The notes beneath the pieces were generated by a model that saw nothing but the letters and a program-made list of their open reading frames with translations, was not told the DNA's origin and searched no databases. This document shows positions 1 through 39,332 of a DNA stretch of 39,332 nt, piece by piece. Each line of letters starts with the position of its first letter. Within the stretch, counting starts at the first letter, position 1. This stretch comes from an uncultured Akkermansia sp. GTDB taxonomy: Bacteria; Verrucomicrobiota; Verrucomicrobiia; Verrucomicrobiales; Akkermansiaceae. Made by a program: the position numbers and the translations under genes. The stretch is from positions 1-39,332 of the forward strand of contig CANPYO010000008.1 in NCBI GenBank assembly GCA_947588645.1. The letters run 5' to 3'.

Positions 1-50
1 CGCCTCAGGGTCTTGCTTGAATGTGGTCACCTATTCCATAAAAAATGCAC

Positions 51-75
51 TTTCCACAAAAAAATGGGTTGACCC
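51..75 (-). terminator. First copy of a duplicated terminator behind the tRNAs
   Basis: This is a 25-bp unit repeated at 102-126 (period 51 bp). Read on the minus strand it gives a short GGGT-CA-ACCC hairpin followed by ATTTTTTT. It lies downstream of the minus-strand tRNA pair. Its stem is only about 4 bp, so it is the weaker of the two copies. Confidence 0.5.
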
Positions 76-101
76 TACTCACACAATACTGCGAAATACC
101 C

Positions 102-130
102 TTTCCACAAAAAAATGGGTTGACCCATTT
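102..130 (-). terminator. Rho-independent terminator of the tRNA operon, second copy
   Basis: On the minus strand AAATGGGT, a CA loop and ACCCATTT form an 8-bp stem running straight into a T tract (ATTTTTTT). The minus-strand tRNA genes end about 60 bp upstream. The core 25 bp duplicates 51-75, so transcripts that escape this hairpin meet the second one. Confidence 0.7.
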
Positions 131-192
131 ATGGTTGACTTCGTACACCGTGCATGGGCAGGTCCCGTCTGCCCCCACTCCTCTCCAACTTA

Positions 193-264
193 AGCCGGTT
201 GTCAGATTCGAACTGACGACCGTCCGATTACAAATCGGGTGCTCTACCACTGAGCTAAACCGGC
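193..264 (-). tRNA. tRNA-Thr (anticodon TGT)
   Basis: The minus strand folds into a full cloverleaf. The acceptor stem is GCCGGTT paired with AACCGGC. The D arm is GCTCAGTGGTAGAGC, and the T arm contains GTTCGAATC. The 7-nt anticodon loop TTTGTAA gives anticodon TGT, which reads ACA. The CCA end is not encoded, because the bases after the discriminator position are not CCA. It follows the tRNA-Val gene by 15 bp and is probably processed from the same transcript. Short open frames through this region are translation artefacts. Confidence 0.95.
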
Positions 265-279
265 GCGACGCATGAATCC

Positions 280-351
280 TACACGGGAAGGGATTCGAAC
301 CCCTGACCAACTGCGTGTAAAGCAGCCGCTCTACCACTGAGCTACCCGTGC
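280..351 (-). tRNA. tRNA-Val (anticodon TAC)
   Basis: The minus strand gives the acceptor GCACGGG pairing with CCCGTGT (position 1-72 is a G-T wobble). It has a normal D arm, a T arm with GGTTCGAATCC, and the anticodon loop TTTACAC with anticodon TAC. CCA is not encoded. It is the first gene of a two-tRNA operon, with a sigma70-type promoter directly upstream and tRNA-Thr downstream. Confidence 0.95.
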
Positions 352-363
352 CTGAACGGCGGC

Positions 364-392
364 ATTCTACATGAGAGATGGCAGGAATGCAA
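364..392 (-). promoter_or_regulatory. Promoter of the tRNA-Val/tRNA-Thr operon
   Basis: Read on the minus strand this is TTGCAT, a 17-bp spacer and TAGAAT. The -10 box ends 12 bp before the mature 5' end of tRNA-Val. TAGAAT recurs as the -10 box of other genes in this window. Confidence 0.7.
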
Positions 393-413
393 GCGAAATA
401 TCGCAACGGCCGG

Positions 414-640
414 AGCAAACGCATTAGAAAATTCGTTTGCTATGTACGATTTGGAGTATAGCGCGCCAGAGGCGCGGATTATGTGAAAACTGCCGACGGC
501 TGTGAGACAGTTTGGCCAAAAGCGCAGCTTTCGCCCCTGCGGGGCAGCCCTGCGGGCTGGCTAATCGGCCTTCCAGCCGTCGGCCGCTTTCGTATCCCCG
601 CAGCTCAGCTGCGCATTATTTGCAAATCGTAAATGGACAG
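414..640. repeat. Composite intergenic repeat block upstream of nadB
   Basis: The gap between the tRNAs and nadB is built from repeat modules seen elsewhere in the window. Positions 414-441 hold a degenerate copy of the hairpin left end of the mobile element (AGCAAACGCATT and its complement). Positions 456-492 (GCGCGCCAGAGGCGCG and flanks) recur inverted at 28250-28287. Positions 486-590 hold an inverted pair of the GCCGACGGC module, so CCGACGGCTG (493-502) can pair with CAGCCGTCGG (574-583). Positions 592-640 (CCCCGCAGCTCAGCTGCGC, then CAAATCGTAAATGG) recur at 38782-38840. No gene is visible here. Confidence 0.75.
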
Positions 641-692
641 GCTTTTTCTTGGGACGGATGTGCGCTTGCCCTGGGCTCGGCTTTTCTCGCAT

Positions 693-720
693 TGACGGAG
701 GGGGGAGAACATGGTAGAAT
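693..720 (+). promoter_or_regulatory. Candidate nadB promoter
   Basis: TTGACG, a 16-bp spacer and TAGAAT are present. The -10 box lies inside the first codons of the longest nadB frame. If this promoter is used, transcription begins near 727 and translation would start at the ATG at 735, not at 711. The G-rich run at 697-707 would then be promoter spacer rather than a ribosome binding site. Confidence 0.45.
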
Positions 721-2333
721 CCGCGCGTACTTTTATGATACACACCGATTTTCTTGTGGTAGGCAGTGGAGTGGCGGGGCTGAGCTTTGCACTGCGGGCG
801 GCGGAACATGGCAGCGTGACGGTGCTCTGCAAGAGTGACCCCCTGGTTTCCAGCTCTGCCAAGGCTCAGGGAGGCATTGCGGCAGTCACAGATAAAAACG
901 ACAGCTTTGAAGAACACATCGCCGACACTCTGGATGCCGGGGCAGGGCTCTGCGACGAACAGGCTGTGCGCACGATTGTGACCGAAGCGCCCGAAGCCAT
1001 TCGCGAATTGTTGGAATGGGGGGTGGACTTCGACCAGATGAAGGATGGAGCCTTTGAGTTGGGCAGGGAGGGCGGCCACGGCAAACGACGCATTCTTCAC
1101 GCCAAAGATACTACCGGACTGGAGATTTCCACCAAGCTGCTGGAATGTGCCAAACGTCATCCCAACATCACTCTGCTGGATCACCGCATCGCCATTGATT
1201 TGATCACCACGGCAAAGTTGGGCTGTGTCACGGAAGACCGCGTGCTGGGGGCTTATGTGTTGAACCCCGCCACAAGTGAGGTGGAGATATTTCGCAGTGA
1301 TCGCGTGCTGTTGGCCACAGGTGGCACCGGGCGCGTGTATATGTACACCACCAATCCTCCCACGGCCACGGGGGACGGCATTGCGATGGCCTGGCGCGCC
1401 GGGGCGCAAATCTCGAACATGGAGTTTGTGCAATTCCATCCCACAACCTTCTACAACCCCAAGAGCCCGGATCGTGAGGGGCTCACCTTTCTCATCTCTG
1501 AAGCGGTGCGCGGTGAAGGCGGCATCCTGAAAGGACCGGATGGAAAGGAGTTCATGCAAAAGTACGATTCGCGCAAGAGCTTAGCGCCACGCGATATCGT
1601 GGCTCGTGCCATCAACAGCGAAATCCTGCGCACCGGGCACCCCTGTATGTACCTGGATATGACTCACAAGCCCGTCGGCTTCATGGCTGAGCGCTTCCCT
1701 TACATCTACGAGACATGCAAAAGTTACGGCATTGATGCTGAGCACGACATGATCCCCGTAGTTCCCTCTGCCCACTACCAATGCGGCGGCGTGAAAACTG
1801 ATACAAACGGGCAGACCAGCCTGCGCGGTCTCTTTGTGGCCGGGGAGAGCGGCTGCACGGGCTTGCACGGCGCCAACCGACTCGCCAGTAATTCTCTTCT
1901 GGAGTGCGTGGTGATCACCAAACGCGCACTTGCAGCCATGCTCACGCGACTTCCCCTCGCGCATGCGGAGGAAGCCTACCCCATTCCGGAATGGAAGCAT
2001 GGCGACCGCGTGCCGCAGGATGATTTGGCAATCCTCTACCATTGCTGGGATGAGGTGCGCCGCACCATGACGGATTATGTGAGCATCGTGCGCACGAACC
2101 ACCGCCTGCAACGCGCGGCCACCCGCCTGCGCAACATTAATCGCGAAATCCACGAATACTACTGGGGCTACCGCGTGACGCCGGAGATTCTCGATTTGCG
2201 TAACCTCGCTCTCACTGCCTCGCTCATAATCGACTGCGCCATTCGCCGGCAAGAATCACGCGGGTTGCACTACAATTTGGATGCGCCGGAGAAGTTGCTC
2301 CATCCCCGCCCAACCATTCTGCACAACGGTTGA
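711..2333 (+). CDS. nadB: L-aspartate oxidase
   Basis: NadB oxidises L-aspartate to iminoaspartate, the first step of de novo NAD synthesis, using FAD in the cytoplasm. The 540 residues equal the usual length. The N-terminal FAD-binding motif GSGVAG is at residues 18-23, followed by AQGGIAAV near 52-59. HAKDTTG, the active-site segment EAVRGEGG, SAHYQCGG and the C-terminal FAD motif GLHGANRLASNSLLE are all present, so the family call is firm. The start is uncertain. ATG 711 follows a GGAGG-like run, while ATG 735 (MIHTDFLVVGSG) fits the promoter at 693-720. No nadA or nadC lies nearby. Two genes follow closely on the same strand, and the next starts 24 bp after this stop. Confidence 0.95.
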   Translation: MVESARTFMIHTDFLVVGSGVAGLSFALRAAEHGSVTVLCKSDPLVSSSAKAQGGIAAVTDKNDSFEEHIADTLDAGAGLCDEQAVRTIVTEAPEAIRELLEWGVDFDQMKDGAFELGREGGHGKRRILHAKDTTGLEISTKLLECAKRHPNITLLDHRIAIDLITTAKLGCVTEDRVLGAYVLNPATSEVEIFRSDRVLLATGGTGRVYMYTTNPPTATGDGIAMAWRAGAQISNMEFVQFHPTTFYNPKSPDREGLTFLISEAVRGEGGILKGPDGKEFMQKYDSRKSLAPRDIVARAINSEILRTGHPCMYLDMTHKPVGFMAERFPYIYETCKSYGIDAEHDMIPVVPSAHYQCGGVKTDTNGQTSLRGLFVAGESGCTGLHGANRLASNSLLECVVITKRALAAMLTRLPLAHAEEAYPIPEWKHGDRVPQDDLAILYHCWDEVRRTMTDYVSIVRTNHRLQRAATRLRNINREIHEYYWGYRVTPEILDLRNLALTASLIIDCAIRRQESRGLHYNLDAPEKLLHPRPTILHNG

Positions 2334-2357
2334 TGCCACTAAACGCCCGTTCCCGTC

Positions 2358-3302
2358 ATGAGTTTTCGCACGCTGCGTTCTGCCATGCTTGCCACGCTGA
2401 TACCGGCGCTGGCGCCTTGGTCATGCGGGGCAGTCGGCATCAGCGGACAAACATCTGTGGAGCGCCGAGGAGCAAGTTCTAACCGAGAAGTGCGCTATGT
2501 CAATCCTCCTACGCAATCGCGCACGGTGAGCAAAGAAAAACTGCGCGAGATGGCCATCAAGAACGGCCCCCTTCGTCCGCAGATCGACCAAAGCAAACGC
2601 AAAAATTTCCCGGACCCTAAAAAGAATCCCACACCGCCTCGCCGCGGCGCTTTCCCATGGCACTTCGACATCACCGCCACCTACTTTTTTATCGGCGAAC
2701 GCGCCACAGCTCGCAATCCTGTGCCCAACACCGCCAGCAGCTGGGATAGCGCTTGGGATGACAATTACGGCGGTTACGATGACCCCGATCCCAAAAAGCG
2801 AGATCCCGTCACCTTTGCGCCGCTTGGCTTCCGTCCCCGGCTCAACCCCTTTTACGTGGCTCTGCCGTACAACGACATCGACCGCGGCGGTCCCAAACCG
2901 GAGGCAGAGAAAGTCATCCCTTGGTACCGTCGCGACAAGGAAGGCAAGTATGAATCGGTCTGTCGCGGAAGCTGGGTGCAGATCTACTACAAGGGACGTT
3001 ACTGCTTTGCCCAGTGGGAGGACTGCGGCCCCTTTGTCACCGATGATTGGGAGTACGTTTTCAAAGGCAAACGCCCGCGCAACACACAAAACAACGGCGC
3101 CGGCATCGATATATCCCCCGCCGTGCGTGATTACCTGGGCATCCCCGGCGGCAGTGCCGTGGTGCATTGGCGCTTCGTCGATTTCTCTCTTGTCCCCGGC
3201 GGCCCATGGGCGCGCTACGGCAAGGACAACCCCTTTGTCAACCCCGCGCTCAAAGAAGCGATCCGCAAATACAGCATCAAATACAATATAAAAGCCAAAT
3301 AA
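2358..3302 (+). CDS. Secreted conserved protein of unknown function, possible double-psi beta-barrel fold
   Basis: The 314-residue product starts with a basic/hydrophobic signal peptide (about residues 1-25). A Lys/Pro-rich linker to about residue 95 follows, then a compact C-terminal region. That region has a Cys- and Trp-rich core (CRGSWVQIYY, YCFAQWEDCGPF) followed by GAGIDISPAVRDYLGI. The spacing of DCGPF and the Asp-Ile-Ser helix recalls RlpA/expansin-like double-psi barrels. This is a weak impression and no enzymatic activity is assigned. It lies 24 bp after nadB and 17 bp before the HAD-FolB gene, so it is probably co-transcribed with both. No clear ribosome binding site precedes the ATG. 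Confidence 0.6.
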   Translation: MSFRTLRSAMLATLIPALAPWSCGAVGISGQTSVERRGASSNREVRYVNPPTQSRTVSKEKLREMAIKNGPLRPQIDQSKRKNFPDPKKNPTPPRRGAFPWHFDITATYFFIGERATARNPVPNTASSWDSAWDDNYGGYDDPDPKKRDPVTFAPLGFRPRLNPFYVALPYNDIDRGGPKPEAEKVIPWYRRDKEGKYESVCRGSWVQIYYKGRYCFAQWEDCGPFVTDDWEYVFKGKRPRNTQNNGAGIDISPAVRDYLGIPGGSAVVHWRFVDFSLVPGGPWARYGKDNPFVNPALKEAIRKYSIKYNIKAK

Positions 3303-3319
3303 CCCCCTGCCTGCAAAAA

Positions 3320-4306
3320 ATGTTTAATTCTCTCATATTCGACTGGTCAGGCACTCTGTGCGATGATCTGACACTCACCCTGCAGGCCACCAACTATGTC
3401 ATCTCGCGATACGGTCTGCCGGCACTAACCCGCGAACAGTTCCGAGCGGAGTTCCAGCTTCCTTACCCGGCCTATTACTCATGGAAAACTCCGGGTATTC
3501 CCATCGAGGAATTAGAAGATCACTACCGGCACATCCTGAACTCACCGGAGGCTGAGCCTGTCACTGTTCTCCCGCATGCACGCGAGTTCCTGGATTACTG
3601 TCGGGCGTGCGGCATCCGCTGCTTCATTCTGTCCAGTATGGATTCTATAGCCTTTGTTCGGCAGGCAAAGGAACTCGGCGTTTTTGACTACTTTGATGGA
3701 TTGCACACCGGTATCCTCAACAAAGAGGCCCACATTCACACCCTGCTTGCCCAGCATGGTCTTGATGCGCACCAAACAGCTTTCATCGGCGATATGCAGC
3801 ACGATATGGCTGCCGCCCACTGCGCCGGCGTGTGCGCCATCGGCGTTCTCACCGGCTACAACAACGCAGCCCAACTTTGCGAGGCTGAACCCGATCTCGT
3901 CGTACCCCATCTCGGTGCTTTGCAGGCGCTCATGCAGCGCGGCAACCGCCCTTCCGCCAAGGATACGATTAAACTGCATGCCCTCTCCTTCACATGTCGC
4001 TTGGGGGTGTTGGAAAACGAGCGCGCCACACCCCAGCCCGTGCAGGCAGATGTCACTTTCACTCCGGAGCTTACCTTCGGCGAAATGGCGGATGACCTTG
4101 CGAAAACCATCGACTACGACGAACTTTCTCGCCGGCTTGTCGAGCTGGCGCAAGCCGAACCTACGACTCTCTTGGAAACTCTCGCGCACAAGCTTGCCGT
4201 ATGCTGCGTGCATGATTTCGGTGCTCGCGCCGCTACGGTGCAACTGCGCAAATTTGTCCTTCCCAACACCTCTGCCGTCTCTGTCACCGCACATGCGCAA
4301 AGGTGA
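3320..4306 (+). CDS. Fusion of a HAD-family phosphatase and dihydroneopterin aldolase (FolB)
   Basis: Two enzymes are joined in 328 residues. Residues 1-205 are a HAD hydrolase with a C1 cap. Motif I is FDWSGTLCD (D8), motif II is ILSS (105-106), the motif III lysine is K135 in NKEA, and motif IV is GDMQHD (157-162). Residues 215-328 are FolB-like. They contain GVLENERATPQP (candidate E234), TIDYDEL, LLETLAHKLA and the lysine in LRKF (K311). FolB converts dihydroneopterin to hydroxymethyl-dihydropterin plus glycolaldehyde in folate synthesis. The HAD half could supply the preceding dephosphorylation of dihydroneopterin monophosphate; that is inference. Motif I has Ser in place of the second Asp (DxS), which is unusual for a phosphatase. 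The start was taken at the ATG directly before the HAD motif, because the upstream frame overlaps the previous gene. Confidence 0.85.
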   Translation: MFNSLIFDWSGTLCDDLTLTLQATNYVISRYGLPALTREQFRAEFQLPYPAYYSWKTPGIPIEELEDHYRHILNSPEAEPVTVLPHAREFLDYCRACGIRCFILSSMDSIAFVRQAKELGVFDYFDGLHTGILNKEAHIHTLLAQHGLDAHQTAFIGDMQHDMAAAHCAGVCAIGVLTGYNNAAQLCEAEPDLVVPHLGALQALMQRGNRPSAKDTIKLHALSFTCRLGVLENERATPQPVQADVTFTPELTFGEMADDLAKTIDYDELSRRLVELAQAEPTTLLETLAHKLAVCCVHDFGARAATVQLRKFVLPNTSAVSVTAHAQR

Positions 4307-4314
4307 GAATCCCC

Positions 4315-4516
4315 GCTCGCCGAATTTTCCAAATCGTACAAAACTGCCGACGGCTGCAAAGCCGTTTGGACAAGAGCGCAGCTTTTGCCCGCAGGGCTCA
4401 CTGGCAGGGTGGTGCCAGTGAGTCATCGTACATAGGCAACCGCATTTTCTAATGCGGTTGCCCACACGTGTCCCAATAAAATTTTCTCCGGGCTCATTCA
4501 ACCCATCCCTCATGCG
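4315..4516. repeat. Composite intergenic repeat block after the HAD-FolB gene
   Basis: In order, the block contains a GCCGACGGC module (about 4338-4396) and a 10-bp-stem hairpin CTCACTGGCA/TGCCAGTGAG (about 4397-4422), which also recurs at 18490-18511. A CGTACATAG junction follows, then the left-end hairpin of the mobile element at 4435-4462, with a compensated variant stem (CAACCGCATT/AATGCGGTTG). Last comes a 54-bp repeat (4463-4516) that recurs at 13324-13377 and 33893-33945. The paired change in the stem suggests that the hairpin itself is conserved. Confidence 0.75.
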
Positions 4517-4628
4517 CCTCATGGAAGATACATAACGGAAGAGAAGTCTGCAAGCTGGCATCGCGTATCCACAAACCATGCTAGTTCACAACACTCTACG
4601 TTTTGAAAGTTTCTATGCGCACTCGCTC

Positions 4629-4722
4629 CGTCAAATTCCCGCGCCGCAGGCGCGCGAACTTCCCAAATCGTACATCGTACATCGTACATGGGCGCCGCTA
4701 GGCGCCCCGTCTGCCCGGTTCT
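4629..4722. repeat. Octamer array followed by a GGCGCC hairpin
   Basis: A GC-rich segment (CGCGCCGCAGGCGCG) leads into AAATCGTACATCGTACATCG, a tandem array of an 8-bp unit. Next comes the small hairpin GGCGCCGCTAGGCGCC. The same order (array, then a hairpin of varying sequence) is seen at 9830-9960, 18300-18345 and 34000-34045. The rest of 4517-4760 shows no gene. Confidence 0.7.
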
Positions 4723-4760
4723 TTCAGATATTTCTTTGTTTGTAGAAAGACAGAAAAAGA

Positions 4761-4788
4761 TTGCGTCCGTATGCATGAAGGGGTATAA
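4761..4788 (+). promoter_or_regulatory. Promoter of the Pro/Gly-rich lipoprotein gene
   Basis: TTGCGT, a 16-bp spacer and TATAAA predict a transcript start near 4795 and a leader of about 30 nt. This gene has one of the few convincing ribosome binding sites in the window (GGAAAGGA at 4807-4813). Confidence 0.55.
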
Positions 4789-4824
4789 AACAAGCCCCAC
4801 AAAGTTGGAAAGGAACCTCAAGCC

Positions 4825-5739
4825 ATGAAGATACCACATGCAACATTAGCACTCCTTACCGGAGTATCGGTGATCTGCAGTTCCTGCGTTGTGCCCGACT
4901 CTGGCTATGCTTCCTATGCTGTGCCAGGCAGTGTGAATGCCGGTGCGGCGTGGACCAGCGCCAGCTACGATGCAAACGGCTTCCCGATCTTCGGCTACTC
5001 GTACGGACGTCCGGTGTACGGTTACACCTCTGCCGGAGTAGCCATTTTCACCATTGCTGCGCTCACGGCGTTGTGCTTTGTACCCCATTGGGCGCCGGCG
5101 TGGTGGTATCGAGGTCCGTACCATTATCCGCACGGCATTCATCGCGTACCCGCCCCTCCGTTCTTCCCTCACGGACACCATCCCGGCATGCGTCCGCCGG
5201 GTGGAGCTGTGCCACCGCCCCGATTTGGTGGCTCCCACCCCCTGCATCCGGGTATGGGCGGGTTCCCCAGGCCTGCCTCGCCGGGCATGCGCGGTCCCGG
5301 TCCGGCGGTTTCCCCCATGCCCTCTCCGGGTGGGGCGAGGGTAATACCGCTTCCCAGAGCAGCTTCGCCGGGTGTGGGTGGAGCGGGTTTCCCCAGGTCT
5401 GCGATGCCGAGCGCCGGACATCCCGCTATCTCGACGATGCCCGCTCCGGGTGGGACAGCTATTCCCCATCCCGTCATGCCGGGTACAGGCACACCTTCCA
5501 TCTCTGCCATGCCGACGCCGGGTGGAATAAGCATCCCGAAACCGGTCACCCCGACTGGGGGAACTCCGGGGATCTCTACCATGCCGGCAACCGGGGGATT
5601 CAGCATTCCCAAGCCGACGGGAATCTCGGCTCCCGCCACGGCACGCTTTGGCCCGCCGGCAGCTTCATCCGGAGGCGGCGTTTCTCGAATCTCCACAATG
5701 GGGGCGGGCATGCCTATGCCGCGTGGCGCAAGGAGATAA
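4825..5739 (+). CDS. Pro/Gly-rich putative surface lipoprotein
   Basis: The 304-residue product has an N-terminal signal ending in VICSSC, a possible but non-canonical lipobox. A short hydrophobic segment AGVAIFTIAALTALCF lies at about residues 70-85. The remaining two thirds are extremely rich in Pro, Gly, Ser and Met. They contain a degenerate repeat of about 26 residues at 200-265 (ISTMPAPGG, ISAMPTPGG, ISTMPATGG, each followed by IPxP). No enzyme domain is seen. It is probably an envelope or surface structural protein. The start is well supported by promoter, ribosome binding site and signal peptide. It is monocistronic, with a terminator directly after it. Confidence 0.75.
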   Translation: MKIPHATLALLTGVSVICSSCVVPDSGYASYAVPGSVNAGAAWTSASYDANGFPIFGYSYGRPVYGYTSAGVAIFTIAALTALCFVPHWAPAWWYRGPYHYPHGIHRVPAPPFFPHGHHPGMRPPGGAVPPPRFGGSHPLHPGMGGFPRPASPGMRGPGPAVSPMPSPGGARVIPLPRAASPGVGGAGFPRSAMPSAGHPAISTMPAPGGTAIPHPVMPGTGTPSISAMPTPGGISIPKPVTPTGGTPGISTMPATGGFSIPKPTGISAPATARFGPPAASSGGGVSRISTMGAGMPMPRGARR

Positions 5740-5760
5740 AGAACCTTCACACGGGGTATT

Positions 5761-5793
5761 AAAGCCGGGTCACAACTTCCGTGACTCGGCTTT
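5761..5793 (+). terminator. Hairpin terminator after the Pro/Gly-rich lipoprotein gene
   Basis: AAAGCCGGGTCAC and GTGACTCGGCTTT form a 13-bp stem with one G-T wobble and a 7-nt loop. It sits 21 bp after the stop codon. With A and T tracts on both sides it could also act on the opposite strand. Confidence 0.7.
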
Positions 5794-5899
5794 CAAAATT
5801 CCGCTCCGCACCAGCTCCGCTAAATTCGCGTGCAAGAGCGGGAATTTTTCAAATCGTAAATCGTACATAGGAAACGCATTTTCTAATGCGTTTGCCCTG
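5788..5899. repeat. GC-rich module, octamer array and left-end hairpin
   Basis: The order is GGCTTTCAAAATTCCGCTCC and following bases, CAAATCGTAAATCGTACATAG, then the element left-end hairpin (5871-5896) finishing with GCCCTG. The GC-rich module is shared with 13477-13535, 18582-18650, 28133-28205 and 34055-34110. The rest of 5900-6011 shows no feature. Confidence 0.75.
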
Positions 5900-6011
5900 G
5901 GGGCGATTGCCCTGAGAGTAGCAAAGCGAGACGGATCTGCGTTTTTTGGGGCAGGGAATATGTGCCGCTGGTCGGCAGTGTGCGGGAGAGAAAGGGAGGT
6001 GCAGCTTGCCT

Positions 6012-7103
6012 TTATTCCACCATAGGGAACAGGGCGAAAAGGTGCTTATTCCCCGTGATGTCCAAAAGTTCGGGAAGGCCTATTTCCGGAGATGTCTTGA
6101 ACCATAGTTCAAAGCGACGAAGGTCTGCGGCGGCAATGACCGTTGCTCTCGCGTAAACTTGTCGGTTGAATCGCCAGCGTGCCAGGTCGAAAATCGGTTG
6201 ATCATTGCCCAACAGCAGACAAATCAGTCTGATTTTTTTATGCAATTCCTCCAGCTGCTCTCGGTTGGACTTTCCGTCAGTAATCGGAATGATCCATGGA
6301 GACTCACGGGTCAGGCCGGGACCTCCGATGGCTCCCGTGCTTTGGGTGATCAGTTCTCGATTTTTCTCGATCATCTCCTGAATTTTCTTCCTTTCCTCCG
6401 GGGAATAATAGGCTGCACAGGGGGCCGGGCGGTGGAATTCCTTTGTCGCAAATTCGTACATTACAAGGGAGAGGAGGGAGGCATTGCCATAGAATCTATC
6501 TTGCGATAAGCGTTGCTTCTCCTTGTTAATTTTCACGTAGATGGCGCGCGCACGGTCTTCCTCAGAGGCGAAAGAGTACACCGTTCGTCCCTCGATGAAG
6601 CGTATACCCAGCATTTTCAATTCCAAGGCTGTACGGGCTCGCAAGTTATTGTGCATGCGCACGGATTCGGCCAGTTTTGGGGTGACGGCAGCTGCTTGCT
6701 CCGCGCTGGTGATACTGATGATCATATCTACCAGATTTTCGCGAGAGCTGAGAACCTCGTTGATCATTGCCTTCGCTTTGTCCTGCACGACTTGATTCAG
6801 ATTCTCAGGTTTGTCAGGAGGGTACGCGGGTTTAATTTCGCCCCGAGCGATTTTTTGCACGGTATCCCTCGTCGCTTTTTCCCACCAAGTTTTTGGGGCT
6901 TTAGTTTTCCAATCTGAGGGGGGTGGATTTGGCGTCGATTCCGTCACATTGCTCTGCTCTCTGGGTCGGGACGTGTCATTTGTTGGTGTTTGTGGCGGGA
7001 TTTGTTCGCTTGCCTGCTCCTGCACCTGAGATTGTTCATCTCCTGCCCAGGAGAGGCTGAGTCCTGCAATCACGACAAAGGCTATTTTCAAGAAAGCTCT
7101 CAT
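6012..7103 (-). CDS. Secreted hypothetical protein
   Basis: The 363-residue product has a clear signal peptide (MRAFLKIAFVVIAGLSLSWA, cleavage before GDE). A low-complexity Gln/Pro/Thr/Ser linker follows to about residue 65. The rest is a largely helical, charged domain with segments such as DKAKAMINEVLSSRENLVDM and EERKKIQEMIEKNREL. No family was recognised. It stands alone between two repeat regions. The start is supported by the signal peptide and by a promoter whose -10 box ends 6 bp before the ATG. Confidence 0.75.
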   Translation of the reverse strand: MRAFLKIAFVVIAGLSLSWAGDEQSQVQEQASEQIPPQTPTNDTSRPREQSNVTESTPNPPPSDWKTKAPKTWWEKATRDTVQKIARGEIKPAYPPDKPENLNQVVQDKAKAMINEVLSSRENLVDMIISITSAEQAAAVTPKLAESVRMHNNLRARTALELKMLGIRFIEGRTVYSFASEEDRARAIYVKINKEKQRLSQDRFYGNASLLSLVMYEFATKEFHRPAPCAAYYSPEERKKIQEMIEKNRELITQSTGAIGGPGLTRESPWIIPITDGKSNREQLEELHKKIRLICLLLGNDQPIFDLARWRFNRQVYARATVIAAADLRRFELWFKTSPEIGLPELLDITGNKHLFALFPMVE

Positions 7104-7109
7104 GGTAGC

Positions 7110-7137
7110 ATCCTACAGGAGAACTCTTGTTTTTCAA
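7110..7137 (-). promoter_or_regulatory. Promoter abutting the start of the secreted hypothetical gene
   Basis: On the minus strand this is TTGAAA, a 16-bp spacer, TAGGAT and six bases, then ATG. The expected transcription start falls on or within a base of the start codon, which predicts a leaderless mRNA. Confidence 0.55.
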
Positions 7138-7218
7138 GAATTATTTGCTGTTGCTCGGAGATTTTGGAATAAGCGAACTGCCGCAAACGTTATGGTTCAG
7201 AGCAAAGAGAGAAGGATC

Positions 7219-7461
7219 CAGGGCAAACGCATTAGAAAATGCGTTTGCCTATTTACGATTTACGATTTACGATGTACGATTTATTGATAACGTGCGCATT
7301 GCGCAGATTTTTTTCGAATCATTAACGTGTGCAGAGATTCCTTTAGAGCGGTCATCATGATGACCGCTTGTTGTCATGATTTTTGATACGTATAAACATG
7401 AATATCAGTCAATAAGATTGTTGCCTCCGTTGATTACCTTCTCTCAAATGCGTTTGCCCTG
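7219..7461. mobile_element. MITE-like element, copy 1
   Basis: This 243-bp element begins CAGGGCAAACGCATT and ends with its inverted complement AATGCGTTTGCCCTG. Next to the left end is a hairpin, then a run of TACGATT octamers, then a core with GTGCGCATTGCGCAG and the perfect 20-bp palindrome GCGGTCATCATGATGACCGC (7348-7367). No protein is encoded. I see no target duplication at this copy. Its right 53 bp form the 3' end of the convergent SMUG1 gene. The other copies are at 20935, 24893, 28296 and 32121. Confidence 0.85.
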
Positions 7462-8206
7462 GGGGCGGAGGAAGTTGAGCTCGGCTCAACAAGTCAAGTA
7501 TCTGTTCGCGCGGTTTATCCGGCCAGCACTTGTTGGAGATAGGATTGGCGGGACTGGGATGCAAGATGCTACCTAAGGTGAAGGTGGTTTCAGGGATGGC
7601 TGTGGCGGCGATTTGTAGCTGCTGCAGGGCATAGGCGCCCACGCCGATGAGGCAGGTGGGGCGCAACGCGCGAATGAGGCGCACCAGATGGCGCTGACAG
7701 GCTCTATCAATGCGGGTGGCTTGCTCGCGCGGAAGCTGGGTGGGAGGAATATTGGCGCCGCTTTCGCTCATCCAGATGAGCGGGCAATAGTTGGCGACAT
7801 AAGCCTGATCGAAGAAGCGCTCAGCTGTGCCGTAGAGTTGTTCGAAAAGCCCCCATAGCCGCCGTCCGCTCACTTCGGAGCGTGGGCAGGAAAAGCCTTG
7901 GATGGGACGTTTGGGATGCGTTTTTTCAGGCTGACCGACAGCGGCGGTGATGCCCATCCAGAGGGTGACAGCGGGGATTTCGCCAAAGGGCACACCGGTC
8001 TGTGCCATGCCGAAGGGACCTGGGTTCATGCCCAGGTAGAGCACCTGCTTGGGAGTTGTGGCGAAGCGGCGGATATAGGCCTCGTGTCCGGCCCATGCAT
8101 AGTTGAGTGGGTTGTAGGTGAAAGCAACGGGCGGCACAAAACGCAGGGTGTCCATTTCTGCCGAAAGCTCACGCGCGGCGGTCAAAACTTCATCAAGGCA
8201 ATCCAT
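7409..8206 (-). CDS. SMUG1-type uracil-DNA glycosylase
   Basis: This base-excision repair enzyme removes uracil and some oxidised pyrimidines from DNA. It is identified by the SMUG1 active-site motif GMNPGPFGMAQTGVPFGE (residues 59-76), by ANYCPL (138-143) and by HPSPANP (216-222). The product is 265 residues. The last 17 residues (PGQTHLREGNQRRQQSY) and the stop codon are read from the end of MITE copy 1, so the original C-terminus has been replaced. The conserved catalytic part is intact, so the protein is probably still functional. The start was chosen because a promoter ends 6 bp before this ATG. It is divergent from parA with 75 bp between them. Confidence 0.9.
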   Translation of the reverse strand: MDCLDEVLTAARELSAEMDTLRFVPPVAFTYNPLNYAWAGHEAYIRRFATTPKQVLYLGMNPGPFGMAQTGVPFGEIPAVTLWMGITAAVGQPEKTHPKRPIQGFSCPRSEVSGRRLWGLFEQLYGTAERFFDQAYVANYCPLIWMSESGANIPPTQLPREQATRIDRACQRHLVRLIRALRPTCLIGVGAYALQQLQIAATAIPETTFTLGSILHPSPANPISNKCWPDKPREQILDLLSRAQLPPPPGQTHLREGNQRRQQSY

Positions 8207-8212
8207 GCGAGC

Positions 8213-8242
8213 ATGATAGCACAAAGAAGCGGTATTGACCAA
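8213..8242 (-). promoter_or_regulatory. Promoter abutting the SMUG1 gene start
   Basis: On the minus strand this is TTGGTC, an 18-bp spacer, TATCAT and six bases, then ATG. The predicted transcript begins at the start codon. It lies back to back with the parA promoter and does not overlap it. Confidence 0.5.
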
Positions 8243-8254
8243 CAAAATATCGGC

Positions 8255-8283
8255 TTGAAAAGAGTGGGAGAATTCGGTAAAAT
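8255..8283 (+). promoter_or_regulatory. Candidate parA promoter overlapping the annotated start
   Basis: TTGAAA, a 17-bp spacer and TAAAAT are present. The last two -10 bases are the first two bases of the ATG at 8282. If used, transcription begins near 8290 and translation would begin at GTG 8291, seven bases after the -10 box, giving MKVIAIANQ. Confidence 0.45.
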
Positions 8284-9055
8284 GCCGGACGTGAAGGTAA
8301 TCGCCATAGCAAATCAGAAGGGAGGGGTTGGCAAGACCTCGACGGCAGTGAATCTCGCTGCGGCTTTGGCGGCTCGGGGCAAGGAGGTGCTGCTCATCGA
8401 TGTGGATTCGCAGGCCAATGCAACCTCCGCTCTTGGTTTTTCTGTGGCAGGGGAACAGAGTCTCTACCAAGCTCTCATCGGCAAATGCACGTTAGAGAAC
8501 CTCGTCATCTCCGCCAATCGCCGCCACCTTTCGCTCGTACCTTCGCACATGGATCTTTCGGGTGTCGAGGTGGAGCTTACGCAGGGGGGAGAGCATACCG
8601 GTTGCATGCAACGCGCATTGGCCGGGTTGCGGGAAAGCTCCGCGTTCGACTACGTGTTTTTAGATACACCGCCTTCGCTCGGCGTGCTGATGACGGCGTC
8701 GCTGTGCGCGAGTGATGAAGTGCTCACGCCGATGCAGTGCGAGTTTTTGAGCTTGGAGGGGCTCTCAAAGATTCTTTTCGTGATTGATCAGATACGCGAC
8801 AGTGGCATTCAGCCCGGCATCATCCACGAGGGCATCCTCATGACCATGTACAACAACACGAACCTGGCCAATCAGGTGATTGATCAGGTGCAGGAGAACC
8901 TGCCGGACAAGATATACGAAACCGTGATACCCCGCTCGGTACGCGTGGCAGAGGCGCCCAGTTTCGGACGTACCGTGCTGGAGCACGACCCGGAAGGAGC
9001 GGCTGCCTGGGCTTATAAAAATGCGGCGAAGGAATTTTTGCGCCGCCATCGGTGA
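8282..9055 (+). CDS. parA: ParA/Soj-type chromosome partitioning ATPase
   Basis: This is a deviant Walker-type ATPase of the ParA/MinD superfamily. It dimerises on ATP, binds DNA non-specifically and moves ParB-bound origin regions. NQKGGVGKTSTAVNLAAALA (deviant Walker A, starting near residue 12), LLIDVDSQANAT (Walker A') and YVFLDTPPSLGVL (Walker B) are present, and the 257-residue length fits Soj. No parB follows; the next gene is comF, overlapping the stop as TGATG. The ATG at 8282 has a poorly placed GGGAG 11 bp upstream. GTG 8291 is the alternative suggested by the promoter. Without a nearby parB, a role on another cargo cannot be excluded. Confidence 0.88.
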   Translation: MPDVKVIAIANQKGGVGKTSTAVNLAAALAARGKEVLLIDVDSQANATSALGFSVAGEQSLYQALIGKCTLENLVISANRRHLSLVPSHMDLSGVEVELTQGGEHTGCMQRALAGLRESSAFDYVFLDTPPSLGVLMTASLCASDEVLTPMQCEFLSLEGLSKILFVIDQIRDSGIQPGIIHEGILMTMYNNTNLANQVIDQVQENLPDKIYETVIPRSVRVAEAPSFGRTVLEHDPEGAAAWAYKNAAKEFLRRHR

Positions 9056-9798
9056 TGTTGCGCTGGATTTACCCGAGCCTGTGCGAGTTGTGCCACGAGC
9101 CGTGCGAGCAGGAGCTCTGTGAGGATTGCATCGCTCAACTTCCCGCCGTGCCGTTGCCCATTTGTTTGTACTGTGGATCTCCCGTAGCCGGTGAGCAGCA
9201 TGATCCCATGCGCTGTGCGCAGTGTGGCGCAGCTCCGCGTTATTACGACTTCGCACGCAGTGCATACTTGACGGATGCTTCCACGCGTCACTTGGTGCAT
9301 GCCATCAAGTACCGCCACGCCAACTACCTTGCGGGTATCATGGGCGAGCTGCTCAACCGTCTGTGGGAAGATACGCCTCAGCTCATGCAGCCGGGGCAGT
9401 ATTGCATCGTACCTGTTCCGGCCACGCGAGCTCATCTCTTTGCGCGGGGCTACAATCAGGCGGAGGAAATAGCTCGCGCGTTAGCTCGGCTGCGTGGTCT
9501 GCCGGTGTGCTGCGCCCTCAAACGCATCCCCACCGGAGCTGAGAGCCAAACTCGCCTCTCTGCCGGAGAACGCCGCCGCAATGCTATGCAATCCTACAGG
9601 GCTCTGTCGGCTTACGCAAGCGGTCGCCGCAAGTTGCCCGGCTCAGATGTGGTGCTGGTGGATGATGTGTACACCACCGGCAGTACAGCCCATGCCTGTG
9701 CCAAGCAGTTGCGCAAACTTTCCGGGGTGCGACGCGTGGGGGTTCTCACCTTTCTGCGCGCGCGTGGACGAAGAGATGACGCAGGACGACCTCATTAG
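9055..9798 (+). CDS. comF: ComF family phosphoribosyltransferase-like protein
   Basis: The ComF/GntX family has an N-terminal zinc-ribbon region and a C-terminal type I phosphoribosyltransferase domain. In competent bacteria ComF acts with the DNA-uptake helicase; elsewhere its role is unclear. Four CxxC pairs are seen at residues 10/13, 22/25, 37/40 and 54/57. The PRPP-binding motif VVLVDDVYTTGST is at 199-211, and RGYNQAEEIARAL, typical of the family, is at 131-143. The product is 247 residues. The start ATG shares one base with the parA stop, so translational coupling is likely. No other competence gene is in the window. Confidence 0.88.
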   Translation: MLRWIYPSLCELCHEPCEQELCEDCIAQLPAVPLPICLYCGSPVAGEQHDPMRCAQCGAAPRYYDFARSAYLTDASTRHLVHAIKYRHANYLAGIMGELLNRLWEDTPQLMQPGQYCIVPVPATRAHLFARGYNQAEEIARALARLRGLPVCCALKRIPTGAESQTRLSAGERRRNAMQSYRALSAYASGRRKLPGSDVVLVDDVYTTGSTAHACAKQLRKLSGVRRVGVLTFLRARGRRDDAGRPH

Positions 9799-9799
9799 C

Positions 9800-9960
9800 G
9801 TTCCCACTGCTCCGCTGCGCATTATAGATCGTACCTCGAAAATCGTACATCGTACATAGGCGCCGTCAGGCGCTCCCGCTCCCCTGCGCAATGCGCGCTC
9901 ACTTTTCAAATCGTACCTCGTACCTCGAAAATCGTACATAGGCAGACTTTGTCTGCCCCG
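9800..9960. repeat. Two octamer arrays with different hairpins between comF and xerD
   Basis: At 9830-9860 an array (ATCGTACCTCG, ATCGTACATCG) ends in CATAGGCGCCGTCAGGCGC. At 9908-9958 a second array ends in CATAGGCAGACTTTGTCTGCC, a perfect 7-bp hairpin. The conserved CGTACATAG followed by unrelated hairpins shows the modular nature of these repeats. Both flanking genes end here, converging on the block. Confidence 0.7.
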
Positions 9961-9981
9961 CCTGCCTTGGGTCTTGTCGTT

Positions 9982-10905
9982 TTAATGCATCCTGCCGCGA
10001 GGGTGGAAGTTTTTGTGGAGGGACACGAGTCTCTTTTGCTCCACGTGGGTGTAGATTTGGGTGGTTGCCAGGTCGGCGTGACCGAGCATATCCTGGATGA
10101 CTCGCAAGTCGGCTCCATTCTCCAGCAAGTGTGTGGCAAAGGAATGGCGCAAAATGTGAGGAAACACATTTTCATCCAACCCGGCGGCAGCGGCTCGCGC
10201 TTTGATGATCTGGCGGATACGCTCGCGGGTGAGCTTGCCTCCACGGCGGGAGAGAAAAACCACGCGCGGATCCGGTTTGCCCACTGCCAGCAGCAGGGCG
10301 CGCGCGTGTTCGCGATAATACCGCACCGCCCGTGCCGCTTCCCCGCCCAGTGGCACATAGCGCGTTTTGTCTCCCTTACCGGTGATGCGTACAAATCCCT
10401 CGTCCCAGTCCACTTGCTCCGGTCGTAGGGAGACGAGTTCACTCACCCGCAGTCCACTGCCATAGAGCATCTCCAGGATGGCCCGGTCGCGCGCGCCGAA
10501 GGGTAAATCCTCCGGGTCGATGCTTTCCATCAGCAGACGCACATCTTCCTCCGAGAGCGTTTGAGGTATTTGCATGCTCATGCGACCGCTTTGCACCAAT
10601 GCAGCCGGGTTGGAAGGCAAGACGTGCTGCGCTGCCAGATAGCGGAAAAAAATGCGCACATGAACCATCATAATACGCGCGCTGGACGCCGCCAATCCCT
10701 CTGCAAGCAGGTCATGATGGTACTCCACGAGCGTGGAGTCCTGCACTTCATCCGGGGAGATGGAACGCTGCTGCAGGTAGCGGCGCAGGCGGGTGAGACT
10801 CTGTCGGACGGAGCTGCGGTAGTGGGGGCTCAGCCCGCGTTCTGCGGCCAGGTAGAGCAAAAATTGCTCGATGGTGGCGCCCATTTCTTGCAGGCTCAGG
10901 CTCAT
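9982..10905 (-). CDS. xerD: XerD-type tyrosine recombinase
   Basis: Xer recombinases resolve chromosome dimers at dif. An N-terminal SAM-like core-binding domain (about residues 10-95) precedes the catalytic domain. The complete catalytic set is visible: R153 (SGLRVSEL), K177 (GKGDK), H250 and R253 (HILRHSFATHLL), H276 (LGHADLATT) and the nucleophile Y285 (IYTHV). The 307-residue length is typical. XerC cannot be excluded from sequence alone. It is the last gene of a minus-strand operon, 13 bp after the DUF486 gene. No phage or integron genes are nearby, so a housekeeping role is most likely. Confidence 0.9.
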   Translation of the reverse strand: MSLSLQEMGATIEQFLLYLAAERGLSPHYRSSVRQSLTRLRRYLQQRSISPDEVQDSTLVEYHHDLLAEGLAASSARIMMVHVRIFFRYLAAQHVLPSNPAALVQSGRMSMQIPQTLSEEDVRLLMESIDPEDLPFGARDRAILEMLYGSGLRVSELVSLRPEQVDWDEGFVRITGKGDKTRYVPLGGEAARAVRYYREHARALLLAVGKPDPRVVFLSRRGGKLTRERIRQIIKARAAAAGLDENVFPHILRHSFATHLLENGADLRVIQDMLGHADLATTQIYTHVEQKRLVSLHKNFHPRGRMH

Positions 10906-10918
10906 TGGCGCGTGCTGA

Positions 10919-11287
10919 TCAGGCGGCCATCAAGGCTTCGCGGTTCACAAAAAAAACGGCTGCCAGCAAACAGAGAAAGGCCCACAGGTAATCCCACTTC
11001 CACTGCTCGCCCATGTAGAGAATCATGAAAGGAACAAAAACACTCAGCGTAATCACCTCCTGCATGATTTTGAGCTGAGCGAGTGTCAGTCCTGCCGAGC
11101 GGCCGATGTGATTGGCCGGTATCATCAGACAGTATTCGAAAAACGCCAGCCCCCAACTCATCAGGATGAGCTTCCACATACCCTGCGACACGCTTTCCCC
11201 GGGCTTGCGCAGGAATCCGTACCACGCAAAGGTCATGACGGTATTGCTCAGGATGAGCAGAACAGCGGTAGCTATCAGTCGGTACAT
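10919..11287 (-). CDS. DUF486 family small membrane protein
   Basis: The 122-residue protein has four predicted membrane segments (about residues 3-22, 38-56, 73-90 and 98-115). The DUF486 hallmarks are present: SNTVMTFAWYGFL, SWGLAFFEYCLMIPANHIG and QLKIMQEVITLSVFVPF. DUF486 proteins are grouped with the drug/metabolite transporter fold, but their substrate is unknown. It starts 5 bp after the mutase stop and ends 13 bp before xerD, so the three genes form one operon. Confidence 0.85.
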   Translation of the reverse strand: MYRLIATAVLLILSNTVMTFAWYGFLRKPGESVSQGMWKLILMSWGLAFFEYCLMIPANHIGRSAGLTLAQLKIMQEVITLSVFVPFMILYMGEQWKWDYLWAFLCLLAAVFFVNREALMAA

Positions 11288-11292
11288 GTCGG

Positions 11293-13236
11293 TTACCGTT
11301 TGACCCTTCTGCCTTCACAGTCACGCAGCAGCGCTTGCCAAAGCGAATCAATGCCGATAGAAACCGCTTCCTTCGAGGTGACCAAGTCGGCGCCGGGTTG
11401 ACTGTGGGCGAAAAGGTAGAACTTAATTTTGGGCTCGGTGCCACTGGGGCGCACGGCAAAGCTGCGACCATCTGCCAGATCGATGAAAAGTAAATTTTCT
11501 GCCGGTACAGGGTCTCCCTCGGCATCCTTCATCGTGCCATGCGAGAAGTCGCGCACGGCAACCACGGGCGAGCCATCCATCTGTGCGGGCGGGTCAGAGA
11601 TAAAGCTGCGTGTGAGTGCGGCAATTTGCGTCGCGCCGTCCGCGCCTTCCATGACCAGGCTCTTTCCCGCTTCCTGGTAGTAGCCGAATTGCGTGTAAAG
11701 CGAGTTGAGACACTCCAACAGTCCGGTGCCTCGGGATGCAAGGTATGCGTTCAGCTCTGCCAGGCAAAGCGCGGCAGCATTCGCATCCTTGTCCCGCACA
11801 AAATCTTGCGCCAGGTAGCCATAACTCTCCTCCCCGCCAAAGACGAAGTACTTGCTGTGTTGCAGGCGTAGGGAACGAGTCGAGGCTTCATCCATGCGGC
11901 GGTAGTCGGCGCGCAGGTTTTCGGGGATGGCGTGCTCGTATTTGCCCAGTTTAGCGGCAATATACTTGAAGCCGGTGAGCACATTGACCGTCTGTATGTC
12001 ATAGGCTGCGGCCAAGGCATCCTGCAGCGGGCTGGTCACGTAGGTTTTCACCATCACAGCGTGCTCCGCGTTTTGAGCGGTTATAATCCCAAGCTCGCGC
12101 ATGCTCATGCATCGGTACCAGGCCAGCAGGCAACCTGTCTGGTTGCCGGTGAGCAGCTGCATCTTACCCGTCGTCTTGTCACGCACGGCAATTCCCATGC
12201 GGTCACTGTCCGGATCAGTGGCAATGACCAAGTCGGCATTCTCCGCATCAGCTTGGGCGATAGCCATATCCAAAGCAGGTGCATTTTCCGGATTGGGGCT
12301 CTGCACGGTGGGAAAACGGCCATCCTGCACGTCCTGCGCTGCCACGGTGCTCACCCGACAGCCCAGCTCGCGCAGCAGCGGCACAATGCAGCGCTTGCCG
12401 GTGCCGTGCAAATTGGTGTACACAACCTTTGCCGCTCCTGCCTGCGCAAACACCTCCGGACGGAGGATGATGCCCTTCAATCGCTCCATAAATCGCGCAT
12501 CCATCTCCGCCCCCAGCGTGCGCAGCGAGCCTCGTTCAGCCTCAGGAAGAGGAGTATAGGTATCACTCGTCAGTGCATTCACCTCGGCAATCACACCCGT
12601 ATCGTGCGGTGGCACCAGCTGAGCCCCATCGTTAAAGTATGCCTTGAATCCGTTATCGTGCGCTGGGTTGTGCGAGGCGGTAATGACCACACCGGTATCG
12701 GCATTCAGCTCGCGGATGGCAAAGGAGACTTCCGGTGTAGAGCAGGGACCGTCGAAAAGAGCGCAGTCGCAGCCCAGATCCGTCGCAATTTTTGCGCATA
12801 GTTCGGCAAATTCGCGCGAGAAATGGCGTGTGTCGTGCCCCACAACAATCAGCGGCTTGCGAGTACCGACGAATTGTCGCACATACGTGATGAGTCCGCG
12901 CATGGCTCGCCCCACATTGTAGAAGTTCATGCATGCCGTTCCCACGCAGGGGTGCTCCGGCCTTCCGTTCACCCCGCCGCGACCCTGTTCGGCCGCGGTG
13001 ACAGTGGCGCCGATGGTGCGCCCGCGCAGGCCGCCTGTTCCAAAGGCGAGAGTCTTGTAAAACCGGTTGTTGAGCTCTTCCCAGTTTTTTTCTTCCGTGA
13101 GCTCACTCACAGCCGCCGCCGCTATGGGATCCACCGTGCCGCTCAGCAGCAACCGGATATTCTTCAGCGCCGCCTCCTGCAGTTCCCCCTCAGCCACAGC
13201 CCCCTCCAATGCATGCAATTCTTGCTCGCTCATCAT
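11293..13236 (-). CDS. Alpha-D-phosphohexomutase (phosphoglucomutase/phosphomannomutase)
   Basis: The enzyme interconverts hexose 1- and 6-phosphates. It has the four-domain layout of the phosphohexomutase superfamily. The phosphoserine loop TASHNPAHDNGFKAYF has S188, the Mg-binding loop DPDSDR is at 341-346, the sugar-recognition loop is GGEESYG (about 452), and the phosphate-binding loop RPSGTEPK is near the C-terminus. At 647 residues it resembles the long PGM2/PgcA-type enzymes more than the roughly 450-residue AlgC/GlmM types. Glucose versus mannose preference cannot be decided. The first two codons are both ATG. A TTGGCT-17-TAGAAT promoter ends 9 bp before the first. DUF486 and xerD follow in the same operon. 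Confidence 0.92.
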   Translation of the reverse strand: MMSEQELHALEGAVAEGELQEAALKNIRLLLSGTVDPIAAAAVSELTEEKNWEELNNRFYKTLAFGTGGLRGRTIGATVTAAEQGRGGVNGRPEHPCVGTACMNFYNVGRAMRGLITYVRQFVGTRKPLIVVGHDTRHFSREFAELCAKIATDLGCDCALFDGPCSTPEVSFAIRELNADTGVVITASHNPAHDNGFKAYFNDGAQLVPPHDTGVIAEVNALTSDTYTPLPEAERGSLRTLGAEMDARFMERLKGIILRPEVFAQAGAAKVVYTNLHGTGKRCIVPLLRELGCRVSTVAAQDVQDGRFPTVQSPNPENAPALDMAIAQADAENADLVIATDPDSDRMGIAVRDKTTGKMQLLTGNQTGCLLAWYRCMSMRELGIITAQNAEHAVMVKTYVTSPLQDALAAAYDIQTVNVLTGFKYIAAKLGKYEHAIPENLRADYRRMDEASTRSLRLQHSKYFVFGGEESYGYLAQDFVRDKDANAAALCLAELNAYLASRGTGLLECLNSLYTQFGYYQEAGKSLVMEGADGATQIAALTRSFISDPPAQMDGSPVVAVRDFSHGTMKDAEGDPVPAENLLFIDLADGRSFAVRPSGTEPKIKFYLFAHSQPGADLVTSKEAVSIGIDSLWQALLRDCEGRRVKR

Positions 13237-13245
13237 AGCAACGCT

Positions 13246-13274
13246 ATTCTAGCATGCGCAGAATGATTAGCCAA
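13246..13274 (-). promoter_or_regulatory. Promoter of the phosphohexomutase operon
   Basis: On the minus strand this is TTGGCT, a 17-bp spacer and TAGAAT, with the -10 box ending 9 bp before the first ATG. It predicts a leader of about 2 nt. Confidence 0.5.
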
Positions 13275-13295
13275 CTTTTTTTTCGTACCCCCAGT

Positions 13296-13592
13296 GCAAA
13301 CGCATTTTCTAATGCGTTTGCCCCACACGTGTCCCAATAAAATCTTCTCCAGGCTCATTCAACCCATCCCTCATGCGTTTCCCATGGATGAAGAAGGTAA
13401 GCCCGACAAGATGTCAAACCATGGACGATTCGGCATAGCGTAACAGCAGATGCCTTCCTCCTATCAACGCATCATCATTTCAAGAATTTCGCCCCGCACC
13501 TGCTCCGCTCCCCCGCGCAACGCGCGCAAATTCCTCAAATCGTACATTGTACCTCGTACATAGGCAACCGCATTTTCTAATGCGTTTGCCCC
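13296..13592. repeat. Repeat block between the mutase operon and the cytochrome bd operon
   Basis: The block starts with an element left-end hairpin (13296-13321), joined directly to the 54-bp repeat at 13324-13377, the same order as at 4435-4516. The GC-rich module CGCCCCGCACCTGCTCCGC (about 13477-13535) follows, then an octamer array and a second left-end hairpin (13563-13590). This one has a mismatch in the stem (CAACCGCATT against AATGCGTTTG). No gene is seen. Confidence 0.75.
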
Positions 13593-13621
13593 GCGTTTGC
13601 CCTGGTTTCTTTTCTTTTTTC

Positions 13622-13651
13622 TTGCTCAAGGGCAGGGGAGTAGGGTAGAAT
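13622..13651 (+). promoter_or_regulatory. Promoter of the DUF4492-cydAB operon
   Basis: TTGCTC, an 18-bp spacer and TAGAAT are present, with the -10 box ending 8 bp before the ATG of the DUF4492 gene. A leaderless or 1-nt-leader transcript is expected. I see no obvious FNR- or ArcA-like operator. Confidence 0.5.
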
Positions 13652-13659
13652 AGTGGACG

Positions 13660-13860
13660 ATGAGCTTACGTGGCATCTGCAGGTTTTACAGAGATGGCTT
13701 TCGGCGCATGACGTTGGGACGCACGCTATGGTGCATTATCCTGCTCAAGTTAGCGATTATCTTTGTGGTGCTGCGTGTGTTCTTCATGACACCGTATTTG
13801 CAGGGCACGGATGAACAAAAAAGCCGTGCTGTGGCAGAGGAATTAACAAATCGAAACTGA
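13660..13860 (+). CDS. DUF4492 small membrane protein, cytochrome bd operon
   Basis: The 66-residue protein has one membrane helix (about residues 22-44). It carries the DUF4492 pattern: FYRDGFRRMTLGRTLWCIILLKL, then VFFMTP and a C-terminal DEQKSRAVAEEL. DUF4492 genes are known to sit directly before cydA in several phyla. The function is unproven, but a small accessory subunit or assembly factor of the oxidase is plausible. It ends 2 bp before the cydA start and shares its promoter. No CydX-like gene follows cydB, so this protein may fill a similar role. Confidence 0.85.
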   Translation: MSLRGICRFYRDGFRRMTLGRTLWCIILLKLAIIFVVLRVFFMTPYLQGTDEQKSRAVAEELTNRN

Positions 13861-13862
13861 TC

Positions 13863-15389
13863 ATGGAACCCATCGATACCTCTCTCATTGACTGGTCACG
13901 CGCGCAATTTGCGCTCACAGCCATGTACCATTGGATATTCGTGCCGCTTACACTTGGACTGGGGCTGATTATGTGCATCATGGAGGCCATCTATGTGCGC
14001 ACGGGCAAAGAGTTTTGGAAAGCCACCACGCGGTTTTGGATGAAGCTTTTTGGCATCAACTTCGCCATGGGCGTGGCTACCGGCATTATTCTCGAGTTTG
14101 AGTTCGGCACCAATTGGAGCAACTACAGTTGGTTTGTGGGTGATATTTTCGGGGCGCCGCTGGCCGTGGAAGGTATCGTGGCATTTTTCCTGGAGGCTAC
14201 GTTCATCGCGCTCATGTTTTTTGGGTGGGATAAGCTGGGGAAAAAGACGCATTTGCTCTCCACGTGGATGACTGTGCTGGGGGCTACTTTCTCGGCGTGG
14301 TGGATTCTCGTCGCTAATTCATGGATGCAATACCCGGTAGGCATGGAGTTTAACCCCGAAACAGTGCGCAGTGAGATGGTGAGTTTTGCTGCCGTAGCGC
14401 TCTCCCCCGTAGCGATCACCAAATTCATGCACACAGTTACTTCATCATGGGTGCTAGGGGCGGTATTTGTGGTGGGCGTGAGTGCGTGGTACTTGCTGCG
14501 CGGCAGGCACACGGATTTTGCGAACGCCAGCATCCGCGTGGCATCCCTATTCGGTTTGTTTGCGGCGTTGCTCACGGCGGCGACAGGTCACCAAAGCGGT
14601 GTAGATATTGCCCGTCACCAGCCCATGAAACTAGCCGCGGCGGAGGGGCTTTACGAGGGAGGCACGCATATCGGTCTGGTAGGAGTAGGGCTTCTCAAGC
14701 CGGGGGTCAACTGGGCTCATCCCGAGGAGGACCCGTTCCTGTTCAAGTTTGAGATACCCTGCGGTCTCTCCATGCTCGCCACGAATACGCCGGATGGCTA
14801 TGTGCCCGGCATTAAGAACCTGCTGGAAGGCGGTTATGTGGGTGAAGACGGCTTGACGGCTCCCTCTGCTGCGCAGAAAATGGCATTCGGACGCAAGGCG
14901 ATTGACGCCCTGCGCGATTGCAAACGCGGGACGGATGGAGAGCAGACAGAAATCCTGCGCGAGAACTTCCCTTATTTTGGCTATGGCTACCTCAAGACGC
15001 CTGAAGAGCTGGTGCCGCCCGTAGCTGCCACGTTTTACTCCTTCCGCGTGATGGTGATTTTGGGCGGGTATTTCTTGGCGCTTTTCGCAGGTTTGTTGAT
15101 GGTCGGCAAGCGCATCGCGGCGTGGAAACCGGCGCTGCTCATGATCCTGCTGAGCATTCCTCTGGCGTATGCAGCCAGTGAAGCCGGTTGGATTGTGGCA
15201 GAGGTGGGACGCCAGCCGTGGGCCATTCAGGATTTGCTGCCCAACTGCGCGGCCGTATCCAAGCTTTCTGTTTGCTCGGTGCAGACAACATTCTGGATTT
15301 TCGCGGTGCTCTTTACGGTACTTCTCGTGGCAGAGCTTTGTATTATGCTGCGTGCCATTGCCGCCGGCCCCGAAAAAGAATGCGCCTAA
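13863..15389 (+). CDS. cydA: Cytochrome bd ubiquinol oxidase subunit I
   Basis: CydA carries haems b558, b595 and d and the quinol site of the bd oxidase. This inner-membrane enzyme reduces oxygen to water at low oxygen tension. Candidate haem ligands are visible: H23 (MYHW), H190 (KFMHTVTSSW) and M397 (FRVMV). E103 and E111 lie in EGIVAFFLE. The Q-loop residues K256 and E261 (KLAAAEGLYEG) are present. The roughly 150-residue stretch before FYSFRVMV indicates the long Q-loop type. GWIVAEVGRQPW near the C-terminus is diagnostic. The product is 508 residues, about the usual size. It lies in an operon with DUF4492 upstream and cydB 20 bp downstream. Confidence 0.97.
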   Translation: MEPIDTSLIDWSRAQFALTAMYHWIFVPLTLGLGLIMCIMEAIYVRTGKEFWKATTRFWMKLFGINFAMGVATGIILEFEFGTNWSNYSWFVGDIFGAPLAVEGIVAFFLEATFIALMFFGWDKLGKKTHLLSTWMTVLGATFSAWWILVANSWMQYPVGMEFNPETVRSEMVSFAAVALSPVAITKFMHTVTSSWVLGAVFVVGVSAWYLLRGRHTDFANASIRVASLFGLFAALLTAATGHQSGVDIARHQPMKLAAAEGLYEGGTHIGLVGVGLLKPGVNWAHPEEDPFLFKFEIPCGLSMLATNTPDGYVPGIKNLLEGGYVGEDGLTAPSAAQKMAFGRKAIDALRDCKRGTDGEQTEILRENFPYFGYGYLKTPEELVPPVAATFYSFRVMVILGGYFLALFAGLLMVGKRIAAWKPALLMILLSIPLAYAASEAGWIVAEVGRQPWAIQDLLPNCAAVSKLSVCSVQTTFWIFAVLFTVLLVAELCIMLRAIAAGPEKECA

Positions 15390-15409
15390 TCTCTCACCCG
15401 ACTCAACCT

Positions 15410-16558
15410 ATGACTTACACATTTTTTCAAGAATACTGGTGGTTTATCGTGTCCTTGTTGGCCGGCCTTTTTGTGATGCTCATGTTTGTGCAGGGCGGGC
15501 AGACGCTCGTGTACGCTCTTGGTCGTACTGAGCCGCAGCGGCGCCTGCTCCTGCTCGCCACGGGTCGCAAGTGGGAGCTCACCTTCACGACGTTGGTGAC
15601 CTTTGGCGGTGCCTTTTTTGCCTCGTTTCCGCTTTTTTATTCCACGAGTTTCGGAGGAGCGTACTGGGTGTGGATGCTCATTCTTCTGTGCTTCGTCATT
15701 CAGGCGGTGTCATACGAATTTCAGCTCAAGCAATCCAATCTGCTCGGCACGACAACCTATCGCGTTTTTCTCATGCTGAATGGGCTGCTCGGTCCCTTGC
15801 TTGTCGGCACAGCGGTGGGCACGCTCTTCTTCGGTGCAGAGTTTGTCATTGATAAGCAGGCTATCGTCTTGCCGGGCGAGCCGCCGGTCATCTCCCGCTG
15901 GGCAAATTCCTGGCACGGGTTGGAAGCGGTGTTGGATGTGCGCAATGTCCTGTTGGGGCTCGCAGTGCTTATGCTCTCTCGCTGTCTCGCACACTTGTAT
16001 TTCCTCAACCGCATTGAGGACGACGAAATTCGTGCCCGCAGTCGCAGTATGCTTCCCTGGGAAATCGGCCTGTTCCTTATCTTTTTCCTGAGCTTTGCCT
16101 GGTTTTGGCTCACGAGCGCCGGATTGGCGGTAACTCCCGTGTCGGAAGCAGGCGCAGGGGTACAGGAGGTGCCATGTCGTTATCTGCATGCGTTGCTGGA
16201 TATGCCGGCCGTGCTCGTAGCGTTGCTGGCGGGAGTGGCGTTGGTGCTGGTGGGGTTATTGACTCCGTTGGTGAAGCCGGCGAGCCGTTGCGGCATTTGG
16301 AGCGCGGGTCTTGGTACGGTGATTACAGTAGTGGCGCTGTTACTCCCTGCGGGGTGGAACGGTGGCATCTACTATCCCTCGCTCGCCAATCCTGCTTCTT
16401 CGCTCACCTTGGCCAATAGCTGCTCCAGCCCGTACACTTTGCAGGTAATGAGCGTAGTTTCCCTGCTGATTCCCTTCGTCCTCGCTTACATCATCTGGGC
16501 TTGGCACGCGCTGGAAAAGTCACCCATTCAACCCTCCGAGGTGGAGAAGTCTCATTAA
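15410..16558 (+). CDS. cydB: Cytochrome bd ubiquinol oxidase subunit II
   Basis: CydB is the second integral subunit of the bd oxidase. The 382-residue product has about nine hydrophobic helices. It begins MTYTFFQEYWWFIVSLLAGL, and GRKWELTFTTLVTFGGAFFASFP matches the conserved CydB region (typically WExNxVWLI/TxGGAxFAAFP). The start was taken at the ATG 20 bp after cydA, because the longer frame overlaps cydA out of frame. No ribosome binding site is seen. cydD/cydC assembly genes are not in the window. Confidence 0.93.
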   Translation: MTYTFFQEYWWFIVSLLAGLFVMLMFVQGGQTLVYALGRTEPQRRLLLLATGRKWELTFTTLVTFGGAFFASFPLFYSTSFGGAYWVWMLILLCFVIQAVSYEFQLKQSNLLGTTTYRVFLMLNGLLGPLLVGTAVGTLFFGAEFVIDKQAIVLPGEPPVISRWANSWHGLEAVLDVRNVLLGLAVLMLSRCLAHLYFLNRIEDDEIRARSRSMLPWEIGLFLIFFLSFAWFWLTSAGLAVTPVSEAGAGVQEVPCRYLHALLDMPAVLVALLAGVALVLVGLLTPLVKPASRCGIWSAGLGTVITVVALLLPAGWNGGIYYPSLANPASSLTLANSCSSPYTLQVMSVVSLLIPFVLAYIIWAWHALEKSPIQPSEVEKSH

Positions 16559-16580
16559 TTCCTCGATCCTTTGTGTTGAC

Positions 16581-16635
16581 GGAGCGTCAAGCTATTCCAT
16601 GGTCTGGCGTACGAGTTGCTTCCAATCATCGGGAA
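16581..16635 (-). pseudogene. Stray fragment of the CDF transporter gene
   Basis: These 55 bp match 21542-21596, inside the CDF gene at 21367-22761, at 53 of 55 positions. On the minus strand they translate as FPDDWKQLVRQTME, a stop (TAG), then LDAP; the intact gene encodes PDDWEQLVRQTMEKLDAP. The fragment sits at the 3' end of the neighbouring hypothetical gene and provides the region around its stop codon. It looks like a remnant of a duplication or recombination. Confidence 0.75.
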
Positions 16636-17159
16636 ACGTGTGGGAACAACTCGGCCAGTTCGTCTAATTCTCTCTCGTAGGCGGCGAGATCTGTAAGCTG
16701 CTGCTTATTGATGCGCATGGCGCCGAGCAAGGAGAGTGCAAGGGAGTCCCTGTGTTTTGCCACTTCGATGTACTGATGCACAATCGGGGAATCCGAAAGA
16801 GGAAAACGCACGTGAGCTCTGCGCGGCGCCGGGGCATGAGGATCCTGCAAAAACAAGATGCGTGAGGGGGACGTTCCCTTTGCGTGAGGATCTGCAAATT
16901 TCCCTTTATCGAGGCGTTGAATCTCGTAGGATTCAAACTCAAGCAGGACATCTTCCCACTGCCACACGATCCAGCCTGTCAACGGCTCTAAGCCGGCGTT
17001 TTTGATGGATTGTCGGCACATGCGCATGTAAACGGGAACAGAGCCAGGACACACCTGCTTACAGCAGTTCAACACCTGAGCCGTGACGGAACGGGGAGCT
17101 GCGACGCGGATGCTGCAGCCTCTCGGAGCAAGCCTTTTTTTGCTGTTTACTCTCTCCAT
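16626..17159 (-). CDS. Hypothetical protein, possibly truncated
   Basis: The 177-residue product begins at the ATG at 17159, which overlaps the end of the GT25 gene by 13 bp. The core has GWIVWQWEDVLLEFESYEI, a basic stretch and SRILFLQDPHAP. This order (GW-IW-E, an acidic helix, then ILFLxDP) reminds me of a widespread uncharacterised family that usually carries an EAEFHAVW segment. The conserved His is not present here. The last codons run into the stray CDF fragment, so the natural C-terminus may have been lost. Function unknown. Confidence 0.5.
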   Translation of the reverse strand: MERVNSKKRLAPRGCSIRVAAPRSVTAQVLNCCKQVCPGSVPVYMRMCRQSIKNAGLEPLTGWIVWQWEDVLLEFESYEIQRLDKGKFADPHAKGTSPSRILFLQDPHAPAPRRAHVRFPLSDSPIVHQYIEVAKHRDSLALSLLGAMRINKQQLTDLAAYERELDELAELFPHVSR

Positions 17160-17938
17160 AATTTGAGTCTCATCATGAGTCGCATTCGTAGTTTGAAACA
17201 CGAAATAATGAAAATATAATACCGGTACCTCAGATATTTCAGCAAGGAACGCCTGACAACAACCTTTTTGCCCCGTCCTCGACTGTCTGCATCTATGCAG
17301 CTACACTTATTCAGTTCGGAGAGGCCGACTGGACTGGGTGTCACGCCGATCGTGGGTATCTTGTTGCGAAGCAGTATGTCGGCAATTTGTGTATCAGACG
17401 GGCGCCAGAAGCTGTCAAGCGCATCATACACTCTCTTTGCTCCTCCGCGTGTGTACATATACGCGAGCGATCCCCACAGGATTTTTTTTGGGAATACCAC
17501 GCGAATGGGCATGTTGACTTTCCTGCCCCAACTTTTAATTGGATAAAGTTTCCCATCAATCGTGTACAGTTTTGCAACTTCCCAACCGCGTATATGTTGC
17601 GTGAGTTCTTGGATAGCGTCCAGAAAGTTCGGCATCAAAAGAGCATCGTCCTCCAGAATGACTCCATACGCTGCTCCGCTTTCCATAAAAGTCCTTAGAG
17701 CGAAACGATGACTGATGACGCATGCTACCTCGTTGCGCGACATCATGCACGGCATGTAGAGGGAACGTTTTTTTGAATCGTACCGTGCCAATTCGTCATC
17801 GGTGAGTTCTTCCCCGGATCTTGCGGAGATGGTTTCAAACTCCACTCCGAGCGATTGCGCCTGCCGCTTCATAAATTCGCGTCTTTCAACTGCCCAAGGC
17901 AAATTAATGACGTAGTACCTTACTGCTTGTTTGTCCAT
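17147..17938 (-). CDS. Glycosyltransferase family 25 protein
   Basis: GT25 enzymes transfer sugars, often galactose, onto lipopolysaccharide cores or other surface glycans. The family start motif YYVINLPWAVERREFMKRQ is at residues 8-26. The conserved ISHRFALRTFMESG and GVILEDDALL (the metal/nucleotide-sugar DxD equivalent) follow in the middle. The C-terminus is basic (RRSLLKYLRYRYY) and may sit on the membrane. The product is 263 residues from the ATG at 17938; a TTG at 18004 would add 22 residues of doubtful value. Two identical palindromes lie upstream and may regulate it. It is overlapped at its 3' end by the hypothetical gene. Confidence 0.85.
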   Translation of the reverse strand: MDKQAVRYYVINLPWAVERREFMKRQAQSLGVEFETISARSGEELTDDELARYDSKKRSLYMPCMMSRNEVACVISHRFALRTFMESGAAYGVILEDDALLMPNFLDAIQELTQHIRGWEVAKLYTIDGKLYPIKSWGRKVNMPIRVVFPKKILWGSLAYMYTRGGAKRVYDALDSFWRPSDTQIADILLRNKIPTIGVTPSPVGLSELNKCSCIDADSRGRGKKVVVRRSLLKYLRYRYYIFIISCFKLRMRLMMRLKLWRE

Positions 17939-17973
17939 ACGGTAGTATTGGCTCTCCTGTTGCTCCAGAGTAC

Positions 17974-17988
17974 CGTATTTGAAATACG
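17974..17988. promoter_or_regulatory. Operator-like palindrome near the GT25 gene
   Basis: CGTATTTGAAATACG is a perfect 7+1+7 inverted repeat, 36 bp upstream of the GT25 ATG. The same 15 bp, extended to 9+1+9, occur at 18129-18147. Two copies 157 bp apart upstream of one gene suggest a dimeric regulator, but no regulator gene is nearby. Confidence 0.45.
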
Positions 17989-18128
17989 CTGAACGTAATA
18001 TCAAATAAACAGATTATGAAAACCTTACAGAATTCACAATATAATCATTTTTCACGTATGGGCAGACCTTTACCCCCTGCGTATCCGTTGAAAGACGCGA
18101 AAATAATCTCTGAAAATTAGACTTGACA

Positions 18129-18147
18129 TACGTATTTCAAATACGTA
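18129..18147. promoter_or_regulatory. Second, longer copy of the operator-like palindrome
   Basis: TACGTATTTCAAATACGTA is a perfect 9+1+9 palindrome that directly follows a plus-strand TTGACA (18123-18128). It would lie over any promoter using that box. The surrounding 18005-18220 is AT-rich and unlike the repeat mosaics, with no gene recognised. Confidence 0.45.
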
Positions 18148-18299
18148 AACCATTGACAACCATAAAATACACAATGACGTGAAAGATGAATGAGAATACG
18201 CTTGCCCGCGGTGGCAACAAATGCTCTATGTCGGCATACGATCGCACGAGATGACGCGTTTCACTTGGGAGTCTGTTCACGTGTGTGAGCAGCTCATCT

Positions 18300-18668
18300 G
18301 CATACAAACGGAACTATACCAAATCGTAAATGAGAGGCGCCAGGCGCCACCGCCCCCGTTCCGCACTCCCGCGAGCTCTGCTCGCCGAACTCTACAAATC
18401 GTACAGAACTGCCGACGGCTCCGTTCAGAGTGCTCGCTTCAGCGGGCAGTGAGGGCGGCTGGACAGCGCGAAGGCGTTGCCCGGAAGGCTCACTGGCAGG
18501 TGGTGCCAGTGAGTCAACGTACTTCGTACATAGGCAGTGTTTAGACGCCATTGCCCGCGCCTTTCTAACCACGCTCGCGTACGGCTTTCAAAATTCCGTT
18601 CCACACCTGCCTCGCCAAATTCGCGCACAAGCGAGGGAATTTCCTAAACAGCACATCGTAAATAAATT
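18300..18668. repeat. Composite repeat block upstream of the acyltransferase terminus
   Basis: Modules in order: CAAATCGTAAATG with the hairpin GGCGCCAGGCGCC (about 18320-18345); a GC-rich segment; a diverged GCCGACGGC module (18403-18480); the hairpin CTCACTGGCA/TGCCAGTGAG (18490-18511); CGTACATAGGCAGTGTTTAGA with a degenerate hairpin; and the GC-rich module (18582-18650) ending in a CACATCGTAAATAAATT array remnant. Weak open frames here are chance readings of repeats. The remainder to 18760 shows nothing further. Confidence 0.65.
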
Positions 18669-18760
18669 GTGTTTTTTTTGACCGGATGTGGACAGATACC
18701 CGTCCTCGTTGCTCTGGGGAGGAAACACCTGTTTTGAGCGATCGCCCGTAAATCGGACTG

Positions 18761-20863
18761 TCACGGAAGCTGTGGAGCAGGTGCCGAAGATTCTTCCAGA
18801 AGGGCCGCGCGTATACTTGGCAGCAACTTTTGCACCATTATAATGGATCCATAAGTGCTCAGGTGGTTACCATCACGCATCAGATATCTTCCATCTTTCA
18901 CGCACGGAAAGCCATCTTCATCCTGTCGTAACGTGCTGAGTGGTTCTATGATCGCCTCACAGAGTCCTTCGTCGCGAAGCTGACGAAAGACTTTGAACAC
19001 TTGGTCATTGTAAGCAAGGTATGCTTCTCGCGTACAGTTCATTGTTGCTTTAGTGAGCGCTGGATCGTTGCGCCATTGAAGAACTTTATTGAACAGCAAG
19101 GCACTGCCGAATTCGGGTGTAGGCGCGATGAGAATAACTTTCTTGCCCATATCCCGCAACACGGAGAGGTATTCGCGCAAGGCTTGAGAAATGCGTCTTC
19201 TGCTTTGAAGTTCATCAGGCGTATATTTTCGATTCCGAAGACTGGAGGCGTCGCTAAGAAGAGACCAAGCGCGAGTCTTTTTATCGCCCCAGTAATACCC
19301 ATCCCAGCGGGAGATCCACCTTTGTCCAATGATGACGTGGGTGAGGTGCGGATTGGCGCGCAGCCACTCGAAAGTAGCTCGGATTGTACCCGGGTTCACA
19401 TTAAACTGACGGAGTGGAATGTCATAGAACGGAACCGTGTAGGGGGTGAAGTACACGCCGGAGAGTTTTGCCTTGCGCATCGCTTGATCCAGACCTGCGT
19501 ATAAATGTTCAGCATGGCTATCGCCCATCAGAACAAAGAAGGGAGTCTTAGATTTATCTCCGATGTGCAACAGGGAAAATGGAACGCCGTTTTTGTCAGA
19601 CGGGGAAGAGTTGTCTCCATCGGGAGATTGCGAGGGATTCCATAGTTTAGTGGTTGTCGGGTCATCGCAAGACTGCTTCTCGTTGTAGGGACGATTACTT
19701 GTGCTTCCCTCAATGTGGAGGGTAGCTTTCACCCAATTACTGAAGCCGTTACTCTTTCTTCCCTGCCGACATAGCAGTAGTGTACCGCCCCAAAGCAACA
19801 GAATGAGCCAAAATGCCGGTTTCCGGATCTCTATAAAGAACCAGAAGCACCAAGCGAGTGCAATGCTCAGCACAAAGGCCGTAAGTTCATCAAACCATCC
19901 AAAAGCCCCTAACGCCCACAGACGCAGAGAAACAATCACGGGCATGTGAACCAAATAGAGAGAGAAAGAAATTGAACCGAGCCATGTGAGAACACGATTT
20001 GAAAGGAAGCGATTGAACGAGCACAGGGGTGCGTAGCGGATCACGAGCAGCGTGCCGATGATGCACAGCAATTTGTCTATTTCATCCGGGCATCCCGGGA
20101 GTAGACCAAGCGCTGGAAGCAGGGAGAGAGCGCAGCCTGTGAGGCTGTATATAAAAGCCTGGCGGTGAGAACTGCCTATTGGAGACGCCATGCACGCGAG
20201 CCATCCTCCTGCCATGACCTCCCAGATTCTCGGAAGGGTGGAGTAGTAGGAAACCTCACTCTCCTGCATCCAAACAGGGAGTCCAAGCCCTTCGAGGATA
20301 TTGTGCGCTAAGAAACTGAAATCAAACGCAAAAGAAACAAATGCAGCCAAACCTAGTACGATACCGAGCCAAAGGCGTGGAAGACGCTGCAAAAGCGCGT
20401 TGCCCACGGCAAACAAGAGGTACACTTGGAAGAGCACGGAGAGATACCACATGGGCAGTAGGGGCATGTAGGAGGAATCGGGCGCAAAGTAATCTCCAAG
20501 CCTCTTTGTCAAAAAGAAATTGGCTCGGAAAATACATGCCCACCACCCCACATCGCAGGCCAGATCCTCCTGTCCGTTGCCAAGTAGGAAAAAACCGATG
20601 GAAATGGCAAGCAGAATAGCGACCAGCATGGGAAAAATAATGCGCCGGATACGCTTTTTCACGAAGGAAAATGTCTCAGAGAATCCCCATGAAGAGACAG
20701 ATAATCTATTTATCATAAGGAAATAACCACTTATGACCAGGAAAATATCTACTCCGAGGTACCCATGTGCCCACGTCTTTTCACCCATATGGAACAATAT
20801 GACCAGAATGATCGCCAAACCACGAAGACCGTCAATATGCGATAAGCGTTTCTTTTTCTCCAT
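18761..20863 (-). CDS. Acyltransferase 3 / SGNH O-acetyltransferase (OafA/YrhL type)
   Basis: This 700-residue membrane enzyme is of the type that O-acetylates surface polysaccharides, lipopolysaccharide or peptidoglycan. Residues 1-365 are an acyltransferase-3 domain with about ten helices. It begins IDGLRGLAIILVILFHMG (catalytic-type His at 25) and includes YLGVDIFLVISGY. A Ser/Asn/Pro-rich linker (365-440) leads to a periplasmic SGNH hydrolase-like domain, with GDSH (Ser449) and DGNHLSTYG (Asp664, His667). It is transcribed alone. Together with the GT25 gene it suggests a small surface-glycan modification locus. The start is supported by position relative to the first conserved motif. Confidence 0.92.
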   Translation of the reverse strand: MEKKKRLSHIDGLRGLAIILVILFHMGEKTWAHGYLGVDIFLVISGYFLMINRLSVSSWGFSETFSFVKKRIRRIIFPMLVAILLAISIGFFLLGNGQEDLACDVGWWACIFRANFFLTKRLGDYFAPDSSYMPLLPMWYLSVLFQVYLLFAVGNALLQRLPRLWLGIVLGLAAFVSFAFDFSFLAHNILEGLGLPVWMQESEVSYYSTLPRIWEVMAGGWLACMASPIGSSHRQAFIYSLTGCALSLLPALGLLPGCPDEIDKLLCIIGTLLVIRYAPLCSFNRFLSNRVLTWLGSISFSLYLVHMPVIVSLRLWALGAFGWFDELTAFVLSIALAWCFWFFIEIRKPAFWLILLLWGGTLLLCRQGRKSNGFSNWVKATLHIEGSTSNRPYNEKQSCDDPTTTKLWNPSQSPDGDNSSPSDKNGVPFSLLHIGDKSKTPFFVLMGDSHAEHLYAGLDQAMRKAKLSGVYFTPYTVPFYDIPLRQFNVNPGTIRATFEWLRANPHLTHVIIGQRWISRWDGYYWGDKKTRAWSLLSDASSLRNRKYTPDELQSRRRISQALREYLSVLRDMGKKVILIAPTPEFGSALLFNKVLQWRNDPALTKATMNCTREAYLAYNDQVFKVFRQLRDEGLCEAIIEPLSTLRQDEDGFPCVKDGRYLMRDGNHLSTYGSIIMVQKLLPSIRAALLEESSAPAPQLP

Positions 20864-20896
20864 CTTTTACACTGAACGTTAGAGAGAATGACGAGG

Positions 20897-20925
20897 CTTC
20901 TACCATGTTATGAAAAAAAAGTCAA
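20897..20925 (-). promoter_or_regulatory. Promoter of the acyltransferase gene
   Basis: On the minus strand this is TTGACT, a 17-bp spacer and TAGAAG, giving a leader of about 26 nt. The -35 box touches the target duplication of MITE copy 2, so that element inserted immediately upstream of this promoter. Confidence 0.5.
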
Positions 20926-20934
20926 GTCATAACG

Positions 20935-21170
20935 CAGGGCAAACGCATTAGAAAATGCGTTTGCCCATTTACGATTTACGATTTACGATTTATTGATAGC
21001 GTGCGCATTGCGCAGATTTTTTTCGAGTCATTAACGTGTGCAGAGATTCCTTTAGAGCGGTCATCATGATGACCGCTGGTTATCACAGTTTTTGATGCGT
21101 ATAAACATGGATATCAGTTAATAAGATTGTTGCCTCCGTTGATTACCTTCTCTCAAATGCGTTTGCCCTG
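20935..21170. mobile_element. MITE-like element, copy 2, with 10-bp target duplication
   Basis: This 236-bp element has ends CAGGGCAAACGCATT and AATGCGTTTGCCCTG and the same internal order as copy 1, including the 20-bp palindrome GCGGTCATCATGATGACCGC. It is flanked by AGTCATAACG on both sides (20925-20934 and 21171-21180), a perfect 10-bp direct repeat. It has no coding capacity. Confidence 0.92.
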
Positions 21171-21180
21171 AGTCATAACG

Positions 21181-21366
21181 TTACTTTCTCGGGTCAAACG
21201 CACACGTGTCCAACAAAGTTTTCTCCGAAGTAAGCCGGCAAGACGGCACAAACCATCGATGATTAGTCAAGGCAGCGAACTTGTCATGGCGTTACACCGG
21301 AGGCTTTCCCGCGCGTAACGCGCTCACTTTTCAAATCGTACATCGTAAATCGTAAATGAATTGCGT
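21181..21366. repeat. Degenerate repeat remnants downstream of the CDF gene
   Basis: CACACGTGTCCAACAAAGTT (21201-21230) is a decayed copy of the 54-bp repeat found at 4463, 13324 and 33893. The following text resembles 13390-13440. Positions 21310-21360 hold CGCGTAACGCGC and the array CAAATCGTACATCGTAAATC. No gene is seen. Confidence 0.6.
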
Positions 21367-22761
21367 TTACTCGTACACCACGAAAATGCGTGCGATACGG
21401 GGGAGGGCCGCAGTGAGTTCTTGCGTGAGACGCGTGAGCACATCGTGGCTTTGGACGATGGAGAGGGTGGGGTTTGCCGGGATACAGACGAAGCAAACGC
21501 GCTGTGAGCCACGCGTGTAGAGATGGACGGCGGAAGGAACCGGAGCGTCAAGCTTTTCCATGGTCTGGCGTACGAGTTGCTCCCAATCATCGGGAATAGG
21601 TTGCTCAAAATGCGGGAGGGTGCGCATGTTCGGCTCGAGGTGTACAAAGACAGCTACGGCCTGCAATCGACGTGCTACCTCGGCACGGAAGGCTTGCACC
21701 GGCACAGCCCATGATTCTAATGTAGCCTGTGGCGGTAGCTCCAGGTCGGAGAACACAAGTAGTCCCTGGTCGGCCTCCAAAAGGCGCAGAGAGTGCACTC
21801 CCATGCGGTGTGTGAGGGCGATTTGGCGGATAAGTTGTTCCGGAGAATCAGGCTCGGTGTCTTCTGGCTGCATGTGCACCAGCGTCTCTGCCCCGGGAAG
21901 GGAACGCTCCACGAGCGCCTCGATGGCATCCGCAATTTCATGAGCCGTGTCGATGTGTAAATCACGGGGCATGCCGACGACCATTTCGAGGTAGGTGGTA
22001 TTGCCCACAGATCGGGCTCTCAAGTGTCGTAGGGGGTACGCCGGCATCTGCTCGGCCATGAGAGAGGTGATCTGCGTGTAGAGAGCCTCATCTGTGCGAT
22101 CCATGAGGTTATTGATGGCTTGCATACCGAGTATCTTGCATATATACAAGATGATGATGGACACCACGAGTGAGGAAAAGACATCTGCACGGGTGAGCAG
22201 CCAGTGAAGTGGCGAGTCCGGCGTAACTTGGTTAGAGAGCGCAGCCCCGGTAATGCCTACCAGAACAGCCGCACTGCTCCAAATATCGCTGGAAAAGTGG
22301 GCGGCATCGGCAGCCAAGGCTGCGCTGTTCGTTTCGCGCGCGGCGCGGCGCAGCATGGCTGAGCGGTTGATATCCACGGCGAGCGAGATGATGATCACGA
22401 GAAAGGCCCAGAAAGAAATATCCACACGAAGCGCGCTCGGATCATCACTCATGAGACGGTGAACAGCTTCACGTATCACCCAGATGGCCGTGCCGAGCAG
22501 CAACAGAGTCTCCGCCAGTGCCATCAAGTTCTCCACCTTGCCGTGACCGTATGGATGATCCTCGTCGGCCGGACGAGCCGCCACCTTTACCGCAAAAAGA
22601 GTACCGAGCGCAGCGAGCAGGTCGAGCATGCTGTGCAGCGCCTCAGAGAGAATGCCCAGCGACCCGGTTGCGATGCCAACAACGAGCTTGAGCACGGTGA
22701 GCACCATGCTCCAGAGAACGGATGACCACGCTGCGCGCGACTTCTTGGCATGTGTCTCCAT
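21367..22761 (-). CDS. Cation diffusion facilitator transporter with a tripled C-terminal domain
   Basis: CDF proteins export divalent metals such as Zn, Fe, Mn or Co in exchange for protons. Six helices fill residues 10-210. The metal-site residues are in SEALHSMLD (H43, D47) and DAAHFSSD (H155, D159), with DEDHPYGHGK (H69, H73) in the first cytoplasmic loop. The usual ferredoxin-like C-terminal domain follows (about 215-300, ending ETLVHMQPED). Then come two further stretches of similar size and pattern (about 305-385, ending VFVHLEPN, and 395-464). The protein is therefore about 160 residues longer than a standard CDF. It begins 17 bp after the dnaA stop and is probably co-transcribed with dnaA. 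A fragment of this gene recurs at 16581. Confidence 0.88.
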   Translation of the reverse strand: METHAKKSRAAWSSVLWSMVLTVLKLVVGIATGSLGILSEALHSMLDLLAALGTLFAVKVAARPADEDHPYGHGKVENLMALAETLLLLGTAIWVIREAVHRLMSDDPSALRVDISFWAFLVIIISLAVDINRSAMLRRAARETNSAALAADAAHFSSDIWSSAAVLVGITGAALSNQVTPDSPLHWLLTRADVFSSLVVSIIILYICKILGMQAINNLMDRTDEALYTQITSLMAEQMPAYPLRHLRARSVGNTTYLEMVVGMPRDLHIDTAHEIADAIEALVERSLPGAETLVHMQPEDTEPDSPEQLIRQIALTHRMGVHSLRLLEADQGLLVFSDLELPPQATLESWAVPVQAFRAEVARRLQAVAVFVHLEPNMRTLPHFEQPIPDDWEQLVRQTMEKLDAPVPSAVHLYTRGSQRVCFVCIPANPTLSIVQSHDVLTRLTQELTAALPRIARIFVVYE

Positions 22762-22777
22762 AGCGGCGGTGATGAGG

Positions 22778-24220
22778 TCAGATGCCTAAGGCCGCCATGA
22801 TACGACCAACCGCCTTGCGGAGCTCCGGCTGATCCGTCAAACGTTGTTCAACAGTGCGCGTGGCGTGAATAACAGTGCCGTGATCGCGCCCGCCAAAGGC
22901 CGCACCGATATCCTGCAGCGAACAGGCAGTGTGCTGACGCGCCAGGAACATCGCGATTTGCCGAGACTGCGCGATGTTCGCCGTGCGTCGTCGCCCATTC
23001 AGATCTGACACGCGCAAGTGGAACTCATCCGCCACGCACTGCTGAATATCTTTGATGGCCAGCCGGGCAGCCGGTTCCTCGTACATAAACTCGCGCAGCT
23101 GGGCTCGAGCCTCCTGCACAGTTGGTCTCCGGTGGGAGAAAGAAGCGAAGGTTGCCAGGCGAGTGAGAGCTCCCTCCAGCCGTCGCACGGAGCGAGTGAT
23201 GCTTTTTGCCAGGAAATCCAGTACCTCATCGCTGAGCAATTCGCTGCGCTTGCGCCAACGCTTGGCTCGCAGAATAGCCATACGGGTTTCGTACGAGGGC
23301 GCCCGCAGCGCAACGGAGAGACCCTGCACAAAGCGCGATTTGAGCCGCTCATCAAAATCGATGATGTCTGCTGCCGGACAGTCGGCGGTGAGCACAATCT
23401 GTTTGCCGCTTTCAAAAAGGGCGTTGAAGGTGTAAAAAAACTCCTCCTGTGTCTTGCCTTTGTGCGCGAGAAATTGCACGTCGTCGATGAGCAATACATC
23501 GGCCTTGCGGAATTTGCGTCGGAAATTGCGCAGAGCGTCCCCCTTGCTCGCCAGAGCGTCGATGTAGCTGTTCGTGAAGGTTTCCCCAGTTGCGTAGAGT
23601 ACCCGCGCTTCGTCATTCTCCTTGCGCATAGCGTTGCCGATGGCTTGCAGAAGATGGGTTTTCCCCAAGCCGGAACTGCCGTGTATGAAGAGCGGATTGT
23701 ATTTGCCGGGTTGTTTGGCCGTAGCCTGAGCTGCCGCATACGCGAATTCACTGTTGTCACCCACCACAAAGGAATCGAAGTCATACTCCTCATTCAATCC
23801 ACTGTTGAAAGAATCCGTCGTGCGCGCTGCTCTGCGCCTGGGGGTAGTTGCTCGCGCCCCCACCTGTTCGGCAGGTTGAACCTTGGCGCTTTCGTCAAAA
23901 ACAAGCGGCAGACACGCCTCCTGCCGGTCGCTCCCTGCCGCCGAAACCTCCTCGCTTCCCGCTTGCGCCACAAACTCAATCTCACGCGCTGCCTGCATCA
24001 CGCACGCCGCCGAATTCGCTATGCACTCCTTGTAATTGAGTTCCAGCCACATGATCGGCAGGTCGGACGGATATTCCAACACCAGCTTCGTCCCTGTGTC
24101 TTCCCTCAACTCCAACTTACAGATGTAATTTTCCAGTCCGTACATCCCTACGTCCCCTCGGCGGCGTATATCGCCCACAATATCTGCCCACAGTTTCTTC
24201 TTTTTATCGTCGGCTGTCAT
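22778..24220 (-). CDS. dnaA: Chromosomal replication initiator DnaA
   Basis: DnaA opens the origin. Domain I (residues 1-90) is divergent, a Pro/Arg-rich linker follows, and domain III is an AAA+ ATPase. It has Walker A GSSGLGKTHL (181-190), Walker B VLLIDDVQF (242-250), DERLKSRFVQGL and RRLEGAL (sensor II region). Domain IV binds DnaA boxes with GRRRTANIAQSRQIAMFLAR and GGRDHGTVIHATR (443-455). The usual signature has Ser or Thr where this one has Gly (GRDH-G-TV), and ARPRQ is replaced by AQSRQ. The product is 480 residues. AGAAGGACGGA before the ATG is one of the best ribosome binding sites in the window. dnaN does not follow; the CDF gene does. Confidence 0.96.
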   Translation of the reverse strand: MTADDKKKKLWADIVGDIRRRGDVGMYGLENYICKLELREDTGTKLVLEYPSDLPIMWLELNYKECIANSAACVMQAAREIEFVAQAGSEEVSAAGSDRQEACLPLVFDESAKVQPAEQVGARATTPRRRAARTTDSFNSGLNEEYDFDSFVVGDNSEFAYAAAQATAKQPGKYNPLFIHGSSGLGKTHLLQAIGNAMRKENDEARVLYATGETFTNSYIDALASKGDALRNFRRKFRKADVLLIDDVQFLAHKGKTQEEFFYTFNALFESGKQIVLTADCPAADIIDFDERLKSRFVQGLSVALRAPSYETRMAILRAKRWRKRSELLSDEVLDFLAKSITRSVRRLEGALTRLATFASFSHRRPTVQEARAQLREFMYEEPAARLAIKDIQQCVADEFHLRVSDLNGRRRTANIAQSRQIAMFLARQHTACSLQDIGAAFGGRDHGTVIHATRTVEQRLTDQPELRKAVGRIMAALGI

Positions 24221-24319
24221 TCCGTCCTTCTCTCTCTATTCTTTTGATCTTTCCTGCCCACCTGGCTCACCCCTCCCACGCGGGAGGCTCGGGTTCGGTG
24301 CGTTGCTGGGGCGATCATG

Positions 24320-24560
24320 CCATGTGCTCCCCCCATTGAAAAGTTTTTTAAGCCTCGATTGACTCATTGTTTTTGTTATTGTCTGTTCCATGGGCGTTCC
24401 ACAATGAAAAAAATTTTTCTGCCGACGCTCCCCATGGTTAACTTTTCTTGACAATCGATTCCTCCGTTGATTTTTGGGATAGTTTGTCATACTTTTGTAC
24501 ACATAATCAAAGAAATACGCATGTTGTTCACAATGTGAATAAAGAGGAATAAAAGCTTGC
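24320..24560. other. AT-rich region upstream of dnaA, candidate oriC
   Basis: This stretch is much more AT-rich than its surroundings. It contains TTGTTCACA (24524-24532) and TGTGAATAA (24534-24542, reverse complement TTATTCACA). These are two DnaA-box-like 9-mers in opposite orientation, one base apart. Only one fits TTATNCACA exactly and I do not see a cluster. The region may be an origin, a DnaA autoregulatory site, or both. Confidence 0.35.
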
Positions 24561-24562
24561 TG

Positions 24563-24892
24563 AGCAAACGCATTAGGGTGGACGTTTGTCCATTTGCGGT
24601 TACCCCGCTCGCCGAATTCCTCAAACCGCACATTGACTCGTAGGCACCCCATTGCCCATTGCTTCGGAGTCGCCTCACGACTCTTGTCTCAAACTCGTCC
24701 CACGAGTTTTCGTCCTTTCGGGGCAAAAGCTATGCTCTTGGCCAAACTGCCTTACGCCGTCGGCAGTTTTCGCCCTGCGGGGCAGCGCCGTCGCGCTGTT
24801 CATCTTCCTCCGCGCACAGTTTCATCACATTCCTCTGCTTTTGCTCCGCTTTCCCGCGCAAAGCGCGCTTACTTCGCAAATCATAAATGGTC
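24563..24892. repeat. Composite repeat block between dnaA and MITE copy 3
   Basis: A degenerate left-end hairpin (24563-24590) is followed by CTCGTAGGCACC and TTGCTTCGGAGTCGCCTCACG (24630-24690), an inverted copy of 32420-32480. An inverted GCCGACGGC module (about 24720-24785) comes next, then CCGCGCAAAGCGCGC and CGCAAATCATAAATGG. No gene is convincing here. The three overlapping open frames all read through repeats. Confidence 0.7.
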
Positions 24893-25120
24893 CAGGGCAA
24901 ACGCATTAGGAAATGTGTTTGCCTATGTACGAGGTACGATTTGTTAATAATGTGCGCGTTGCGCAGATTTTTTCGAATCATTAATGTATGCTGAAATCCC
25001 TTTGGAGCCAACATCATGATGATCTCTTGTTGTCATGATTTTTGATGCGTATAAACAGTGATATCAGTCAATAAGAGCATTTCCTCTGTCGATTGACTTC
25101 TCTCAAATGCGTTTGCCCTG
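24893..25120. mobile_element. MITE-like element, copy 3, with target duplication
   Basis: This 228-bp element has the 15-bp terminal inverted repeats CAGGGCAAACGCATT. The flanks are ATAAATGGTC (24883-24892) and GTAAATGGTC (25121-25130), a 10-bp duplication with one mismatch. The core is diverged from copies 1 and 2, so it is probably an older insertion. Its right edge is 54 bp from the argJ start and directly upstream of the argJ promoter. Confidence 0.9.
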
Positions 25121-25138
25121 GTAAATGGTCAAACGGGC

Positions 25139-25167
25139 TTGCTAAATAGGGGACAGGGTGGTATAGT
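25139..25167 (+). promoter_or_regulatory. Promoter abutting argJ
   Basis: TTGCTA, a 17-bp spacer, TATAGT and seven bases precede ATG 25175. A leaderless argJ transcript is predicted. GGAGGG lies only 1-2 bp before the ATG, too close to serve as a ribosome binding site. No ArgR-box pair was recognised. Confidence 0.55.
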
Positions 25168-25174
25168 GGAGGGT

Positions 25175-26431
25175 ATGAAGACGCCCTCATTTAAGGAAAT
25201 AAGCGGTGGAGTAACAGCTGCCAGGGGCTATGTGAGCCACGCGATTAGTTGTGGGATCAAGAAGCCGACTGCTACTCGGTTGGATTTAGCGCTCGTATTT
25301 TCCACAGAGCCGACGACGAGCGCCGGTGTTTTCACAACGAATCGGGTGCGTGCGGCATGCGTGCGGGTGAGTCGCGAGCACACAAGCCGCGGGAATGTAC
25401 GCGCCATCATTGCCAACAGTGGGAATGCAAATGCATGCACGGGTAAGGCGGGATTGGAGGTGGCACGCACGGAGTGTCGTCTCGTGGCACAGGAACTCGG
25501 CATCTTGCCGCGTGAGGTTGCGGTGTGTTCTACCGGTGTGATCGGTTTGCCCATGCCCATGATGCGCATAGAGCCGCGCATTCCGGAACTCTGTCGTGGT
25601 CTGGCTGCCGGAAAAGGGCACGATGTGGCCTCGGCCATCATCACCAGCGACACGAGGGAAAAGGAGGTGGCCGTGAGCTTCCGTGTGGGGGGCAAGGAAG
25701 TGAGAATCGGTTCCTGCTGCAAAGGAGCGGGCATGATATCCCCCTGCATGGCTACCATGATATGCTTGGTGTGTACAGACGCAGAGGTGGATCGCGTGGC
25801 GCTGCGCAAGCTCCTGCGCGCCGGTGTGGAGCAATCTTTTAACCGCATCACGATCGATGGCGATATGAGTACCAACGATACCTGTTTGCTGATGGCCAAC
25901 GGCGCCAGTGGCGTGAAGCTTTCGCCGGGACGTGCAGGGTGGGGTACATTCTGTGAGGCGTTGCAATATGTCCTCATGGAGCAGGCGCGACGCATTGTCA
26001 AAGATGGCGAGCGTGTCACAAAATATGTGACCGTGCGTGTGAAGGGGGCGCCGGATCGCGCGGAGGCCAGGCGTGTGGCTGAGGGCGTGGCGAAGTCATC
26101 TCTTGTGAAAAGTTCGTGGAATGGGGGGGATCCTAATTGGGGACGTATCATCCATGCCGTTGGTTACGCCGGGCGGCGAGTGCGTGAGGAGAAGGTGGAC
26201 ATCGACATAGCCGGGTTGCCTGCTTGCCGCGCCGGGGTGCAGGCTGATACCCCGAGCGATGACCTGCGCGAACGTGTACAGGCTCCGGAGTTTGAGGTCC
26301 TCATCAATCTTCACCTCGGTCGGGCAGAGTACACCGTGTACACCACTGATCTCTCTCCGGAATATGTGGATTTTAATCGTTCCGAGTATGCCTACTGGAA
26401 TCAAGCGAAACAGGATGGATTGACGCGATGA
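25175..26431 (+). CDS. argJ: Glutamate N-acetyltransferase / amino-acid acetyltransferase
   Basis: ArgJ transfers acetyl from N-acetylornithine to glutamate, closing the cyclic arginine pathway. Bifunctional forms also use acetyl-CoA. The precursor cleaves itself between Ala and Thr in the conserved GMISPCMATM. The new N-terminal Thr194 is the nucleophile. Other family segments are GVTAARGY, AIIANSGNANACTG, TGVIG and SSWNGGDPNWGRI. The product is 418 residues, close to the usual 400. The ATG at 25175 was chosen because of the promoter spacing and the family N-terminus. No other arg gene is in the window. The stop overlaps the next start as ATGA. Confidence 0.95.
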   Translation: MKTPSFKEISGGVTAARGYVSHAISCGIKKPTATRLDLALVFSTEPTTSAGVFTTNRVRAACVRVSREHTSRGNVRAIIANSGNANACTGKAGLEVARTECRLVAQELGILPREVAVCSTGVIGLPMPMMRIEPRIPELCRGLAAGKGHDVASAIITSDTREKEVAVSFRVGGKEVRIGSCCKGAGMISPCMATMICLVCTDAEVDRVALRKLLRAGVEQSFNRITIDGDMSTNDTCLLMANGASGVKLSPGRAGWGTFCEALQYVLMEQARRIVKDGERVTKYVTVRVKGAPDRAEARRVAEGVAKSSLVKSSWNGGDPNWGRIIHAVGYAGRRVREEKVDIDIAGLPACRAGVQADTPSDDLRERVQAPEFEVLINLHLGRAEYTVYTTDLSPEYVDFNRSEYAYWNQAKQDGLTR

Positions 26432-27675
26432 AGACAGCCCGACTTACCCATGCTTGCGGAGCGCTGGCGGTCCTTCTGCTCAGCTCCGTTGTTGCTTCGG
26501 CCTCCGACATTTTAAGTTTTGCCGCGAATGGTTCTTTGTGGGACAAGCCCACGGGGGAAGTGTCCAAGCAGTTATTTTCCTCCAAAGGGCGTTATACGCG
26601 GGTGGATAATGTGCACATTCGTGTTCTCAAAGGCGCCGGATTAACCGTTGGTAATGTGAAATTGGGTGATGTCACCATGGAACTCACGGAGGATGGAAAG
26701 CACTTTGTGGCCCTGAATACCACCATCTTCAATAAGGGCGATGACGGTGATATCGAAAAGGAAATCTTCGAGGCGCGGCTCAAGCAGAGTGTGCAGTCCA
26801 TTAACAACGTCATGGGAGTCGAAGGTAAAACGCGACAGCAGAGCCGTAAGGAAACAGGTCTGAAGACTCGAGCCTGGGAGTGGGAAAACGAACACTGCGC
26901 GGTATTGCTGGAGGCTGCTTCCACCGGCAAGGGTAAGAAATACACGGCTGAGTTCATCCGCATGAGCGTCGCTCCCACCAAAGGAGATCTGGAGAAAGGA
27001 GGAGCCAATGATTCTGCGCGCAGGTCGGATTTGAAAGGAAACGTGGTGCATGAGGAGAACGGCGATGTCTGGATCAAAGGGGTGCCTATGGTGGATCAGG
27101 GGGAAAAAGGCTACTGCGTGCCCGCCGCCGTGTCGCGTGTGTTTGCTTATTATGGCATGGACGGAGTTGATCAACACGCTCTGGCAGCCCTCTGCAAGAG
27201 TTCAGATCAGGGAACCTCGATAGAGGACATGGAAAAGGCGCTCAAGAGCATTTGTGGCCCTTTTCACATGACCATTAAATCATGGGATTGGGTGGGCATA
27301 AAGTCCTTCATCAAAAAAGCCCGTAAAATGGTTAAAAAAACCGGAACTCTGCCGGATGATCGCGAGATTGCTCAAATGATATTGGAAGATGTGGGAAAGC
27401 ACCCCGGTACCATGAATAAGGGTCTGAATGGTATCAAGCAGCAGGTGAACGCCGGAATCCCCGTGGTCTGGGCCGTGGTGCTCGGCATTTTCCCGGAGCA
27501 GGGGTTGCCGCAAAGTTTTGGCGGGCACATGCGCCTCATCATCGGCTACAATGAACAGGAAAAACGCATCATCTACACCGATACATGGGGAATGAGGCAT
27601 GCTAAAAAGGCGATGTCTATGAGCAAAGCCTGCGCTATAACACATCGACTCTGGGTACTGCGCCCCGCAATGTGA
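26428..27675 (+). CDS. Secreted C39-like cysteine protease
   Basis: The 415-residue product has a signal peptide (cleavage near ASA-SD, residue 26). A lysine-rich domain of unknown function extends to about residue 215. Then comes a papain-like/C39-type domain with the candidate triad C230 (GEKGYCVPAAVSRVFAYYG, Gln upstream in VDQG), H367 (GGHMRLIIGY) and D385 (YTDTWG). C39-like domains occur both in bacteriocin-processing transporters and in free secreted proteins; this one has no ABC transporter part. Its start overlaps the argJ stop by 4 bp, so translation is probably coupled. The functional link to arginine synthesis is not obvious. Confidence 0.8.
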   Translation: MKTARLTHACGALAVLLLSSVVASASDILSFAANGSLWDKPTGEVSKQLFSSKGRYTRVDNVHIRVLKGAGLTVGNVKLGDVTMELTEDGKHFVALNTTIFNKGDDGDIEKEIFEARLKQSVQSINNVMGVEGKTRQQSRKETGLKTRAWEWENEHCAVLLEAASTGKGKKYTAEFIRMSVAPTKGDLEKGGANDSARRSDLKGNVVHEENGDVWIKGVPMVDQGEKGYCVPAAVSRVFAYYGMDGVDQHALAALCKSSDQGTSIEDMEKALKSICGPFHMTIKSWDWVGIKSFIKKARKMVKKTGTLPDDREIAQMILEDVGKHPGTMNKGLNGIKQQVNAGIPVVWAVVLGIFPEQGLPQSFGGHMRLIIGYNEQEKRIIYTDTWGMRHAKKAMSMSKACAITHRLWVLRPAM

Positions 27676-27715
27676 TTATTTTTTCGTGGTGGCTCAATTT
27701 TCGTTCGCAATTTAC

Positions 27716-27743
27716 TTGACAATGAGAAAAGATGGTGTAAACT
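27716..27743 (+). promoter_or_regulatory. rpsT promoter
   Basis: TTGACA, a 16-bp spacer and TAAACT are present, with about 24 nt between the expected transcript start and the rpsT ATG. Unlike most genes here, this one has a real leader. S20 leaders can be autoregulated in other bacteria, but no specific structure was identified. Confidence 0.6.
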
Positions 27744-27773
27744 TCTCCCACCTAGAAGAACTTTCATACGATT

Positions 27774-28037
27774 ATGGCACACACACTGTCCGCTAAAAAG
27801 CGTATCCGCCAGACTGAGACCCGCACCGCAGCCAACCGCGCCGTCATGTCGCGCGTTCGCACTCTTCGCAAGAAGGTGACCGCAGCTGTGGCGCAGAAGG
27901 ATAAGGAAGCAGCCGTCGGTGCCTACAATCGCTTCGCTTCTGCTGTGGACAAAGCTGCCAAAAAGGGCACCGTGCATCCCAACCGCGCAGCTAACTACAA
28001 GAGCAAGGCTGCTAAGGCTATTGCCTCGCTCTCCTGA
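27774..28037 (+). CDS. rpsT: 30S ribosomal protein S20
   Basis: S20 is a primary 16S rRNA-binding protein of the small subunit. The 87-residue, strongly basic and helical protein starts MAHTLSAKKRIRQTETRTAAN. It contains NRAVMSRVRTLRKKV and VHPNRAANYKSKAAKAI, both typical of bS20. It has its own promoter and a terminator, so it is a single-gene unit. Confidence 0.96.
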   Translation: MAHTLSAKKRIRQTETRTAANRAVMSRVRTLRKKVTAAVAQKDKEAAVGAYNRFASAVDKAAKKGTVHPNRAANYKSKAAKAIASLS

Positions 28038-28060
28038 GCTTTTTCATCCCCCTTTCTCAG

Positions 28061-28098
28061 GCAAGTGACCCCATCTTTTTGCGGTCGCTTGCTTTTTT
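28061..28098 (+). terminator. rpsT terminator
   Basis: GCAAGTGACC and GGTCGCTTGC form a 10-bp stem with one wobble around a 12-nt loop, followed by TTTTTT. It lies 24 bp after the rpsT stop. Confidence 0.8.
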
Positions 28099-28132
28099 GA
28101 TGCTCACAGTCCTCAAAACCGGGAAAGTACGG

Positions 28133-28295
28133 TATTTGAAACTCAAAGATTCCACTCCGCACCAGCTCCGCAAAATTCGCGCGCAACGCGCACAAACTTT
28201 GCAAATCGTAAATGAGCAGCCATCCTCTGCGGCTGCTTGAGGTCGTCGTCAGTTTTCACATAACCCGCGCCCCTGGCGCGCTATAACCCAAATCG
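28133..28295. repeat. GC-rich module and CGCGCC module upstream of MITE copy 4
   Basis: Positions 28133-28215 carry the GC-rich module (GATTCCACTCCGCACCAGC) ending in GCAAATCGTAAATG. Positions 28250-28287 (GTCAGTTTTCACATAACCCG and following bases) are the inverted copy of 456-492. Position 28286 starts the target duplication of MITE copy 4. Confidence 0.7.
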
Positions 28296-28530
28296 CAGGG
28301 CAAACGCATTTGAGAGAAGGTAATCAACGGAGACAACAATCTTATTAACTGATATCCATGTTTATACGCATCAAAAACCGTGATAACCAGCGGTCATCAT
28401 GATGACCGCTCTAAAGGAATCTCTGCACACGTTAATGACTCGAAAAAATCTGCGCAATGCGCACGCTATCAATAAATCGTACATCGTAAATCGTAAATGG
28501 GCAAACGCATTTTCTAATGCGTTTGCCCTG
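28296..28530. mobile_element. MITE-like element, copy 4, inverted, with perfect target duplication
   Basis: This 235-bp element is in the opposite orientation to copies 1-3, bounded by CAGGGCAAACGCATT and AATGCGTTTGCCCTG. It is flanked by ACCCAAATCG on both sides (28286-28295 and 28531-28540), a perfect 10-bp duplication. The target was itself an octamer-type sequence (CCCAAATCGTAAATG), so the element inserted into an existing repeat mosaic. It lies 18 bp upstream of the next gene's -35 box. Confidence 0.93.
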
Positions 28531-28548
28531 ACCCAAATCGTAAATGAA

Positions 28549-28577
28549 TTGACACTCCAAGCGCTGAGTGCTATGAT
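28549..28577 (+). promoter_or_regulatory. Strong promoter abutting the small hypothetical gene
   Basis: TTGACA, a 17-bp spacer and TATGAT is near consensus. Seven bases later is ATG 28585. Two in-frame ATGs at 28573 and 28576 fall inside the -10 box and cannot be used by a transcript from this promoter. Confidence 0.65.
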
Positions 28578-28584
28578 GGGGAAC

Positions 28585-29028
28585 ATGAGTACCACGGTGA
28601 ATGAACGTCAGCTTGCCGCTATCAAGAACTGGGCGGCAGAGGGAATGGATCTCAACGGCATCCAAAAAAAGCTGCAGAGCGAGTTTGGCTTGCACCTCAC
28701 ATTCATGGAAGTAAGATTCTTGATGTTGGATCACGGGATAGAGCTTGTCCAGGAAACAGCCCCAGCAGCAGAACCCAATGAGCTTGATGAAAAGGCACAG
28801 GATACACCAGCGGAGAAGGCGGATGGCAGTGTGCGCGTGGAGTTGGATGACTTGCAGCTTCCCGGCACATTACTTTCCGGGAAGGCTCATTTCCCGGGTG
28901 GGGCGGAGGGAGCGTGGCAGATAGACCAACTCGGGCGTTTTGGCTGGAGTCAACTTACCGGTACGCCTTCCCCGGAAGAGATGCAGAGCTTTCAACAGGA
29001 GCTCACCGCCATGCTGCGCCGCGCCTGA
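28585..29028 (+). CDS. Conserved hypothetical protein
   Basis: The 147-residue acidic protein has a helical N-terminal part (residues 8-50: LAAIKNWAAEGMDLNGIQKK, LTFMEVRFLMLDHGIEL) that looks like a helix-turn-helix type bundle. An Ala/Glu/Pro linker (about 55-80) follows, then a C-terminal part with GTLLSGKAHFPGG, LGRFGWSQLTG and a final helix. I have the impression of similar proteins in Verrucomicrobiota, but no function is known. The start was set by the promoter, which implies a leaderless mRNA. It converges with the dCMP deaminase gene, with only 6 bp between their stops. Confidence 0.75.
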   Translation: MSTTVNERQLAAIKNWAAEGMDLNGIQKKLQSEFGLHLTFMEVRFLMLDHGIELVQETAPAAEPNELDEKAQDTPAEKADGSVRVELDDLQLPGTLLSGKAHFPGGAEGAWQIDQLGRFGWSQLTGTPSPEEMQSFQQELTAMLRRA

Positions 29029-29034
29029 TGTGGC

Positions 29035-29481
29035 TTAGCCTTGGGGCACCAGGGGCAGATCTGAGAGAGGATAACTCGGTACGCGCGTGAGCTGTACCCC
29101 GTAGAGGTCTGCAATGGCCCGAGCCTCCGATTTCTCATAATCCTCGCCGTAGTAGATGATTTTTATCCCGTGTGCACACAGAGCCTGCATGCAGGACGTG
29201 CAGGGCATCGTGGTGCAGGCCACGATTCTCGCTTCTCCTCTTTTGAAAAGACTGCACAGGTTGATTTCCGCATGCAGCATGAATTTTTGCCGTTCATCGC
29301 GAGAAGCCCAGAAGCCGGCCGGCGCGGTGAAGCCCGGGTAAAGCCCGTTGTAGGCCGTGCCGATGACCCGATTATCGACGTCCAAAGCGGCCGCGCCGAC
29401 CTTGCGGTAAGGATCCTCCGAGCGCAGGGCGGCCACATGCGCCAGAGCCATCACATATTCGGGAATGGAGAGACGAGCCAT
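29035..29481 (-). CDS. dCMP deaminase family protein
   Basis: This is a zinc-dependent deaminase of the deoxycytidylate deaminase/ComEB group, converting dCMP to dUMP for thymidylate synthesis. The zinc site is complete: HAEIN (H70, E72) and PCTSC (C94, C97). SEDPYRKVGAAAL and GTAYNGLYPGF are also typical. The product is 148 residues, near the usual size. It is the last gene of an operon, starting 20 bp after the lysA stop. Another cytidine-deaminase-like substrate cannot be excluded. Confidence 0.88.
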   Translation of the reverse strand: MARLSIPEYVMALAHVAALRSEDPYRKVGAAALDVDNRVIGTAYNGLYPGFTAPAGFWASRDERQKFMLHAEINLCSLFKRGEARIVACTTMPCTSCMQALCAHGIKIIYYGEDYEKSEARAIADLYGVQLTRVPSYPLSDLPLVPQG

Positions 29482-29501
29482 AGGGTCGTGGTTTGGATGA
29501 T

Positions 29502-30791
29502 TTATGCGTCCGGGAGTATTTCGTCTTCCACCATTTGTTCGAGCGTTTGTCGGCGGCGGATGAGGATGACTTTATCATCATCTACCATCACCTCCGCGGC
29601 TAGGGGACGTGAGTTGTAGGTGGAAGACATGCTGAAGCCGTAAGCGCCGGCGCTCATTTCTGCCAGCAATTCCCCCGGCTTCACATCAGGCAAGCTGCGG
29701 TTCTGCGCCTGGAAATCGCCGGACTCGCAGATCGGTCCCACAACGTCTGCCACGATGGTATCGCCGCTATGCTGGCGGACGGGCCAAATCTCGTGGTAGC
29801 CCTCGTAGAGAGCGGGACGGATGATATCGTTCATCCCTGCGTCAATCATCTTGAAATGCTTGCTCTCGCCATCTTTTTCGTACACGCAGCGGGTGAGCAG
29901 AGCTCCTGCATTACCCACCAAACGCCGTCCGGGTTCCAGAAGAATACGCAAGCCAAGGGGTTTGAGCAGCGGGATAAGCGCCTGCGCATACGAGGTGATG
30001 GTAATCTGTTCCGGGTGTTCCTTCCACCAATTTGCAGAGCCGGAGGCAAGGCACCCGTCATACACGATACCGATACCGCCGCCGATGCTCCAAAATTCAA
30101 TGCTGTAGAGTTCTTTGAGCCTAGCGACCAGAGGAGTCACCTTCTGCACCGCTGTCACGAAGGGCTGCACTTCTGTGAGCTGAGAGCCGATGTGCATCTG
30201 TAAACCACGGATACGCAGGTGCGGCATCTCGGCGGCAACGGTAGCGTAGAGTCGCTCAATGCGCGCGATATCCACGCCAAACTTATTTTCATTCGTGCCG
30301 GTTGTGATGTACTTGTGCGTGTGCGCATCCACATTCGGATTCACGCGCACGGCCACAGGCGCTTGCTTGCCCATATCGGCGGCAATGCGGTCAATGGCAC
30401 GCAGTTCATTTTCACTTTCGCAGATAAAGCAATAGATGCCGCATTCGAGCGCGTAGCGTATTTCGGTCTCCGTCTTGGCTACGCCGGCGTACGTGCACGC
30501 CGCCGAGTCTCCCCCCGCGCGGATAACGCGCCACAACTCCCCGCCAGATACAATGTCGAAGCCTGCGCCGCGCTTTGCCATCAGCTGAAGAATGGCGCCG
30601 TTGGAGCACGCTTTGACGGCGTAGGCAATGTGCACATCCAGTCCGACGAAGGCTTGGCGAAATTCGTCCAAGTCAGTCAGGATCGTGTTGCGGCTGTACA
30701 CAAAGGTAGGCGTACCGTAAGCCGCTGCGATGTCTGCAAGATTCACTTTCTCACAGTAAAGAGAGCCGTTTTTGTAAGCAAATTGGTGCAT
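29502..30791 (-). CDS. lysA: Diaminopimelate decarboxylase
   Basis: LysA decarboxylates meso-diaminopimelate to L-lysine using pyridoxal phosphate. It is a fold-III decarboxylase with the PLP lysine K60 (HIAYAVKACSN), the phosphate-binding GGGIGIVYD, EPGRRLVGNAGAL, the catalytic Cys region GPICESGDF, and GAYGFSMSSTYNSRPLAAEV at the end. The product is 429 residues. It sits between the AI-2E-type gene (20 bp upstream) and the deaminase (20 bp downstream), all on the minus strand. No ribosome binding site is evident. Confidence 0.95.
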   Translation of the reverse strand: MHQFAYKNGSLYCEKVNLADIAAAYGTPTFVYSRNTILTDLDEFRQAFVGLDVHIAYAVKACSNGAILQLMAKRGAGFDIVSGGELWRVIRAGGDSAACTYAGVAKTETEIRYALECGIYCFICESENELRAIDRIAADMGKQAPVAVRVNPNVDAHTHKYITTGTNENKFGVDIARIERLYATVAAEMPHLRIRGLQMHIGSQLTEVQPFVTAVQKVTPLVARLKELYSIEFWSIGGGIGIVYDGCLASGSANWWKEHPEQITITSYAQALIPLLKPLGLRILLEPGRRLVGNAGALLTRCVYEKDGESKHFKMIDAGMNDIIRPALYEGYHEIWPVRQHSGDTIVADVVGPICESGDFQAQNRSLPDVKPGELLAEMSAGAYGFSMSSTYNSRPLAAEVMVDDDKVILIRRRQTLEQMVEDEILPDA

Positions 30792-30811
30792 AAGGGGAGA
30801 TATCGATGTTG

Positions 30812-31957
30812 TTAAGGATGTCGATCGGGAGAAGTATCGAGGGTGGGGAGCTCGTTTTGGGGGTCAGAGTGCGCGGCGTCATCAATAATTGAGGCCATCC
30901 ATCGCAGGTCGGTGGAATGCTCCATAGCCAACTTCAGGAACATGGTGATGGGCACGGCCAGCAGCATGCCGATGGGCCCCCATACCCACCCCCACACGAT
31001 GACCGAAATCAGTACCATGGAGGTGGCCATACCGAACTGCTTGCCCAAGAAGAGCGGTTCTATGCCGTTGCCTATGGCAAAGTTGATGCCCAAATACCCA
31101 CCGGCTACAATGAACATGCTCCCCCAATCCCGCATGACCAGAGCCAGCAAAACAGGCGGTATGGCCGCTACGATGGATCCGATAGTCGGTATGAAATTCA
31201 GTACGCATGCCACAAATCCCCACATGAAAGCGAAGGGAACCTCCATGCAGTGACAGAGTGCCCATGCCAGCAACCCGGTACTCACACTTGCGAGCGTTTT
31301 TATGATCAGGTATTTTTGAACGCCTCGCAGCGCATCGAGCACCGTCAGTTTGCCCTGCCTGCTCGGCAAGTTGTCCAGATTACGCCGAAAAAGCGGGGCT
31401 TCTCCCAGCATGAAGGTCATCAAAATGAGTACCAACACCGTCACCGACATAAAGGAGAGCACCTGCCCGGTGATCGATTGAGAAAAAGCGATGATTTGTT
31501 GGGGATTGATGACTGGGTTCGCCTGGGAATCGAAGAGATTGTGCAACTGTTCGTGAAAAGGTAGTTCTTTGGCCAAGTCGAGGAGCTCGTTCACGCGGGT
31601 CTTGAGATGCGGCATAAAGTTGCCCTGCAAGGTTGCCTTCATATCTGCTGTCAAAAATTTCATGAGGCAAACCAACCCAAAGAGCACGGCCATATCCACG
31701 ATGACCGTACAGGTCACTGCCAGCCAGTGCGGAAGGCGTATCCCTCTGCGCATGAGGTCAATGATCGGGTAACTCACAATTGCCAGAAAGGCGGCCAAGA
31801 CAATGGGCGCCGTCATTTCCCGTGTGTATTTCAGCCCAAAGAGCACAATGAAAGCGGCCGCAGCCACCAAAAGAACGCGAGCCCCATTGCCCACCATATT
31901 CTGCGGCACCTGTTTAGTTTGCCCCGCCGGGCATTCTTCTGGCTTCGCTCTGCTCAT
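30812..31957 (-). CDS. AI-2E family transporter
   Basis: This is an integral membrane protein of the AI-2E/UPF0118 family. Members include TqsA-like autoinducer exporters and Na+/H+ antiporters. The 381-residue product has about eight helices. Paired N-terminal helices (ARVLLVAAAAFIVLFGL, LAAFLAIVSYPIIDLM) are followed by a large soluble loop and a C-terminal set with FIPTIGSIVAAIPPVLLAL and WGWVWGPIGMLLAVPIT, which are family hallmarks. The start ATG (MSRAKPEEC) lies 7 bp after a TTGAAA-17-TACAAT promoter; the ATG three codons upstream overlaps the -10 box. It is the first gene of an operon with lysA and the deaminase. The substrate is unknown, and lysine or diaminopimelate export is only a guess from context. 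Confidence 0.87.
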   Translation of the reverse strand: MSRAKPEECPAGQTKQVPQNMVGNGARVLLVAAAAFIVLFGLKYTREMTAPIVLAAFLAIVSYPIIDLMRRGIRLPHWLAVTCTVIVDMAVLFGLVCLMKFLTADMKATLQGNFMPHLKTRVNELLDLAKELPFHEQLHNLFDSQANPVINPQQIIAFSQSITGQVLSFMSVTVLVLILMTFMLGEAPLFRRNLDNLPSRQGKLTVLDALRGVQKYLIIKTLASVSTGLLAWALCHCMEVPFAFMWGFVACVLNFIPTIGSIVAAIPPVLLALVMRDWGSMFIVAGGYLGINFAIGNGIEPLFLGKQFGMATSMVLISVIVWGWVWGPIGMLLAVPITMFLKLAMEHSTDLRWMASIIDDAAHSDPQNELPTLDTSPDRHP

Positions 31958-31964
31958 CGCCGCC

Positions 31965-31993
31965 ATTGTATCCTTCCAACCTGCATATTTCAA
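31965..31993 (-). promoter_or_regulatory. Promoter of the AI-2E transporter-lysA operon
   Basis: On the minus strand this is TTGAAA, a 17-bp spacer, TACAAT and seven bases, then ATG. It implies a leaderless operon transcript. Confidence 0.6.
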
Positions 31994-32035
31994 GGGAGAA
32001 TCGCACCATGTGCATTTTTTTCTCACAACCGTGCG

Positions 32036-32120
32036 GTACGATCTCGCATCGCACTGCCCGCGCAGCGCGCGCATTATCCCCAAATCGTAAATCGTACATC
32101 GTAAATCGTACCTCGTACAT
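32036..32120. repeat. Long octamer array next to MITE copy 5
   Basis: CCGCGCAGCGCGCGCATTAT leads into five tandem ATCGTAAA/ATCGTACA-type units (about 32082-32120), the longest uninterrupted array in the window. The array ends in CATAGGC, which runs into the mobile element. Confidence 0.75.
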
Positions 32121-32532
32121 AGGCAAACGCATTTGAGAGAAGTCAATCGACAGAGAAAATGCTCTTATGGTCTGATATCAATGTCTATACGTATCAAAAA
32201 TCGTGACAACAAGTGGTCATCATCATGATGGTTCTAAAGGGATCTCAGCACACATTAATGATTCGAAAAAATCTGCGCAACGCGCACATTATTAACAAAT
32301 CGTACAAAACTGCCGACGGTGTAAGGCAGGTTGGACAAAAGCGCAGCTTTTGCCCCGCAGGGGCGAAAGCGACCGACGGCTGTAAGGTCGATTAGCCAAA
32401 AGCACAGCTTTTGCCCCGGAGGGGTGAGGAGTCGTGAGGCGACTCCGAAGCAATAGGCAATGAGGTGCCTACGAGTCATCGTACATCGTACATCGTACAT
32501 AGGCAAACGCATTTTCTAATGCGTTTGCCCTG
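32121..32532. mobile_element. MITE-like element, copy 5, inverted and interrupted by other modules
   Basis: The right-end sequence (AGGCAAACGCATTTGAGAG, 32121) and core are present in inverted orientation. Inside the octamer array, at about 32306, some 180 bp of other modules are inserted: two tandem GCCGACGGC units and the GGAGTCG/CGACTCC module. The array then resumes (ATCGTACATCGTACATCG, about 32480-32510) and the left-end hairpin finishes at GCCCTG (32532). No target duplication is seen and the first end has lost its CAG. This copy is 412 bp. Confidence 0.82.
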
Positions 32533-32550
32533 GGGGGTGTTCATCCGAGC

Positions 32551-32580
32551 TTGACAGAATCAGGAGCTCATGACTATAAT
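32551..32580 (+). promoter_or_regulatory. Promoter of the PA14-like gene
   Basis: TTGACA, an 18-bp spacer and a consensus TATAAT are present. Transcription would start near 32587, giving a leader of about 20 nt without a ribosome binding site. Confidence 0.65.
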
Positions 32581-32607
32581 AGCTGTAGACATTCGACGGC
32601 ACCCATT

Positions 32608-33885
32608 ATGGCCATCCGGTTCCGCTCAACAAACACTGCTCGTGATAGCATCGAGTCGCTGCGTCATCGTACGCGGCAGTATGCGATCGTCTTGATGGTC
32701 GGCATTCTCTCCGCCATCTTGGGTGCTTTGTATGTCACCAAGATTCTCATTGAGACGCCCCCCATGACCGAGTTCATCGTGTACCAGGGGGATACCATTG
32801 AGAATGAGGTGAAGACTACGCCGAAGGTGCGCGATATTTCCGGCGGTAAGCCGCCTGCCGCACCTCCCGTAGCGCCCATTATTGCCGCTACAACAGATGT
32901 GGCCAATCCGTCGTTTACGATGGATGTGGATATGGATGTGCCTGCAATGTCGACGAGTGGCTTTGATTCGATAGGGGGTAACGGTTTGGGCGATGGTATG
33001 GGAGAGGGAGCCGGGCGTGGCGGCATGGGCGGCAAGAAGGTGGATTCTGCTTTCGTCGGCTATTTCTGGGATCTGAAGCGCACGGTAAATGGCAAACCAT
33101 CTGCTTACGAGGGTGCAGTTAGCAACGAACAGGTTCTTGAGTTCGAAAGTAACTTTTACAACAAGGGGTGGGATCTCGGCACCCTTGTCATGTTCATGCG
33201 TTCCAAGCAGCAACTCTACAGTACCTGTTTCTTCATGCCGAACTGCAAGGACAACGAGGCGGTGCACGCTTATGACGCCTCCGGCAAGCAGGGGCTGAAG
33301 AAGAGCCGTTGGCTTGCTGTGTATCGAGCCAAGGTAAAGGCGCCGGTTAGTGGTACCTTCCGCTTCGTGGGTGCGGCGGACACGGTGATGGCCGTGCGGT
33401 TTAACGGACGCAACGTCTTGGCTTGCGGTCTGCACAATTTGCGCAATGCAAAATGGAATGAGTGGCTGGACTTTCCCGACGTTAAAAAACAACGCGCTAC
33501 TCTCGTGGAGTACAAGGGTATCCAGGCCTGGAATGAGTCTCTCGGAGGTTTTGAGGTGGGAGACCCCGTTACCGTCAAGGCCGGTGAGTGGTACGAGATG
33601 CAGGTGATGATTTCGGAAATTGGAGGTGGAGAGTTTGGTTTCTGTTTGCTTATTGATGAAGAGGGTGGTGAGCAGAAGACCGATAAGGATGGCAAGCCCA
33701 TCTTCCAACTTTTCCGAACAAACTTCTCTGCACCCACTGTTGAATCTCTTTACGAGACCATTCCCGAGGAAAACAAGCAGAGTGATGCTGAAGGGGAAGT
33801 GATGCTTCTGAAAGAAATTCCTTATGATCCGGATAGCCGCATTTGGGAAGCTAAACCCGTGGATTCCGACGTAAAGATGAAGTAA
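32608..33885 (+). CDS. Membrane-anchored protein with a PA14-like domain
   Basis: The 425-residue product has an Arg-rich cytoplasmic N-terminus (1-25) and one membrane helix (about 26-47, YAIVLMVGILSAILGALYV). A low-complexity Pro/Ala/Gly/Met linker runs to about 150, and a large exported domain follows. That domain contains FYNKGWDLGTLVMFM, SRWLAVYRAKVKAPVSGTFR, FVGAADTVMAVRFNGRNVL and KAGEWYEMQVMISEIGGG. The order 'sugar-binding-like sheet, FNG turn, Gly-Glu-Trp-Tyr' resembles PA14 carbohydrate-binding domains. That is a family impression only. It is transcribed alone, and the Gly-rich spacer suggests a surface or periplasmic scaffold. Confidence 0.7.
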   Translation: MAIRFRSTNTARDSIESLRHRTRQYAIVLMVGILSAILGALYVTKILIETPPMTEFIVYQGDTIENEVKTTPKVRDISGGKPPAAPPVAPIIAATTDVANPSFTMDVDMDVPAMSTSGFDSIGGNGLGDGMGEGAGRGGMGGKKVDSAFVGYFWDLKRTVNGKPSAYEGAVSNEQVLEFESNFYNKGWDLGTLVMFMRSKQQLYSTCFFMPNCKDNEAVHAYDASGKQGLKKSRWLAVYRAKVKAPVSGTFRFVGAADTVMAVRFNGRNVLACGLHNLRNAKWNEWLDFPDVKKQRATLVEYKGIQAWNESLGGFEVGDPVTVKAGEWYEMQVMISEIGGGEFGFCLLIDEEGGEQKTDKDGKPIFQLFRTNFSAPTVESLYETIPEENKQSDAEGEVMLLKEIPYDPDSRIWEAKPVDSDVKMK

Positions 33886-33892
33886 TCAGAGC

Positions 33893-34160
33893 CACATCTG
33901 TCCCAAGAAAATCTTCTCCGGGCTCATTCAACCCATTTCTTCGCGTGTGGGATGCGAGACACACCACTTTCTTTCGCGCAACGCTCGCTAGCTTTGCAAT
34001 CGTACATCGTACACTGTACTTCGTACATAGGCGCCGCTAGGCGTCACCGCCATCGTCTTCGAAAATTCCGCGTCGCCTCCGCTCCGCTCCCCGCGCGTAG
34101 CATGCTGGCATTCAAATCGTAAATCGTACATAGGCAAACGCATTTTCTAATGCGTTTGCC
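33893..34160. repeat. Composite repeat block upstream of the small lipoprotein genes
   Basis: Modules in order: the 54-bp repeat (33893-33945); an octamer array with the hairpin GGCGCCGCTAGGCG (about 34000-34045); the GC-rich module (34055-34110); CAAATCGTAAATCGTACATAG; and a left-end hairpin (34133-34160) ending GCCCC. It is the most complete example of the module order in a single gap. Confidence 0.75.
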
Positions 34161-34178
34161 CCGCGGTTGCTTTTTGTA

Positions 34179-34207
34179 TTGGCAAACTTTGAAGAATATG
34201 CTAATAT
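34179..34207 (+). promoter_or_regulatory. Promoter of the small lipoprotein operon
   Basis: TTGGCA, a 17-bp spacer and TAATAT predict a leader of about 36 nt. It starts 19 bp beyond the repeat block. Confidence 0.6.
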
Positions 34208-34250
34208 ACCACCGCAGATTCCTCCTAGCGTTTAACTTTTCCGTAATATT

Positions 34251-34397
34251 ATGGGCTTATTTCTGAGACGAGTCGCAGTCATGCTTGGGCTGTTGGGGTG
34301 CATGTGCAGCGTGAGCAGTTGCACGACGGCTACGCAGTTCTTGCGATACCTGCTGAACATACCGGGTCAACTATTCAACGCAGTCACACCGAGATGA
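34251..34397 (+). CDS. Small putative lipoprotein (48 residues)
   Basis: The frame translates as MGLFLRRVAVMLGLLGCMCS, then VSSCTTATQFLRYLLNIPGQ and LFNAVTPR. A basic start, hydrophobic core and VSSC lipobox mark a tiny lipoprotein whose mature part is about 25 residues. Its stop overlaps the start of the next gene as ATGA. The strong promoter upstream, the signal sequence and the overlap make it a real gene despite its length. Function unknown; it may be a small envelope component. Confidence 0.75.
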   Translation: MGLFLRRVAVMLGLLGCMCSVSSCTTATQFLRYLLNIPGQLFNAVTPR

Positions 34398-34789
34398 GTA
34401 AAATTCGACGAATCATGCTGTTGCTGCCGGTGGTGGCCGTGGTGGTTTCTTGCCAGCAGGGGCTGCCGCCCGGGGGAAGTGTGGGGGTGAGGACGTACTC
34501 GGATGCGGTGGTACACATAGGGCAGGTGGATCCCGCGTATCAGGCCTATTTCCGTGCGCAAAATGCCGCGAACTATTCGCTGAGTGATCAGCGTCGCGCG
34601 TACATAGCGGCTGCTCAGACGGCACGCACTCCGGTTCGTGCGTCGGATTATCATCCGGGAGATGTACGCCGTGCGTCATCCGATCGCAAGCGCCGAGTTT
34701 CCGACAAAGCGCGTGTGGTGCGCCGCAAATCGACGACGAGTTCGCGGAAAAATGCCGTTGCTGCCCGCAAACGCTCATCGCGCCGCTGA
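34394..34789 (+). CDS. Putative lipoprotein with a highly basic C-terminus
   Basis: The 131-residue product begins MSKIRRIMLLLPVVAVVVSC, a signal peptide with a VVSC lipobox. The mature part has a Tyr/Ala-rich section (YSDAVVHIGQVDPAYQAYF) and ends in an Arg/Lys/Ser-rich tail (RKRRVSDKARVVRRKSTTSS and beyond) that could bind nucleic acid or anionic polymers. The start was chosen at the ATG that overlaps the upstream small lipoprotein gene; the longer frame has no signal peptide. Function unknown. Confidence 0.75.
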   Translation: MSKIRRIMLLLPVVAVVVSCQQGLPPGGSVGVRTYSDAVVHIGQVDPAYQAYFRAQNAANYSLSDQRRAYIAAAQTARTPVRASDYHPGDVRRASSDRKRRVSDKARVVRRKSTTSSRKNAVAARKRSSRR

Positions 34790-34797
34790 CTTTCTCC

Positions 34798-35473
34798 ATG
34801 AATTTGTGCACAGAAATGCCCCGAAGAGACGACACCGTAACGGAAATCGCTCCTCTGCAGGATGCCACGACGGCTGAAATCGTGCAGCAGCCCGAGTGTT
34901 CCCCTGAACAGGAAGTGCGGGTGCAGGAGCTTTCGCGCAATTTACTTGGTTCGCTGTGGGGCAGTGGGTTGTTTCTGATTTTGATTGGGGGACTCTATGA
35001 GTTGTACGCGTGGGACAGCGAGGGGCGCGCCCAATGGCTGCATCTGACATTGGTGGTCGCAGTGCCGGTGGCAGTCGTTGTGGCGCATGTGCGGCGAATG
35101 CGCAGGCTGCGACAGCCCATTTTTCAACAGGGTTTTATCGTGTTCCTCGTGATGAATTCGTTGGTTTTGCCGTTCCTTTTCTATTTGCCGATGCTCTGGC
35201 TGAAGTTGCTTGGTCCCTTCTTTGCCCTGGGGTATGGGCTTAGTTTTCTGTGGTATGGAGCGACCTACGACAGCTTGCCGCATTTGTTGGCAGCGAGTTC
35301 ACTCGTGGTGGGCGCTGTGGTCAGCATTCCATTCTGTTACAGTTTATCACCTGTCCTTGGTGGGGCTGTCATTTTCATCGCGGGTATTGCCATTCTCGTG
35401 CTGGCTTTCCGCATGGGTAAACTTCAGAATGCGCGCTTGGCAGCCAGAAATCGGGCTTTGCGCAAACAGCAAT

Positions 35474-35496
<23 letters not shown>
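34798..35496 (+). CDS. Integral membrane protein of unknown function
   Basis: The 232-residue product has an acidic cytoplasmic N-terminus (about 1-50). Six likely helices follow: GSGLFLILIGGLYELYAW, LVVAVPVAVVVAHV, FIVFLVMNSLVLPFLFYL, LGPFFALGYGLSFLWYG, LLAASSLVVGAVVSIPF and GAVIFIAGIAILVLAFRM. The tail is basic. No transporter motif was recognised. It starts 8 bp after the previous gene and is probably the last gene of the lipoprotein operon. Its 3' end overlaps the convergent PfkB gene by 23 bp. Confidence 0.7.
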
Positions 35497-38866
<3,370 letters not shown>

Positions 38867-39091
38867 CGGGTTTATGCCCCTTGTTCCGGCTGCCCGGTGA
38901 AGGCACACCGTATGCTTCTACTTCCATATGTGTCAGATCGAAGAAAAACGTAGTGTAATACACTGATTGTAAATTATTAAAGCTAACAAATAAGATTCTT
39001 GATCCAGCCCCCTCTCCAAAATGCGTTTTATTTAACAATTTTTACATGAGACGCCGATATTGAATCTGATAGATACTTTCTGAGGAGGTGT

Positions 39092-39273
39092 TCTCTTTTT
39101 GAAAGAGATGTCCAGTCTTAAATTTCAAAAAGACTAAAAAAAAATAAATAGGAACAAGAGGGAGTAAAAAAAGCAACAAGGCTACCCGCCTCTCCAAGGG
39201 CGTGACACAAATGCAATATTCTCATTACAAACACATAACACAGAAAGCCCCGTGTATCTCTTTCAAAAAGAGA
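39092..39273. repeat. 18-bp inverted repeat pair at the right edge
   Basis: TCTCTTTTTGAAAGAGAT (39092-39109) and its exact reverse complement (39256-39273) are 146 bp apart. Each copy is itself a near-palindrome. The text between them is A-rich with no convincing gene. The whole 38867-39332 stretch shows no coding sequence I can support. The pair could be the ends of another small element or two operator sites. Confidence 0.6.
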
Positions 39274-39332
39274 TATGCTCCATCCCGCAGTGAACGGCGA
39301 CGACATGTCATCAGAGATATCATGCGAGAATT

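Follow-up and report, generated by a model that had tools for sequence, protein, structure and literature searches.

The window (the whole stretch analyzed, 39,332 nt, contig 8 of a 2.49-Mb draft genome of 158 contigs whose assembly is 95.9% complete) carries a family of short, non-coding elements which, judged from their sequences, are very probably MITEs moved in trans by an ISAs1 DDE transposase that makes target cuts staggered by 10 bp. The enzyme that moved them is almost certainly that of an ISAs1-type transposon found in sister species. The first-pass annotation had proposed a non-autonomous mobile family with 15-bp TIRs and 10-bp target duplications; the driver element, the empty sites and the duplications described below all support that proposal.

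Copies of the element in the window

We observed that copies 2, 3 and 4, described earlier with a common inverted-repeat end and their flanking 10-mers, lie where they had been placed and carry the exact sequence CAGGGCAAACGCATT at all six ends. Copy 2 (20935–21170, plus strand, 236 bp), defined from the sequence and by alignment, has exact TIRs at both ends and consists of a left-end hairpin (20935–20968) followed by TACGATT heptamers and then by a perfect palindrome of 22 bp, AGCGGTCATCATGATGACCGCT (21056–21077). It is flanked by the 10-bp target duplication AGTCATAACG (20925–20934 and 21171–21180). Copy 4 (28296–28530, minus strand, 235 bp), which is inverted with respect to copies 1–3 and is 98.7% identical to copy 2, lies between two copies of ACCCAAATCG (28286–28295 and 28531–28540). 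The flanks of copy 3 (24893–25120, plus strand, 228 bp) are ATAAATGGTC on the left (24883–24892) and GTAAATGGTC on the right (25121–25130), so that the direct repeats claimed for the three copies are exact for copies 2 and 4 and differ by one mismatch for copy 3. Similarly, the palindrome that had been called conserved is perfect in copies 1, 2 and 4, and is broken in copy 3, from which AGCGGTCATCATGATGACCGCT is absent. Copy 1 (7219–7461, plus strand, 243 bp) has intact ends without a target duplication, since 5 of the 10 flanking bases differ. By alignment, copies 1–4 are 83–99% identical to one another.

In addition to these copies, the window includes a composite copy of 411 bp (32122–32532, minus strand), in which one end is altered, and several lone ends, among them an exact end without a partner (5885–5899, minus strand) and a decayed end hairpin with 1–2 mismatches (13292–13325). 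Altogether, 19 end-like sites with up to 2 mismatches were found in the window, where 0.18 would be expected. No transposase is encoded in the window, as noted earlier, and none was found in the whole assembly either.

Copy 1 overlaps the 3′ end of the open reading frame at 7409–8470 (minus strand; overlap 7409–7461). The final 16–17 codons of this frame and its stop (…GQTHLREGNQRRQQSY and the stop) are MITE sequence, and the insertion appears to have replaced the C-terminus of the protein.

Abundance and distribution among relatives

The assembly contains 106 exact CAGGGCAAACGCATT ends, and none of the reversed control sequence. We found at least 40 long MITE copies of 226–245 bp; these copy numbers are lower bounds, as 40 of 467 first-look candidates were scored. 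The relatives of the window genome are rabbit-gut Akkermansia MAGs, and nearly all matches to the end hairpin in the named collection fall in such MAGs ('Lapin'). Clear long MITE matches were present in 10 of 58 congeners, and none was seen in the complete, larger Akkermansia genomes among these 58. A contig labelled Muribaculaceae (CANQRV010000084.1, L125) also carries the end hairpin. Transfer between phyla was considered for this contig and rejected: over 1.1 kb it shows 75–76% identity to Akkermansia, and the contig is therefore most likely mis-binned.

Target duplications and empty sites

To evaluate the flanks beyond the window, 130 distinct end pairs were gathered from the window genome and related genomes. 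A 10-bp target duplication accompanies 46 of them (31 exact and 15 with one mismatch), a count out of 130 that includes some spurious pairs because the end definition was relaxed. The chance rate, obtained by pairing flanks of different copies, is 0.13%. Other duplication lengths were not enriched, as exact duplications of 6–9 and 11–14 bp occurred in 0–2 of the 130 pairs each. Duplications are present at other copies, rather than lacking there, and neither of the outcomes named in the first-pass annotation as refuting it was observed. A few of the 46 represent one insertion shared by sister species (CGTGTTTTTG in three genomes, CCCATGACTC in two and TCCTAGTCCT in two), which leaves about 42 independent insertions. 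A strong target motif was sought in the duplications and not found; the only bias was that T is rare at positions 1–2 and A is rare at positions 9–10. We also looked among the copies without a duplication for swapped duplications, a sign of recombination, and found none.

Empty sites carrying a single copy of the 10-mer, as the first-pass annotation had predicted for related strains, were found between G000 and G046. G046 has an empty site where G000 carries a copy between TAGTAAACGC repeats, and G000 has one where G046 carries a copy between CAATACGGTT repeats; in both directions, the empty site retains one target copy. A paralogous empty site was also observed, as a dispersed repeat of G000 occurs with and without the element. 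A dispersed repeat around ACGCCCGACGGCCCCGTTTAGGGTGCTCGCG is numerous in G000 and G046 (L233, L058, L049, L248, L116 and others), and one copy of it bears a MITE. Regarding the window copies, the corresponding locus in G048 and G016 has no copy 4, although divergence of the intergenic sequence there precludes a clean footprint. Copy 2 lies within or borders an island that the compared relatives lack.

A stretch of ~4.8 kb (window about 16542–21333), which includes, as judged by eye, a glycosyltransferase-like and an acyltransferase-like gene, has no counterpart at the corresponding locus of G042, G046 and G016. A 56-bp near-duplicate (16580–16635 and 21541–21596) lies near both edges of this stretch.

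A full-length ISAs1 element with the same ends

ISAs1 elements are single-gene insertion sequences of about 1.2–1.5 kb with TIRs and duplications of 8–10 bp. The likeness to this family had been suggested only loosely, and it was borne out in sister species, where the same ends enclose a transposase gene of the ISAs1 family. In element-bearing congeners, we identified a full-length insertion sequence of 1312–1315 bp with CAGGGCAAACGCATT ends and one frame of 383–396 codons, and several PF01609 matches in these genomes fall inside elements of 1314–1315 bp with MITE-type ends. The 383-aa transposase scored 337 bits against NF033564 (a second one 334; cut-off 70) and was also above the cut-off for PF13808 and PF01609. 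This insertion sequence therefore has the family model above cut-off, the single gene, the length, the TIRs and, in the G038 copy, the 10-bp duplication of ISAs1.

Long copies are present in G042, G014 and G016, with proteins 94–100% identical, and in G038 and G035, with a protein identity of 48–49%. The frame of the G016 copy has two stops. The G042, G014 and G016 copies have no target duplication, and the perfect one was found only in the more distant G038 copy, which is intact (1312 bp, perfect TIRs, an open frame and the exact 10-bp duplication GTGACTGTAT). In the comparison with the G014 copy, the MITE matches one end of the insertion sequence at 22 of 22 bp on its left and the other end at 18 of 18 bp on its right; the interior of the MITE is unrelated to the interior or the gene of its partner. 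Of the 11 MITE-bearing genomes, 7 encode a transposase with 80% or more identity to the 383-aa protein, versus 0 of 48 others (Fisher p about 1e-6). The window genome assembly yielded no match to PF13808, PF01609 or the transposase protein, and its best match to ISAs1 interior DNA had an E value of only 0.79.

Two other end pairs were tried as the driver and rejected. One, of 1661 bp on contig 48, contains a MITE, a truncated IS30-type helix-turn-helix fragment, a gene recognized by eye that is presumably SprT-like, and a separate partial end; it was read as a MITE plus other pieces. The other, of 1540 bp in G055 (L153), encloses an IS5-family transposase and was read as an IS5 nested in a MITE. 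Additionally, G032 carries short elements (L204, 792–929, and L217, 474–891) derived from a more distant ISAs1 whose ends are the same. These are flanked by near-perfect 10-bp duplications (8/10 and 9/10, respectively), so that miniature forms of ISAs1 seem to arise separately in other lineages as well.

Proposed mechanism and alternative explanations

The MITEs hold both ends of an ISAs1-family insertion sequence without its gene. According to the proposed mechanism, a full-length element would supply the DDE transposase, which would recognize CAGGGCAAACGCATT at both MITE ends and join the MITE to target cuts staggered by 10 bp; gap repair at the new target would then give rise to the 10-bp duplication. 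The ends, the 10-bp duplications, the empty sites, the high copy number and the ISAs1 partner in sister species were all observed. We infer the joining chemistry and that no transposase but that of ISAs1 acts on the MITE in vivo, and the data are compatible with both cut-and-paste and copying movement.

A rival explanation is that these are REP/BIME-like intergenic repeats that were dispersed by recombination, by gene conversion, or by slippage at hairpins and heptamer tracts, rather than by transposition. It would suit the hairpin at the left end, the interior heptamer tracts that are also seen in other intergenic repeats, and the mosaic composites. We regard this explanation as very improbable for the family, given the exact 10-bp duplications of differing sequence at many copies, the empty sites with a single target copy and the existence of an autonomous element with the same ends. 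For intact copies, it is already refuted by the empty sites and the duplications; recombination explains the mosaics and the lone ends, not the intact copies. It is just as hard to credit that a transposase of some other family mobilized the MITEs through similar ends. Such an enzyme would fit a window genome in which no ISAs1 transposase was found, but both MITE ends, including the few bases that distinguish them, match the ISAs1 group, the duplication length agrees with ISAs1, and close ISAs1 transposases occur solely in MITE-bearing genomes.

Under mobilization by the ISAs1 transposase, the family is either immobile now or driven by an unassembled copy, since no transposase was found in the window genome. 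That it is still moving in this species, with its driver in unassembled DNA, is rather unlikely. Many copies do have perfect ends and duplications, some pairs are 98.7–99% identical, the assembly stops at the completeness given above, and in congeners the ISAs1 copies are frequently found at the edges of contigs, as is the case for multi-copy repeats that fail to assemble. Against this, unassembled repeats usually leave traces at contig edges, and the assembly shows zero ISAs1 interior (the E value of 0.79 being the best match). Because the copies are many and the driver is missing from the genome, the family is a candidate for a MITE that has outlived its transposase.

Stacking of copies against resident ends

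In an open search of 59 genomes for outward-facing ends 0–30 bp apart, the spacing was exactly 10 bp at 5 of 5 distinct sites. A looser end definition, applied to the collected loci, gave 12 sites within 60 bp, of which 8 were spaced at 10. Four loci (L106, L132, L152 and L262) each carry a newer copy that abuts another end and is bracketed by a duplication of its own. Of the 46 insertions with a target duplication, 5 abut a resident end exactly, versus 0.125% of random window positions, an enrichment that is indicative only, as the loci were chosen for elements and the random positions include genes; the exact spacing is firmer. Simple tandem duplication does not account for the stacking, since the resident end at several of these sites is an old lone end or part of a different element type. 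We give about even credence to the idea that the ISAs1 transposase steers insertions to the 10 bp touching a resident end, which would make copies stack with a shared 10-bp spacer. This stacking offers a testable lead on target choice by the ISAs1 transposase.

Decay, mosaics and other intergenic repeats

One locus is represented by a full copy in G046 (L077) and by an end remnant of ~50 bp in G000 (L241); from this match, we take the lone ends to be deletion products. A second internal type with the same ends was found at L009 and L228. In a MITE class of 327 bp and in the composite at 32122–32532, an extra intergenic cassette lies within the heptamer region. The dispersed intergenic cassette GCCGACGGC…CAGTTT…CAAAAGCGCAGCTTTTGCCC occurs in the window at 486–536, 4340–4390, 24708–24770 and 32305–32416, and it was found both alone and within the 327-bp class. 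Tandem heptamers (ATCGTAC/ATCGTAA) are present within the MITE and also in intergenic DNA (4660–4689, 9828–9960, 21333–21358, 32088–32134 and others); short matches to them are spread over the genus and extend to a few genomes from a different family in the order. The elements and their remnants account for some of the repeats that crowd the intergenic DNA of these genomes.

Comparison with known systems

In a literature search with most subscription journals outside its scope, we found no work on MITEs or ISAs1 elements in Akkermansia, and no paper combining ISAs1, MITE and target site duplication. Both the MITE family and the ISAs1 subgroup seem to be undescribed in Akkermansia, and here the family was identified together with its driver.

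REP/BIME repeats are also hairpin modules in mosaic intergenic arrangements, and the lone ends in the window resemble them. These repeats are not known to carry target duplications, whereas the window elements have duplications of 10 bp. TIMEs, the Tn3-derived inverted-repeat miniature elements (PMC4133298), are likewise miniature elements built on the ends of a larger bacterial transposon. Their ends belong to the Tn3 family, while those of the window elements are ISAs1 ends. Tn3 ends, including those of TIMEs, give 5-bp duplications, compared with 10 bp here.

The ISAs1 insertion sequences of Akkermansia congeners (NF033564, PF13808 and PF01609) have the same TIRs and 10-bp duplication as the window elements; in contrast, the latter are about one sixth as long, with an unrelated interior, and are non-coding, lacking a transposase gene, which makes them derivatives of ISAs1 ends and not insertion sequences. 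They have the features of MITEs, being under ~600 bp, multi-copy and free of a transposase gene, with TIRs common to an autonomous element, a constant 10-bp duplication and empty sites. MITEs whose ends are those of an insertion sequence are an established class, called type I (PMC3542288), and the window elements resemble these in being short, non-coding and multi-copy, with shared TIRs and a duplication of constant length. They differ in that their presumed driver is of the ISAs1 family and absent from the assembly, and in the hairpin at one end. The window elements are a well-supported new example of a known element type, not a new type.

Follow-up and report, generated by a model that had tools for sequence, protein, structure and literature searches.

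Sigma-70 type promoters close to start codons and predicted leaderless transcription in an uncultured Akkermansia sp.

Promoters and start codons in the window

The window comprises 39,332 nt of an uncultured Akkermansia sp. and is contig C8 of a 2.49 Mb genome (G000; 158 contigs), 980 kb of which was analysed. An earlier note on this DNA had claimed that nine genes carry a promoter ending 6-10 bp before the start codon, and all nine promoters lie where it had placed them, with 6, 6, 7, 7, 7, 7, 8, 9, and 10 bases separating the -10 box from the start codon (a count designated k) and with -35 boxes at the 16-18 bp that it had given. They are listed here together with a tenth, nadB-like gene, whose spacing is outside that range:

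692..737, plus strand: nadB-like gene, promoter TTGACG-N17-TAGAAT, k 14, ATG 735 (predicted leader ~8 nt)
7101..7137, minus strand: gene without a Pfam match, promoter TTGAAA-N16-TAGGAT, k 6, ATG 7103
8204..8242, minus strand: uracil-DNA glycosylase (UDG)-superfamily (SMUG1-like) gene by Pfam, promoter TATCAT with weak -35, k 6, ATG 8206
8255..8293, plus strand: parA (ParA-type ATPase by Pfam), promoter TTGAAA-N17-TAAAAT, k 7, GTG 8291
13234..13274, minus strand: phosphomutase gene by Pfam, promoter TTGGCT-N17-TAGAAT, k 9 (AGCGTTGCT), ATG 13236
13622..13662, plus strand: DUF4492 gene by Pfam, promoter TTGCTC-N18-TAGAAT, k 8, ATG 13660
25139..25177, plus strand: argJ (ArgJ by Pfam), promoter TTGCTA (25139-25144)-N17-TATAGT (25162-25167), then GGAGGGT (k 7) and ATG 25175
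28549..28587, plus strand: gene without a Pfam match, promoter TTGACA-N17-TATGAT, k 7, ATG 28585
31955..31993, minus strand: AI-2E transporter gene by Pfam, promoter TTGAAA-N17-TACAAT, k 7, ATG 31957
38725..38766, minus strand: ligA (NAD-dependent ligase by Pfam), promoter TTGACC-N17-TATACT, k 10, ATG 38727

The weak -35 box of the SMUG1-like gene can be read in two ways: the fitted promoter model prefers TGGTCA at a spacing of 17, and TTGGTC at 18 was read by eye. This gene and parA are divergent, and the 84 bp between their starts contains both promoters, back to back; the GTG start of parA (8291) is supported by the AAA_31 model, which aligns from residue 1 of the protein. For ligA, a longer open frame extends from 38784 and the gene caller took an ATG 57 nt upstream; ATG 38727 is the start that fits the promoter. 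Among 25 window starts (34252 dropped), nine have k 6-10, one has k 14 (the nadB-like gene), six have k of at least 26 (including start 26428, whose site scores just 5.3), and eight lack a site. Predicted leaders of rpsT and of the gene at 32608 are ~20-25 nt.

In-frame ATGs lie inside or overlap the -10 box at 28573 (in the -10 box of the gene at 28585) and at 31966; with such decoy starts, a gene finder may pick a start for which the transcript from this promoter would be incomplete. A DnaA-like gene (identity by eye; 24220, minus strand) has no promoter site within 51 bp upstream, and has a purine-rich GAGAGAGAAGGACGGA leader that is among the few Shine-Dalgarno-like leaders in the window.

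Near promoters and translation starts across the genome and in relatives

Genes in the 980 kb were called with a composition model blind to upstream sequence, which replaced a first caller based on a single codon usage, since the latter misplaced argJ and other starts. On E. coli the composition model found 29 of 29 genes and gave the RefSeq start in 22; it also misplaced ligA and other ATGs, such that the fractions below are rough. First genes were defined by an upstream gap of at least 80 bp (n = 331) and operon-internal genes by a same-strand gap of <30 bp (n = 243); 3540 internal in-frame ATGs served as a third class for comparison. Genes truncated at the end of a stretch, without an upstream neighbour, or <80-90 bp from the end of a stretch were left out of the counts.

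The genome-wide peak at k 6-10 that the earlier note had told its readers to look for is present: strict TTGNNN-N16-18-TANNNT pairs fall in this range in 54 of 331 first genes, versus ~0.65 expected from internal ATGs, and in 1 of 243 operon-internal genes. For k 5 to 11 the first genes give 1, 20, 9, 6, 15, 4, and 2 strict pairs, versus an internal-ATG expectation of ~0.13 per position. TANNNT alone occurs at k 6-11 in 77/331 first genes, 11/243 operon-internal genes, and 155/3540 internal ATGs. Expectation-maximisation (EM) without a position prior (first 227 genes, best of 40 random starts) placed 44.0 of its 98.0 expected sites within k 5-11, with a TTG(A/C)CA-like -35 box, a TA(G/A/T)AAT -10 box, and a spacer of 17 in 63%; with 331 genes, 6 and 9 were once more the peaks of the posterior. 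With the model learnt on one half of the genes, 21 of 114 held-out genes had near sites, versus 2.3-3.1 in dinucleotide shuffles. The motif is thus of sigma-70 type (TTGACA-like -35, TATAAT-like -10, spacer ~17).

By the fitted model, a near promoter (k 5-11) precedes ~70 of 331 first genes (21%), or half of those (137) that have a site anywhere within 51 bp; near sites precede 2 of 243 operon-internal genes. Start miscalls would dilute this fraction, and chance matches (~1-1.5%) would add little. The starts behind near promoters are ATG in 48/48 (one set) and 68/70 (the 331-gene set), and for SerS, YchF, and FucU (k 9), DnaX (k 6), and ParA, family models align from residue 1, in agreement with the start calls.

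In G016, a close relative in the same genus, six of the seven window genes that have an ortholog show an unchanged k (UDG 6, parA 7, DUF4492 8, 28585 gene 7, AI-2E 7, mutase 9), and the spacer and discriminator bases differ while the promoter spacing stays; in the AI-2E comparison, the MAG3 row has the same letters as G016 and is apparently the same contig. No ortholog of the 7103 gene or of ligA was found in the relatives' sequence compared. The spacing of argJ varies (window 7, G016 8, G020 6, G008 7, G014 6), and in the genus members G024, G002, and G004 its best site is 18-36 bp upstream, with longer leaders; by eye, the leaders of several other relatives are also longer. Ortholog comparisons left out orthologs with <50% identity, coverage <60%, or an alignment starting beyond residue 6. 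Among the remainder, k 6-8 genes stay at 6-8 in 10 of 15 (one is at 9, three are leadered, one has no site), k 9 genes remain at 9 in 3 of 3, and leadered genes stay at k of at least 14 in 19 of 25 (three at k ≤5, three without a site). Judged from these predicted sites, leaders are gained and lost among relatives.

Since EM on fewer than ~100 genes converged on noise, the sets from relatives were searched with the G000 model at one fixed threshold. Near sites precede first genes in G004 (9/75), G015 (9/82), and GENUS2 (19/92; ten pooled genus members, including 40 kb of G016), and, in other families of the order, in G029 (9/92), G027 (9/88), and G026 (4/45). Operon-internal genes of the same six sets, in that order, give 3/42, 0/26, 3/83, 1/12, 0/27, and 1/14, and internal ATGs of the relatives' sets give 0.8-1.8%. 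With the same model, first genes have near sites in 2/76 for E. coli and in 1/60 for a D. deserti plasmid, the latter an intended positive control that proved weak (TANNNT alone 5/60). The near-promoter trait seems to reach beyond the genus, albeit on small numbers.

Before the first genes of G000 there is no Shine-Dalgarno signal above shuffles (11.0% versus 13.1%), with motifs in 12.9% of near-promoter genes and 11.5% of the others; the E. coli control gives 39.5% versus 21.1% shuffled. A 16S gene was not found in the G000 assembly, and the CCTCC of the 16S tail is intact in all five relatives having a 16S gene (5 of 11 genomes). Few Shine-Dalgarno motifs agree with the published placement of Akkermansia among Shine-Dalgarno-scarce organisms with an intact CCUCC (2024, PMC10783764); that study, in its treatment of such organisms, draws no tie to promoter placement. 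Operon-internal leaders are G-poor (15.0% G versus 28.0% before non-start ATGs), and two pyrimidines precede the AUG in 65% of 158 operon-internal G000 genes. The corresponding values are 16% for 319 non-start ATGs, 31% for 3540 internal ATGs, and 21% for 29 in E. coli. Relatives show this pyrimidine-pyrimidine-AUG context in 64% of 42 (G016), 73% of 37 (G061), 55% of 56 (G004), and 72% of 25 (G029), and at lower levels in G015 (45% of 29) and G027 (41% of 27). The value for D. deserti is high as well (67% of 12), hence the context is not special to the genus.

We posit, with a probability of roughly 0.88, that these are ordinary housekeeping-sigma (sigma-70 type) promoters placed such that transcription begins on the start codon itself or a few bases upstream. 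The mRNA should begin at, or no more than ~3 nt from, the start codon in many genes. With +1 at about the seventh base after the -10 box, the A of the AUG would itself be +1 at k 6-7, giving a true leaderless mRNA, and k 8-10 would give a leader of ~2-4 nt; translation would then be initiated without Shine-Dalgarno pairing, presumably through recognition of a 5'-proximal AUG by the 70S ribosome or the initiator tRNA. The exact 5' ends, the placing of +1 at the seventh base, and the ribosomal mechanism are what we infer from sequence. The earlier note had spoken of widespread leaderless transcripts: leaderless or near-leaderless transcription is well supported here by promoter position, conservation, the absence of a Shine-Dalgarno signal, and pyrimidine-purine initiator context, but as a class and not a rule, since roughly one fifth of promoter-proximal genes would be leaderless or nearly so.

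It is improbable that those -10 matches close to the start codons represent secondary or spurious promoters, with the true ones lying further upstream and giving ordinary leaders. Nearly half of the best sites do lie at k 12-51, and some genes may carry two promoters; against this, of the 137 best sites in first genes, 70 fall at k 5-11 while operon-internal genes have the two near sites given above, the -35/-10 pair is kept in orthologs although the intervening bases diverge, and the Shine-Dalgarno signal that an ordinary leader would carry is lacking. Least probable of all is that the start codons are misplaced and that the true starts lie further downstream, behind longer leaders. The start accuracy of the caller in E. 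coli (22/29) leaves some room for such errors, but miscalls would blur a peak, not create one; moreover, the family models of several members align from residue 1, and near-promoter starts are so consistently ATG (48/48 and 68/70).

Leaderless transcription in the genus has experimental precedent. In A. muciniphila from mouse cecum, Cappable-seq showed 10% of start sites (886 high-confidence positions) to be leaderless, at annotated starts, and -10 and -35 logos were reported (Ettwiller et al. 2016, PMC4782308). The earlier note was unaware of leaderless genes as a rule in this group; they are not the rule here, but the class itself was already in print. Those sites are experimental, whereas ours are predicted and in another species of the same genus, and the sections of that study on these sites do not describe two spacing registers (PMC4782308). 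The TA-led genes defined by Zheng et al. 2011 (PMC3160421) share with the G000 genes a TANNNT ~12 bp before the start codon (counted from its first T) that exceeds shuffled controls; their study searched 20 bp upstream without using the -35 box, and neither Verrucomicrobi- nor Akkermansia appears in its main text. In Deinococcus-Thermus, a -10 motif ~6-7 bp before an ORF marks promoters of leaderless mRNAs (2025, PMC12340547). The same distance applies to 34 of our 70 near sites (k 6-7), with 20 more at k 9. The Deinococcus-Thermus class is described as mostly without a classical -35 (PMC12340547), whereas the TTG of the Akkermansia -35 is nearly invariant in the fitted model (0.97, 0.98, 0.95), in a search that required a -35/-10 pair and so would miss -10-only genes.

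Two spacings and the bases before the start codon

Near sites in G000 number 22, 12, 7, 20, 5, and 3 at k 6 to 11, and those in G016 number 3, 0, 1, 7, 0, and 2. The two G000 peaks are stable over score thresholds and in the model-free pattern (20, 9, 6, 15, 4 at k 6-10); the k 9 count exceeds the mean of its neighbours (20 versus 6, Poisson 5e-6), the peak having been noticed before testing. Only G000 and G016 show the k 9 peak clearly: two clear peaks were not seen in six other sets of relatives pooled (15, 6, 11, 10, 4 at k 6-10), and G061 gives 4, 2, 1, 2, 2.

The two spacings differ in the base before the ATG, which is C in 18/22 (T in 4/22) at k 6 and T in 16/20 at k 9 (C 18/22 versus T 16/20, Fisher 1.7e-5). 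The pyrimidine at k 6 is as expected if the A of the AUG is +1. At k 9, the sixth base after the -10 box is C in 12/20 and the seventh is G in 14/20; leadered promoters likewise favour C (24/58) and then a purine (G 23/58 or A 13/58) in the same places, thus the seventh base after the -10 box is probably +1. The predicted 3-nt leader at k 9 is then purine-pyrimidine-pyrimidine (R-Y-Y, as in GCU and GUU) in 12/20, versus 9/58 in the corresponding places of leadered promoters (Fisher 2.7e-4), and the end of this putative leader has the two pyrimidines before AUG that are also typical of operon-internal starts. At k 9, transcription could alternatively begin with the A of the AUG, after a long discriminator; a pyrimidine precedes this A in 90% of k 9 sites.

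A possible, though somewhat doubtful, interpretation of the two peaks is that promoter placement is quantised in this clade, with both 0-nt (AUG at +1) and 3-nt (R-Y-Y-AUG) leaders selected and those of 1-2 nt rarer, because of a double demand by polymerase and ribosome. The polymerase would want a purine at +1 and the ribosome, without Shine-Dalgarno pairing, two pyrimidines before the AUG; 3 nt would be the shortest leader to meet both demands, and 0 and 3 nt would both satisfy them. The chances are about even that the k 9 peak is instead an accident or a local feature and that the spacing is simply broad, at 6-9. The counts from the six pooled sets and from G061 point that way, as do the post hoc nature of the test and the overlap between the two genomes, in which three of the seven k 9 genes of G016 have a k 9 gene as their G000 ortholog; the G000 and G016 counts at k 6-10, the difference between registers in the base before the ATG, and the stability of the peak over thresholds and in the model-free pattern speak against it.

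The k 9 genes include gyrB, serS, glyS, guaA, leuA, ahcY, ychF, and parB, and the k 6 genes dnaX, alr, proS, gpmI, and thiE. Of the 42 proteins of the two registers, 39 were scanned with NCBIfam and two, in the window, with Pfam; L039:13627 (k 6) was left out. A separation of gene functions by register was considered and dropped, as housekeeping genes occur in both.

Leaderless start sites were known in the genus; the two-peaked spacing in the G000 species and its closest relative, and the predicted zero- and 3-nt leaders, seem to be new here, and the open-licence literature yielded no paper describing either two such registers or a class of 3-nt leaders in this group. What was a passing line of a methods paper becomes a sequence-level pattern for Akkermansia, in which the quantised spacing and the pyrimidine context are worth laboratory time. 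Housekeeping genes whose translation is predicted to begin at an AUG with no leader or almost none include gyrB, serS, glyS, proS, guaA, dnaX, alr, ligA, parA, and parB. This would affect start-codon annotation and the way in which expression constructs are designed for a medically interesting gut bacterium, as well as expectations on drugs such as kasugamycin, which spares leaderless mRNAs. The two registers, if true, would offer a naturally occurring test of how the first mRNA bases are shared between polymerase and ribosome where Shine-Dalgarno pairing is not used.

Repeats in the window

Three copies of a dispersed, small-MITE-like element of ~200 nt lie at 7258-7461, 20967-21170, and 24917-25120, the last of which ends 18 bp before the -35 box of argJ. 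The element ends were read by eye as inverted repeats (CAGGGCAAACGCATT / AATGCGTTTGCCCTG), and the same element, reversed, seems to make up a second pair, at 28299-28483 and 32122-32306. A short palindromic repeat, AAACGCATTTTCTAATGCGTTTGCCC, has 14 copies, from 417-448 to 38842-38873, in many intergenic regions, and is adjoined by runs of a ATCGTACATCGTAAAT-like unit. A 56-bp repeat (96%), perhaps a small duplication, occurs at 21541-21596, inside the gene at 21367-22761, and at 16580-16635, just downstream of a minus-strand gene ending at 16626.
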